Source of the DNA: Amanita rubescens
Lineage: Eukaryota; Basidiomycota; Agaricomycetes; Agaricales; Amanitaceae
Length of the DNA: 64,000 bases
Reading direction: 5' to 3'
Assembly (NCBI GenBank): GCA_015039365.1
Contig: WION01000287.1
Location: 1 to 64,000 of the forward strand
The position numbers were made by a program, and so were the translations under genes. Below the pieces are notes generated by a model. That model made no database searches, was not told the DNA's origin, and saw only the letters and a program-made list of their open reading frames with translations. Shown one piece after another: positions 1 through 64,000 of this stretch (within the stretch, counting starts at the first letter, position 1; each line of letters begins with the position of its first letter).

Positions 1-831
1 GTGCTTTACCAGAGACGTTGACGTAATGGGCGATCGGGGGAAGACGCTGGTGCTGCGGACTGACTAGTACTGACTTCCTGAGCGATGTGGAAACACATAA
101 AATTTATGAGGCAAAGTTCAAGCGGGCCGCCGCTGCCGCTTGTTTATTGCGTCGGAGTTCAACTTCATCCTTTTCCATTATTCTTTCACCGTATGGCCGC
201 TCTGCAAAAGTTCAACGCCAGACTCATCTCTGCCATATCGAGCACGGAGAATTCAAAGAGTTACTTGCCGCCTAGCTTGTGATTCGACCTAAAGATGGGA
301 AGAGGAAAACGCCAAACCGAGACGCGCAAGAATCCCGAGGACTCTGATGGAATTGATCTACTGGCACCTGCTACACTGAAACAAGAACCATCGATGGTAT
401 GTTCATTACCCTTTATGAACGACAGATGGTGACCCATTATATTTCAGCACTCTCTCAATAGTGACATACACGAGGGAAAAGTTTTTAGCTCGCCACTCAC
501 CGGTCATAACTAGTAACTAGTCGTTAATCAAGTGATTTCAAAAATGGCTCTCCCGTTCCGACCTTAAATTAATATTGATCGTGTCAAGGCTTTACGTCGG
601 AACAGTCGAGATCGTCTGCCTACCATCTGGTCGTGCTGCCTTTCCCTTTGCCAGCAGTCTTGTATCAACTTATGGTGCTCAACAGTGAAACTTCCAGTTG
701 AGGCGGACGGCCCCCCGACATACCAACTTGCATGATTTGTATTTCCTTCACACTAGCAGAAGACCTCATCATAAATCTGCGCATTCCATGTGCAGTCTAG
801 TTAGGGCTCCAAAACATATTAGCCAAATGGC
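1..831. other. No supported gene; possible short exon near 294-400
   Basis: I find no recognisable coding gene here. A short open stretch from the ATG at 294 runs into a GTATGT donor-like site near 398 and could be a first exon, but nothing downstream joins it convincingly. The short ORFs at 85-282 and 698-910 have no recognisable domain. Confidence 0.3.
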
Positions 832-1670
832 CAGTGATTCAGGTCACACCGTGACCCGTCGTTTTTTCCTACTTGCAATCCCGACTCGGGACAAAAACCA
901 TTTTGATTAGCACGCATATTATTGATAACATGTCAGCGGACCGTCAAACACTGTTGTAACGTGAAGAGGTAGGTGGTCTATCTCCCTATAGCTGTACATA
1001 TATAATGCGGCCACCTAAATCCAAAAAACTCCAATCTAGGCATTGAATGTTCCAACAGGAAACAGTTGGACCGAGCACCGGAATGTGATGTGCAAGCTTC
1101 AGGTGTGTAGCTATGAATGATGACGGACGAGGAAGACTGAGACACATATCACCTCGGATACAATTTGGGGTTTCGCTACCAAATTGCTGTATCGTAGAAA
1201 TGTGAACCTTTTCTCGGCACCCCCGTCGCTCTTTCCCAGTATGGAAGCCATTTTACATCGCGTTGAGGTCCAATCAAACACTGCTATTGATCAGATGACG
1301 AAATCTATACACAACCTGTCAGAAGTGACTTGGACGCCGATGAACATGACCTCGATGACTTGACTGGACGGGATCTACGAAGTACCAAAGTTGGAATCAA
1401 TCTTACCGACCTCGGGATTCTAGGGCTTGTATTCAATGAGTTCGACGCTCCCAAATAGGTTTGGAATATCTCGATTTCCTAGGCAATGCCGTTATTCGCC
1501 GCTACGCATGGGATCTGTCTGGGAATCAATTATTTCTTTCCTTCCTCGACTCTTCACTGCGGTGAAATCACGACTGTAAGCTGCTATAATATGGTGTATT
1601 GAAAATTCGAATGCTGTGGCATGGCCAGGTTATAAAGCTTGCAAACTGGCAGCCGGAATGTCCAGATCAC
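832..1670 (+). repeat. Upstream duplication block, copy A
   Basis: This stretch repeats at 2452-3300 with high identity by eye. Shared landmarks are a GATTCAGGTCACACCGTGAC box at the left edge, the GGACCGAGCACCGGAATGTG run, a GTTGAGGTCCAATCAAACAC run and GGCCAGGTTATAAAGCT just before the downstream gene. Similarity stops almost at the start codon of the dsRBD gene that follows. The block contains short reading frames similar in both copies (MEAILHRVEVQS here, MGTILRRVEVQS in copy B) that end at the same point. It may be promoter plus an upstream reading frame, or a decayed gene. Confidence 0.75.
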
Positions 1671-1680
1671 CAAGAGCAAT

Positions 1681-2041
1681 ATGAGCGAACAGCAACAAGC
1701 GAAGAAGCCCGGTAAGTATCCTATATCCTATAAGATAGCCAGGATCGGTTAAGGATTTATATCCCTTACCGTAGACTATCGCATGTGGCTTAATAACTAC
1801 GCCGGAAGGCATAAATTAGGAACAGTTGAATACGTCGATGAAGAGATCAAGGAAGGTAGTCAACGCATCTGGAAGTCAACTGTTCAGAGTACGTCTTCCA
1901 TTCTGTAAGATGATCATTTTAGTAATGTTGTTTGTTTTAGTAAACGGCACAGATGTGGGCTCCGGTGAGAGCTCTAAGAAAGCAGAGGCCAAAGAGATGG
2001 CTGCCAAGAAGGCCTTGGTTAATCTAGGAGTGTACTTGTAG
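1681..2041 (+). CDS. Small single-domain dsRNA-binding protein, copy A
   Basis: Three exons (1681-1711, 1775-1888, 1941-2041) give a protein of about 81 residues. It is almost entirely one double-stranded RNA-binding domain: helix 1 (YRMWLNNYAGRHKLG), the beta sheet with WKSTVQINGTDVGSGES, and the conserved C-terminal helix SSKKAEAKEMAAKKALVNLG, whose lysines in KKxxAK position contact the RNA phosphate backbone in this family. Both introns are phase 1 with GTAAGT-like donors (GTAAGT, GTACGT). No helicase, RNase III or deaminase domain is attached. A free dsRBD could act as a small RNA-silencing cofactor or decoy, which is inference. A paralogue with the same intron positions lies at 3323-3651. 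Confidence 0.85.
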
Positions 2042-2451
2042 CGATGTGGTCATATCGGCGTTTTCTTGTGTCTCATTACTGCCTCAGTATACGCGCATAT
2101 ATCTTGAATGAATACGTATACTTCTTGGAAAATTCTAACTGTGACCATATTAAACGACACGATTCAGCCTCATTCTAATTATCGTCTGAAGACTGGAGAA
2201 TGCCTTCAGCGACAAGAGTCATGCATAGATAAAGTTTGGGCGTATCAGTCGGAGTGCCAGCTTATAAGCAACCTTTTTGAGATTCCTTAAGAACGAGCCT
2301 GAGTTTATTGCAAGCTTTATAACTTGGAGTAAGTTCGGCCCGAGCTTGACAGGCATTTCCCGATGCGTGACGCCCGAGTTTTTCAAAGCTTACATATTCA
2401 GTTGGCGGGGACTCTAGATGACGTTGGCCACGAACCACACTGTGGTGCGAT
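2042..2451. other. Spacer between the two dsRBD units
   Basis: This is the 3' flank of copy A. The short ORF at 2108-2290 has no recognisable domain. I see no further gene. Confidence 0.4.
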
Positions 2452-3300
2452 GATTCAGGTCACACCGTGACGCATCCTTGCCAAGCCCGATTCGGGACAA
2501 GAAAGTCCATTACGCTATTGACGACATATCAGCGGGCCGTCAAGCATTGTAACCTGAAGAGGCAGGTGGCTCTATCTCCCTATGACTTTGCGGCCACCCA
2601 CTGATTTCAAGATCCGAAAAATAGGCATTGAATGGTCCAACAGGAAATAGTTGGACCGAGCACCGGAATGTGATGCGCAAGCTTCAGGTGTGTAGCTATG
2701 AATTATGACTGACAGAGAAGGCTGATTAGTACGTATAACCTCGGATACAATTTGGGGTTTCCCCGCCAAATTGCTGTATCCGATGTCATAAGAAATGTGA
2801 ACCTTTTTTGCAGCATCGGGCCCGTCGCTCTTCCCATAATGGGAACTATTTTACGTCGCGTTGAGGTCCAATCAAACACTGCTATCGAGAGGATGACGAG
2901 ATATATATACAATCTATCAGAGGTGACTTGGACGCCGATGATCATCACCTCGGTGACTTGACTGGACGGGATCGACAAAGTACCAAAGTTGGAAACAATC
3001 TTACCGATCTTGGAATTATAGGGCTTGTATTGTTGTCCGATGCTCCAAAATAGGTTTGGAACATCTCGATTTCCTTGGCGGTGCTGTTATTCACCGCTAT
3101 AGCATGGTATATCGGGGGATCAATTATTTCTTTCCTGTATTGGATACGGGAGGTGAAATTCATTCTTCCTCGATCGTTCACTGCAGCGAAATCACGACTG
3201 TAAGCTGCTATAATATGGTGTATCGAAAATTCGAATGCTGTAGCATGGCCAGGTTATAAAGCTCGCAAATTGGTAGCCGGAATGTTCAGAACACCAAGAG
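2452..3300 (+). repeat. Upstream duplication block, copy B
   Basis: Direct repeat of 832-1670, with the same landmark runs in the same order. The match ends at the AACACCAAGAG run about 30 bases before the ATG of the second dsRBD gene. Copy B has an extra AACATCAAGAG duplicate there. A tandem duplication of a roughly 1.6 kb unit explains the layout. Confidence 0.75.
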
Positions 3301-3322
3301 AAACCCCAGAACATCAAGAGAA

Positions 3323-3651
3323 ATGAGCTCAACGTCGAACAGTAAGGCATCCCAACTCGTCTTCACAGACGACGAGCTAAACCATCGTTTACACAGCGTA
3401 CCGTCGCATGCTTCACGACTGGACCCGTAAGATGCACATGAAAACACCAGAATATGAGGACAAGTGGAACGGAAAGGAGTGGACGTCCACTGTCAAAAGT
3501 AAGTACACCAGCGTAAATTAACTGCCTGCAGTGAATTGACCATGCACCAGTCGATGGCACTTCTGAAGGCGAAGGAACGGGCAATGATAAGAAGGCTGCT
3601 CAGGAGAATGCCGCCAAAGCCGCGTTGCGAAGGCGTGGACTCGTCCAGTAG
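3323..3651 (+). CDS. Small single-domain dsRNA-binding protein, copy B
   Basis: Three exons (3323-3341, 3397-3498, 3551-3651) give a protein of about 73 residues with one dsRBD. Helix 1 is YRRMLHDWTRKMHMKTPEYE, the sheet contains WTSTVKIDGTSEGEGTG and the C-terminal helix is KKAAQENAAKAALRRRG. Both introns sit at the same places and in the same phase as in the copy at 1681-2041, so the genes are paralogues. The protein sequences have diverged strongly, while the DNA upstream of the start codons is still nearly identical. The function is unknown beyond likely dsRNA binding. Confidence 0.85.
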
Positions 3652-3866
3652 AGAATATGGCACCACCTTCGGTGTAATCCTCCGCTCCCCTAGCGACCTA
3701 TAGCTTTAGTTTATGCACGAGATGTTATTTGAATATATTGATCTTATATCTGTTTATCATTGCTACTGAAGAGAACGTGAAACACATTTATTAATTATAA
3801 AATACAAACGGAACGAGCGGCGTACATCTAAACAAATATAGAGTATGCAAAAAACGTTCATGACAC
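3652..3866. other. Intergenic, no gene seen
   Basis: AT-rich 3' flank between the second dsRBD gene and the minus-strand relic. Nothing recognisable. Confidence 0.4.
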
Positions 3867-4079
3867 TAAATCATATGCAGGCGGCGGTTCATCGGATAAC
3901 CCTAGTGCCCAATCTGATGAGAGCTGCAATTGCAAGTGCTCAGTCTCGGAGTTGGGAGCTTGAAGTCTTTCTAAGCTTTGTCCAAGTTCATTGAACAAAC
4001 GATCAAGCTTTCCGCTCCGAGTAACACGTGTCCAACTGGACTGCATTCGTTTGCGTAATTCATGACGATCGACATTGCT
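3867..4079 (-). pseudogene. C-terminal exon relic ending in a PPPAY tail
   Basis: An open exon follows a pyrimidine-rich TTTTTTTAG acceptor at about 4080 and encodes a charged, heptad-like stretch ending SSDWALGLSDEPPPAYDLVS and a stop. No upstream exons are visible: the P450 stop codon lies only about 110 bases upstream. Almost the same tail is encoded at 12243-12303 on the other strand. PPxY-like tails can bind WW domains, but here this is only a resemblance. It is probably a dispersed gene fragment; a short separate gene cannot be excluded. Confidence 0.5.
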
Positions 4080-4190
4080 AAAAAAACAGTAGTCATTGAG
4101 TGCATAACATCTAATCTATGTAATAAACATTGGTCGTCAAAATAATGTAAATAGGTTTGACCAATAGACGAGTAAATGCGAGATTCAAAG

Positions 4191-6061
4191 TCAATCACGT
4201 CGCTTAATGCCAAGTCGGCAAGCGACCAGCTTCCTTAAAAATCCCTCCCATATTTCGACCTAAGCGTGACAGGTTAGGCACAAACTCCTCGATTTCTGGG
4301 GAACACTAACCTGTTCATCAGGTCGCTCAAGAACAAAGCTATACCGGCGGAAAAGCGAAGCAGCGACAATGCGCATCTCCATCATGGCTAGATTGCGACC
4401 CACACAAGCCCTAAATCAAACGGTCAGGAAAAATGGACGCAGCTTAGCGAACAAGAGCCCTGCTCACCTTGGACCGACAGAAAAGGTGTTGAGCGTCTTC
4501 TGCATAGCACTCTGGTCACGCTCGAACCACCGTTCGGGTCGGAAAACTTCGACATCTTCGCCCCAGACATTGACATCACGATGGATAGTGTAGCTGGGCA
4601 CGCTAAGAATGGTACCTTCGGCGAAGTGTTGACCTGACACTGTCAAGCCGCCCTTTGGAGCAACGCGGGGAAGGCCAATGCCAGAGGTGGTGTGGACACG
4701 TAGAGCTTCGTTGACGCAAGCGTCTAGATAAGGAAGGAGTTTGACCTGATCAGCGGGTGCGACAACATCATCTTCCGCTCCAAGGTGGTCGTCCAATTCC
4801 TTTTGAAGTTTCGCCTGGACGCGGGGATTGCTGGCAATGTGATAGATAATAGCGGTAATTGAGCTAGGAAAGCGTAAGTATAGGTGCAGCATATTACTGT
4901 TTGAAGTTACTTTGCACTGCTATCCGAGCCGGCAATTAGGAAAGTTTGAGCTTCAGCTGTGAGTTCTTCCGCGCCCAAAGGCTTGCCTTCGTCGTCGCGA
5001 CCGTTCTGCAGTTTGCTGAGCAAATCGTTACGATCGGTGGGGTTTGCCAATCGTTTCGCAACAGCCATGATAGATATGCCAGCCAAGTACCGAACACAGT
5101 CGGTTCCAAATCGGTATCCAGGAAGTTTGCTCACGATCGGCCTCCAAGAGGCAGGCAGCACACCTATACACATCGAAAAGTCACCACGGCCATTCAGGAT
5201 CTCAACAGCGGGAATGCCGATGACGTCCGAATTTATTTCCTGTTTGCCGTAGGAATTCATAAGGGCTTGTTGGCTGCCATGGTGTTTTGGGGCCATGGCG
5301 ACATCTTTACCGGATTCTAACATTCCAAATGGAGCTCCGAATGACAGGTCCCCGATGATGTCAAACGCCAGATAGTTCACCCCTACGACGGCTCTTGTAT
5401 CAGTTATGTGAACCATGTGTCATGAAACCAGAGCTTACACGGCAAGACATTCAGATAGAGTCGTCCGTCTCTACCTTCCCATCCACCTTCTCCATCGTTT
5501 CCGGACATGCCTTTGAGAGCGAGGTCGTGGAATTGATCCCATCGCTTGATGAGTTGAAGAACATGACGCTTGAGGTGGGGCTCAAACTCAAGAACATTCT
5601 TTTGGGAGAAAATGTGCGAAATAATCTTGCGTTTACGTGTATGCTCGGGGCGATCACGGGTGTTGAATACGCCGCGTCTTATAGAGACGAAAGCATCATA
5701 AAAGTCGGATTTCAAAGCACCGTTTCCGTGACCGTAGATGGAGTTCAGGGCCTCTGGGTCGGCGACGGAGATGTGGTTGGGAGCAATGCGAACGATGGGG
5801 CCTGTTCCGCAACCAAGTTAGCGAGCTAGATAACATATCGAAAAGGGATACACACCATATTTTTGGTGGGCTTTGTGGACGCTGTCAGAGCGATGTCCCA
5901 TCTTGCTAACATAGCCTAACCAGAGATGCGAAAACTTCGCGAGGAAGGGGCCCGGATGGCCTTTTACACCACAAGGGATCTACGAGCCACGGAATAAAGT
6001 GGGCGAGGAGACCGATAGCGGGGATTGCGAGAGCTACAGTGTAGTAATTGATAGAAGACAT
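4191..6061 (-). CDS. Cytochrome P450 monooxygenase with a one-base frame break in exon 1
   Basis: Six exons can be read: 6061-5856, 5801-5439, 5382-4911, 4863-4468, 4410-4311 and 4259-4191. The protein starts with a hydrophobic anchor and a proline-rich GHPGP hinge. It then shows the I-helix oxygen-binding motif AGSDSS, the K-helix ExxR (EALR), PERW, and the haem-cysteine loop FSVGPRACVG, where Cys ligates haem iron. All introns are GT-AG and in phase. In exon 1 near 5974-5978 one extra base (GATCCCTTGTGG) throws the anchor out of frame with the hinge, so as written the product is truncated. It resembles the multi-member fungal P450s used in secondary metabolism and xenobiotic oxidation; the substrate cannot be told. 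Confidence 0.9.
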
Positions 6062-7366
6062 CTTGCAAGGAACTGAGGAGACATTGAGCAGCGGGATTTG
6101 CTGGTTTATGTACTGCGTTGCTGAGGCCAGTGGTCATAATGGACATTGTTGACAACGTTGATGTTACCATCGCAGCATCAGTAACCGTGACCGCAAATCT
6201 CCCAATGTGGCTGTGAATAAAACCATTTTCCGCACTTTCGCACTGTCGTTCTGACAGAATCTGACCGGAAATATGTGGTCTTCTCCCACAATCGGAAATA
6301 CTGAGGTGTGGCAACATGTTTGGCGGTGGCGCACATTACTCAGTCCACGACGGTGACAGAACGAGGCCAAGATGAAATTGTCACGCCGTCACGAAATATC
6401 ACGTCCTCATTTCCTTTCCAGGTATTCCTTTCCTTTTTGGCGGCAGCGCACATCCGAATTTCTCATCACTCATTCCAGCAAATAGAAGTTGCCTGGTGCG
6501 TAAAAGTACACCTATCTCAGCCATTTGTTTACATATATCCACGACAGAGCGCCTCATCCCAGATACTAGGTGCATATGTCGTCGTCCTCAGTACGAGCTT
6601 GTGCAGAGTGAGGTGCATGAATCTGCAACCTTAGTACGTTTCTTGCTCGTTTTAGGTGTCGGTAACTTGACAAGTATCAACCCCCCTGCAGGCGATGCTG
6701 GCGTGAGTAACCATTAGACTTTTTCAGTCCTTCTTTACAGTGCCACCCGTCACTCAGGGATAGGTACGTTGTTTTGGGCTTTGTCAGTGGTGACCTGATC
6801 ACGTCCGCTCCTCTCGTCTCCTCATGCATATGATCACTGTCCATATAAGATGACTTGATCCCCACGGGGCCACCGGTAATGGTAAGCAAATTTCGTTACC
6901 GATAAAGATCTGCACCTCGGTTTTCTATTTCCTATCTGTCCCTTGTCACCCTGTAACTTGCTTAATAACCTCTCGCTTACGCCCCAATAGGCAACCCGAT
7001 CGGTGGATTAGCCTTTCCCAGTGCGTTTGGTCAACTCGAACAAACGCATGAGCGCCAGATAGTAGGCACCGTTTCATCACCACTATCATCGCGAACGCAA
7101 GCTTAACAAGTGCTCTGCAGAGCTTTGTATCGGAGTTCCGGCCTGTTAGTGGGACTCCCTTTCATGTATGGCGGCCTTGGAAACACCGCAAGTTCTTCCG
7201 CTGCGCAACTGAGTAGGGTAATGATCGATTACTGGGTCTCATTGCGACATCTTTGAACCCGAATGATGGTCATAGGGTTTCACGTTCGTCCACCCTCGCA
7301 GCTCGTGGTTCGCTATGGCATGACCATTGTAAATTATTTATCCTTTTTTATATTATTAAGATTACG
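6062..7366. other. Intergenic, no gene supported
   Basis: Several short ORFs (for example 6308-6634) show no domain and no conserved exon pattern. The region holds the P450 promoter and the 3' flank of the MRE11 fragment. An acidic stretch on the minus strand at about 7375-7450 may be the remains of an MRE11 C-terminal tail. Confidence 0.35.
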
Positions 7367-7520
7367 TCAATACAGCTGCACCGTTGGTTTTTGGGGCTTT
7401 ATGACTTCCTCTTCATCTTCATCGTCGACCCCCTGAATTGACTCGTCTGATTCACTTTGAATTCGAAAGTGGGAATAGGGTGAGATCTGTTCCAAGAACG
7501 CCTACCTGTGCGGTCTTTTT

Positions 7521-8213
7521 TCACAGACCTTTCGCAGGTGCTTTCCGGGTGGGTACCTTCGCAGCGGCCTTTGTGGCTGTCTTCCTTCCGATCCCAAAGC
7601 CTCGAAATGTGGAACCGTCGCTGGAATCGTCGACAACTTCGATGTCCATCATCGAGTCGTCCGACTGACAAGCAGCTTCATCATCTTTGTTCCGAACCTT
7701 TCCCTGATGGAGCGTCAGTCCAAAAGGTTCCGAATTGAATGATGTTATCACCTTATCCCCAGTCGACTTTTCCTTTGCCCTCTCTACGTAGTCTTTCTCG
7801 TGTTGCTCTTTCGCTTGCAAAAGCTGTCACAGTTATGCATCGTACATATCGGCTTGAAAGTATACTATACCATGTCATTCAAACTGTGTTCATCGACGTC
7901 ACCTTCTATTGTCTTTCCCCTGACGTCTTCCATAAGATAATCAAGCGCTTTCGTAACGTGCCTGTACAAAATTAAGCGCGTGGTAGTCCCGGGCGGTCAT
8001 TAGACTGCCTCACGTTTCAATTGCATGCGTGTCGTCTTTGTCGACGAACATTTGAATCGCGTCAGATATTCCACGCTCACCCAAGATCTGCAGTTCTTGA
8101 GTGGAAATGTATTCCTTTAAAAGGTCAATGGGTTGACGTTGAGGTTTAGCTTTCCGGTCATCGAGGGTTTCGGGTTCAGACCCTTGTGAACGCGACATAT
8201 AGACATCATTCAT
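7521..8213 (-). pseudogene. MRE11 C-terminal fragment without the nuclease domain
   Basis: Exons 8213-8014, 7961-7871, 7823-7752 and 7703-7521 join in phase. They encode the helical DNA-binding and tail part of fungal MRE11: LLKEYISTQELQILGERGIS, then DAIQMFVDKDDTHAIETHV, then an EQHEKDY segment and a basic/acidic tail (TKAAAKVPTRKAPAKG). The phosphodiesterase domain with its metal-binding His and Asp residues, normally the first 400 or so residues, is absent upstream. Another short exon beginning MAGQNDDD at about 8350 may have been captured as a new start. This is a partial duplicate of a double-strand-break repair gene; the complete gene must be elsewhere. Confidence 0.75.
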
Positions 8214-8940
8214 CTGTGAGAACTCAGGACGTCATCCCGAGGATATAGAGGACGTCACTAACGTTGAAACTTGATTGGTTCGATAACGATCTTTCGATAG
8301 CGTCGGACATAACAGTGTCATCGTCATTCTGACCTGCCATCCGTACTGTCACTTTTCGGAGCTAGAAGGAATGATGAAGACGAACTGAGAATCGAGGAAT
8401 ATGCAGGAAGGTCATCCTGCGCAAAGGCTCCCTTTTCAGACTATGACTTTGGATGAGAAACTTCATATTACCGACGCTTTTGAGTCTAATTCCATGCTTT
8501 TAGAGTGTAGGATAGATTAAAATGTTTGTTTAAGCAGGCAGGCATTGGGGCAGACTCACTCCACGAGCACTGCGTTCCCTATATTACGTATAAATGGCTT
8601 TATAAGGAATGATATAAGGAAAAGGTTCCGTTACCATGCTGACCAACCACCGCCTTATACGCTTGCTTTACGTTCTCTAATAAGCCGTAAACGTTAGGGC
8701 TGACAGGGTCTGCCATAAAATCCTGCAGCAGAGTCAGGTTTGCTGCTCGTTTCCCAGAGAGCAGGTGCCTACGTGTGGTAAATGATCACACCATACGCTA
8801 TCATGAACGAGGGCAACGGTGGCTTCTGGTTTCTATTTAGATTAGCGCTAAATTCCGATACTTGAATCGTGAGTCAAATCTTACCAGGTGCAAAAGCATC
8901 GCATTAATCAGATCAGATGGATGAAGCTGGTGTAACGTGT
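8214..8940. other. Intergenic, no gene supported
   Basis: It contains a possible start exon for the MRE11 fragment at about 8350-8280 on the minus strand. I see nothing else with domain-like sequence. Confidence 0.3.
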
Positions 8941-10033
8941 TCAACAAAGTAAAGGAACTCGGGGCTGAATGATGCGCACGGGAACGGCTTCTCGGAAGTT
9001 GTCCTCTAGTATGACTTGTCCAAGAGACAACGGGTGATTGTTGGATGTTTCGACTACCTTCCTTGGGATGGCTTGAGGCATGGGCATGTGTATGAGCTGG
9101 TTTGCGTCAAGTCTCGCATTGTGAGGTGAGTTATGACTGTCGCTCGTGCTTTGATGTAAATTGGCTTGGCTAGTACCCGACATATCGTGAGTTTGAAAAT
9201 GGGTGGTTCTCGTTGGGAAAGGCGCGGAGGAAGACTCTCCATCACGAGTTGTTACACCGATGCTGCTCTTTAGCTTATCCCATACGTCGGGTCGAAGCAT
9301 TATTTTAAAACCGCGCAGGAAGACACATTGATTTGGTTCATCATCATCGGAGAGGACTATATCCTTTGATTTCGGCCCTACTCTTGCCTCCACCTTGCCC
9401 CGGCGGCCCCATTGACACGATCCTTCATTGAAAATAACGCGCAAGTCATCGCTGGCGGTCGTGCGCCCATAGAAGACCGCAATGCCCCAGCTCTTGGACT
9501 TGATACACTCCGTAACGAAATAAAGGGATCCGTTGGAGACGTCCCTGCCTTCTTTCAATACATACTCGTACCAACTTGCGGCGTGGCGAGCTGCATGCGT
9601 CTCGAAATGAAGGGTATTCACTGCTTCATAGAGAGTGGCACCTGTGGGCAGAGCAAGAACGGCTCCTTCTGAAGCTGAACATTGAAATGTATGCCTAGAA
9701 ATGTTCTGGTAAACGGCCTTCACACAATTGGATTGGTCATACTTACGATTCTGAATCACAAACTTCGTTCACATGTTCGCTGGGAAGACATTCACCGTGA
9801 TCGAACTGATCGTTAACTCTGACAACCGCCTTGAGCAACTCGAAGCCATCAGGAAGCGCGGCCGGATGAACACCTGCGTCTGATTTGCAAGCATTGAATA
9901 GAAAGTCGAAGGCGCCATTTGGAGTTATCATGCCAACATCTCCTATACGTATTCCTTTCTTCCGGTATGCAGCCGGAAGACCTCTGTATGGCGTCGGCAT
10001 GTAGAGTGGGTAACCCGCCCCATGCGTCATCAT
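8941..10033 (-). CDS. Agaricomycete-specific uncharacterised protein (GYPLY...IGDVG...FDFLFN family)
   Basis: Two exons (10033-9747 and 9694-8941) join in frame to about 346 residues. The N-terminus has the motif GYPLY, then YR...G..IGDVG.ITPNGAFDFLFNAC, and the second exon has SEGA(V/I)L, ASWYEYV, NGSLYFVT, WGIAVF and CVFLRGFKI. I recognise this arrangement from a large family of mushroom hypothetical proteins with no known function. The C-terminal ~100 residues are Ser/Thr/His-rich and probably disordered. Open sequence RTHIYSLE continues upstream of the chosen ATG pair, so an earlier exon or start is possible. Confidence 0.7.
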
Positions 10034-10293
10034 CTCGAGAGAGTATATGTGAGTTCTGGCACGAGAAGCGCATGGATATGCTTTCTGAACGGTATGTCAA
10101 GAAACGACGAAGAGAAGGGCTATGAATAGCTTTCTCACAGGCCTATTTATAAGAATGTCGGGGTCCGCGTAATCAGCGGTTGCTTCCGGGTCGAACGCAT
10201 TGTCGAGCTAAAACACCTTATTATTCTAAAAGTAAAATCGCGAAAGGGTGCAACATACATCAGGAGATGATGTGGAAAGGTCATTATTCTTCT

Positions 10294-10722
10294 CTAGGGT
10301 TCATTATCAAATACATCAAAGCAATAGATGAGAGGGTACGAACTCAGTGATTGAAGTGTAATCGGCGGCTCTTCATTTCTAGGCCTGGCATCGTCCTGGG
10401 CGACAGGTATTTCGGGCCCGCGACTCTGCTCATCGGCCTCTGATGACACATTCAACCAGTATGTCAATAAATGTAGTATCCGATAATGGATACCGTCAAA
10501 CGGACCTTGGAAATGCCCCAAGTTGTCAACACCCGATAGGCTCGTTATGACTACAACGCCGGCGTTGATGTGGTTCTCGGAGATGTTCAACCTGGCATTG
10601 TCGCCCATATCGTACATCCCGCAGTTGTTAATGAGGAAATCCTTGGCTTTTTGCAACCAATTGCGGCGCGTTTGGATCACGCTGGAGTCTGCAGAAGGCT
10701 TCACGTCGCCGTTGTTGGGCAT
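10294..10722 (-). CDS. Unrecognised small ORF
   Basis: A 142-codon open frame contains a hydrophilic N-terminus, then INNCGMYDMGDNARLNISEN, a hydrophobic strand AGVVVITSLSGVDN and a short helical segment LLTYWLN. It lies in the same orientation as the family gene at 8941-10033 and about 260 bases upstream of its first visible exon. I do not recognise the family. It could be a free small protein or part of an unmodelled gene. Confidence 0.4.
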   Translation of the reverse strand: MPNNGDVKPSADSSVIQTRRNWLQKAKDFLINNCGMYDMGDNARLNISENHINAGVVVITSLSGVDNLGHFQGPFDGIHYRILHLLTYWLNVSSEADEQSRGPEIPVAQDDARPRNEEPPITLQSLSSYPLIYCFDVFDNEP

Positions 10723-10780
10723 GGAGAACTTGTGGATGGGTAATGATAACGAATCCCTTAGCTTGAGTGCAACGTGGTAA

Positions 10781-11720
10781 GAGGTTTTCCGGAATTGGCA
10801 CGAGCGGCTAGCCTATGGGTATTCTTAATCTCAGGCTGGCACTGCCTTACGGTTTTCGTCGTTCGTCAACATGTGATGCGGTTGAAGCTGAGGCACTAGT
10901 CGATGTTCTGCTGAGCCAATCGGTTCTTCGGGCAATAGGAAGTAGTAGAAGCACCCAATCGATGGACATGTCTTCGTTTCTCGGTACCAGGCGAATACTG
11001 GTCAAAACGTGGCTGCATTGAAACTGAGCGGGCCGACCAGCCGTTATTTGGTCTAGTCAATAATAACTAATGTCAAATACGCGCAAAGAGTCCGGCCCGG
11101 TCCGAAGCCACGGCGATTTCGCGTCGCGCGTCGGATTTAACGCTTATCCCAACATGAGACGCAAATCGCTCAACTACATTGCTATTGACGTCTGGCAGGC
11201 TTTCGAGATTAAATCTCAGGTCCCTATCTATCCACTACGTCAACGAAATCAAGAAGGAATATACCCATCGACACCCTGGCAGCTCTACCGAATGCATCGG
11301 AACTGTCCGTGGAGTTTTAGTGGAACATTGCATGCGGAAGCTACGAGAGGATTGGCGGAGTAGAATCGCCTGAGATTAGCAATGCGCCGAGAACACTGGC
11401 GAAATATGATGGGTAGATGTAGATATGTCATAGTGTTGCCACATGGGTGCTCAAATGACGTTCTGTCCTTTCTAATACATATTAGTCTTTTTTATGTTTA
11501 CCTGACGACCCGAACGATTTCCCTCTGCAGAAAAGTGAAGAAATAAACGAGATGAGAGTAAAAAAGTCCAAATTATTATCCAAGTTGCAGAACGATTATG
11601 AAAAACCTTATTTAAACTTCGGGCACACCGTGGTAGTATTGTCCAACTTGACCCCAAAACGGTTCTGTGGTGGAAAACATTTTGCTCATCAACGTGGCCT
11701 CTGAGTCGGTTCTAACCCTC
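10781..11720. other. Intergenic, no gene supported
   Basis: Plus-strand ORFs of 60-97 codons (10815-11021, 11070-11363) show no known domain, intron pattern or codon bias I can defend. Confidence 0.3.
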
Positions 11721-11769
11721 GGAATAGTAGTCGCAGTAGGTATGTCATCAGGATCCTACGACGTTTGTA

Positions 11770-12187
11770 TCAGCACGCCAGCTCGAATGGCAATAGAAGA
11801 GGACTACGCACATAGGGGTTTTGAGGGACAGGCTGAGACTCCGATTGCGTAGGCGCGATAGGAGGGGAAGGTGAGGAAAGTATTGTAACTTCGCTTGTCT
11901 GTGGAGACTTTTGAGTGACGGGATGGGAGGATTTGTGGCTTGTATAGAACCAGACAAAAAATGTTGCGATGGTTGTTCCCAGAGCAACACCTCCGATCAC
12001 GCTGCCTGCGATCGCGCCGGCGTCGGTTTTAAATGACTGAGAAGAGGAGTTCACTGTCGACGTTGGGGATGATATTAACGTCAAAGTCATAGTCGGCGAT
12101 GATATTGGTGTTGATACCGAGGGCGGAGCCGATGACGTTGACTTTGATGATGTGCGTGCTGATGTTGATGGTAAGGAACGGAGCGTG
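11770..12187 (-). pseudogene. Ser/Thr-rich single-pass membrane protein fragment
   Basis: The minus-strand frame from about 12187 to a stop at 11770 encodes a Ser/Thr/Pro-rich ectodomain, a glycine-rich transmembrane helix (GAIAGSVIGGVALGTTIATF) followed by FVWFY, and a cytoplasmic tail. This layout is common in mushroom surface proteins that normally start with a signal peptide and a conserved (V/I)NxSVDD segment. Such a segment (LVNISVDD after ALLALFLVCMTQA) does occur on the same strand at about 12810-12735, but the piece between is broken and its start codon is out of frame. I read the locus as a decayed gene. Confidence 0.5.
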
Positions 12188-12203
12188 ACATGGACGCTAT
12201 GCG

Positions 12204-12303
12204 GGAGCAGATACGATCAACACCCAAATTGAGCAGTTGCAAATGCAGCTCTCGTCTGATTGGGCTCAAGGGCTGTCTGATGAGCCGCCACCCGCGTATT
12301 ATT
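12204..12303 (+). pseudogene. Inverted coding-tail fragment ending PPPAYY
   Basis: Plus-strand reading frame ending EQLQMQLSSDWAQGLSDEPPPAYY and a stop. It closely matches the relic tail at 3867-4079 but lies directly against, and opposite to, the membrane-protein fragment at 11770-12187. An inversion or fragment insertion inside a formerly complete gene would explain it. No upstream exon of its own is visible. Confidence 0.5.
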
Positions 12304-12339
12304 GATCGTCATGGACGTTTTTACATGTCGTTTTCGCTT

Positions 12340-12820
12340 CAGAGTCCATCTCTACTATTCTTCGTGCGTACATGAAGCGGCTGATACCCTGGTGGAAAAG
12401 GCACAAGTGTTACGGGTTCACTTGCCAAGCGAAATGCAGGTAAGCGGGTTATGCTACGTTGATCGCGTAAGATGTCTTCGAAGGGGCCCGAATTTGCATT
12501 ATAAATAGAATTTTGGCACGGCAGGTCGTTATTGCTCACTGTAACGTCATCGCTCTGGTGTGGTGGCCGATTGAAGGAGGTGTCAAGGACTGAGGCAATG
12601 AGCCTCCTCTGCTTATGTCGGAATCGGAATATGAGCCCTCCGGACCATACCGAGGGCTCCCAATGGGGTGGTAGACCGGTTCTTGACCTGTTGTAAGGTC
12701 ACCGTAGGTGCAAGTCGTCGACACTGATATTGACAAGGCGTGCCTGGGTCATGCAGACCAGGAAAAGAGCGAGTAATGCAAGGAAGGCTTGTCTTGACCC
12801 AGATATGCATCTATCGTGGT
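12340..12820 (-). pseudogene. Degenerate N-terminal part of a secreted or membrane protein
   Basis: A hydrophobic, signal-like stretch (FLALLALFLVCMTQA) followed by RLVNISVDD is readable near 12735-12815, but the frame closes soon after and the nearest ATG is in another frame. The minus-strand open stretches at 12536-12736 and 12339-12539 are Pro/Ser-rich and may be later parts of the same broken gene. Confidence 0.35.
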
Positions 12821-14597
12821 AGAAGTTTTCATAGTTAGGAGCGCTGTTCACGGACGCCGCCGCGCTGCCACGCTGCCGTGACTCGGGTTCTGCGGGGATA
12901 GCTTACGTTTAGATCCCAAGTATATTCAAACGATAACTCGTTTCGCTAGTACTCGCACTTTCTCCTCTTCATCCACGTGAGGGATTTTGCTATTGCCCGT
13001 CTTGCACGTCCGATATAACGCCGGGGCGGACCAGAATTGCGACGCTCAGCTTCCCCATATTCACGAGCCCAACGCGACTCGATCCGCCGACTTCTCTGTT
13101 GTTTTGGTTTATTTACAGCGATTCTCTCCCACACGTGTCTGGCCATGCCTGTCCCTTGATGAGCTTCTCTTGAATACCCGCTGTTGCGTCGGAAAGGAGG
13201 ATATTGATTTAGGAACAAGGAAGAAGGTGCGATTCCTTTCATTTCATTTGCCCTATCTTTGACACACCGAGTCATCTACTAAGGGACAAGCCATCCCGTA
13301 TGTCGAGCCATGATGAATATCCATGAAATGCGGGTATTGTTCCACCGTGTGCAATGTATCCACAATTGATCATACTACAGATCCTTTGCCGAATCCAACG
13401 TTCTCGGCGCTTTCCTGGTTTCGCATCATCTCCTCCTTTATCACTTGCAGGATCTCGTTTGTCATTTTCTCGGTTGATCCTCCTAGTGCCCTCATCCCTG
13501 TGCGCCTGTCCATCGTCTGAGCTTGAGGAATGTCGCTGTCATGGGACGCGGCAGCGTACGCATTATTAAAAGGCCACCGGACGTCACATGGGTGTCGATG
13601 TGCACATGGAACGCGATCGCTGACGCCCCGAAACGGTAAGATTTTCAATCGGTTCTGCACGAGAGGTTTCGATTACGCTCCTATCCTACTCTTCAAGCCA
13701 CGTCCAACCTTTCCTCGTATTACGTCTCACCACGTTTAGGATGTGCGTATTATCTTGACGTGAATTTGGTAGACCAATCACCTCGAGTTTCACTAAAAGC
13801 CTCGGACCGCAAAATGCCTGGACAATGTAATTCGACCACACGATAAACATTATGTTTTACATTTCCTTATTCCGTTCATTCTCTCTAGTTGACTATATCG
13901 CCGTTTCTGTCACTAACAGGCTTCTAGACATTGTCCCGTGGGCCTCAATCTGCGCAAGTTGATAATTCGTGCTCTCGGCTCTTCTTTCAGAGGGGAGAGG
14001 ACTCTACATAACGTCGTCGTAGTCGATGTCTTCAGCAACTCGACAGTACTAAGGAACTTCCCGATGCGCAGGTGACTCTCGGAGTTTTGCATTTTTTTTA
14101 CGCTGGAGGGCTACATTTTTCGATGCATCAGGAACGTCAACCTAGGTAGTGTGTGTATTGTCCACGTCGAATGAATGAAATGATTTTTCGTTTGGTGCGA
14201 GCTCATACCTTTCCGAAGGCCATAATGCTTATATCATGAATTTAGCTACTAGATGAACCCCAGCACTTAGTGAGCGCTCGTTTCCAATACTCCGTGACTG
14301 TATGCTGCTATGCGAGCGCATTATGTCCATTATCGCGATTCAGTTGTGCTTTTGTCTGCGGTGGAAGTTTAGGTACAAACTAGTCCTACGGCACAAGCAC
14401 ACATTATTCGACGTAAAACTGTGCTGAATATAAAGTTTTTCCACTTGTCACCATACTCTAATGATTAGAATCTGGCTTTTCATCATAGGGCGGTGGTACT
14501 TTTTCAACAAAATATCTTCCGTATTTGACTTCGATTTTAATGTAATTGCCAGCCTGGGACTTGGGCTGCAAGGAGTGGTGATTAAGGCGCATCAAAA
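12821..14597. other. Intergenic, no gene supported
   Basis: Short overlapping ORFs on both strands at 12946-13275 and 13323-13739 have no recognisable domain. I see nothing else. Confidence 0.3.
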
Positions 14598-15045
14598 TCA
14601 AATAAAAGGTTGCCACTGACGGATGTTTGACGCCACACGCCTTCTAATAGATATCCACCATGTTTTTCCAATGTAGATAATGGAAGCTTCGCCGGACGCC
14701 AATTCGGCGCGGAACGGGGCGGCGGCGGAGTACCATCGTCGTATAGAACCTGCGGTGATAGAATTCTCGTCCCCCTCGAAGGTCAAACTAGAAGGTTTTG
14801 TTCTCTTCGGTTCCTTGTCACCTTACGTGAGATAGCAAGAACATGAGCTAAAAGTAATGAGATTTACCGTCTGCAAAATATCAGCATGGTGAGAGCTACG
14901 AGGAACAATAACGCACTAGTATCCATTTTGTATCATGTAGGAAGCCTGTCCGTGCAAGTAGTGTCTCGGTCAACCTCTTTTCCAGGGGAAGCGCCGTCAC
15001 AAATGTGGCAAGCAGGAATAAAAGTAGTGGATATGAGAATAACAT
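14598..15045 (-). CDS. Small secreted protein, family member 1
   Basis: ATG at 15045 opens a signal peptide (MLFSYPLLLFLLATFVTA) with a plausible cleavage site and a KR pair soon after. Exon 1 ends DTKWIL before a GTGCGT donor. The last exon has the family pattern TFEGDENSIT and ends at 14598. Two relatives lie at 24388-24843 and 27336-27878; all share the signal, a TKW/TEW end of exon 1 and a (T/V)F(E/V)G segment. Middle exons are uncertain, and one base must shift before TFEGD for a full frame. The upstream DNA also matches the relatives. Function unknown; such proteins are effector-like or wall-associated candidates. Confidence 0.6.
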
Positions 15046-15068
15046 GATGGGAGTGATGCGGGACAGCA

Positions 15069-15118
15069 ATGGGGAGACCAGCTCTGAGGTGGGTTGGGAA
15101 ATCGCGCCAATTTATACC
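15069..15118 (-). promoter_or_regulatory. Conserved upstream box of the secreted-protein family
   Basis: GGAGACCAGCTCTGA, then a short spacer and a TATA-like TTTATACC, lie just upstream of this gene. The same order occurs upstream of the relatives at about 24893-24945 (GGAGGCCAGCTCTGA, TTTTATACC) and 27921-27970 (GGAGACCAGCTCTGA, TTTTGTACC). This suggests a shared core promoter. Confidence 0.5.
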
Positions 15119-15624
15119 GTTGGCTGCTGGACACGTGGCGTGCTGTCTAGTGGTCCAGGATCATGATGATGAACGAGTCGGAGTTGTCAGGAGAATTGAT
15201 TCGCAACAACCAACATCACCAGACATCAAGTAACTTGATGTACATAGCTCGGTGGTCGCTAGCTGCTTGATCATGATAAAACTGATCTTCGCCTGGCAAG
15301 GACACCCTCGGCCCGCGACGGCCGAGAAGATGATGGCGTAGTAAGCGTTCGGTCATTTACGTCAGATTACGTGGAGACGGACGAGTAGTCGTTCACCGAT
15401 TCAAGTTGATTCTATGTACCTCCACAAGATTAAGTTGGACGTCGCAGCGAGAAGCTAATTTCTTCGCCAACCGAGCTGGCTTATCAGGTGCGAGTCAAAC
15501 CACGTCAAACCAGGCACACTATTCGGAGCAATTCACCCTGACCCGATCTAGCGCCGGTTCACTGGAGGTGGGTGCCAGGCCCAGCAAGAGGAGCTCCGAG
15601 CGCCTTCTTCCTCCCAGCAAGCAG

Positions 15625-17029
15625 ATGTCGCGTCCTCGTCCCAGGACAGTGTACCACCATACCATTCCCCGCTTCATCCTCAAGTACTTCCAGAGTACTC
15701 CACCCCTGTGAGTGCATTACTTCAAAGCTATGCCGGCGCACAAGGTGACAGCCTGAGTGCCTTTCCATCCTCATAATAGATCGAGGAAGTTAGTCGATCA
15801 ACAGAAAACTTAAGGCAGACGGGGAAAGACCCACGAAAGCTTCGTGTATTCAATCTCTCTACTGGGGTTCTAGATGAACTCTCGTTTGACGATGCTTATG
15901 GTGTCCACAATCTCTATCGAGACTACAAAAATATCGACGACATTGATGAAGTCGAAAGCAAGCTTGGCCAGCTCGTCGAACATCCATCGGTTGAACTCAT
16001 CCAGTCGATACACGCAGACGCAGCGGGTGGTCGGGACATCGTCGTCTCGCGGGAGAAGCTCGAACGTCTCCGCAAGTTCATCTTCATCATGTTCTTTCGA
16101 CAAGTCGGCGTATCGCACCACTTCTTCGACGTGAACCACCCCGATAATGCCGCCAGCGCCGCAGTGGATTGAAGAGTTTGCCAAGGCCGTGGCGAGGCGT
16201 GGTGGAGGGTCCGCTACGGCTCTGGACATGTGGCTGCGTGCTTTGGCATACATCATCGATACGCTGCACAATGATTTGATCAAACAGGGGTTTGAATGCA
16301 TGCCCGGTTTTGGCGATGCTCGTGCGGATCCCGCCAAAAGTTGCAAACTCGTATGCGACGCTGGGAGGGTGTTATTACCTGCAAATTTGGCAGACCGCAC
16401 CCGGTCGCGAATTCGTCTTGACGGATAATAACATGGGGCTCTTCGAGGGCCTGGCAAACTTCCTCAGCCCCTCTTTTGGTCGTTTAAGCCTTCCAGAAAC
16501 GCTCCCACAAGGACTCCACCGATTGTTCGTTATTAGTCCCACGATGACGTTTGTGCTTCGCCTGAACGATAACATTATAAACACAATGGCAAGGGAAAGG
16601 CAGGTTCTAATCAACGGTGACCTGGATAAGATTCCGAAGATCCTGCCCGTCTCTAAAACTGTTGGCGACATGCCACTGGACAAAAATATCCATCAGTACA
16701 GAGCGGGCCCTGGCCAAAAAGACAAATTCACCTTCACGATCACCACACTCACGCCAGAGCAGACGGACCAAGTTAACTTCGTGCTCCTTCGTGAGGTGAA
16801 AAAGAATGGCTTCCTATCATTCAAAGATACAAAGCTGTGTGGAGAGCTACTCACACGGTATTGGAAGGCTACTTACTTTGTTGACATGGGGGAGCGACCG
16901 AAATTACGGCCGCTTTATTCCCAACTTGTTCCGAAGGAGACAAGGGCATCCCTGTCAGTGCAAACTTCTTTGTCGGTCCCCGAGTTGTCTGGAAACAGGA
17001 GCACTCCATCATCTTCGATCGAAGTCTGA
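15625..17029 (+). pseudogene. DUF4238 family gene with frame breaks
   Basis: The N-terminus has the family signature YHHTIPRFILKYFQ. After an intron starting at 15709 come LRVFNLSTGVLDELSFDDAYGV, NLYRDY, a long helix with FFRQVGVSHHFFDVNHPDNA, then WIEEFAKAV, WLRALAYIIDTLHNDL and finally YYLQIWQTAPGREFVLTDN with HRLFVISP, the usual DUF4238 order. The three main blocks are in three different frames: breaks lie near 16150-16165 and near 16300. There are no splice sites at those points, so as written the gene is inactive. The molecular function of DUF4238 is unknown. Confidence 0.75.
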
Positions 17030-17262
17030 TATTGCAGCTTCCTTGCCCGGTCTGAAAGGGCGACTAAGGTTCTGAATGTAGTAATGTCTTCATTGGTGGT
17101 TAAATATGTACTGAATGATACAATACTTGTTGTGTTTCATGTGTGTTATATATGTACATACTACTAACCAAAACATATCTGTGGATTATTTTTAGATTTT
17201 GAGCCATGCTAGGCAAAATCTGATACCCTTAACCCCCCTTGTATACCCTGAACCCTCCACCC

Positions 17263-20200
17263 TTACTGACTTAGGCCTGTATGATTGTTCATAAATAGTC
17301 TATGACTAGAAAAGTACATACCATCAATGTGAGTCACCTGCCCATAGAGTAATGTGACAAAATCTTGGCCAGAGTGCAGAAGGTCTGAAGTAATACCAGT
17401 TTTCAACTTCTGAACATAGCCTTTTTGCTTGTATTGATCCAAGGCTTCTGTAAGTGATGGCAGAAATGGTTTGTTGATCCAAAAGGAAAGCTTGGCAATA
17501 ATAATAATTGCTTAAAGGTTTAAGCATAAATACCATAGATAAAAAGGAGTGATTTACAAACTAAGACCTGACAATAAGTAGGCTTACACTTGTGATGGCA
17601 TCAGTTGTGTAGTAGCAAAGAAAAACAGAACAAAATACCTTGACTGCAAAGGTCTTTTGCTCATCTCCAAATATGGAGAAAAGTTCATCCTAGTTACAGT
17701 AAGATGATAGAGTTAAATATCCCATGTACATATCATCAGACTTACACACTAGCAGGCAAACTAATATGAAAGTCAATACCTCATGAACCAGCATTACTTA
17801 CCTGGAAATCAAGATAAGAGAGAGGATTGATCACATAAGGTGGGAATGGGTCAGCTGAAATGAGATCTTACAGTCTATGATAATAATATAAAAGGGAGAT
17901 ATAAAAAGAATATGGCAACATGCTCACTGTCTGATGTACATAGAATGTAATGATATATCAAACATTCATTAATTGAGGTATGCTCAGCCTGAGAATGCAG
18001 GTCAGAAAGTTGCAATGTGACTCACAAGCTATTGGTTGGAGTGCTGAGACTGTCATCCAAAAATGATATGCAATGTCACTCACATCCTGTTGGTCATAGG
18101 AAAAGATGTGATGAGACTGCCTTTCACAAAATGTCCAATGTCACTCACTCCCTGTTGGTCATAGGAAAAGATGTGATGAGACTGCCTTTCACAAAATGTG
18201 CAATGTCACTCACTCCCTGTTGGTCATAGGAAAAGATGTAATGAGACTGCATTTCACAAATATGCAATGTCACTCACTTCCTGTTGGTCATAAGAAAAGA
18301 TGTAATGAGACTACCTTTCAAAAAATGTGCAATGTCACTCACATCCTGTAGGTGATAGGAAAGGATGTAATGAGACTGCCTTTCACAAAATATGCAATGT
18401 CACTCACTTCCTGTTGGTCATAGGAAAAGACTGCCTTTCACAAAACGTTGCAATGTCACTCACTTCCTGCTCATCATAGGAAAAGATGTGATGAGACTGC
18501 CTTTCACAAAATGTCCAATGTCACTCACTTCCTGTTGGTCATAAGAAAAGATGTGATGACACTGCCTTTCACAAAATGTGCAATGTCACTCACATCCTGT
18601 TGGTCATAAGGAAAGATGTGATGACACTGCCTTTCACAAAATGTGCAATGTCACTCACTTCCTGTTGGTCATAGGAAAAGACTGCCTTTCACAAAATGTG
18701 CAATGTCACTCACTCCCTGTTGGTCATAGGAAAAGATGTAATGAGGCTGCCTTTCACAGAATGTCCAAAGTCACTCACATGCTGTTGGTCATAGGAAAAG
18801 ATGTCATGAGACTGCCTTTTACAAAATGTGCAATGTCACTCACTTGCTGTTGATCATAAAAAGATGTGATGAGACTGCATTTCACAAAATGTGCAATGCC
18901 ACTCACTCTCTGTTGGTCATAGGAAAAGATGCAATGTGACTGCCTTTCACAAAATGTCCAATGTCACTCACAAGCTATTGGTCATAAGAAAAGATGTGAA
19001 AAGACTGCCTTTCACAAATGTGCAATGTCACTCACTCGCTGTTGGTCATAGGAAAAGATGTGATGACACAGCCTTTCACAAAATGTCCAATGTCACTCAC
19101 TTCCTGTTGGTCATAGGAAAAGATGTCATGAGATTGCCTTTCACAAAATGTGCAACATCACTCACTCGCTGTTGGTCATAGGAAAAGATGTGATGACACT
19201 GCCTTTCACAAAATGTCCAATGTCACTCACTCGCTGTTGGTCATAGGAAAAGATATGATGAGACTGCCTTTCACAAAATGTCCAATGTTGCTCACTCCCT
19301 AGTTGGTCATAAGAAAAGATGTGATGACACTGCCTTTCACAAAATATCCAATGTCACTCACAAGCTGTTGGAGGAAAAGATGTGATAAGACTGCCTTTCA
19401 CAAAATGTCTAACATCACTTACTTGCTGTTGGTCATAGGAAAAGATGCCATGAGACTGCCTTTTACAAAATGTCTAATGTCACTCACCCGCTGTTGGTCA
19501 TAGGAAAAGATGCCATGAGACTGCCTTTTACAAAATGTGCAATGTCACTCACTTCCTGTTCATTATAGGAAAAGATGTAATGGGACTGCCTTTCACAAGA
19601 TGTCCAATGTCACTCACATGCTGTTGGTCATAGGAAAAGATGTAATGAGACTGCCTTTCACAAAATGTCCAATGTCACTCACAAGCTGTTCAAGGTCATA
19701 GGAAAAGATGTGATGACACTGCCTTTCACCAAATGTCCAATGTCACTCACAAGCTGTTTGTCATAGGAAAAGATGTGATGAGACTGCCTTTTCACAAAAT
19801 GTCCAGTGTCACTCACAAGCTGTTTGTCATAGGAAAAGATGTGATGAGGCTGCCTTTCACACAATGTCCAATGTCACTCACTCCCTGTGGGTCATAGGAA
19901 ACAATGTGATGAGACTGCCTTTCACAAAATGTCCAATGTTACTCACTCCCTGTTGATCATAAAACAAGATGTGATGACACTGCCTTTCACAAAATCTGCA
20001 ATGTCACTCACTCGCTGTTCGTCATACTAGGAAAAGATGTGATGACACTGCCTTTCACAAATTGTCCAATGCAACTCACTTCCTGTTGGTCATAGGAAAA
20101 GATGTGATGACACTGCCTTTCACAAATTGTCCAATGTCACTCACTTCCTGTTGGTCATAGGAAAAGATGTGATGACACTGCCTTTCACATAGTGAAATGC

Positions 20201-22805
20201 CACTCACTCCCTGTTGGTCATAGGAAAAGATGTGATGAGATTGCCTTTCACAAAATGTGCAATGTCACTCACTTGCTGTTGGTCATAGGAAAAGATGTGA
20301 TGAGATTGCCTTTCCCATAATGTGCAATGTCACCCACTTCCTGTAGGTCATAGGGAAAAAATGCATAGAACAACTTTTCAGAAATAATTTGATGTTACTC
20401 ACATACTATTGGCCATAGGCAAAATTTTGATAAGGTCATCTTTTGAACCACTAAATCACCACTGTGACGTGCTGCTAACCTCCTATGTTCATGAAAAGAT
20501 GTAACTTTCTTTTGACCAGACTTGCAATAAGTTCACTTACAATCTATATAACAACAGAATGTGTCCAAATTGTCCTTTAGTAAGAGTGGCTAGCATCACT
20601 CACTTCCTTTTGGAGTGAAATTAGCTTCATGAATTGGAAAAAAAGAAAACAATACCACTGACTCTCTTTTGCCATTTTATTTTATTTTTTGAATTCACAT
20701 CTCACAAAAGGGTCACATACATCCTGTTTCTTTTGGTATAGCTGTGAAGAAGCTTTGAAAAGGAGACATTTACTGTCTGTTGTTTTGGGACAAGATGTGA
20801 TGTTTATAAGCAGACAGAAAGGAAATGCCATTTACTTTCTGTTATTAATCCAATCAAATTTGTCAAGACACTCTTTCAGATAACAGTATGTCACCAACTT
20901 TCTATTGATCATTCACTTATGTCTGATAAAACATCAATGTTGCTTACTTTCTTCCAGAAGGTCAGATGTGGTTGAAGAAGTGTTGTATTACTCACTCCCT
21001 GTCCACAAGAGACCAGATGATTGACAACTTGCATGATTACAATGATAGATAGCTCACTTGCTATTGGTCATATGATGCACCATGGAATCTTTTACCAAAA
21101 ATCAAAATTAAGTCATGTCACTCACTTCCTGTAGATTATGGGACAAGACTGCTGATTAAGAAAGAAAATGTTGCTCACAAACTATTGCCATGAGACAAAT
21201 GTCAGATCTATGCTAGTTCAATGTCACTTACCCACTGATATCAATATCATCAGATCCTGCCACCAAGAATATGGTAACAACTAACCTGTGTTTCACTCAG
21301 TTGATCATTGGCCATCTGAAGCATTACTAATCCTGTTTTCATGTGAATGCACTGGCCCAGTGTTACATACCTCCTGATGAATTTTTGTAAGTATTTATCA
21401 TTCCAGATGAAGGCCACCTACCTCCCTGTCCAACTATTGCCATTTAAATTTTCCTATGCTGATGTGCAGTTTGAAAAAAATGCATACCCAGAAATGTGGA
21501 AATTTTGAAAAAACTTTGATCATGACATCATCCCATGGATCTTCATGTCTCAGAACATGTCTGAACAATGTCAATGTTAGTAAGTGACAAGTTGTGAGTG
21601 TGACCTCACTGAAGTGCAGATTTAACACAAAGGTCAAGATTATTCATCTGTGTTGAAACAAACAGCTGATGTATGCTGTCATCATCTATTGCATCAGCAG
21701 TTTGCTGAGTTAATTCAGCACAATTCTTCTCAGGTAAATCCATGTCTATGAAATAACATTACTCCCATTTTAGAAAGAAATCCTCATCATTCTCACCTTC
21801 CAATCGCACATATGCCTTGGGAGGGTATTTGGCATCCAAAACTTTAGGAAGATAAACCTTCTGAAAAGTGATTTCAGCAATTTCACTGGCTCTCTCCCAC
21901 TTATCTTCATCCTTTGTATCAGTCAAGTTGACAAATTCACTGGCTATTTGACCATCAAATTTAGTGAATACAACCACCAAGGGAACTGTAAAGGAAATAT
22001 TTACTAGTCAGCACTAGTAGATTTTATGGCAAGTTGGCCAATGGAAAGAAGGTAACCTCTCCAAAACCAACAAGTTACACAGTGAGATATGAATTCATTA
22101 GGACTCACCTCTGCCTGTCCCTTTATTGAAGAATTCAAGTTCTGCAGATAGAATGGGACGAGGGCTGTCCATGGGTATACAGTACCTAGAGGAAGCAAGG
22201 TCAGCCAGTACTGTAAAGGGAAAAAGCATAATACCAAATTGCATGCAGCTGGCTTTTCAGCTCAGTTTCTGCAGACTTCTTTTCAATGAAGTTCCAAGCA
22301 ATCTCCAATTCCTCATTTGAACCACATTCAAAACCCTTAGAGTCATGGAAGATAAAGTTACTTCCAGGGTATGTAATTTGATGCTCAATATCATGCTCGC
22401 CTCTCTGTTATCATTGCATGTGAATGGGTACATCCATACATCATTACCTGACTCACCTCGACTGATGGCATCAAATGAATCACAGACTGTTCAAGTTGAT
22501 TACCTGCAAGAAACTCAGCAATCAAACTTGGAAGCACAAAACTGAGATTGACTTACCATCCCTGTCACATATGATGGGCTTTGTCCCCTTTGCTACACCA
22601 CAAACCTTCTCCAGGATGGTTGTCTTGCCTGCATTAGCCCTCCCAATGACAAGGATGCGAAAGTGTGGGCATAGATAGCGCTCCCTGAGCATCTGAACAC
22701 GTGTCTCATCCAAGCCTGCATCTGATATGTGTCAGTCAAGGGTTAGCAATGCTGAGTCACATAAATTAGCCTACTCAAGGAATGTGCACCAGTTGTAGCT
22801 GCCAT
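17263..22805 (-). CDS. G-domain protein (GRANAGKT type) with 53 single-codon exons
   Basis: Large exons: 22805-22775, 22721-22557, 22503-22457, 22404-22235, 22185-22109, 21985-21797, 21745-21610, 21560-21488. They give P-loop GRANAGKTT (G1), HDSKGFE (G3, DxxG) and FTKFD (G4), typical of mushroom AIG1/septin-like GTPases. Small exons follow: 21433-21422 (12 nt), 21315-21286 (30 nt) and 53 of 3 nt between 21373 and 18026. The tail exons are 17988-17928, 17854-17802, 17689-17639 and 17490-17263. Every join is GT-AG and in phase: 1482 nt, 67 exons, no stop. The tail has PFPPYVINPLSYLDF, then FWINKPFLPSLTEALDQY. The single-codon region is rich in Glu, Gly, Arg, Leu and Gln. The GTPase part is very sure; the micro-exons are inferred; the last exon's end is least certain. 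Confidence 0.8.
18010..20345 (-). repeat. 65-bp tandem array: 37 intron-plus-codon units
   Basis: Thirty-seven copies, mostly 65 bp apart (range about 55-68). On the minus strand each unit is GTGAGTGACATTG...CTATGACCAACAG followed by three bases, then the next GTGAGT. The three bases are GAA in 10 copies, GGA in 7, CTT in 6, CGA in 4, GAT in 3, CAA in 3, CAT in 2, and CGG and AGA once each. Donor changes keep GT (GTAAGT near 19420, GTGAGC near 19293, GTGGGT near 20335). Acceptor changes keep AG (CTACAG, CAATAG, ACTAG, GAGCAG). The unit is not a multiple of three and short plus-strand ORFs crossing it are accidental. Confidence 0.95.
20346..21373 (-). other. Sixteen diverged intron/single-codon units outside the tandem array
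   Basis: Three-base exons (minus strand) lie at 21371-21373 GAG, 21232-21234 TGG, 21179-21181 TTT, 21126-21128 GAA, 21058-21060 CAA, 20996-20998 GGA, 20948-20950, 20899-20901 and 20836-20838 AAA, 20774-20776 ACA, 20721-20723 GAT, 20663-20665 AGA, 20604-20606 GAA, 20541-20543 ATT, 20480-20482 GAG and 20403-20405 TAT. Each is preceded by AG and followed by GT (GTAAGT, GTGAGC, GTATGT, GTTAGC, GTTGGT and similar). The segments between are 45-74 nt, the normal intron size, but differ in sequence. A 30-nt exon (MANDQLSETQ) lies between the first two. Confidence 0.8.
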
Positions 22806-22960
22806 GATGATGTTATGCTAAGATCAAGATCAGATTGTTTGATTGAGGTGGTGGTGAAAAGGAAATGCACACCAGAGATAATGGAAAAAAGCCTCAATGA
22901 TACTACTGCCAATGTGTGAATCAAGAAGTGTATTGGACTTGAATGGATGATGTGTCTGGA

Positions 22961-23559
22961 CTCTGGATTAAGAGATCAGAGGTAACGGTGGTGAGTTGGA
23001 CTAAGTAGGGCAGCGAGATAACGGTGTGTCAGCCTGTCAGGTGACCGTGGGGAGGTCAGAAACGATGCGTTTGAACTTTGAAGAGCGGGCACGCCGCAGA
23101 GCGATGGAGTATACTGTGTGGCACAGGTACGAGCGAAATCGAATGGTTGCGTCTGGTCAAAGGTGAGAGCGCGCAGACTATAAGTTCACGGGGCAGCACT
23201 GATCCCCGGGAGCGTTGCTCTCAGGCCCAGTCAAAGATAAACTTCAACTCCATTCGGCAACGTCCCACGCTAGTTACCGTCTTCAGGCCATCCTAGCTCT
23301 TTCTCGAAACTACATATTGCAACAATACGGATAGGTGCTCGTTTTTACGTCGGTGCTCCATCCTCTCAGACTACCACCGCTCCCACATGCCACATTGAAA
23401 TTGTCCACGCTGTCCCAGCACCATCTTCTATTCGGGTCTCCCGCCAGTCCACCGCAACCAATCACTGCCAACGTTATGACTTGTCTACTGAGCCCTCTTT
23501 CACCAGATATATGTACCACGGCGCGATATGCGGACTCGGATGGCAAAGCCAAGGGAGAA
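22961..23559. other. Intergenic, CpG-rich DNA resumes
   Basis: Overlapping ORFs on both strands (23310-23663, 23335-23643) have no recognisable domain. This is the right flank of the CpG-poor block. Confidence 0.35.
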
Positions 23560-23700
23560 ATCACCTCGCTAACGCCATCTGGCCTTGCACAACTGAAGCG
23601 GCACCCCCTGGCACTGCAGGAACCTATCATGGAAAAGCTGTAATTGAGATTGCAATATGCCATCGAAAATGCTTATGTTACGATATCGATAGCGCCGCGA
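23560..23700 (-). repeat. Dispersed repeat, copy 1 (inverted relative to 50493-50640)
   Basis: On the minus strand this stretch contains GATATCGTAACATAAGCATT, TCTCAATTACAGCTTTTCCA and GGTTCCTGCAGTGCCAGGGG in that order, as does the plus strand at 50493-50640. Copy 2 has about 20 extra bases between the second and third landmarks. It is probably a fragment of a transposable element. Confidence 0.7.
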
Positions 23701-23747
23701 GCCACCAACCGCAGATCATCATCACCTCCCACGCCCTACCCCAAACA

Positions 23748-24188
23748 CTAGATTTCGTGACTATCCACGATATCCTGCTTGCCGTCCATGGCGATCCGGG
23801 CTGTAGAGAATAGCTCTTCGGGGTCGAGCAGGCCAGGGATGTTGGGTGGAACTGAATTGCTGTTGATCACGAACTGATGAAGAAGATACCTTGCAAGCAA
23901 GTTAGCTACGACCTCGGAATGATTCCAAGTGGAACAGATCCACTCCGCGATAGCGCAATTGCGCTCTGCGATGAGTGCGTCCTCCAAACGCTGTCACGCT
24001 CTCGCCTCAGAGGTTTGCCCAATGTTGAACAGGAACCTGTAGAATAGCTCAGTCTCGTATATTGAAGGATGCGAAAGTGCGCCAAGCTTGGCCCTAACGA
24101 GGCCGTTGGACAAGAGGTGCGGGACACACTGTGAAAGCCATTGGCCCTCTCTGGGTAACCGACAAATCGTCAAGATTTGGGACGTCAC
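23748..24188 (-). pseudogene. Unrecognised ORF interrupted by one in-frame TGA
   Basis: The frame starting near 24188 reads WLSQCVPHLLSNGLVRAKLG, YRFLFNIGQTSEARA, then TGA at about 23996, then continues in the same frame with QRLEDALIAERNCAIAEWIC and NLLARYLLHQFVINSN to a stop at 23748. The composition looks protein-like throughout. A single TGG-to-TGA change would explain the stop. I do not recognise the family. Confidence 0.4.
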
Positions 24189-24387
24189 AACGAGAATCTA
24201 ATTTCTTCGCCAATCCACTTTCTGAATACGATCGGATACAGCTCGATCCGACTGCCCACTGCTAAGTACTAAGCGCGAAGCATAAATACAAGCTTTAGTA
24301 CATCACGACGAATCCGCCGTCTCTCTCACTCCATTCAATTTGTATCGTTTGCGGGGGAGGTACTTGACTAGGCTGCAAAATGGCTCA

Positions 24388-24843
24388 TTAGTAAGGCACG
24401 GCAGAAATTTGAAATATCGAGTCGCCACTGACTACGATTCGCCTCCACTTGTGACTCAACCAGCTCTCCTGACCCTTTATATGGGGAGATGATAAATCAA
24501 CCCGCAGTGGCGTGGACATCCCAGTAGACGCATCCGGCCCAGCAAAAGCGACTTGAATCTCGGTAATAGAACTTCTATCGCCCACGAAAGTGATCTGATC
24601 TTTCTTTTGCGGACCATCAACCGCCCTTGCCCTACGTAAGATGCTATGAAGATAAAGGACAATGTCCACTCACTGCGCAATATCAGCATGCGGATACATA
24701 TGTTACGTAGTTTCGAAATAACGCACCCGTTCCCACTTTGTGCCACGTAGGAAGTGTGCTGTTTTAAGAGGTCGTGGTGGCAGAGGAGCCGCCATCGCAG
24801 AAGTGCTAAGCAGGAATAGAAGCAGTAAATATGCGAAAAACAT
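24388..24843 (-). CDS. Small secreted protein, family member 2
   Basis: ATG at 24843 opens a signal peptide (MFFAYLLLLFLLSTSAMA) followed by APLPPRPLK. Exon 1 ends GTKWER at a GTGCGT donor, as in the relatives at 14598-15045 and 27336-27878. The last exon contains ILRRARAVDGPQKKDQITFV and GDRSSITEIQ, and ends with a stop at 24388. The HADIA segment before it is conserved in member 1 (HADI) and member 3 (LADRNIA), so a small middle exon is likely, but I cannot place its acceptor. About 100-115 residues in all. The function is unknown. Confidence 0.65.
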
Positions 24844-24892
24844 GATGGTGTGCAGACTGAGGAACGATGAAGAACGATAGGGATTGGGGATA

Positions 24893-24945
24893 AGGGAGGC
24901 CAGCTCTGATGTGTTGGGGAATCATGGGGGGTTTTATACCATCAT
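24893..24945 (-). promoter_or_regulatory. Conserved upstream box of secreted-protein member 2
   Basis: GGAGGCCAGCTCTGA and a TTTTATACC TATA-like box, in the same order as upstream of members 1 and 3. Confidence 0.5.
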
Positions 24946-25540
24946 AACCATTCCAGTGATTCATCATATTTTGATGCGCGAATCAGAGTCGCCAGGGAGC
25001 AGCTCCACACCGCATCACAGTGCAATTGATTTCAATCATCACGGGTACGGGGCTGCTGCCACTGTTCATCTTCGCATGATCTAAGCTCGTCAGCATCTGA
25101 AGAACATCATGGACTGGTAATTTCACTTTGAATGTTCATCCGAACTGGGCAGTATTACAGTCAGTGCGCCGTTTAGTCAAGACTCGAGAGCGCGCAGACT
25201 CGCGATGTTGCTCCGTGAGTCACACTGATGAGCAGGATTGCTAATGGACTCACCGATTGACGAGAACAACCCAGTGCCAATCTCATTTTTTTTAGGTCAC
25301 GACTCGTGAATGCGCCAGTGACGACAGCATATACTAGTAGTTGGATGCGAAAAGAGTGTCACTCCAGAAGGTCGAAAGGCTTCCATAGCAAAATACTTGA
25401 GTCGAGCAACATTTGGGGACGTCAAACATTAGGTGACCTGATTCTTCCACGATATATAAGTACAAGACACAACGGGTCATCTATTTAGGAAAAAAAGCTC
25501 GAGAGTGCGACTCGCCTAAGTTTTTTCAATTAGTCGCTTT
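24946..25540. other. Intergenic, no gene supported
   Basis: It contains further upstream sequence shared loosely with the regions upstream of members 1 and 3 (runs with GATCATGA and TAAGCTCGT). No gene seen. Confidence 0.35.
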
Positions 25541-25574
25541 TTACCGAGACCGTTCCTTGGCACTTACATCATGC

Positions 25575-26240
25575 TCACCAGGGATGGGGAACCAGAGAGA
25601 AATCAGGAGGGGTTCGTGTCGGTATATGAAGAAAATGATCTGGGCCGTTCTGTTGCGTAATGCGGAGAACGGTGCCCTCAGGAATAAGGTACGTTTCCCA
25701 GTTTGGATCGCTCCTAGTTGCGTGGGAGTATAACGACGTCGCCCCCGCCTTTTCCACAGAATCTTCCAAAGACAGAACCTGGAAGCTCGGGACGAATGGA
25801 GTTGGCATGGAGTAGATTTTGACATCATCCGGTGTGAGAATGTATTGGTGTTCGCGGTTGATGAAGTCGAAGCAATAGCATTTGTGGATCGCCAAGTGTC
25901 CCCGCTCCAGACCCGGACCGTCAGATCATCTCTCAACCGCAAGAACTTCACCTCTTCTCCATGGTTCAGGCTTACGCTGGGATTGGAACTGTCAGTCTTC
26001 AAGTTCAAATCACTCACGGTGACTCACCCCGATTAGCATTCCAGCGTAGCCATTAGGAAATGCCTTTTCTATCGCGGCCTTGCCTCGTGCCTCGGCAATT
26101 TCCATTGCCTGCATGGTATGTTCGAGAGAGCCATACATTTCGATAGCACGTGTCCTGACTTCTTGCTCTGTCAGGCCGTGCTTTTCCATTGCTGAGCGCA
26201 CGAACACCTTTAGCTGAGGGCTCTCTGGGGCAGTGGCCAT
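25575..26240 (-). pseudogene. Unrecognised two-part gene with a frame break
   Basis: Exon 1 from the ATG at 26240 encodes a helical segment (MEKHGLTEQEVRTRAIEMYG, MEIAEARGKAAIEKAFPNG) and ends GMLIG at a GTGAGT donor near 26027. After a CAG acceptor at about 25989 the phase-0 frame stops at TGA after EVLAVER. Beyond that stop the same frame continues for about 115 codons with FDFINREHQYILTPDDVKIY, YLIPEGTVLRIT and a stop at 25575. The alternative frame reads VKFLRLRDDLTVRVWSGD first, so a single indel is likelier than a true stop. Family unknown. Confidence 0.45.
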
Positions 26241-27335
26241 TGGATTGATTGTAGATGCAAAGACGCAGTGCGTCACGGTGAAGCGTGCACGGACCATGAT
26301 AAATATCGTTCACGCTACCAACATCCGTTATCCACCTCAATCCACGTTCTACTATGGCCTTCGTCCTCGAGCCTTTGCCCCAACTCTGGAACGACTCTGC
26401 CTCGCAATTCATCACTGCTATGGTCTCCTGTCCCTTCCTATCTACCAGTCAATGGTCTCGCCTTTGTCTCGGATATTGACAAAATGCCGTGCTAGCGCTC
26501 GCTTGTGCGGGTCAGGGGCCTGGCAGTCATCTTCGGCTTGCTCACTCTCCTCCACTACTCAGTAATAATAGCGATACTGCTCTACCAGCCCAACGAGCTC
26601 TTGGGTCCGTCCGATCTGCGATAACCGTTTCTTGGAGCCAAGCACGTCCTTGGCCTTTGACGGAACCCAGCATTAACAACATGAACATTACTTTCACTTT
26701 CACGGTTTCTCTCGGTGCTCGTTTTTCTTATCTAACGTGGTCAGCAAGTTCGCAACCATGATGCCTGTTTGACGTGAGGACGTCATCGCGTGCATACAGC
26801 ACAAAGATCGAACTCTGCGCTCCACGCCAGTTGGAGATTAATCGTCGTCTCCAAATTGCGCAACAGGGATGGGCAACCTTGTCGTAGTCACAAGACCAGA
26901 AGCAGAGGGGTGAGACGGAGACGCTGCGCAAGCAGATACGTCAGCTTAGGGCCCCAAGTTGAACAATTGCAAATGGAGCGCGGCACCAAGTTGTCCAATG
27001 GTGTACAATCTCGTGCAGCCGTTCGACTAATAGGTGGTGAGTAGCGGAGGAACGTAATGCAGAAAATCACAGTAAAACGCCTTTTTCCCCCGACATGCAG
27101 CTTGCCTTTATTGAAGTTTATGGTACTCAAATGTTCACGGCGAGTTTCCGTATCTGCTTGATAGTATCAACGAAGCTCTGCAACATTGTACTAATTACAT
27201 ATAGCCTGAGCTTCTTGGTTCTAACCTGGCAGCGCGAATGGCTTGCTTTTGTGGTAATTCCCCGCTCACGACGAATTGCCCGTGCTGCTCGCTCCATGCA
27301 ATTAGGATCCTTGGCGGATTTCTCGTATATGTAGT
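26241..27335. other. No intact gene; coiled-coil remnant near 26830-27000
   Basis: On the plus strand, runs such as RQLEINRRLQIAQQ, TETLRKQIRQL and VEQLQMERG can be read in shifting frames at about 26818-26990. They look like a decayed cytoplasmic coiled coil of the membrane-protein type seen at 12.2 kb, where EQLQMQL occurs. No complete reading frame survives. Confidence 0.35.
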
Positions 27336-27878
27336 CTATATGAAGAAAGACCCGTGAGACACGCCAAAGAATTCCAGAACATACGAGTTCCCACTGACCT
27401 TGGCTTGTACCCACTGGCCGCTTAGCCATTCTTGATTTATACTTGCCACGCAAGCACTAGCAAAGTCGACTTGTCGAGTCGGCTTCGATTCGGTGTGATG
27501 ATTGAAAAATAGAATTTGTTTGATAGATCTCGGATTTTCAAGAGCACCCTCGAAGACGATGCGATTCAATTGAGATTGCGGACCCCTTGTCATACGTGAG
27601 ATACTGCAAACCCGGGTTTAGAAAATATCCTTACTGTGCAATATTACGATCAGCAAGCTGAGGTACATATGAATGAAAGTTTAGGAATGACGCACCCTTG
27701 TCCATTCTGTATTAACCAGGGAGGCTGCCTTTTCGCTGTTAAGATAAACCTGTGGCAGATGCTTGGAAGCTTCTTCACCGTTAGGATGAAGATCGTGCTG
27801 AGAAGGCGTAGGAGCCGCTGTCGCACAAGTGCTGAGCCAGCTGAGCAAGAAGAATAGCAGTGAATACGAGAACAACAT
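27336..27878 (-). CDS. Small secreted protein, family member 3
   Basis: ATG at 27878 opens the signal peptide MLFSYSLLFFLLSWLSTCAT and then AAPTPSQ. Exon 1 is longer than in the relatives and ends NTEWTR at a GTGCGT donor. A middle exon after a CTCAG acceptor reads LADRNIA. The last exon reads ISRMTRGPQSQLNRIVFEG, then KQILFFNHH and SGQWVQAKVSGNSYVLEF, and stops at 27336. It is about 140 residues and the best preserved of the three members. The upstream GGAGACCAGCTCTGA box is at about 27921. Function unknown. Confidence 0.65.
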
Positions 27879-28240
27879 GGTGATTGTTGAGTGAGGAGCA
27901 CACGACGACAAAGGTATAGGGGTGGAGACCAGCTCTGAGGGACATTGGCCGGGATCATGCCCATTTTGTACCATTTGATATCCTGTGCACCTACTACGCC
28001 ACGTCGTCATGGCGTTTTGATGCGAAGTGTACCCATCGTTTTGTGGCCATCATATCATATCATCTGATCATGACAGCGTAGCTCGTTGTCAGCTTAGCCT
28101 GGAATCGCATACCAACAGTAGATTGATCTTGACCACCGACCTCCAAAAACCGGAAAAATAATATATTTGCAAATAATAAAGCAAATGCAACTATTGAGTG
28201 GTGAAATGTCTAAATGCGTGCGCGCGAGGCATATAATTAA
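27879..28240. other. Promoter region of secreted-protein member 3 and 3' flank of MGM101
   Basis: It holds the conserved GGAGACCAGCTCTGA box and TTTTGTACC. No gene. Confidence 0.4.
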
Positions 28241-29187
28241 TCATTCTTGATACGGGTAGCCCAGCTTGGAGTGATCCTTGCGACGCCAAAGCTTCTTCCT
28301 GAGAGAACATTAGCCGAGCCGATTACGAGAGGTAGCAAAGAACCGACGTACTTTTTCTTCGTCGGGATATGCTCTGCAAATACTTCAGTGCAGTACTTTT
28401 CCTTGAACTCGCGAATGAACCGTGGATCCCTAACAACGCAAAATCAAGCTAAAACGCAAACGACGCGCAGTAACTAACGTACCAGAGCTCACTAGGCAAT
28501 ACCCAGATCCTTACTACACCGCATTAATGCGTTGCTTTTACATGCCTCCGTTGCTGTTGGAATACCAGAAGGATCGAAATACTCTTGCTCTCCTCTTGCA
28601 ATAGCAACTAGCCTAACATCCGAATTAGCCGCTGAACTCTTCCTAATCGCCTTGGAAACTTACCGCCCTTGGCAAACCGAGCGCGTACTCTCGGCTAACA
28701 ATTTTGGGACCAACATTGGTTTCACCGCGAGGAGCAAGGCCCCAACCACCAGGACCAAACTGCCTTGTTCAGAATTCGACGGTACTTGATTTCAGGCAAA
28801 TATATAAGGCCGTCTGCGTTCAACAGTCGTCAGAGCAAAGTATCGCGTAATGTGAGACGCAAGCGTACCTGGCTTGATTTCAATGTCCATAGAGTCGATA
28901 GGAGCTAACAAAACGTCTGCAATATCCTTTGGAAATGCCTGCGTGCTCAGGACCAAAGTAGCTTTTTGACCAATCGTAATGGCTTTCTCCGTTCATGTTT
29001 CCAACCGGAAATTCTGGCTAATGGAGTTGGAGTGTCGTTCATGGAATGGTTGCTGTTGGCGGGTTTGACGTCCTCCTTGGTTTTGGGTAGCACTCGGGGC
29101 ATTGCTAAGAGCGCGTATTCTGATTGGTAAAGTGCGTACTAGAGGAGTCCTGAAGCAGAGTCTTGAAGCCAAAAAGATTCCGGACAT
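28241..29187 (-). CDS. MGM101, mitochondrial genome maintenance protein, with several one-base frame breaks
   Basis: From the ATG at 29187 the product begins with a basic mitochondrial targeting sequence ([13 protein letters not shown]). The family core follows: [108 protein letters not shown] and the basic tail [16 protein letters not shown] ending at 28241. MGM101 is a Rad52-like single-strand annealing protein of the mitochondrial nucleoid. Splice sites are all sound, but five one-base shifts are needed (near 29010, 28960, at the NKA-FG join, in the LVC codons and at IAS). It lies head-to-head with SPT3. Confidence 0.9.
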
Positions 29188-29223
29188 CGTGTTTGAAACC
29201 ACACGTCACGTCACGTCACGCTA
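29188..29223. promoter_or_regulatory. 36-bp intergenic region between MGM101 and SPT3 with ACGTCA repeats
   Basis: The start codons of two divergent genes are only 36 bp apart. In this gap ACGTCACGTCACGTCACG gives three overlapping ACGTCA sites, the core bound by ATF/CREB bZIP factors. The repeat probably forms a shared bidirectional core element. Confidence 0.5.
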
Positions 29224-30546
29224 ATGGCGACAGCAAAGAGACCACAGTCGGATGCTCCTACTTCAACAACAAAAGACTACAAATATACTCAGGAAATCTC
29301 ACAAATGGTGTGTGTAAATTGGATATTTATTGTCAGGGTTTAACTTGTCTTGTAGATGTTCGTCTTTGGCGAAGTGCAGGATCCTTATCCAGAGACGGTC
29401 AACCTAGTCGAAGATATCGTCCGTGGGACAACTAATAGAGCTCGTTCGTATTTGTCTTGTGCCACTGAACCATGATTAAACAACCTACGCGTATCCAGAT
29501 CGTCCAAGCACGCGCGCTTGCTACACGACGGGGAGCACGTTTTCTATCCGCTGAAGACCTCATCTTTCTCGTTCGTCATGATAGAGAAAAGGTTAACCGT
29601 CTTCGAACGTACCTATCTTGGAAGGAAGTGCGTAAGCATGCTAAAGACTCTGGAGGAGACGCAGGTGGTGCGGTTGAAGTGGAGGCCCTCGAGGATGGCG
29701 CAGATGGTACGTATCATATATACGAACTCCCTTCACGCTCATATGGAATCCCTAGACAAACTCACGGCAAAAGCTCAAAAAATCATGATCAAACTACCCT
29801 GGGAGATTACGACAATCTATTCTGAAGTATTAAGGCAAAGCGGACACCAATCTGACGACGAAGAAGACGAAGACGACATTGAAGCTCACGAAGCTTCAAT
29901 ACAGCGTCTAAAGGTGGGACACCCCTGTTTCCTTCTCTGCCAATACATCTAACAACCGACATTGGCAGGAAGCGGATGATGCTACCCGCCAAATGACAAG
30001 AGAAGAATATCAACACTATTCAGATTGCCGACAAGCAACTTTTACTTACCGAAAAGGTGCGCGTCCTCCTTCCGCTCTCCTCATTCTCCACCAACCAATC
30101 CTCGCATAGCCAAACGCTTCCGGGAATTCCTCAACCTCCCATCCCAACTCGACCTCCGTGCCAGCGACGACACAGTCGACATCGTCGGCTTCCTCGCTTT
30201 TGAAATGGTGCGATCTATCACCCTAGCCGGCCTCTCCGTGAAAAAATCCCTAGAAGAATCCTACGTCCGCGAAGAATACGCCTCCCCTTCCATCGGCAAA
30301 CGTAAAGCCGCCGTAGGTCTCGGCGGCCCACCAGAAAAAAGAAGACGAGAAGAGTCGCCGGACGAAGAGTATACTCTTCCGTCTAATTCGCTGTTTTTGC
30401 CGCCTCCAGAGGCGAGGACGCCTTTGAGGCCAGAACATATACAGGATGCGTTTGCTCGTATGCAAGCTGAATGGTCACATCGTAGATCTGCTGGTTTGCA
30501 TAATTGGAGGGGCGGACTGGTCCGCACGAGAGTTAGTCTCATTTGA
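29224..30546 (+). CDS. SPT3, SAGA complex TBP-interacting subunit
   Basis: Exons encode YKYTQEISQM, then MFVFGEVQDPYPETVNLVED (first histone-fold half), ARALATRRGARFLSAEDLIF, LVRHDREKVNRLRTYLSWKE, KLPWEITTIYSEVLR with an acidic DDEEDEDDIEAHEASIQRLK, then EEYQHYSDCRQATFTYRKA and FREFLNLPSQ, and the second histone fold DTVDIVGFLAFEMVRSITLA. The C-terminus ends GLHNWRGGLVRTRVSLI. This is the complete SPT3 order; the protein links SAGA to TBP. One extra G near 29423 (CGTGGGACAA) shifts the VRGQLIE segment; otherwise exons join in phase. Confidence 0.9.
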
Positions 30547-30690
30547 TGTTTACTTTTACGCCCACGCACTGCTCGCTTTCATACCCAACGCTTGTATCAA
30601 TAGACACTGGTTCAATGAAAAATATATATATTAGATATGCGAATAATATCATCGCAGTTCATAATTAATCGTCTTCTAGGCCCCATTTTA

Positions 30691-31926
30691 TTATAGGATC
30701 TTGCTCTTGGACGCACTTCGTTCCACTTCTGCTTCGGCACGAAGCCCTTCAGCTTCTACCTCCTCCAACAACTTGCGTTCAAACTCTTTCTGTTCCTCAA
30801 CCGTGCCGTTCTTCATGCTAGCCTTGGCAGCCTTGACGCGCTCCTTGTACTGACGGTACTTGTCGTCAGTACCAAAGATGCGATCACACCAGCGGAAAGA
30901 GGTAGAAAAGTTGTTGGTAAAAGCCATATGGTGGAAATCGTGGTGATCAGCGCCCGACCAAAAGGGGAGGATGTGTTGCAATGACCAAGGGAAATCTGAC
31001 GAGCGGTTGGTTAGGTAATCGAGACGACGACGACGACGACAAACGAGACACTAACCGTAACCACTATGCGCGTCGATGGCTTGGAAGAGACGAAGCGTTA
31101 TCCAGACGTAAACTGTCAGGATGTGCAAGTTGCGAGTAAAGTAACAATACAGGATAGGTCCTGCAATTGTTCCCGTGCCGAGGATAAAGACCTCCGCCGG
31201 GTGCGCGTATTCGGCTGCGAGGCCGAATGGTGCCGAGTACTTGTGATGGATCTTGTGAATGTGCTTATACAGCACACCGATGTGTAGTGCCTGATGGGCT
31301 ACGCGTGGAAGGGAGGGGTTGGTAAGCACACGGGCTTAATTCATTTTGGCGTGAGGTCGGACTAACCTAGGAAGTGGAAAAAGTCTTCAAAGACGAAAAA
31401 TAATGCAATTTGCGGGGCCATCACTGTCCAGGAGGGGAAAGGAACTTGGTACGTCTCCATTCCAAGTGATTCAGCCATGGGATGGAACAACCAAATCTTT
31501 TTATTTTGACGCGTCAGTCTTGGGGGATGTCGATCGTTGGATGACTTACAGCAGGCAACTCGATGGTAAAATGTGAGAACAACACTTGCTTCGTGCATTC
31601 CCATTGTTCTTCGGGCGTAGGCACTTTTCCGGGCTGAATTTTCCACTTGCGGAAGTAGGGAATAGCGTCGATGATAATCCACGGCACGCAACGGCCAAAG
31701 TACACAATCTGAAGAAAAACCCGTTTAACGCAGGACTAGGTGGGGGGAATAAGTGGTACCCACCTCAGTGTAGCAAGAAACTCATCAAACCCGTCGCAAT
31801 AATGGGATTGGCGATCCAAATGTACCAAGCGGCCCACTGCTTCTCCAGCCAGTTAAGAGACGAGAATTCGAGCCCAGGATACAAGGACTCTTGCATGGAC
31901 GCGGCCAAAGTCGCGTTGAACGACAT
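30691..31926 (-). CDS. ERG25, C-4 methylsterol oxidase
   Basis: Exons run from [10 protein letters not shown] at 31926 to SASKSKIL at 30691. Visible segments: [17 protein letters not shown] (membrane), [37 protein letters not shown] (histidine box 1), [17 protein letters not shown] (box 2, HKIHH), [13 protein letters not shown] and [18 protein letters not shown] (box 3, HHDFHH). These histidines hold the di-iron centre that oxidises the C-4 methyl group during ergosterol synthesis in the endoplasmic reticulum. One extra T just before the first intron (CACTGAG, about 31776) makes a stop as written. A TA microsatellite at about 31962-31980 lies upstream of the start. Confidence 0.92.
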
Positions 31927-32054
31927 GATGGTGGAGAACGGAAAATCTACAATCTCAGGCTTATATATATATATATATAGTAATCACTACAAAACGGACG
32001 ACTTTTTATTTTTTCTCACACTCATAATATCGTACAACTTGCTAGTACGGAACA

Positions 32055-33584
32055 TTAGTTGAACAACAGGGAGGCCGCAGTAGTCTACATTCCCGTCCGC
32101 AGCGTCGAGTAATCTGGCAGCTTCATCCCGTGACACGCCTAGATTCATCAATGTCTCAATACTGGATTCTGGGTACCGGCTGCCACCTGGATTGGCCGAT
32201 CGTGAAGCTGGTGGGCTACCAAGTGTGTTTCCGCTCCCCGGAAAAGATGGTGGCGAAGGTCTCTGAGGTGGTTGTGACGCCGACGAACCTGAACCGACGG
32301 GCCCCGACTCTGGCGCGTCTGGACCCGGCTCGTAAGAATCGCGGGCTTGATCCGGTAGCTCGTGTTCAGCTCAGGAACCGGACTTCACGACCTTGAATCC
32401 GGAGGACGTTCTTTTCCAAGTCGATGCATGCTTGGTGGGCTTTAAGCATGTCGAGGCCTAGCAACAAGGTCGACGTCTCGGCCCTAAATCATGTCAGTCG
32501 TGCGTAATAAGACTTTGAAAGATCCCGCACGTACCTCCATGATTGTGAATGAACATGGGAGGAAGAGGTCTGCCAGTTTAAGTTGAGCACTAGTGCACCC
32601 TTCCGAGAATCTTGGCAGTCCCAACTCCCCGCGCTATTCCTGAAAATCGCGAATCGATCAAACGCATAATGCTAAAACCAGTCAGAGAGAGAGCAGAACC
32701 GGAGGAACCCTGTATACTTACCCACACGCATCTGCACATCCAGGGCTCATAATAGTCTGTTGCGCGCCGCTATCCACAAAAGCTTTTACGGGATGACCGT
32801 TAACCTCGACAGGCACGCTTCAAGTCATCAAATCAGTCGTCACTCTAATGAAGATGATCTGGCACTCACTAGAGCATAGTCACCCTCCCAAAACTCTCTG
32901 GCGAATACTCCAACGCATGTTCCAAATTCTCAACAACGGCCTGGTGTCGAATAGCCTCCTCGATCCGCCTCTGCGCTTCGATATTGAACGGATCCGCGTT
33001 GAGTCGCTCGATCTCCCTCGTACGTTCCATCTCTGCGTGCCTCGTCTGTCCCAAGAGTTCTGCAAACCGTGCTGGATTAGATTGAGCGGCATTGGCCAGT
33101 TCCGGTTGAGTCTTAAACCCAAATTGTAAGTCCAGTAGTAAGAAGGGGCATCGAATACCGTACCTCGTGTAGCTGCCTCATAAGATTAGGATCTCCGAGA
33201 ATCTGCAAACGCATCATCTCCGCATCTCGTTCTATTTCCCTGTTTCGAATCAAAGGACTTGATGAGTTGTGGCATCGGTGTCATCGCGGCTAACTAACGT
33301 ACCGCCCAGCAACATTGACTTTTCTTCGAAGTAAAATCATAGCTTTATCGCCCACACCCAACTGTCTCATCGTAGATTTAGGACTTTTCAGTTCGGTTCC
33401 ATTGTAATGAAGGCTTTGTTCTGAGACTGGAATCCCAGACTGTCGATGTTAACCGACCGCGCAAGCTCGAGTTGCCCTGTCTCACCTCTGCCTCCAACAA
33501 TGCCATCACATTCTCTAGCTCCATATTTGGGTCCACTTCGACGACAAAAGTTTGACCGAGGTCGTTTACGACGGTTAATTCCAT
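32055..33584 (-). CDS. DDI1, ubiquitin-shuttle protein with retroviral-type aspartyl protease
   Basis: The start is [20 protein letters not shown] (ubiquitin-like domain). Then come helical linker segments ([45 protein letters not shown]) and the protease fold with [16 protein letters not shown], where D in DSGA is catalytic, and [20 protein letters not shown]. The C-terminal UBA domain reads [23 protein letters not shown]1 processes or delivers ubiquitinated substrates. Two one-base insertions break the frame: a T in FLSEHEL (about 32370) and a T before the last codons AASLLFN (about 32077). Confidence 0.92.
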
Positions 33585-33783
33585 GATGATGAGAGTGATT
33601 GTAGTGGATAGGGAAGAACAGAGTTACATTATATACGTACGCGACATGAGTTCTCACATCAGAGATAATAGTATTACTCATACACGACGCGCGTTTCGCT
33701 CAAAGTGGTACACCGCCTCCTCTACTTCTAGTCATCATTAACCTGCTGCGCGTAAACTGCGATCTAGTAAAACACGTCAGCTC

Positions 33784-35099
33784 CTAAAATTCAAATCCTA
33801 AAACGAGCAAAACTGACAACCTTGACCCAGTTCCCCGTATATTCGACATCAATGCACTCTCCAACGCCGAGGCTGATAAACTGTCTACGTATTCACGCCG
33901 CGTCATCAGCCCACAAAAACCCACGTCATCACTCTTCTCCACTCACCACTGATATCGCTAAAACTCGACGTTTCAGATCCTTGATTGCTCCCTTGATCGC
34001 TCAAACTTAACGGGGCGTATCTCTTTCCCGTAGCTACACCAGAAGATACACTCGGCGGACTGGAAGACTTGGAAGGGGACATGTGACGGCCCATGGGGGA
34101 GTGGGGTTGTGAACCACCACCGTAAGCGGAGGGTGAAGGAATGTCGGGTATCGAACCCTGAGGCGAGCTGGCGCTGGATACGCTTTGACTCGTGCTGTTG
34201 CTCCGGATTGATAAACTTGTATCGTCGCGGTGGCGGTACCCACCGACAGCTAAACTTGGTACAGAGGACGAAGTCGGTGGCCATCTTCGTCCACGTTCTG
34301 ACCCTTTACGTTCTCTTGAAGTGACCAGGCCCAAAGCGTCGTTGGTCATCATTTGTTGTAGTTCTTGAAGTTTTCGGTCTAGCGCTTCTTGTTCTTCTGC
34401 TTTTCGATCTAATTCTTCTTCTTTGAGAGCTTCTTCGTCTTCCGAGTCTGTAGAATCCTCTTCTGAAGATGAAGGTGTGGTGGGACGGGGTAGTAGGGTG
34501 GGTGGTGGGTGTTTCGGAGCTTGGACGGTGATGGTAGATGATGATGTTCCTTTCTTGTGTCGTACGGAATTGCTGCCTAGAGAGTTGAGTCGTGCCCGTA
34601 CACCGATTGGACTAGGAAGAGCGTTTGACAATGCGAGGCGGCTGCTTCCACCCATGATACGACCGGCCACTGAGGGTCGTTCGATTTGAGGTGACTGGTC
34701 ATCCTTTCCGGCAGTAGTGGGACTTAGAGCGCCAGAAATGTCCTTGAGGCCTCGAATTTCTTCCTGAAACCGTGCGTTGACTCGGTACAGCAAATATGGC
34801 AACGGAACTTCCAAGTGCGCGGCGAGGCCCTTCCCTGAACACGAGGCGGTTAAACGACCATATAAAAACGCCCAATTGCTTACAATCTGCACCCCCTCCG
34901 TCAATGGAACGCGACCGCTCGATGACCTTCCACAAAATGTCAGCCTTCTCCGACGTCCATTCTATCTGCGCAATGAATCGTGATTAGCATCTCTGACTCA
35001 GCATCCTAAAAAACTCACTCTTGGTGGGTCTGGAGGGGCATTTTCTGGTCTGTTGGATGGCAGGCGGACTACGACGCGGACGATGGGCGTAGTAGGCAT
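33784..35099 (-). CDS. ATG29, autophagosome-scaffold protein
   Basis: Exon 1 (from 35099) gives MPTTPIVRVVVRLPSNRPEN. Next come IEWTSEKADILWKVIERSRS and, after an intron, WKGLAAHLEVPLPYLLYRVN with ARFQEEIRGLKDISGALSP, the conserved ATG29 N-terminal domain. A long low-complexity Ser/Pro-rich, acidic middle (STDSEDEEALKEEELDRK) follows. The last exon has the family ending SASALESALMSNIRG. ATG29 works with ATG17 and ATG31 to organise the phagophore assembly site. All N-terminal joins are phase-perfect; the join to the last exon is one base off. It is divergent from the IMPACT homologue with 34 bp between starts. Confidence 0.9.
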
Positions 35100-35133
35100 G
35101 TGTGACCGGCAATCAATCAACAACCCGGTTTTC

Positions 35134-36326
35134 ATGGACCTTCACCAACTTGTTCAGTCAGATACCCCAGAACATGCAGCAATAGCATCAGAAATTGAAG
35201 GTTTTCGAGCTCATGTTACTACTCTGTTCTTTGTTCTGACGCCGCTCAGCTTTGCAGGCCATCTATGGCGATGACGCCGTTCAATTTTGGCATGAAAAAT
35301 CATCCGATTCTACCACGACGATTCGGTACGTCGTCACTTTAAGGTACGTATTCTCATCTAACTCGGCAACGAGGCTTGAGTGTGCAGCCTACCTTATGAC
35401 ACCGTCGACGGTCCAGTTACACTACGGATTCTCGTATCTCTCCCACCGACATACCCATCCTCAGCACCGCCCCAGCTCCAGCTCTTATCAAAGTACATAG
35501 GAAATTTTGGTGCAGACTCGGCACTTTTCGGGGCCATACTACGAACGTATATATCCGTCAACGGTGTCGAGTGGAGTCCTGATACGGTTTGCGTATTTGA
35601 TGGTTTGCAGAGCGTGGTTGAGCGGTGTACGGTGTGGTATGAAGATCGGCTGAGTGCGGAGAAAGCCAGCGAGCTTCTGAGAGAGGAAGAGAAGAAAGTC
35701 GTCGAGACAGTTGAGACAAAGGGTCCCGTCGTTCAAATAGAGGAAGATACCCTCCCAGTCGGCATCGAGATGCACGTCGCCGAACCAATAGTGGATCGGA
35801 AAAGCGTTTTTGTCGGGCGGGCGTGTCGTATAACAGATGCCAATCAGGTGAGCATCGTATCAGCTTTGTATTGCCGCACTCTGACGCCATGACAAGGTGC
35901 CACGTATCATATCAGCATTAAGATCGGATAAACGCGTTGCTCGAGCGGCACATCCGACAATCTGGGCTTATCGTTGTCAAGTTGGAAACACACTCTATCA
36001 AGGTGGGCCACATCGATTCATCACAACTCGGTATTCTAACATCACGCAGATAACGACGACGACGGAGAGACTGCCGCAGGCGGCCGTCTTAGTCATCTAC
36101 TGCAAATTCTAGTACGTCGCATACCTCACTTCCTTTCCTAACGATCATCTGATGATGGTGACGAAAGGAACTCGACAATGTCCTGATCGTCGTCACACGG
36201 TACTTTGGTGGAATTCACCTTGGGCCAGATAGATTCAAACACATCAATAATGCGGCGCGTAATGCACTAGATGTTGGGGGGTTTCTGGATTCTTTGGAAA
36301 CGAAAAGGCTGGGCAGGAAGCACTAG
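35134..36326 (+). CDS. IMPACT/YIH1 homologue (RWD plus UPF0029), GCN2 regulator
   Basis: From ATG 35134: MDLHQLVQSDTPEHAAIASE, then ALQAIYGDDAVQFWHEK and the RWD domain (TVDGPVTLRILVSLPPTYPS). A linker follows, then the UPF0029 domain with RKSVFVGRACRITD, PRIISALRSDKRVARAAHPT, WAYR and the signature VLIVVTRYFGGIHLGPDRF. The protein ends KRLGRKH at 36326. Five or more introns are all in phase with no frame correction. Yeast YIH1 binds GCN1 and inhibits GCN2 activation under amino-acid starvation; the same role is likely here. Confidence 0.92.
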
Positions 36327-36747
36327 GTTTTGTCGTCATTATCAGCTACCCCGCCTGTTCCATCTGTAATACTGCCTAGCAGTGCTGCACTGAACGAGCT
36401 ATGGCAACATCATCCCCGTCCAGGTCTCTTTAATAAGATAACGGAAATAAGTGACTGGATTTGACATCTTAGAAAGCAGGCGGGTTTGTACCCGACGATT
36501 GCATAAGCCGGAAGATCGTGCCGGGAGATCGTGAACATTTATCTGGCCCCCAAATGCGACCCCTCCCGCTCTTCCACTCCTCTCGCCACCGCCTTCCTTT
36601 AGTTCTCCTTCTCCATGTTGCGGTCCCTAGAGTGGATAGTTAAAGAAATGGTACAATTCCATTGAACGTGAGAATCGGATATTTGAGAAGATAAAATTAG
36701 AATGACAACATGCATCGCCATGCGGCCTTCTAGCGCTCTCTGAGAAA
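36327..36747. other. Intergenic, no gene seen
   Basis: 3' flank of the IMPACT homologue and promoter of the NACHT gene. Nothing recognisable. Confidence 0.4.
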
Positions 36748-39700
36748 TGAACACCAGCCCTCCTGCCTCAACGTGAGTATTGGGTCCTTCATCCTATATT
36801 TGTGGTTATGTAAACGTTTCATAGCTCCATATTGGCCAGCATCAAAGGTTAGATACGCGTCGTCATTAATGATCGATCTGACTATCAAAAGCAGATATCA
36901 GAGGTCAGAAACTCCCAATCGATGGAATAAAGCGTCTTGACAAATTTTACGTGGAACTGGTGATCGACGGGGAGTCGAAACATAAGACTGGACTGGCAAA
37001 GGGAAATGCAGCTTCGTGGACGGATAGTTTCTATTTGTGAGCACACTTGAAGCTCTCTACATTTCACGGCGTTACTAATGCATGTCGTAGCGATGGATTA
37101 AGCTCTTCCGTGTTGGAATGTCGGCTCTATGCCAAAAATATCTTCAAGGACAAGTTTATCGGTGGAACAAAAGACGCGATTGAGTTGCTTCTTGCTGAAG
37201 GAACGGCTGGAGGAGGTCTGTATGATTGCATGTCGAGCCCCTTCCACTAATAATCTTTACTCTTAGCTATCACTCGGGAGCTATGCAAATCTGATTCCCA
37301 AGGGAATCAGCGCAAAACAGATATCGTCATTGAATTCAGGATTGCCGCTACTGTCGAAGGCCTCTGATGCAGCAGAATTGAACATGGAGGAGGCCGTTGC
37401 AGAAGCAAACGATGGATTTGTCGACATGAAGCTGGCGTCATCATCAATGCAAGACGCGGTCAATACTTCTGTTGCGGCAGTAACTAATATCGAGTCCTTG
37501 ACAACTACCTGGGGACCGCTCCTAGAGAAGGTTAAATCATTCACAGAATTTGTGGATGGGATCGCACGCGTAAGTAGTCGAAGTGATGAACTTTCCGCTG
37601 TCTCTGATTCACGAGGCGATCCTATATCCAGGTCCACCCATACGCTAATATGGCGTGGAGCATCCTCTCTGTTGTGCCTAACGTTCGTTCTTGTACACTC
37701 TGCATATTCATTTTAATCTGAACCTTTTGCAGACCATCTTGGCTCAAGTTGATCGTGATAGATGCATCCATCGCCTCATCAATATCATGAACGATGTTTT
37801 TTCGTTTGTCAATGAGGCCAAGCCCACCAAGAAATCGAGTCACACGGTCTGATCGTTGAACGCATGTCACAGCAAGTCACGGAGTGCGCATACTTTATTC
37901 GCGACTATGCCATGAACAAGAGCTTATGTAGGTCATCATCTACACTTCACGTCGCGAGTCTCACTGTTGCGTTTCTCACCAGGGGAACGAACCCTCAAAA
38001 ATAGTTTCATGTCGGACGTTGATGGCAAGATCAAAGAATACGAGGACAAGTTCAAAGAACTCAAGTTAGCTTTTCAAGATCGTGCCAGTTCTTCAAACCG
38101 AGATCATCGTCTCCCGCATGTTCGGCAATCTCAATAGTCTTGGTCAGATACATCATACATCATGTACTTCCACTTTAATTAATTTCTATTAAGCCACGGA
38201 TATCAACCTCCAAGACATGCCCTATGCCAAGGGTGCACGTTTTGACCCCGCCAAGAAATGTCTTCCTGGGACTCGCAATGCGATGATCAAAGAGATCATC
38301 CAGTGGGTCAATAGTCCCAACTGCAGATGACGTCCCCTCGCATTTTCCTGTTAATTGGTGTGGCGGGGTCCGGAAAATCCGCTATCGCGCACACCTATTG
38401 CAAACTTGTTCGACTGAGCAGAAACGACTGGGATCGTCCTATTGCTTTGCTCGTGCAGGACCAAGCTAATCGCCGCCCCAACAACCTCCTCAGTACAATT
38501 GCGTTGGACATCGCTGATGTCGATCAGCACTGGAAGATGTCTCTTGATAATATTGTTAAGGGAAAATCGTTCCCTTCGGAACAACCGGCTCAGGCCACCG
38601 AACAATTCGAAAAATTTATCCTGGAACCCGCGATGGCACTGACGACCGTCGGACCTATTCTTGTCGTTATTGATGCTCTAGGATGAAAGCGCTAAAGGGC
38701 AATCTCGCAAAGATCTTCTTGACACGCTGGCCGAGCACGTTTCGGATCTCCCTTCCAATTTCCGTATTCTCATGACAGCACGTCCGGAGCCGGACATCGT
38801 TAGTGCCTTCAAGAATAATCGGCATACTCTATGCAAATATATGGACACCATCGATGAAGCATCTAATAAAGCTGACATCACTCTGTTCAGTCGAGAAATA
38901 TCTGTCTCATGTCAGTAGCTTAGAAGAAAAATGGCCTAACAAACTTTGGTGTCAGATGCTAGTTGAGAGCTCAGAAGGGCTTTTCCAGTGGGCATCTACG
39001 GCATGTCGGGCCATCGACTGACCCCGAAGGAATGGTTCCCGAGACAGAGCGCCTTAGTAGCTTCGCGGGACCAATCAGCACGCGGGCTAGATGCACTTGT
39101 ACTCAGAAGCGCTTCGCCAAGTATTCCATGGGCGAGATTGATGATGACGTGTCGCATTGCATGTCGGTAATGGGCTGGATATTGGCCACGAAGGAGCCCC
39201 TTTCTATATCAGCCCATTCAGCGCTGCGAGGCGACAAACTGGCGGAATTAATTCTACCTGAAACTGGGGTCATTTTGAGCGGAGTCGATCAACAAGATAT
39301 CCCCATTCGACCTCTCCACGCCTCGTTCTTTGAATTTTTGACACACCAAAACCGCAGTACCTGAAACCTATTACGTAGACCCATCGCAGCCTCACCGCAG
39401 CCTTACGTTATCGTCCTTGCGAGTTATGAAGTCCGGTTTGCGATTCAACATTGCCGGTTTAGAGACTTCTCATTGTCGAAACGCTGATGTTCCTGACCTC
39501 GCCGCACACATTGAAAAGGACAATCCCTCCTCATTTATCATACGGGTGCCGCTTTTGGGCTGACCACCTTGGTGCAACTGCGTATGAACACCGAAATTCT
39601 GAACGAAGTTAAAGACTTCTTGCATTATCGCCTTCTCTATTGGCTGGAGGTTTTGAGCCTTATCAAGAAGGTGAATATGGCTTCCAGGATGCTGCTGTCA

Positions 39701-42020
39701 GTGAGGCAGTGGAATCAGGTCCGTGAGATTGTTTTTCCCCTTGCAAATAAATTAAACATCTTATGTTCAGGAGAATATTGACGATATAGCATCATTTGCA
39801 AGTGATGCAATGAAGTTTGTCTCTGTATTTGGACCGCCGATCTCACAAAGCGCACCACACGTTTACCTGTCAGCACTACCATTTGCACCGAAGAATTCAT
39901 TAGTTGCAAAGCAATATCTACGGCTATATCCAAACTCGAAGACCTTGTGCTTGAAGACAGGCAAGGCAGACCATTGGCCTGCATCCATAAGCGTATTTGA
40001 GGGACACACCGATTGGGTCAACTCTGTCGCATTCTCGCAGGACAACATGCGCATCGTTTCTGGCTCGAAGGACCGGACCATCCGAGTCTGGGATGCAGAA
40101 ACCGGGGAAGTTGTTGTAGGGCCGCTCAAGGGACACGCCCGTTCGGTCAACTCTGTCGCATTCTCGCATGACAGTAAGCGCATCGTTTCTGGCTCGGACG
40201 ACCAGACAATCCGAGTCTGGGATGCAGAGACCGGGGAAGTTGTTGTAGGGCCGCTCAAGGGACACACCGATTTGGTCAAATCTGTCGCATTCTCGCACGA
40301 CAGTAAGCGCATCGTTTCTTGCTCGTGGGACAGACAATCCGAGTCTGGAATACAGAGACCGGGGAATGTTGTTGTAGGGACACACCCATTCGGTCAACTC
40401 TGTCGCATTCTCGCACGACAGTAAGCGCATCGTTTCTGGCTCGTCGGACCAGACAATCCGAGTCTGGGATGCAGAGACCGGGAGAGGTTGTTGTAGGGCC
40501 GCTCAAGGGACACACCAATTCGGGTCAACTCTGTCGCATTCTCGCACTGACAGTAAGCGCATCGTTTCTGGCTCTTTGGACCAGACAATCCGAGTCTGGG
40601 ATGCAGAGACCGGAGAAGTTATTGTAGGGCCGCTCGAGGGACACACCGAATGGGTCAAATCTGTCGCATTCTCGCACGACAGTAAGCGCATCGTTTCTGG
40701 CTCTTTGGACCAGACAATCCGAGTCTGGGATGCAGAGACCGGGAGAAGTTATTGTAGGGCCGCTCAAGGGACACACCGAGTCGGTCAACTCTGTCGCATT
40801 CTCGCACGACAGTAAGCGCATCGTTTTACTGGCTCATGGGACAAGACAATCCGAGTCTGGGATGCAGAGACCGGAGAAGTTGTTGTAGGGCCACCCAAGG
40901 GACACACCCATTCAGGGTCAACTCTGTCGCATTCTCGCACGACAGTAAGCGCATCGTTTCTGGCTCGGATGGACCAGACAATCCGAGTCTGGGATGCAGA
41001 GACCGGAGAAGTTGTTGTAGGGCCGCTCAAGGGACACCATTGATTTGGTCAACTCTGTCGCATTCTCGCACGACAGTAAGCGCATCATTTCTGGCTCGCT
41101 GGACCACATAATCCGAGTCTGGGATGCAGAGACCGGAGAAGTTGTTGTAGGGCCTCAAGGGATACACCAATTCGGTCAACTCTGTCGCATTCTCGCACGA
41201 CAGTAAGCGCATCATTTCTGGCTCGCTGGACCACACAATCCGAGTCTGGGATGCAGAGACCGGAAAGTTGTTGTAGGGCCGCTCAAGGGACACACCAATT
41301 CAGTCAACTCTGTCGCATTCTCGCACGACAGTAAGCGCATCATTTCTGGCTCGCTTGGACCACACAATCCGAGTCTGGGATGCAGAGACCGGAAAAGTTG
41401 TTGTAGGGCCGCTCAAGGGACACACCAATTCGGTCAACTCTGTCGCATTCTCGCACGACAGTAAGCGCATCATTTCTGGCTCGCTGGACCACACAATCCT
41501 AGTCTGGGATGCAAAGACCGGAAAAGTTGTTGTAGGGCCGTTCAAGGGACACACCGATTCGGTTAACTCTGCCGCATTCTCGCACGACAGTAAGCGCATC
41601 GTTTCTGGCTCGTCGGACCAGACAATCCGAGTCTGGGATGCAGAGACCGGGGAAGTTGTTGTAGGGCCACTCAAGGGACACAATCATCATATCACCTCTG
41701 TCGCATTCTCGCACAACAGTAAGCGCATCGTTTCTGGCTCGTCAGACCGCACAATCCGAGTCTGGGATGCAGAGACCAGAGAAATTGTTATAGGCGATCA
41801 TAACCTCGCAAATTCATTTACAGACGCTTCCACCCTGGCGGATGGGTGGATTTGTAATTCCTCCTCAAAACTACTTTTTTGGGTGCCACCTTGGAATCGC
41901 GCAGGATTGTGCTGGGGAAGGAACCATTTCGTAATTGTTTCAGATTCCCCCTCTACATCTCTTAATCTGGATAATTTTGTACATGGCAATTCATGGCAGC
42001 AATGCCATGAACATCGGTAA
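36748..42020 (+). CDS. C2-NACHT-WD40 STAND protein (NLR-like), with many frame breaks
   Basis: The N-terminal C2-like domain has LDKFYVELVIDGESKHKTGL, GNAASWTDSFYL and LECRLYAKNIFKDKFIGGTK. A helical linker (EKVKSFTEFVDGIARVS) leads to the NTPase with Walker A GVAGSGKSAIAHT and Walker B ILVVIDALG. Winged-helix-like segments (DIPIRPLHASFFEFLTHQN, LYWLEVLSLIKKVN) precede about 14 WD40 repeats (39998-41790). The gene closes with LLFWVPPWNRAGLCW and HGNSWQQCHE. Such proteins control allorecognition and programmed cell death in fungi. Frames break at several points in both the NTPase and the WD40 part, so as written no full product is possible; base errors or real decay both fit. Confidence 0.85.
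39998..41790 (+). repeat. About 14 near-identical WD40 repeats, unit ~129 bp
   Basis: Each unit encodes GHT..VNSVAFSHDSKRIVSGSxDxTIRVWDAETGEVVVGPLK and differs mainly at a few positions: the residues after GHT, and the pair after SGS (DD, SS, LD, KD). Such high internal conservation with variable blade positions is known from fungal NACHT-WD40 incompatibility genes, where repeats are reshuffled. One-base gains or losses occur in several units, for example GGGGAATGTTG near 40364 and GGGAGAGGTTG near 40480. Confidence 0.9.
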
Positions 42021-42997
42021 CATTTTGAAACTATCACATCAATTGGTCACTTTAGTGTCTCAGATGAATCAATACGATATAGGTATGAAAAAATACAGTC
42101 CGGTTATTGTAGTTTTTAAAAAAGAAAATAGTATAATTTAAGTTGCGTAGTACGCGCGCGAGTCGTTTTGCAATCAAAAAAGTCCCGTTGAGATCATGTC
42201 GTCAAAACGTTCATGATCGTTTTCGCCCGTTTGTTTGTTCGTTAGCTCTTGAGTACTGAGTTGTTGTCCATAACAGCGTCGCAGCCGGCCCTCCTCCGAG
42301 GTAATTCCGGGGGGAAAGAACTTAAGTACACGGCAGTTGCCTCGCTTGGGACCGTCACTTCTGGTAGCATGCACCATCACAGCGCGCTGCCTGGCTTTCT
42401 CCATCGCCTCGTCAGCTCAGGAATCGATATCCTCGCTGCTCGTCCACAACCTACCGGCAGAAGCAGGCGATGAATCGTGCGAGTGTCCAGCGGGGCGTGG
42501 ACGGGGCTTGAGGTAGAGAAGAGATGCTGGCATCAGGTTGCTGGTGACCCCGACGACGTCTTTGCGATGCAGAGGCAGTGGCAGTGGCGGTGACGAGAAC
42601 GTTAAGGTGGCCGCTCAATCTCTTGAAAAGGAGGAGGGGGTGCATGTGGTTCAGATGATAATGCAGGCGAAGAGAGCGGGACTGAGAGGAGTTGAAAAGG
42701 TATGTTCTTTACCGCGGAGATTCTCTTGGTACCCTTGTAACTCAAAGTTCGTATCGTGCTTGCCCGTCGCAGAATTTGCGCTAGCCGTCGATTTCGCTCG
42801 AACACCGTCTGGAAGGGGTTAAGGTCGTAGACACATTGGAGGTCATCTAAGCATGATTCTGTACTTATTTATCTGTCTGGTTGCGAGGAGGCGTCTCTTG
42901 ACAACGACGTTCGTGCCCACTTAATGCCAAACGACCAAACAGACCATAATAGGGTGACACATACTCCAGCGATGGAGCACAACGTCATTGGTCAAGC
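42021..42997. other. Intergenic, no gene supported
   Basis: ORFs at 42249-42473 and 42538-42822 lack recognisable domains. Confidence 0.3.
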
Positions 42998-44656
42998 GCG
43001 TATCGCTTACATTTACCAACGCCAAAGTTAATGGCAACGGCAAGAACCCTGATTCGTCCAAATCAGTGTCCCTAACGCCTTCGTCGACTTCCAAAAAGCA
43101 GGCCACGCCTCCACCACCTCCAAACCTTATTCTTCCTACATGGCAAGATGTGTTCCATACGGCGCCTAGGAACCTGGTACGCTTACGAAGACGGTGCAGT
43201 ACCTCAGTGGGATGCTGTTCAGTGGCTGTAGAAGTGATTGGCCGATACTGGGTGCCGGTCCGGGACGCAAAGATAAGGGAAAAAGGGAACGCGAGAAGTA
43301 TGGTTCTTATCTTCTCTTTTCAACGAGTTATTAAGCTTGTGTCGCAGAAAACAGCGTGGATTTGCGCATTTTGGACAGGCGCTACCTGGATGCAGCTCAG
43401 GCTGGTGCAACCCTCGACAAGGATATCTTGCGCAGCTGCAAAGTTGTCGTGATCGGTGTTCATGGATGGTTTCCAGGTATGCCAACAGCCCTGTTGGATG
43501 TATTTCCCAAGTTTTACTGATACAGGAGTGGTTGAATTGAGGTCCCGCGATATGTGCTGTGATAGGCGATGTGAGCGCGTAGCGGCTATCTCCAATTCGT
43601 ATCATTGTGTCCTGCGGCGTAGTCAAAGGGAACTAGTACCAAGTTTGCTAATATGATGGTCCAGGCGCCGGAAGACTTCCAGACTGAACGCAATGTTAAG
43701 CTGGAGAAAGTTACGACGATTCCGTTGGAAGGAGAGGGGACGATAAAATGGCGAGTTGACAAGTAAGCCCGGGTCATTTTCTATCCAGGATTTCGTGGGT
43801 GTTGACGAAAGGGTTTCTGTTTAGGTTATATGATAATCTATTGAAGAACCAGGAATGGATGGACGATATCCCGCGGGTGCAATTCTTGTCTCAACGCACT
43901 CACAGGGGTCTATTGTTTCAACTCACCTTTTGGACCGTCTCATCAGTGAGAAGCACATTCGGACGGCGCGAAACGGCGGGCCTGCAGGCTCGTTCCTGTC
44001 TGCATCCGGGACGAATACGGCACCAGCGCCGAGGATCCAGAAGTTTTGCTGTTTGGCTATGTGCGGTACACACTTGGGGCCTTTGCGGTACTTGAGTACA
44101 ACGCTATTGGTTCAATCGTACTTGGTAGGGATTAGTCGAGTGTTTCTAGTCCCTTTCTCCGGCTTACATATTTACAACACCTCGAACCACCAGCTGCTCG
44201 AGAACTTTTCGAGTTTCAGGTACAGATACGTTCTTGTGTCTGGTTGACGTTATTGACGTGTTATGTAACAGAATACTGAAAGCGAAGTATCAAAAGACTA
44301 CGTTCGGGCGCTCAGGAACGTTCTAGGCATTGGAGTCAAGATGGTGGAACGACCAAGTTGTTCCAATCTACTCAGGCGTGTTTACCGCCGCTTCACATCC
44401 ATTGATCCTTCAGGCATTATATATCGATGGCGACGCGTATCAGTACGTCTTCCTTGATATTTGGGTGTCGCCATTGATGTCAATATACTCTTGTATCAGC
44501 TCCTCTGATTTCCTTGCAAACCTTCTTGTGCGCATTGTTAATTCGGGGATATCTGATACCGGATTTCTCGCTCATCTCTCTGAGGTGACCGCAGACTCGT
44601 TGATTCGTGGAGTTGGACATTCTACACCCTATGAAGAGATTGCAACGTATGCGTAA
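42998..44656 (+). pseudogene. Broken alpha/beta-hydrolase (lipase-like) gene
   Basis: Recognisable pieces in order: PPPPNLILPTWQDVFHTAPR, CKVVVIGVHGWFPG (oxyanion-hole strand), NMMVQAPEDFQTERNVKLEK, TTIPLEGEGTIKWRVDK, LYDNLLKNQEWMDDI, AILVSTHSQGSIVSTHLLDR with the nucleophile elbow (SxG in HSQGS), CLAMCGTHLGPLRYLSTTLL and SHPLILQALYIDGDAY. The pieces lie in different frames and some joins lack splice sites, so the gene is inactive as written. It resembles a fungal putative serine esterase family of unknown substrate. Confidence 0.6.
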
Positions 44657-47600
44657 GGATTCGTTCTGTTCGACCATATAAATGCCCTGAACCAGATTGC
44701 CCGAAAACGTACACAAGACCAGGCGCGCTCAAGAGACACATGGTAAAGCATGCCCCCCAATGATTCATTGGATGGTGACCCTTCTTTCATTTCGCACTTT
44801 TACTTCCAAACCCTTCTAAATTCAAAGATTGGTAACTAATCATATGTCGACACTACCGATGCTCTAGTCTAACTCGTAGTGTACCAGACGGGTGTTAATC
44901 ATTTTAGTAGTACCGTATACAAGCGTTTGATTTCTATTTCGAGTTGTGAACCTGAGTTGAAATGTGATGATACGTTTAGGCACATTCCATTCTGGGTGAT
45001 TAACCATTAGCGTCCTGGGATTTGAATCATGTTGAACGCATATATAGATCTAGTTTGATGCTATGGAAAGAGTGCGCCGAGTCGACGGGAGAAAACCTTG
45101 CATACAACTTCGCGTCCTTTTCAAGCGTCAATCGTTCCACGAGTCCACTGGGAGCCACGTTGAGATGCAATGACGCAGCACAACGATCGGTGATAGTCTA
45201 ATTCCCGTTTATAAAAGTTTTGAGACTGACGCTCTCCACATCAAGACTCGATTTTCGTCGCGAATCTCCAGTGATCGCGTGAAAGATTGAATAAGAACTT
45301 CCTGACGTTTGTCGATAGGCTGTGATCTGGTGGGAGATGGCAACGATGTGGACTTTATAAAGGTTGATGTTGAGGCCGCATTTGGGCGGTGGATGGTGGA
45401 TCAAAGATGTTGGCAGCCCGAATGAAGGATCTAAGGCCTGGGGAAGAGGATCGTCAATGTATATGCAGAAAGGGATGAACGCACCTTCGTAAGTGCTGGA
45501 CCTTCTGTTCGTCGTCATTTTCTACTCGTGCGCCGTAATACTAGCCTGAACAGCCGAATGGAGAAGTTATCGTGTGACTGGGCCTGAGAGCACTCAGCAG
45601 CGGGTCAGCATTCAACATTGCCTCTCCCAAGTGAACGCTATGTCGTGTCGCCGTCGTCCTCCATCGGGAAAAACGGAGATGGATAATTGAGGACAAAAAA
45701 ATTTAATCTCTTAATATTGTACAATCTGGTACAATCTGTAATACTAAGCTTAATCCGTTCCAATTGATACAAATTCATCGAAAAGGCAATAAGTTCGTAA
45801 GTCTGAAAAGCTATTTACCAGAAAGAAGAAAACTTGTCAAGAATACGGTGCTTTTCCAATCGTGTGGAATTGTGGCTAACAAAATTCCTCAATCAGAACC
45901 AGGCGGGTGTTGGGCACTGATATAGTGAGGGGGGGACCGTGAGTTGCAGGCGACACCACGACTGTGAACAAGCTAACGAAGTGCTAAATGATGGATCCAG
46001 GTGCATGCTGCGACATGCATGGGCCACGTGGTAGATTCAGCCATATTTTGCCTCGCACTCTGCTCACCGGGGCTGGTGGGTGTTGGACGTTGGGCACTGA
46101 TCCTGGATCGATGCGGGAATGGGCTGGCAGCTAGCTGGGGATGCTCGAATTTTAAGTAGGGGGCTAATGAGATCCGAGCGAAGTCCAACCTCACACGCAC
46201 GGGCCACGCGGTTCCGGAACATATATCAGATCCGGCCATATTCTAAGTTCTCGCCTCTCACTCCCATTACTCCCTTTCGCTCGATCCCTCTCTCCTCTGC
46301 AAGACTGCACCGTCATCGCGCTCAGCGTGCAATGCGCACAGGCAGCCATTGCTAACCCTCAGCCGGAGCAACATCCAGCGCTACCCGAGCGAAGCTCAAC
46401 CCCACAAGCACGGGCCACGCAGTTCCGGTCCTCTGTCCAACTTCTTCACACGCACAGGCCACGTGGTTGAACAACCAAGTCAGGATCCGGCCGTTCCTCA
46501 CCTTGCGCTCTTCCTCACTCCACCACTATCACACCACACGCACACAACACACGCACACAACACACGCACACAACACATAGCCTATCAAGCAGGTAGCCAT
46601 CCCGACGTGGACACTCTACTAGTAACCCATGTAAGTCTGCCTGTACGTGTGTAATCCACTAGCTAAATCACCCTCAGTCCCACTGCCCAGCATCTTCGTG
46701 ACCACCAAGGTGAGTATCGCCAGTTGCTTCGATGACGCGGTTCGAGTTTACGAGTGCCTATATTAGTTATGCGCTACCACGGCTACCTTTGATCCTCGAC
46801 ATATGATAGCGCTGTTAGTAATAGTTTTGGCTATAACATAGTGTACACCTACGTAGCAATGAAATATATTAAGTTTTTAGGTCATGACCATAAGTGTGAA
46901 CTGCAACTAATAACTACTAAACTTGTTGCAATATTGTCTAATTAGAGCTTGGATTTTAGGAGAACTAAGAGTCTAAGTATCATCCAGCTAATATTGCTAA
47001 GTCCTCAATTTGGTTGAAATTGTCTTATTTCTGGCTATTTTCTGGCGAATTATGCACGATTAACCATCTCGGTTTTTCCCGATGTCGCAGCCGTCCTCGC
47101 CGCCTAAGCCTGATTTCTAGCATATACTTAAGTACGAGGTGGATTGGGGTGCAGCGGGGAAAGATACCTGGGAATGCCGCTCAGATCTTAGATGAGCCAA
47201 ATCGCGCGCCCAGACCACCCACCCACATGCCGGAAGACTAAGCTTCTGATCCATCGGAATTCGCGCAAACACGCTCCGAGTATGCAAAGACGTGCAAGGA
47301 TTGTACACAGCGGCTTGCCGATGTGTACTCCAAGAAGAAGACTGCCAGATCCGATAAGGAAAAACAGCACCACAGGGGCAGATCTCGATGATGGTGAGGT
47401 TGGCGTAACCTTTCCAATCTGTCATTAAACACGTTCCTCGCGTCGTTCACTCCCATAAGTATTCGACATCGATGGGTATATTTAAGGCACTGAGCGGGTT
47501 CACCTGAGAGGGATTGAAGTGAAGAGGGGTTGATCAATTTGGCGTGACGTTGTGGTGAGCGGTGCACACTCGCTCAAATGCCCCTCATACTCATCAAAGT

Positions 47601-48258
47601 GTCGGCCACACTCAACTTACGCGCTCCTTGAAAGTGCAAATCATGTTTGCGTGAGAGTATCACTATCAGCCTTTGCGATGACGGGAATGTGATAGTAACC
47701 GCTTCAGTGAAAATCATCATCTGGTGACCCGGCTCCACAGAGTCCGAATGTTCGCATTCAACTTGGGATCGAAGTTCGTGATACCCAAGTTCGGAGAGGA
47801 CAGACCAAGGATACCCGGATGGGTCGAGGATCGCAGGGTGGCGTGGCCTGCAAACCAGATGGATGGATGGAGGTACTGGGAGTAGCCGCACTCACGGTTT
47901 GCGGTATGATATTGGATAAGTATTGCTGATGTCAAGAATCAAGTTTCAACTAACGATTCTGATATTTCATCATTCGCCTGATGAAAAGATCATGCCGTGA
48001 ACGGCAAAACGAGCGTATACATATCACTCCCTGTTGCCATTCACCCGCGCGCGACGGTATACGAGTATAAAGCGGCGCCGCATCCCTCTCTGATCTCAGC
48101 TGGTTTCTCCCTCTCACGCGCATCTTAGAGCTGGTCTCTATCTCAGCTGCGCTAGATCCGCCTCCTCAGTCCTGATCTCCACATACGCTTGTTGTTAGTG
48201 AGTAGCACCGATATTGACTCTGGTGCCCACTCAACCCATACTAACCTAAGAATCAGTT
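44657..48258. other. Long intergenic stretch with short repeats, no gene supported
   Basis: There is no defensible gene in 3.6 kb. At about 46165-46215 and 46383-46430 a run GAGCGAAG(T/C)(C/T)CAACC...GCACGGGCCACGC(G/A)GTTCCGG is repeated. Inverted or partial copies of GGGCCACG(T/C)GG occur at about 46020 and 46448. ORFs at 45198-45518 and 47117-47567 are unrecognised. Confidence 0.4.
46536..46582. repeat. Microsatellite (ACACACGCACACA)n
   Basis: The phrase CACACGCACACAA repeats about four times in a row here. Confidence 0.8.
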
Positions 48259-48854
48259 ATGTTATTCTTGCAGGCGCTACTTTTCTTTATGTTCGGCATT
48301 TCTGTCGTCGCGATTCCCACTTCCCCGATGATATCCGATATTTCTCGACGAGGTCCGAAGGAGTCTAAGGGGAAGACTCCTCCTTCTAGTCCGCATACTG
48401 GTCACAAAAAACCGGATCTTGATGGTCTCTGGAAGAACAACGATCCTGATGAATATCCATCAGATAGTTATATGAAAATCACAGAGGGGACTATCATAGC
48501 TATTTGGCCACCTATCCGATACACCGGCCGCCAAAGCCCGGAGCGTCGACTTCAAGAAAAAGAGTGGAACCGGGAAACAAACCCGAGCAAGACCCGCATC
48601 GTCAGTGATTTCTCGCTGTTTGGAAACCTCACGTCTCAAGGTACATTTCATAGAAATCACCTGACTTACCCCCAATTATGTGTAAATTTGATCAGTCTAC
48701 GTTTCTTGAGGGTTCATTTCACACAGAGTTCATGGACCAGGTATCCATAGATATTGAGTTCGGACCAGAGAAGCTCAAAATGACACTTCCGATTCGCAAG
48801 AGCAAAAAGACTCTGGGGGTTGCCCCAAACCCCGCTCGTAGACATTCAATTTGA
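48259..48854 (+). CDS. Putative secreted protein, unrecognised
   Basis: ATG 48259 starts a strong signal peptide (MLFLQALLFFMFGISVVAIP). A basic, proline-rich stretch (KGKTPPSSPHTGHKKPD) and EKEWNRETNPSKTRIVSDF follow. After a probable intron (GTACAT donor near 48641) the sequence FMDQVSIDIEFGPEKLKMTL runs to a stop at 48854. The phase of the intron join is one base off as written. No known domain. It lies just upstream of the HNH gene in the same orientation. Confidence 0.5.
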
Positions 48855-48910
48855 GACAAGTACTTGTTTGTCCAGTAGTCCTTGTCGGTTCTACTGTGTA
48901 GTGAAATGCA

Positions 48911-50296
48911 ATGAGTGACCTGAAAGTTCGTGGAACGAAAGACGAGTTGCAATTGGTAACGGTCGCGCCCGGGAGTTTGTCATACCAACTTGGCAGTGCC
49001 ATCAACAAGGTGAACCCATTTATCTGCACATTGAAGACCGGCGAGTTCTCACACTCTCCATCCCCTTCAGTGACATCGAGAGGCTCTCCGTCCGTCCTGT
49101 CAGATGGCTTCGATTTGTACCGTGGAGATCTCTCTGCGATGCCCAATGACCCCCCTGTCGACTATGACAGTATCTCCCTTGCCGAAGCTTACTATTATAT
49201 TCCTGAGGGTAATATTCACAGATCCCATATTTGTCGCTTTTTCGCTAATATTTTGGTTTACGCCTCTATAGGGGATTATCATCTCATCGACCACAATACA
49301 ATGAACGATCGAATCACTTCCTCTGTGCAAATGCCAAGCTCTTTACACTTCCGCCATGATGTCATGGAGCGCGATGGCCCTGTGTGCGTCTTCACAGGAC
49401 TCCTGGCAGTACATGCGATGCAGCACACCTACTCGCCAAAAGCAAGGGCGATGAGGTATATATCAGTCGTCATTGTTCCATGTCACCGCCTTGCTAAACG
49501 CCCTCCTAGTACATTGAGGTTGTTCTCCAAGATCGTACGACCTCGCTCTAGTTGAACCTGGTGTTCTAGGCATTAACTCTGTTGAGAACGGGATGTTTTT
49601 GAGCAAGAATCTCATTCGTTGTTCGCGCTCGGGAGCAGCGCTTTTTTAAAGGTACGTGAAAGTAGACATAAATTCCGAAAATTTCTGAATCTGGTGATCT
49701 CTAGACGCCCAACTTTGCTTTGGGCCCCGCCGACATCCCTAGAGTTGAGACAGATCCAATGCCACCCAGTCGCATCACATTGTATCAGTTGGAACCAGAC
49801 CCTAGCCTTGATCCGATTTTGCAACATGACGCGCGCATCGCCAGTACGGGCATCATACCGCCGCCATCTACCGTCATCCTTGACTTCACGTATGGTGTTG
49901 CTGCATATCGACGCTGGGGAAGTGGACAGGACATCAAGGAAGTGATTCAGCGCCGTTTTGCCGAACACTATAAACCTATACCTATCCCACCAGCCTCTCC
50001 GCACTCAAGTGACGGCGATAGTTCCCCAGAATCTGATGACCTCGACGACGAATAGACGACGGAGAGGGAGAAATCACGGCTCAAAGAGGACAGATGGAAT
50101 GCTTCGTGCGATGGACGACGTCCTTATGCTCTCCATGTTGCTCAAGGGAACCACTCCTGAATTGATGGCCACAGAAAGACAGAAACGAGAGGAGGCGGAA
50201 GAGTTGTGTGCGCAGGAGGCTAGTCGAGCGAAAGTGCAGCAGTGGATGCAAAGCTCTCCGTGCGTTCTCTCTTACCTCCGAGCTATTTCCCACTAG
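48911..50296 (+). CDS. HNH-endonuclease-type protein of the Agaricomycete family, with small frame breaks
   Basis: The N-terminal part reads LKVRGTKDELQLVTVAPGSL and DYDSISLAEAYYYIPEG; an intron at 49210-49270 follows. The nuclease region has RHDVMERDGPVCVFTG, AAHLLAKSKGDE (first HNH histidine), YIEVVLQDRTTS and LGINSVENGMFLSKN (Asn and terminal part of HNH). A Pro-rich linker (DIPRVETDPMPPS) and a helical tail ending RAMDDVLMLSMLLKGTTPEL and EASRAKVQQWMQSS close the gene. One base is missing before CDAAH near 49420 and one shift lies near 50054. Many copies of this family occur in mushroom genomes; the role is unknown. Confidence 0.7.
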
Positions 50297-50492
50297 AAGC
50301 TGATCTTAGGATATCAAATTCCAGTCAAACGCAAACCAGAGAACGATAAATGACCGTTTTTTGAACCTGTGCACTCTATACCAAGACATACTTTTGGTGT
50401 CCATCCGCAGTTTCTGTTATGAATACAATTATTACCTTGTGAGAACCGTTCCCTATCTTATAATTACTCGATGCCCGGCTTGCGTTGCGTAG

Positions 50493-50640
50493 CGGCGCTA
50501 CTGATATCGTAACATAAGCATTTTCGTTGGCATTGCAATCTCAATTACAGCTTTTCCATGAGAGTATTGATGACGTCCTCCTACTGATAGGTTCCTGCAG
50601 TGCCAGGGGGTGCCGCTTCATTTGTGCAAGGCTGTGTGCA
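50493..50640 (+). repeat. Dispersed repeat, copy 2
   Basis: The same landmark runs as the inverted copy at 23560-23700, with about 20 additional bases (GAGTATTGATGACGTCCTCC) between two of them. It probably marks a transposable-element remnant. Confidence 0.7.
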
Positions 50641-53285
50641 GAGATCTTGCCTTCGCGGCACGGTGACATCGGTGAAAATTCCCGGCGTTACCGGGATTTC
50701 GGCCCGCATGCGACGACAGTGGACACTTCATCTCCAGGCCAAGAAGCTCCTTGTAGCGTACGGAACATGCGCCCAGAAATCTCGGAGTTCAACTGCTTTC
50801 TCCAGCTTTGTGCTCTCAACTTTTTCCACCATCAAGCTTTTCTTCACCGCGTCCAATCTCTCGCCAACTCACTCACTCGACCCTTTTCTCTCCCTTCGAC
50901 CTCATTTTCTCTCCCTCCAACTCGCTTCCAGAACAATTCCACCGCATCGGTCTCGCCACAGCTTCTCCTTACCGCGACCTCGCAAACGCCTTTCTTCCTC
51001 CCCTCCCAGAGACATCCGAATGGAATCTCTCCAAAAAAGGCTGAACAAAGTACTACTACAAGCACGCCGAGCAGCGCCCGTTTCAGCGAACCCGTCCCCT
51101 TTCCTATCCACGACGTCATCCCGGAATCCTGCTTGTTTTTGATGTAGAAAGTGGGTCGTCCATACCCCGTCATCGCCATAGCCGCCTCTTCCAATGCGTG
51201 GTACGAAGGATCCGTGGTTGGCACAGTTGGATTCAAGGACGTTGAAAAAGGCGGGAAAATCGAGGGGCGTGGTGAGTAGTACTTTTTTCGTTGCTGTCTA
51301 TTTTTTTGCTCAAGGGGCATCTCCTTCCCGTATTGTCCTCTTACTGCTCAAGCTGGCGTATAATGGCGATCAAGGGCTGGAATTACGTCGAAAAGTGGGC
51401 AAACTGCGTACCGCTCGCGGTCAGAAGACCAGTCAGATCCTTTGTCCGCGCCACGCAAAGTACCGTTGGCCTCAGGCGAGATGACGTCTAACGATAACGA
51501 CCTAGCGACGGTGTTATCGTCTGGTTCAAAGGACCTGGACGGCCGAATACAGGGACTTGCAGCTCGTATGATGGAAGAGGCGACGCGTTACTAGCATTTT
51601 ATTTCACAATAGCGAAGTTTACTGTCCTCTGCGACAATTTTGATTCACATTTCGTCATGTTTAGTAACACAACAACACAACAACTTGAAGTACGTAGCAT
51701 GAAACAACTAAATTAACGGACAGGTTCCATGTCGAACCTCCAGACGTCATTGCCGAGTGCATTGAAATTGACCGTGACCTGGTGCAATTTCATAACTATC
51801 GGTTCATATTTTTGAATGGAAATAGCATACCGGAGTGCGAGATTCGCGGCTCGCGAGCCTCATGAACAAGTTTTCGTCGATAACTTTGATTCTATAGGGC
51901 ATCACATTCAATTCTCAATAGCGAAGTTTATTGTCCTCACTCACCTGTACAATCCAGTTCGTTCCTCAATAAGTTCATACCGTTCACGTCGAGGACGAAC
52001 GACAACTTCGCTACCCTGTGTAACAATGGCTCAGCCCACGGATATTGACAATCAGACCAAACGAACAGGAACACGGCCTCTGTCGGCGACACCCGCTTCT
52101 TGAGACAACAGGCTGTGCAAGGTAATGATATTGCCTTCTGCTCTTTGGAGGATCCACTGCAAACCAAGTATCAATATACGCTTGTATGCGGACCATAAAC
52201 TGTTTCACCTTCTGGTTAGCACCACCGGTTCTCGGGAATCCGATGATATTGGTGTCCGGCACAACGCTGCTGCCCTCAGGTCGAAGTACAACCCTGTGGC
52301 AATGTTGATAATTTCGTAGGTTCCGTTACGTGGGAGCATGATGGATATGAAGAGCTGAGGTCGTATTGACTGAGGAGAGTTGAGCTACGATTGCTGCTCT
52401 TATATGTTGACGAACGATACACGTTCCCTCGTATGATTCGTGGCCGTGTCCTTGGTGCAAACCTTTCAAGTAGTTACGTCTTTCATCTAATGTACAAGTA
52501 AAATGGTCTAGACACACGCACATCGTGCTTCTCTGTCAAGCCGTGGAACCGCACCGTTTCAAAAGGTTCTAAAACGCAAAGGTACGGTAATACACCATGC
52601 TTCTCTGTTGCTCCATGGAAGAACTACATTCCTACGAATGTACGAAAAAGGCATTCAGCTTATGGAGGCTTGGTGCGGTAATGGTACTTACAATATATTC
52701 ACGGCTATGGTCTTCGCGCAGACAATTCAGGTAGTTCTAAGCTGGTTAACAACCCACTCCATCCCTAAACGGCGATTGTGCGGCACACGAAGACGAACGG
52801 TGTTTTGCGTAAGTTCGCGGCTTCGGACATGAAATGACCCAAATGATCAAGAATTGCTTATCCTGACGAAAAAGGGTCATCTGGAAGGGTGACTTCTTGT
52901 ACATCTGGAAAGGATTCTTCGATTAGAGCACCTATGCCTAAGTGCGTGGAATTGGATAAGTCAGATGGATGATCACGAAATGGTAATCGTCCCCCATACT
53001 AATGAGAACTGCTGTGAGAATCATCTGCTAGCCCCACTGGTGCGAAGTTTCTTCCATGGATAGTCTCAGACTTAGGCTTTGAAACGCATGTCAGCCCCGG
53101 CGAAGATCATAGGATCCAGAAATGGATTGGCACCTGATCACCAGCCACACAGATACTACGTGAGCGTTCGCTTTCCGCTGGTATTGTTCGACTTCTAATG
53201 CCGATAGACCCTGTGGTAGCGCGGGAGGGGATACGAAGACCACCGCATTCGATTCGAATATGGTAGGTTGGTTCATTTAGAGTCG
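50641..53285. other. Region without a recognised gene
   Basis: Long ORFs overlap at 50527-51147 and 50844-51320 on opposite strands. The minus frame contains a hydrophobic run (ALLGVLVVVLCSAFFGEIPF) and the plus strand a short frame near 51363-51490 (MAIKGWNYVEKWANCVPLAV). I cannot decide between them. From 51500 to 53285 I see only short ORFs. Confidence 0.3.
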
Positions 53286-53900
53286 ACAACGGAGTTGAGA
53301 AGACGCTCGGACACATTAATATGAATTTTATACTTATATATGTATAACAAAGAACCATTTTTTCCTGAGAGTAAATACATCAAATGAAAGCTTATATGCA
53401 TTGGATATCAACTCTAGAATAGCTAAGTAATTGGTGGAGTAGTTCTTGTAATATGAGGGAAACAAAGTACAGCCCTCTCATGGTGACTTTCCATATTTGG
53501 AGGATGTGACAGTTACATATCACACATTACAACCTGCAGCTGCAATTCTTCATTATGTGCATGTGAGTGGGTAAACAGGCTCTGCTCTGATACCTTGCAT
53601 GATTTCCTGCAAAGCTGCTGTTACCACATGCCAGGGCCCAAGACGTCCATTGACACAGGAAGCTAGTGCATCATGTCTGCTTTCAATTAATTGGCTCCAT
53701 TTGGAAATGCATTGCCACTATCCATTTGCTGACACCTGTGGCAGTACACCTTCTACTCTGCTATACAAAGAAAGCCTTCTTTCATATGTCTGCCTTTGTC
53801 TCATTCAGCATCACATAGTTGCATTGAGGTACACTAAGTTGAAGTGTTCACACTTTTCATAGCAACAAATTAGCACAAATGCACCTGTACTAAGCTGTTT
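53286..53900. other. CpG-poor spacer without a gene
   Basis: Short ORFs such as 53599-53862 have no domain. No gene supported. Confidence 0.35.
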
Positions 53901-53939
53901 ATGTGCCTAAGTGAGCCAGCTAGTCTACACCCAAGCAAC

Positions 53940-56900
53940 TGCCTGGTAAATATAGGAGTGTGGAGATTTGAAAGGCTTTATAACAGCTGTGGTAAAGAAA
54001 ATCTGCACACAATGATGCAAATGCCAATAGCAATCCTCATTCATTCTGATTCAAGCAATTTTGGCAGATTATACTGTGACCATAGACTAACTGGCTCAGT
54101 TAGGTTCACAAACAACTACCTAGTCATTATGGCAAGTGTAAAGATTTCAAAGGCTTCACAATGGAGCCAAGGTATGGAAGATCTGCACAAATGAAGAATA
54201 TGAACCTCCCATTCAAGTTGATTCAAGCAGTTCAATTTGGCAGATCACAGACTAACTGTCTTGTTTATACACCTAAACAACTAACTGCCCAGTCATCATG
54301 CCAAGTATGGACACCTGGAAGGCTTTGTGAGGCAGATGTGATATAAGATCTGCACAAAAGTGAACTATGTATAGCAACCTCACAATCATTTTGATTCAAG
54401 TAATTTCAGCAGATCACATAGACTAACTGTCTTGTTTAAGCACCTAAACAATTGTCCAGTCATCATGGCAAGTATGGACACCTGAACTAGTCTTTGTAAT
54501 GCAGCTGTGATATTGAAGATCTCTGGCACACAAGTGAACTACACATAAATGAGGAATGCATATATGTATAGCAACCTCTCAATCATTTTGGTTCAAGCAG
54601 TTTTGGAGATCACATGACCCTTCACACCAGCTGGCTGGTGTGAAGGGTCATGTGACCTAGACTAACTGCCTTGCTTAGGCACCTAAACAAGTGCCCAGTC
54701 ATCATGGCAAGTATGGACATTTGAAAGGCTTTGTAATGTGACTGTGATATTGAAGATTTGCATGCAAGTGAACTACACACAATTGAAGAATACAAACATG
54801 AATATGTATAGCAACCTCACAATCATTTTGATCCAACTAATTTCAGCAGATCACATAGACTAACTGTCTTGTTTAGGCACCTAAACAATGGTCCAGTCAT
54901 CATGGCAAGTATGGACACCTGAACTAGTCTCTGTAATGCAGCTGTGATATTGAAGATCTGCACACAAGTGAACTACACATAAATGAGGAATGCATATATG
55001 TATAGCAACCTCTCATTTTGGAGATCACATGACCCTTCACACCAGCCAGCTGGTGTGAAGGGTCATGTGACCTAGACTAACTGCCTTGCTTAGGCACCTA
55101 AACAAGTGCCCAATCATCATGGCAAGTATGGACATTTGAAAGGCTTTGTCATGTGACTGTGATATTGAAGATCTGCATCCAAGTGAACTACATACAATTG
55201 AAGAATACAAACATGAATATGTATAGCAACCTCACAATCATTTTGATTCAAGTAATTTCAGCAGATCACATAGACTAACTGTCTTGTTTAAGCACCTAAA
55301 CAATTGTCCAGTCATCATGGCAAGTATGGACACCTGAACTAGTCTTTGTAATGCAGCTGTGATATTGAAGATCTCTGGCACACAAGTGAACTACACATAA
55401 ATGAGGAATGCATATATGTATAGCAACCTCTCAATCATTTTGGTTCAAGCAGTTTTGGAGATCACATGACCCTTCACACCAGCCAGCTGGTGTGAAGGGT
55501 CATGTGACATAGACTAACTGTCTTGTTTAGGCACCTGAACAACTGTCCAGTCATCATGTCAAGTATGGACACTTGAAAGGCTTCACAATGCTGCTGTGAT
55601 ATTGAAGATCTGCACACAAAAGCACTGCACAAATGAAGATATAGCAATCTCTCATCATTTTGCCTCAAGCAAGTCACTAGGTGCCTCAATGAGCCAATTA
55701 GTCTATGGTGATGTGATCTGTTGAAATTAGTTGAATCAAAATGATTGTGAGGTTGCTATACATATTCATGTTGTATAGTTCACTTGTATGCAGATCTTCA
55801 ATATCACAGCTGCATTACAAAGCCTTTCAAATGTCCATACTTGCCATGATGACTGGACAGTTGTTCAGGTGCCTAAACAAGACAGTTAGTCTATGTCACA
55901 TGACCCTTCACACCAGCTGGCTGGTGTGAAGGGTCATGTGATCTCCAAAACTGCTTGAACCAAAATGATTGAGAGGTTGCTATACATATATGCATTCCTC
56001 ATTTATGTATGTGTAGTTCACTTGTGTGCAGATCTTCAATATCACAGCTGCATTACAGAGACTAGTTCAGTTGTCCATACTTGCCATGATGACTGGACCA
56101 TTGTTTAGGTGCCTAAACAAGACAGTTAGTCTATGTGATCTGCTGAAATTAGTTGGATCAAAATGATTGTGAGGTTGCTATACATATTCATGTTTGTATT
56201 CTTCAATTGTATGTAGTTCACTTGGATGCAGATCTTCAATATCACAGTCACATTACAAAGCCTTTCAAATGTCCATACTTGCCATGATGATTGGGCACTT
56301 GTTTAGGTGCCTAAGCAAGGCAGTTGATCTAGGTCACATGACCCTTCACACCAGCCAGCTGGTGTGAAGGGTCATGTGATCTCCAAAACTGCTTGAACCA
56401 AAATGATTGAGAGGTTGCTATACATATATGCATTCCTCATTTGTGTGTAGTTCACTTGTGTGCAGATCTTCAATATCAGTCACATTACAAAGACATTACA
56501 AAACCTTTCAAGTGTCCATACTTGTCATGATAACTGGACAATTGTTAGGTGCCTAAACAAGACAGTTAGTCTATGTCACATGACCCTTCACACCAGCTGG
56601 CTGGTGTGAAGGGTCATGTGATCTGCTGAAACTGCTTGAACCAAAATGATTGAGACGTTGCTATACATATATGCATTCCTCATTTATGTGTAGTTAACTT
56701 GTGTGCCAGAGATCTTCAATATCACAGCTGCATTACAAAGACTAGTTCAGGTATCCATACTTGCCATGATGACTGGACAATTGTTTAGGTGCCTAAACAA
56801 GACAGTTAGTCTATGTGATCTGCTGAAATTACTTGAATCAAAATGATTGAGATGTTGCTATACATATATATATTCCTCATTTGTATGTAGTTCACCTGTG

Positions 56901-57060
56901 TGCAGATTATCACAGCTGCATTACAAAACCTTTCAAGTATCTGTAGGTGCCATGATGACTGGGCAGTTGTTTAGCCTAAGTGAGCCAATTAGTCTATGGT
57001 CACATGATCCTTCACACCAGCTGGCTGGTGTGAAGGGTCATGTGATCTGCCAAAATTACT
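53940..57060. repeat. 3 kb head-to-head repeat array with seven hairpins
   Basis: Units of roughly 415-440 bp, each made of two related halves, repeat in one orientation from about 53940 to 55680 and in the opposite orientation from about 55690 to 57060. Recurrent landmarks are CAGTCATCATGGCAAGTATG, GATATTGAAGATCTGCACAC, TATGTATAGCAACCTC and CACCTAAACAA. The turning point is near 55680-55690. The whole array can fold as one very large inverted repeat. No coding potential seen. Confidence 0.85.
54611..54654. repeat. Perfect 44-nt palindrome (hairpin 1 of 7)
   Basis: Arms of 21 bases, CACATGACCCTTCACACCAGC and its exact complement, are separated by TG. Further copies lie at 55026-55069, 55463-55506, 55897-55940, 56335-56378, 56577-56620 and 57001-57044. 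The central dinucleotide is TG or CA, and the last copy has one arm mismatch. Confidence 0.9.
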
Positions 57061-57624
57061 TGAATCAAAATGATTGAGAGGTTGCTACATATATTTCCTT
57101 TATTTCTCCATAGATCTTCCATGCCATAGTGCATTCTGAGGCTTTTGAAGTGTCCATACTTGTTATACTGACAAACAAAAATCCCAACTTAGCTTCTGAT
57201 CTTGAATGACTTTCAACTTTATGTATCATGCAAGACAAGATAACATGTGCACAAACTGTGCTCATAACTTCATTTCTGGTTAGATCTAATGTGATCAAGC
57301 AGTAGTATAACTCATTCTTTGTATTCTGACTCAATACAGTAGGTAATTGGTGTCAAGACTGTTAGATCTTGTGGAGATCTGATTTTTTGGAGTTATTAAC
57401 ATTGGATATCATGAATCCACTACTTAGTTGGCATGAGCTAAAATGGCATTCAGTACAATGTACCCTTCTAGTTACTAATTAGGAATGTCCCAACATTATA
57501 ATCACATGTGTGGGAAATTGCACAGCATTGCTGTTATCTGCAAACCATCACCTCCTCAACTACACAGTGAGATTCATATTGCATTTGCATATTCCAGCAC
57601 AATAATGGACATCCAGGAAGTATC
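57061..57624. other. Upstream region of the JmjC gene
   Basis: AT-rich, CpG-poor DNA between the repeat array and the start codon at 57625. No other gene seen. Confidence 0.4.
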
Positions 57625-60600
57625 ATGTCATCAGAGTCCCCTCAGCATGTTGATCTTTCACTTGCAAAGCTTCTGCCAAGCCTGCCCTGGTCTACAGATG
57701 CAGTGGTCAAGAATCCAGAATTACTTCCTGAGAAACTTTTACATGATTATTCAGTAAGTGTAATTGCTCCACCTTATCTGAAGTATCAACTGACAATCCC
57801 AGGCTTTCATTAATCAGCTACATGATGTGCAGAACAAACTGCTTGGTCATCTTGCAGGGGCAAGAGAAAAAAGCTTGAGAAAATTTTTCCAATCATTTCT
57901 TGGCTATAATATGCCAATGATCAGTTATGAAAATGACCACCATATAAAGTATTTTCCAATATCTGCAGACATCATTATGCAGTACCGCCTATGTGATACA
58001 CTAACCTGGGTCTACTCTTCTGAAGTCAGTGGTCCTGTGCCCATCCATATCCGAAGGGGCTATAGATCACCAGATAAAGGTGTAAGTGCAAAAATTACCT
58101 AAATAAACCCTGATAATAATGTCTTGTTTCAAGTCATTCAAGCACATGGATAAAGTTACAACCCTCTTGGAAGGAGCTGACCATTTCTTACAAATGCTGA
58201 ATGTATCAGCTGCAGGTGGTTTGGAGACCTTGCAGCCTTCAGTGGATGTTGTTCCTGCTGAAATTCCCTCATCACTGGCATCACTTTGGGGCAGGTTCAG
58301 CATTTTTAATAATACAGCATCTGCAACAAGTATACTTGCCAATTTCCTTGTTGCTGCCTATTATCTGGGCTGTTTATTCGAAGTATGTTAATTTCTTAAT
58401 ATTTGAGAAATGATCTAATAATAAATAGGGGAATGATGATATTAAACTTCCAGAAGATGCTCATCTAAGTAAGCAGAAACTTCGGCTACCTCTTTCAATG
58501 GCTCTGTACACTTCACCATTGGTCCTTCTTTCTACACACCGGTGGCATACAAGGGACTTTCATAGAGGAACACTCTTTGGGGTGAGCTTGCAAATGTGTC
58601 ATGAGAAAATAACCTAATCTCCATGGAAGATGTGGCAATGCCTTGGAAATGACAGGCCCCCTGTAGTGGCAAAAATTGAGAAAGAATTATGGAAGATTTT
58701 GTTTATGTTGGCCAAGGGAGAACGTCAGGATGATGTAGCACTGCTACTTGAAGTTATTCAGTGGGCACAGAAAGAAATTCAGGGTATTTCACAAAGTGAT
58801 GATGAATGGCTTCAAGAAGGTAATTGTATATTATTTTAATAAATAGACTACTCAGTTCTTTGCTAGATATACATCTTGCAGTGCGCACTGTGCCACAAGC
58901 CAATGTGTTATTGTTGAAGCCTGTCCCACATTGGCCTGAACATCATCTTCCTGCAACTTTCCAACAGGTGCTTGAAATACCAGAACCCATGCATGTTGAC
59001 CATGAGGAGCAGATCAGCAGTAATGATGCACAGGATAATGATGAGAGAGGGAGAGGGAGTGATGAAGAGATAAATTTGGAAGATTGGATAAGAGGCACAC
59101 ACATCATGGATGAGGAACAAAGGGATGGTGCACAAATGGATGAGGAAAGGGGAAGTAATGATGCACAGAGTAAGATGGAGGATGGGGGAAATAGTATGAA
59201 TGTGGGTGAGAAAAGGGGATCAGATGGTGCACAGATTGCACAGATTAGGGATGAGGAAGGGAGCGGTGATGCACAGATGGATGGGGATGGGGATGGGGAG
59301 AGGGATGGGGAGAGGAATGGGGCACAAGCAAGAAATGAGGAGGAGGATAGTGATAATGAGGATGAGTGGGTGAGGGATGATCATGAGATGGATGGAGGAA
59401 ACAAACCAGTGGAAAAGGCAGGAACTGATGATGAGAGTGGTGGGGGTGGAGATGAGGACCTTGAAATGCAGGATCTCAGTGGGCATGAGAGGTCAAAGGA
59501 ACCAGCCCAGAAGAAAAGGGTTCAAAGGATTGAGGCTATTGATGAAAGTGAAGAGGAGGAAGAAGTCAGGATGCAAACACCTCCTGAGAACTCAGAGCCT
59601 GCTCACACTGGCACTAACTCTACCCCTCCTGTCAATGACACAGAAGAGGATGTGCAACTCCAAGCAACTGGTCAACATCCTCCATCTAAGAATGGTCAAT
59701 CTAGCAGGAAGATCAAGAAATTCAAACAGCAACATTATTTGGAGTTAAATTTTGAAATGCCCATGGCTGTTCGTCAAGATGTAAGCCTAGAAAAGCACAA
59801 GGTGAGCCTCTCATTTGGTTGCATTATGAGAAATCTACAATTAAGTTTTAGGCAATGTCTTCTGAAATCACCATTCAACAGACAGAAGTTCACAGATTTG
59901 AACTACCAGCAATGACCTTATATGGACACAACTGGGACAAACATTGTTCATATATTCCATCACTTTGTGTAAGTAATAGCTGTTTCACATAGACACCAAA
60001 GTCTGATTTCAAACAGTCAGAAATGGACTCAGCATTTTTGTTGAACCTAGCAGATGCCACTAAGGAGCATCTACTTTCCCAACCATCATCAGATTTGTCA
60101 CCCTTTGTGACTATTCAATTTGATGCATTTAGGGACATGCCTGCAGAAGAGCTTCAAAGCCTCTTCACAACCAAACATATTCTGGTGAAAGGGGTCCCCC
60201 ACACCAAGATATCTTTTGATAGGAAGGGACTAAGCACTTTAGGTGCATGGAATGAGCATAGGACCTTTCAAGGTAAGATATTTGTTCTGAACACTGGATG
60301 TATCATTTACAGAGATAGATTTGTCTATTGAGCCTGATGCAAATGGCTTTGGTTGCAGGGTTCAAACTGCAACCTTGAATGACCTGCATTGGCATTCTCT
60401 GAATAAAAATGGGAAGATTCTGAATGGGCTGGAATTTCCCTGCCCAGCTGGATACATGGAACCAGATGTGCAAATATCAAGTGATGCCATTGCATGGAGC
60501 AGCACAACAGCAAAGCGTCTCTGCACCAAACCAACACAAAAGCCCCTGACTGAGATTAGATGGGGACTTGCAGGCACAGCAGGTGCCATTAGCCGTTGGC

Positions 60601-61855
60601 ATATTGACAGCAATGGGCTTGGGACATACATTGATGTCCAAACAGGGTGCAAGTGGTGGGTTGTAGCAAGCCCCAAGAAGGATGGTCCCAAACCTGCAAA
60701 CCGGGACTTTTATACAACATTTGACCCAGAGGCAGTCAACTCACATCTTTGGGATGTATCAGCAGTCATTTTAGAGCCTGGAGATAGGCTGTAAGCATTA
60801 TCTTTTGTTACTCATGGATGCCTCTCACACTTTTTAGATACATGAGGCCACACACACCACATGCAGTGGTGACACCAGTGCATTCCATATGCTTTGGTGG
60901 ACACTTTTACAGTACTGGGGCATTAAAGGATACATGCCATGGAATCCTTCACACATTTGTTGGTTCTGCCCAACTAACAAATGCAGACTGTAGGTCCAGT
61001 TGGGAGCTATTACACAGATTGGTGGTGTTCTATCACCAAGAGTTGGTGGAAAATGGAGATGACCCAGGTAAGTTTCACTATAAGTTGGTTTGCCTCATAA
61101 TAATTGGTCACAGATGTGGACAGGGCTCACTTGCCAAATGTATTAGAGCAAGAGGGACTTGTTGGTTTGACACTTCTTTGTGTCATCATGGAGCTGTCAA
61201 ATGTGCTCCATCCTGGGACTTATGGAGAAGAATCACAGGACCTGAAAATGCATGACCTGGAGAGGCTCATGCTTATTGATGCTAGGAAGCATTCTCGCTT
61301 AATCATGTCATGGTTCACAGCCTCTTATCAAGTCTCAAATGGTACCAGGGAAGACATTAATGTCTTTGAGGAGCTACTATGGCAAGTTGCAATGACTTTG
61401 GCAAAGGCTGTGCAGGAAAACAATGGAGAAATCCATTCATTCCTCCCAGAATGCACTGCAGACACAGTAGCAGGTGCCTTATATGATAATCTTTACAGCA
61501 GCCCATTTGTTGTCAACTATTTTGAAAGAAGAAAATGGATCCGCCAAAGCTTTGACTGGGAGGAGGGTAAATTAAACATTTCACCCAGAGATAAAGTGAA
61601 CTTGCCTGATGAAGATGAGGACGGGATTCTTGAGCATGACAAGGACTGTCTACTGGGGAGAAATGAACAATCTTGGTGGTTGAAGATTGGGATGTCCCAA
61701 TGGATGATGGAAGAGTCATGCACTAAAAGGAGGATGGAATCAGAAGCAGATGATGATGATGATGAACCTGCAGGTAAGAAGCAGATTTATCCCAAGTTGA
61801 ATAATTCCCTGACTTAAAACTTGTAGATGTGAGGCCCAGGAAGAAAAGAAACTGA
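57625..61855 (+). CDS. Large JmjC-type (cupin dioxygenase-like) protein, 1234 residues
   Basis: Twelve exons join without any frame correction: 57625-57753, 57803-58081, 58134-58382, 58429-58581, 58630-58819, 58867-59801, 59852-59968, 60017-60272, 60313-60790, 60838-61067, 61114-61773 and 61827-61855. The first ~360 residues are helical and unrecognised. A ~250-residue acidic low-complexity stretch follows (DEE, GDGDGERDGE, EEEEE). The C-terminal half has a double-stranded beta-helix: ISRWHIDSNGLG carries the HxD iron ligands, CKWWVVASP follows, and MRPHTPHAVVTP carries the distal histidine. The protein ends in a basic RPRKKRN that may be a nuclear signal. Oxygenase activity and a chromatin substrate are inference. 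Confidence 0.82.
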
Positions 61856-63220
61856 GAAAATGCTTCTTTATTTATTTCCCATGGGTGTTTTTACACATGT
61901 ATCAGCTGATAACATATTGTTGCTTAGAATGTGTGGTTGTCAATAAGTGTATTGCAAGCAAGTTTGTTCACAATGGTGCTTCAAGCCCTGCCAGCTACTG
62001 TTATGAGTTGTGGCATGAGGACACTATTTTACTGCCTAAATTCAAATAAATGACCAGTAACAAAAGCCATATCTCATTAGCCATTAAATCGATTGTAGTT
62101 GAGTATAATGTTCTTACTATGTATAATGGAACCTAATATGGTTCCACCTTGATTACACCTTGCACTGTGCACTGAATCAACATCTATTAGCACTGGACAT
62201 TAGGTCCAGTTCCCAAGACAACATGGAGCTGAACTTCATTCAAACTTCTTCATGTTTTTACTTGTAATGAGCCTCAAGCTTGTAATATTTAATTTTCATT
62301 CATTTTCAGGAATAACAAATATCCCTTCTCCTCTCAGGAAGGAGCAATGAGAATACCTTGTCATAATGGAGGTTCATTCTCCAGATATCGTTAAGTGGAG
62401 GAGACTCTGAGTTTTGGGAGTTTCCAGGGTCATTTATGTTGCTTTGTTTTGCTCTAGGTGGTTGTAGAATGAGTATAACTTCTTTGTAAATTTAAAATAG
62501 CTTGGACAGTGTCACAAGCATCATTTCAGGTTTCTGGAGTCCAGAATGTGAGATGGAGGTTCTAGAGAACCTCTGAGGGGTATTGGGTGCTTGTAGAATG
62601 CTTTCTTGGTATTGGTTTGTGTAGATATTTTTCAAGAGAGATAAAAGTAGTCTTGAATCTTCCAAAAGGAATATTGGCACAGTACACTTGTGAGAGTGCA
62701 AAAAAAGTTGTAGTATTCTCACTATAATGGAACCTAATATGGTTCCACCTTGATCACACCTTGTGCCGTGCACTGAATCAATGTCTATTAGTGAGACTAT
62801 GCTGGTGTGTGTAGTAGTGCAAGTACAAGAGTAAGAATGATGTTCTCACAATGTGTGACAACCTACATATATGTATCGCAACATAACTATCTATGAGAGA
62901 AATGGGGAATCTATCTGCAAGGAATGAATGAGGGAGCTAAACATAGCTCCCATCCACTAGTATCTTGATGTCTTGATGAATATGTATGAGAGCTACATAG
63001 TAGCCCCATTACATTGAGTGTAGACAATTCCTGTCCTTCAACTGCTTCTAGCATTTATTTTCATTGCTGTTGTTCAGAGAAATGGTCATACCTATACCCA
63101 GCAGAAGTCATTGATCATACAAGTGTGATTTTGTATTACAGCATGTCATATGTATTTAATGTGACAATTTTTCAAAAAGCAGTGGAAAATAAATGTTGTT
63201 ACATAAACTGATAGAATGAG
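61856..63220. other. Intergenic with a duplicated 75-bp element
   Basis: A run starting TATAATGGAACCTAATATGG and going on through TTCCACCTTGAT(T/C)ACACCTTG to GTGCACTGAATCAA occurs at about 62118-62190 and again at 62724-62795. Its core GGAACCTAATATGGTTCC is a palindrome. No gene supported. Confidence 0.6.
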
Positions 63221-64000
63221 CTAGTCAATCAACCTGCCAATGACATAACCTCCTAATGCATCTGCCATAGTAATTGCAAAAGTAGGAGCATGCAGAGTGC
63301 ATGATAGACATACTTCTGTTTCAGATGACCTCTCCAAACCACTTACATAGTAGCAGTACTGCCCAGCACTTTCCATGACAGAAATGTCCAACCTACAAAA
63401 TATGCGAAGAGATGAGGTGCGCCTAGTACTTTCTTCCTCTTCTTTTAACAATGCTTGGAATGTGTTTGTGGCAAAATGATGAAACTCAAGAGTGCCATCT
63501 CTTGTGCTCCAATAGTTCAAGGAAGGTTCATCAAGGGATTTAGTTTTGCTATAAGCATTTTCAGATAATTGATTCAAGCATTATTACATGATGGGACCAA
63601 CTTCAAGGATGAGAGAGGATTTATCACCACAGCCTCTCTTGCAGAGAAGACACCTTCATAGCGATTTGTAAAAAGGACATAAATCATATGTCCTCCCACA
63701 AACATCACTCTCAACTCCCCAAACTTCATGGAGTTAATATGAGGTGTGGCAAACCATGCTGGCTTAATCCAGTTTCCAAAATAGCCATAGTGTGTTACAG
63801 TCTTATCCATTTGGTCCTTGACAATTGTTTCATAATCTGTACTTGTCATTTGAAATACATGCTGAGGTGCTGAGCTGAATGTTCTTTTGAGAACCATATC
63901 TTCTGAGATTGCACATGTTTCTAGATCATATTCCATGCCAGATGGAAAATCCTCTGCTCCAATGATGGATGGGGAAAGAGGATTGTCCACATATAATGTG
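63221..64000 (-). CDS. Partial ATP-grasp-like protein (5' end beyond the window)
   Basis: The reading frame enters from the right edge with VDNPLSPSIIGAEDFPSG and GYFGNWIKPAWFATPHINSM, then KFGELRVMFVGGHMIYVLFT, reminiscent of the ATP-grasp strand with GExRVxxxGG. A second segment (63560-63221) has SLRIFCRLDISVMES...YYVSGLERS, resembling the metal-binding RxD...E end of ATP-grasp folds. The join between segments near 63550-63590 has plausible splice sites, but I cannot make the phase agree. A stop lies at 63221. Similar mushroom hypothetical proteins exist; no substrate can be proposed. Confidence 0.5.

What the first reader, a model, noticed from the sequence alone, without database searches (positions are those of the whole stretch)
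18026..21373. An array of 53 single-codon exons inside a G-protein gene
On the minus strand, 53 consecutive segments start with a GT donor and end with an AG acceptor, and each pair is separated by exactly three nucleotides. Thirty-seven belong to a 65-bp tandem array; 16 others differ in body sequence and length (45-74 nt) but keep the same AG-NNN-GT geometry. Treated as exons, the triplets join the flanking exons in phase 0, none is a stop, and the whole gene becomes one 1482-nt frame of 67 exons. Known introns lie on both sides, and skipping the region would need a 3.5 kb intron, unusual for a fungus. I know of no described gene with dozens of consecutive one-codon exons.
Basis: partly seen in the sequence, partly recalled or inferred. 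Interest (0 to 1): 0.97.

Follow-up and report, generated by a model that had tools for sequence, protein, structure and literature searches.

The report
Hypervariable arrays of one-codon exons
In a genome that matches the blusher mushroom Amanita rubescens, about two dozen related gene copies for a GTP-binding protein carry long runs of isolated three-letter units, each set between short and often identical intron-like repeats; the units are likely spliced together as single codons into a protein stretch that differs from copy to copy.

Summary
On the minus strand, 52 consecutive AG-NNN-GT units (plus one GAG unit) lie inside a G-protein gene and join its exons in frame; shuffled sequence gives best chains of at most 2. 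It is not one odd gene: 23 of 25 other family loci read carry such arrays, and the strict junction occurs 1214 times in the genome. The pattern is inverted. In 578 units AG and GT never change and the intron body is about 98% conserved, while the triplet is hypervariable. Exon length is 3 nt in 1214 cases against 13 of 2 nt and 6 of 4 nt. TAA/TGA occurs once, in a decayed copy, against 346 CAA/CGA. P0001, a relative with an uninterrupted ORF, reads in frame through 15 conserved and 43 variable array residues, as a spliced transcript would. Function is inferred. No RNA from A. rubescens itself was available.

The parts
22775..22805 (-). exon 1 of the G-protein gene (start codon ATG at 22805)
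   Evidence: in-frame splice model
22557..22721 (-). exon 2, holds the Walker A motif GRANAGKT
   Evidence: Pfam MMR_HSR1 E 7.5e-4, below its cut-off
22457..22503 (-). exon 3
22235..22404 (-). exon 4
22109..22185 (-). exon 5
21797..21985 (-). exon 6
   Evidence: homologous exon at 150 scored places in the genome (257 candidates, 150 scored)
21610..21745 (-). exon 7
21488..21560 (-). exon 8, ends in ...KFPHFW, phase 0
21422..21433 (-). 12-nt exon LDRE
   Evidence: P0001 has VDRA and P0009 VGRD here
21371..21373 (-). one-codon exon GAG (E)
21286..21315 (-). 30-nt exon MANDQLSETQ
   Evidence: P0001 TNEQLSETK, P0009 MANKQLSEAQ
20403..21234 (-). 15 conserved one-codon exons W F E Q G K K K T D R E I E Y, introns 45-74 nt with unrelated bodies
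   Evidence: a close variant is contiguous in P0001
18026..20340 (-). 37 hypervariable one-codon exons EQGEERGGLLLHERQLGRRERLRQHGEDEEEDEGGDL in the 65-bp tandem array (mostly 62-nt intron + codon)
17928..17930 (-). predicted one-codon exon ACA (T)
   Evidence: model B; several paralogue chains end in KN or KI at this place
17872..17874 (-). predicted one-codon exon ACT (T)
   Evidence: model B
17639..17689 (-). exon DELFSIFGDEQKTFAVK, start of the C-terminal domain
   Evidence: reached directly and in frame from the array in L010, L011, L020
17558..17588 (-). exon CKPTYCQVLV(S)
17263..17510 (-). last exon ...IIIIAKLSFWINKP...VTHID..., stop TAA

Best explanation
The region is an array of AG-triplet-GT units inside a G-protein gene, and each triplet is likely a real one-codon exon that is spliced to the next, predicted to spell a hypervariable linker between the GTPase domain and a helical C-terminal domain. 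Shown by sequence: the geometry, its recurrence in many paralogues, the fixed exon length of 3, the near absence of stops, and an in-frame path through the whole gene. Inferred: the spliceosome would recognise each 62-nt intron as a unit (intron definition), so that a 3-nt exon needs no recognition of its own; because every exon is exactly one codon, gain, loss or skipping of any unit keeps the frame, so the linker can change one residue at a time. The arrays likely evolve by unit exchange and unit gain/loss within and between paralogues, which homogenises the introns while codon diversity is kept, most likely by selection for variety. The product is likely a recognition or interaction stretch of an expanded GTPase family, perhaps in self/non-self recognition or defence; that last step is a guess from analogy.
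For: In the window: 52-unit chain against at most 2 in shuffles; whole gene in frame with 67 GT-AG introns. Across the family: all 13 other loci that I fetched from the listed part (543 matches, list cut, 40 of 395 candidates scored) hold the G-protein gene with the array at the same site. Of 12 further loci found by the upstream exon/intron and not by the array (taken from 40 listed), 10 hold long one-codon chains (L031 among them is decayed) and 2 (L024, L025) keep only the first 8 codons. 578 units: AG/GT 578 of 578; donor +3 only G or A, +5 G 578 of 578; triplet columns 44/37/61% top base against 93-100% for body columns. Genome-wide strict junctions: 1214 of 3 nt, 13 of 2 nt, 6 of 4 nt, 0 in the reversed controls; TRA 1, CRA 346. 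407 triplets of 12 arrays: 0 stops in frame 0; the joined arrays have 1 and 31 stops in the two other frames. NAG-ending triplets 0 (2.8 expected); NGT-ending 3 (48 expected), which I attribute to a parsing artefact at the array's end. Conserved run: triplets 95.6%, introns 88.9% identical, triplets higher in 66 of 78 pairs. P0001: 58 array residues in frame. The C-terminal exons match the C-terminus of P0047 at 46% over 89 aa, E 8e-21.
Against: No RNA of A. rubescens was available. P0001 is a predicted protein on a 1446-nt JGI contig whose DNA and sample type I could not read; its best match among the 120 listed proteins is 84.5%, so it comes from a relative or an unsampled paralogue, and it seems to keep the last intron. 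Two searches for more such products gave only P0001 itself and P0009 (which missed P0001, so its reach is limited). P0061 seems to leave the frame after ...VFSK and to rejoin the C-terminal exon in another frame, so skipped or misspliced transcripts may exist. 24 of 578 unit exons are not 3 nt: 17 in L018, 5 in L021, one each in L013 and L019. L031 has a TGA triplet and a broken acceptor. Between close copies the codon excess is not constant: L010 and L017 show 0 codon and 1 intron substitution. Fitting P0001's variable part, the array composition beats a G-domain background by only 11 bits, though it beats the wrong frames by about 97 and 123 bits. Positive selection was not formally tested.
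Confidence: 0.9

Rival explanations
1. The whole region from 21487 to 17690 is removed as one long intron (or a few), and the 65-bp repeat is a non-coding minisatellite whose AG-NNN-GT look is accidental.
For: Minisatellites do sit in introns, and 65-bp copies repeat their own motifs automatically. Several NCBI gene models of this family end near ...FPHFWV (for example P0002), and P0083 as annotated goes from FPHYWV straight to the C-terminal part; these are predictions as listed, and no RNA support was seen.
Against: Non-tandem units with unrelated bodies keep the geometry in all 16 parsed loci apart from a misparsed end in L031. AG/GT invariance, fixed 3-nt length and missing stops have no reason to exist. 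P0001 contains a close variant of the conserved triplets' residues in order.
Confidence: 0.05
2. The introns are an introner-like family that copies itself precisely as an intron into an older, contiguous low-complexity exon, cutting it codon by codon; the codons are the old exon.
For: 257 of 585 array introns are the same 62 nt in 13 loci, and 176 units with that intron on both sides carry 21 different exon strings (near-duplicate loci were not dropped there). Units that share a rare intron differ in triplet in 27 of 47 comparisons. L009 and L016 differ at 4 of 159 exon sites and 4 of 3513 intron sites. This decoupling is what precise intron copying predicts.
Against: It does not explain why insertions fall every 3 nt. 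Exact intron ends whose flank breaks the 3-nt rule were found only within about 4.5 kb of a family exon (24 of 24 and 20 of 20), not in other genes. Units sharing a rare intron share the triplet more often than others (9 of 24 upstream and 11 of 23 downstream, against 13% of all pairs), as whole-unit duplication predicts. L010 and L017 differ by one whole unit.
Confidence: 0.25
3. The arrays are decaying pseudogene remnants that keep the look of exons only because they amplified recently.
For: L018, L021, L031, L013 and L019 have off-size exons, a stop or a broken acceptor; L024 and L025 keep only 8 units.
Against: Of the 16 chains parsed, L013, L019 and L031 are broken, and the single odd exons in window, L022 and L023 lie at the ill-defined array end; the others are open throughout. 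The only TRA triplet among the strict junctions lies in L031. Older non-tandem triplets are more conserved than their introns.
Confidence: 0.04

Closest known systems
Micro-exon genes (MEGs) of Schistosoma
   Same: Genes built largely of very short exons giving variable proteins; PMC10526429 (abstract read) gives exons of 3-81 bp.
   Different: MEG introns are long (up to 5 kbp, same abstract) and exon sizes mixed. Here introns are minimal, often identical, and nearly every array exon is one codon.
HET-D/HET-E (NWD) WD40-repeat genes of Podospora
   Same: Repeat units exchanged within and between paralogues, with four residues per repeat under diversifying selection (PMC1805685, abstract read).
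   Different: There the repeat is a coding WD40 unit. Here the repeat is an intron and only 3 of about 65 nt code.
PRDM9 zinc-finger minisatellite
   Same: A rapidly evolving coding minisatellite with variable recognition positions (PMC3890296 and PMC8925151, search listing with start of abstract only).
   Different: Units are 84-bp coding zinc fingers (recalled); no intron is part of the unit.
Introners / introner-like elements
   Same: Many near-identical introns in one genome (PMC9860276, abstract read; PMC4457414, listing with start of abstract only).
   Different: Introners insert into many genes; here the copies examined lie in one gene family at one place, in tandem, at 3-nt spacing.
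Isolated 3-nt microexons (Drosophila hth and others)
   Same: A 3-bp exon can be spliced; PMC7392893 (passages read) also lists 3-bp exons in troponin T and NCAM.
   Different: Single exons, not dozens in a row, and not hypervariable.

Membership tests
U2-type spliceosomal introns and exons | GT...AG ends with a conserved 5' splice site | tested here: met
   578 of 578 units GT and AG; +3 G/A, +4 A (577), +5 G (578), +6 T/C
U2-type spliceosomal introns and exons | Removed from the transcript of this locus | not testable with these tools
   no RNA of this species held; P0001 is indirect
Introners | Near-identical introns at many unrelated gene positions | tested here: not met
   Only for exact patterns with off-geometry flanks: 24 of 24 and 20 of 20 lie on contigs where one search lists a family exon. 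Diverged isolated copies were not excluded
Introners | Target-site duplication or terminal inverted repeats | not tested
   -
Schistosome MEGs | Sequence homology to MEG proteins | not tested
   compared by architecture only
Schistosome MEGs | Mostly very short exons | tested here: met
   55 of 68 predicted exons are one codon
Coding minisatellite under concerted evolution (NWD/PRDM9 type) | Tandem units homogenised while few positions vary | tested here: met
   that the variable positions code is inferred
Coding minisatellite under concerted evolution (NWD/PRDM9 type) | Positive selection at the variable positions | tested here: inconclusive
   In three close pairs codon sites differ roughly 9 to 22 times more than intron sites; in L010/L017 there is no codon substitution. 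No formal test was run, and unit exchange can cause clusters
Immunity-related GTPases (IRG fold) | Shared fold, G domain plus helical domain | tested here: inconclusive
MMR_HSR1 / small G domain | Pfam gathering score | tested here: inconclusive
   E 7.5e-4, 20.0 bits against cut-off 21.9; some homologues carry PF01926

The most novel reading that the evidence does not exclude
A eukaryote has built a codon-cassette system: a protein region written one codon per exon, where the intron is the recombining, homogenised unit and the codon the cargo, so that peptide sequence and length can be re-edited residue by residue without frameshift, and possibly varied again by exon skipping in each cell, to supply an expanded GTPase family with recognition diversity.
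Probability: 0.4. Interest if true: 0.98.

Novelty: categorically new. Interest (0 to 1): 0.95.

Why it matters
If true, it is an extreme of split-gene structure: dozens of consecutive exons of three nucleotides, repeated across a gene family. It would show that intron definition alone can carry splicing with no exon to recognise, would turn introns into vehicles for diversifying proteins codon by codon, and would put the question whether splicing can be accurate over 50 to 90 adjacent tiny introns within reach of one long-read RNA run. Gene finders seem to miss it: of the family's NCBI models that I read, most stop near the array, so the hypervariable part of the protein is largely absent from those entries. 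It would also reveal a likely fast-evolving recognition family in an ectomycorrhizal mushroom (lifestyle recalled).

Tried and rejected
One-intron minisatellite: rejected on AG/GT invariance, fixed length, missing stops and P0001. Decay: applies to L018, L021, L031 and perhaps L013 and L019, not to the family. Rfam: no match at gathering threshold. tRNA: none by ARAGORN, run with the bacterial code. First chain parse of L010 and L017 chose a TGA triplet because two AG acceptors compete four bases apart; with a rule preferring the upstream AG it reads GAA, and I use the second parse. In window, L022 and L023 the parser appended a spurious 4-nt exon and a TGT at the array end; these explain 3 of the 4 off-size exons and all 3 NGT triplets among the 411 exons (the fourth off-size exon is CAAT in L019). 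L031 shows two stops in the parse: TGA stands between intact splice sites; the TAA comes from the parser stepping round an acceptor that has changed from AG to GG. Rows dropped from the 407: near-duplicates L010, L013, L016 and decayed L031; L014, L018, L021, L024-L027, L030, L032 and L033 had no parsed end and were not counted. Rows dropped from the 78 pairs: L013, L016, L017. Exon lengths other than 2, 3 and 4 nt were not counted with the strict pattern. The strict counts include near-identical loci that may be alleles. Searches for more spliced products gave only P0001 and P0009. Translating arrays in the other frames gave stop-rich (frame 2) or unsupported (frame 1) readings. The AlphaFold model leaves the linker disordered (pLDDT under 50 at 294-308 and 312-357), so no structure for the array peptide is claimed. 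Literature: full-text searches for microexons with tandem introns or Amanita, three-nucleotide or single-codon exons, intron arrays, tiny or mini-exons (two searches found no paper, and searches listed only a part of their hits) show no paper that, from title and start of abstract, describes arrays of consecutive one-codon exons; subscription papers and preprints are not held.

Full report
WHAT IS THERE. The window is contig C209 of a 75.7-Mb assembly of 786 contigs. Protein names together with matching contig lengths (331246, 62722, 112015, 207192) identify it as Amanita rubescens. The minus strand holds a G-protein gene: eight exons (22805-21488) give a 296-aa GTPase part with Walker A GRANAGKT. 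Then follow a 12-nt exon, a one-codon exon GAG, a 30-nt exon and 52 consecutive one-codon exons. With two more predicted one-codon exons and three exons for a C-terminal domain the frame closes: 68 exons, 1425 nt, 474 aa, all 67 introns GT-AG (model B). The C-terminal part matches P0047 at 46% over 89 aa, E 8e-21. A chain search with no prior knowledge finds the same 52 units; 100 shuffles give best chains of at most 2.

TWO SECTIONS. The first 15 one-codon exons (W F E x G K K K/E T D R E I x Y) lie between introns of unrelated sequence, 45-74 nt in the window. They recur in all 16 loci that I could parse end to end, with F for the last residue in L012 and the last unit of L031 misparsed. There the triplets are more conserved than the intron bodies (95.6% against 88.9%; triplets higher in 66 of 78 locus pairs), as expected of coding sequence. 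The rest is the 65-bp tandem array, and there the pattern is reversed. In 578 units from 14 loci, AG and GT are unchanged in every unit and body columns are 93-100% constant, but the three exon positions have top-base frequencies of 44, 37 and 61%. The body rate of change, 2.1%, would predict about 48 changes in the four splice columns; there are none. 554 of the 578 exons are exactly 3 nt; 22 of the other 24 lie in L018 and L021.

WHY THE TRIPLETS ARE CODONS. Genome-wide, the strict junction CCAACAG-N3-GTGAGTGACATT occurs 1214 times; with two exon bases 13 times (C13 and C749 only) and with four 6 times (C13, C254, C599, C749); reversed controls give 0. These counts include near-identical loci. 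TGA/TAA in that junction occurs once, in the decayed copy L031, against 346 CGA/CAA, one C-to-T change away. In 407 triplets of 12 parsed arrays there is no stop, where base frequencies predict 21 (naive P 3e-10; units are related, so the true figure is weaker). The joined arrays read in the other two frames have 1 and 31 stops. Triplets ending in GT are almost absent (3 against 48 expected, and those 3 look like parsing artefacts) and none ends in AG (2.8 expected), as accurate splicing would demand.

TRANSCRIPT-LIKE EVIDENCE. Protein search returned relatives with uninterrupted ORFs on short JGI contigs. P0001 (386 aa on 1446 nt) continues from ...KFPHLWVDR through ...QLSETKWFEKGKKESDREIEY, a close variant of what the 15 conserved one-codon exons spell, then 43 residues of array-like composition ending in I, then VRFHFRGSPNPTSC. 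The last string matches the in-frame reading of the array's final ATT codon and the following intron in L028, L012 and L021 (IVRFHFS-SPTPTSC). So 58 array codons appear joined, with the last intron kept. P0009 shows a variant of the conserved run (WFEHGKKDTDKQIVY) and about 24 array-like residues. P0040 and P0047 are nearly identical up to about residue 250 and again after about 365, but differ in the linker, so the linker varies in another branch too. I could not read the DNA or sample type of these contigs; that they are cDNA is inferred from the uninterrupted ORFs. P0061 seems to jump into the C-terminal exon in another frame, which may be misspliced RNA. Searches aimed at the array part found no further product.

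HOW WIDE. The family exon 6 matches 150 scored places in the genome, with 257 candidates; near-identical pairs among them may be alleles or recent copies. All 13 loci fetched from the listed part of the repeat-unit search are the same gene with the array at the same place. Of 12 loci chosen by the upstream region instead, 10 have long chains; L024 and L025 keep 8 codons, and L024 then runs into unrelated sequence. One more stretch, L034, chosen by junction hits, holds several chains. Fully parsed chains run from 28 units (L019) to 86 units (L017), conserved run included. C8:77455-80515 has a 56-nt period with the codon still 3 nt in the listed rows.

HOW IT MAY HAVE ARISEN. 257 of 585 array introns are one identical 62-mer in 13 loci; 176 units with that intron on both sides carry 21 different exon strings (near-duplicate loci included). 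Three close pairs differ more in codons than in introns: L009/L016 4 of 159 against 4 of 3513, L009/L013 9 of 162 against 10 of 3506, L013/L016 5 of 162 against 12 of 3506, with the codon changes in adjacent units as unit exchange would give; L010/L017 show 0 of 255 against 1 of 5467. L010 and L017 differ by one whole CGA unit. Units that share a rare intron share the codon in 9 of 24 (upstream) and 11 of 23 (downstream) comparisons, against 13% of all pairs. Whole-unit duplication therefore likely happens, yet introns and codons are partly uncoupled. I favour unit exchange plus selection for codon diversity, as described for HET-D/HET-E WD repeats (PMC1805685, abstract); precise intron copying is the main rival.

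NOVELTY. Single 3-nt exons are known (PMC7392893, passages), and schistosome MEGs have exons of 3-81 bp with long introns (PMC10526429, abstract). A 2024 abstract states that functional microexons had not been described in filamentous fungi before (PMC11121469, start of abstract). None of the listings shows arrays of consecutive one-codon exons.

Noticed in passing
40000-41794: 129-bp tandem repeat, 13.9 copies at 90% match, that reads as WD40 blades (...GHTDSVNSVAFSHDSKRIVSGSxDQTIRVWDAETGEVVVGPLK...); resembles high-identity WD40 repeats of fungal non-self-recognition genes (WD40 label from recall, no family search run on it). The plus-strand frames are broken into several ORFs.
   Followed up: partly
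54354-56816: Overlapping tandem repeats with periods of about 200-440 bp.
   Followed up: no
16292-17029: Plus-strand ORF of 245 aa beside the gene's 3' end, weak Pfam match to DUF4238 (E 6e-4, below cut-off).
   Followed up: no
L018 (C749) and L021 (C13): Arrays with many 2-nt and some 1-nt and 4-nt exons; all 13 strict 2-nt junctions of the genome lie here.
   Followed up: partly
L031 (C537): Decayed array with a TGA triplet, an acceptor changed to GG and an odd-size exon: an internal control for what decay looks like.
   Followed up: yes
G000:C8:77455-80515: Sister array with a 56-nt period, intron about 53 nt, codon still 3 nt in the rows listed.
   Followed up: no
L024 and L025: One-codon chain stops after WFEQGKKE; in L024 unrelated sequence follows, possibly a mobile-element insertion; L025 was not read further.
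   Followed up: partly
L034 (C3:126500-136400): Several one-codon chains in one 10-kb stretch, one part rich in K, Q and E, another spelling the same residues as part of L030's array.
   Followed up: partly
P0004 (A. brunnescens): The NCBI model ends ...FPHFWVFIFAKLHISI, which resembles a reading of the A. rubescens intron after FPHFW; the same intron probably sits there in A. brunnescens.
   Followed up: no
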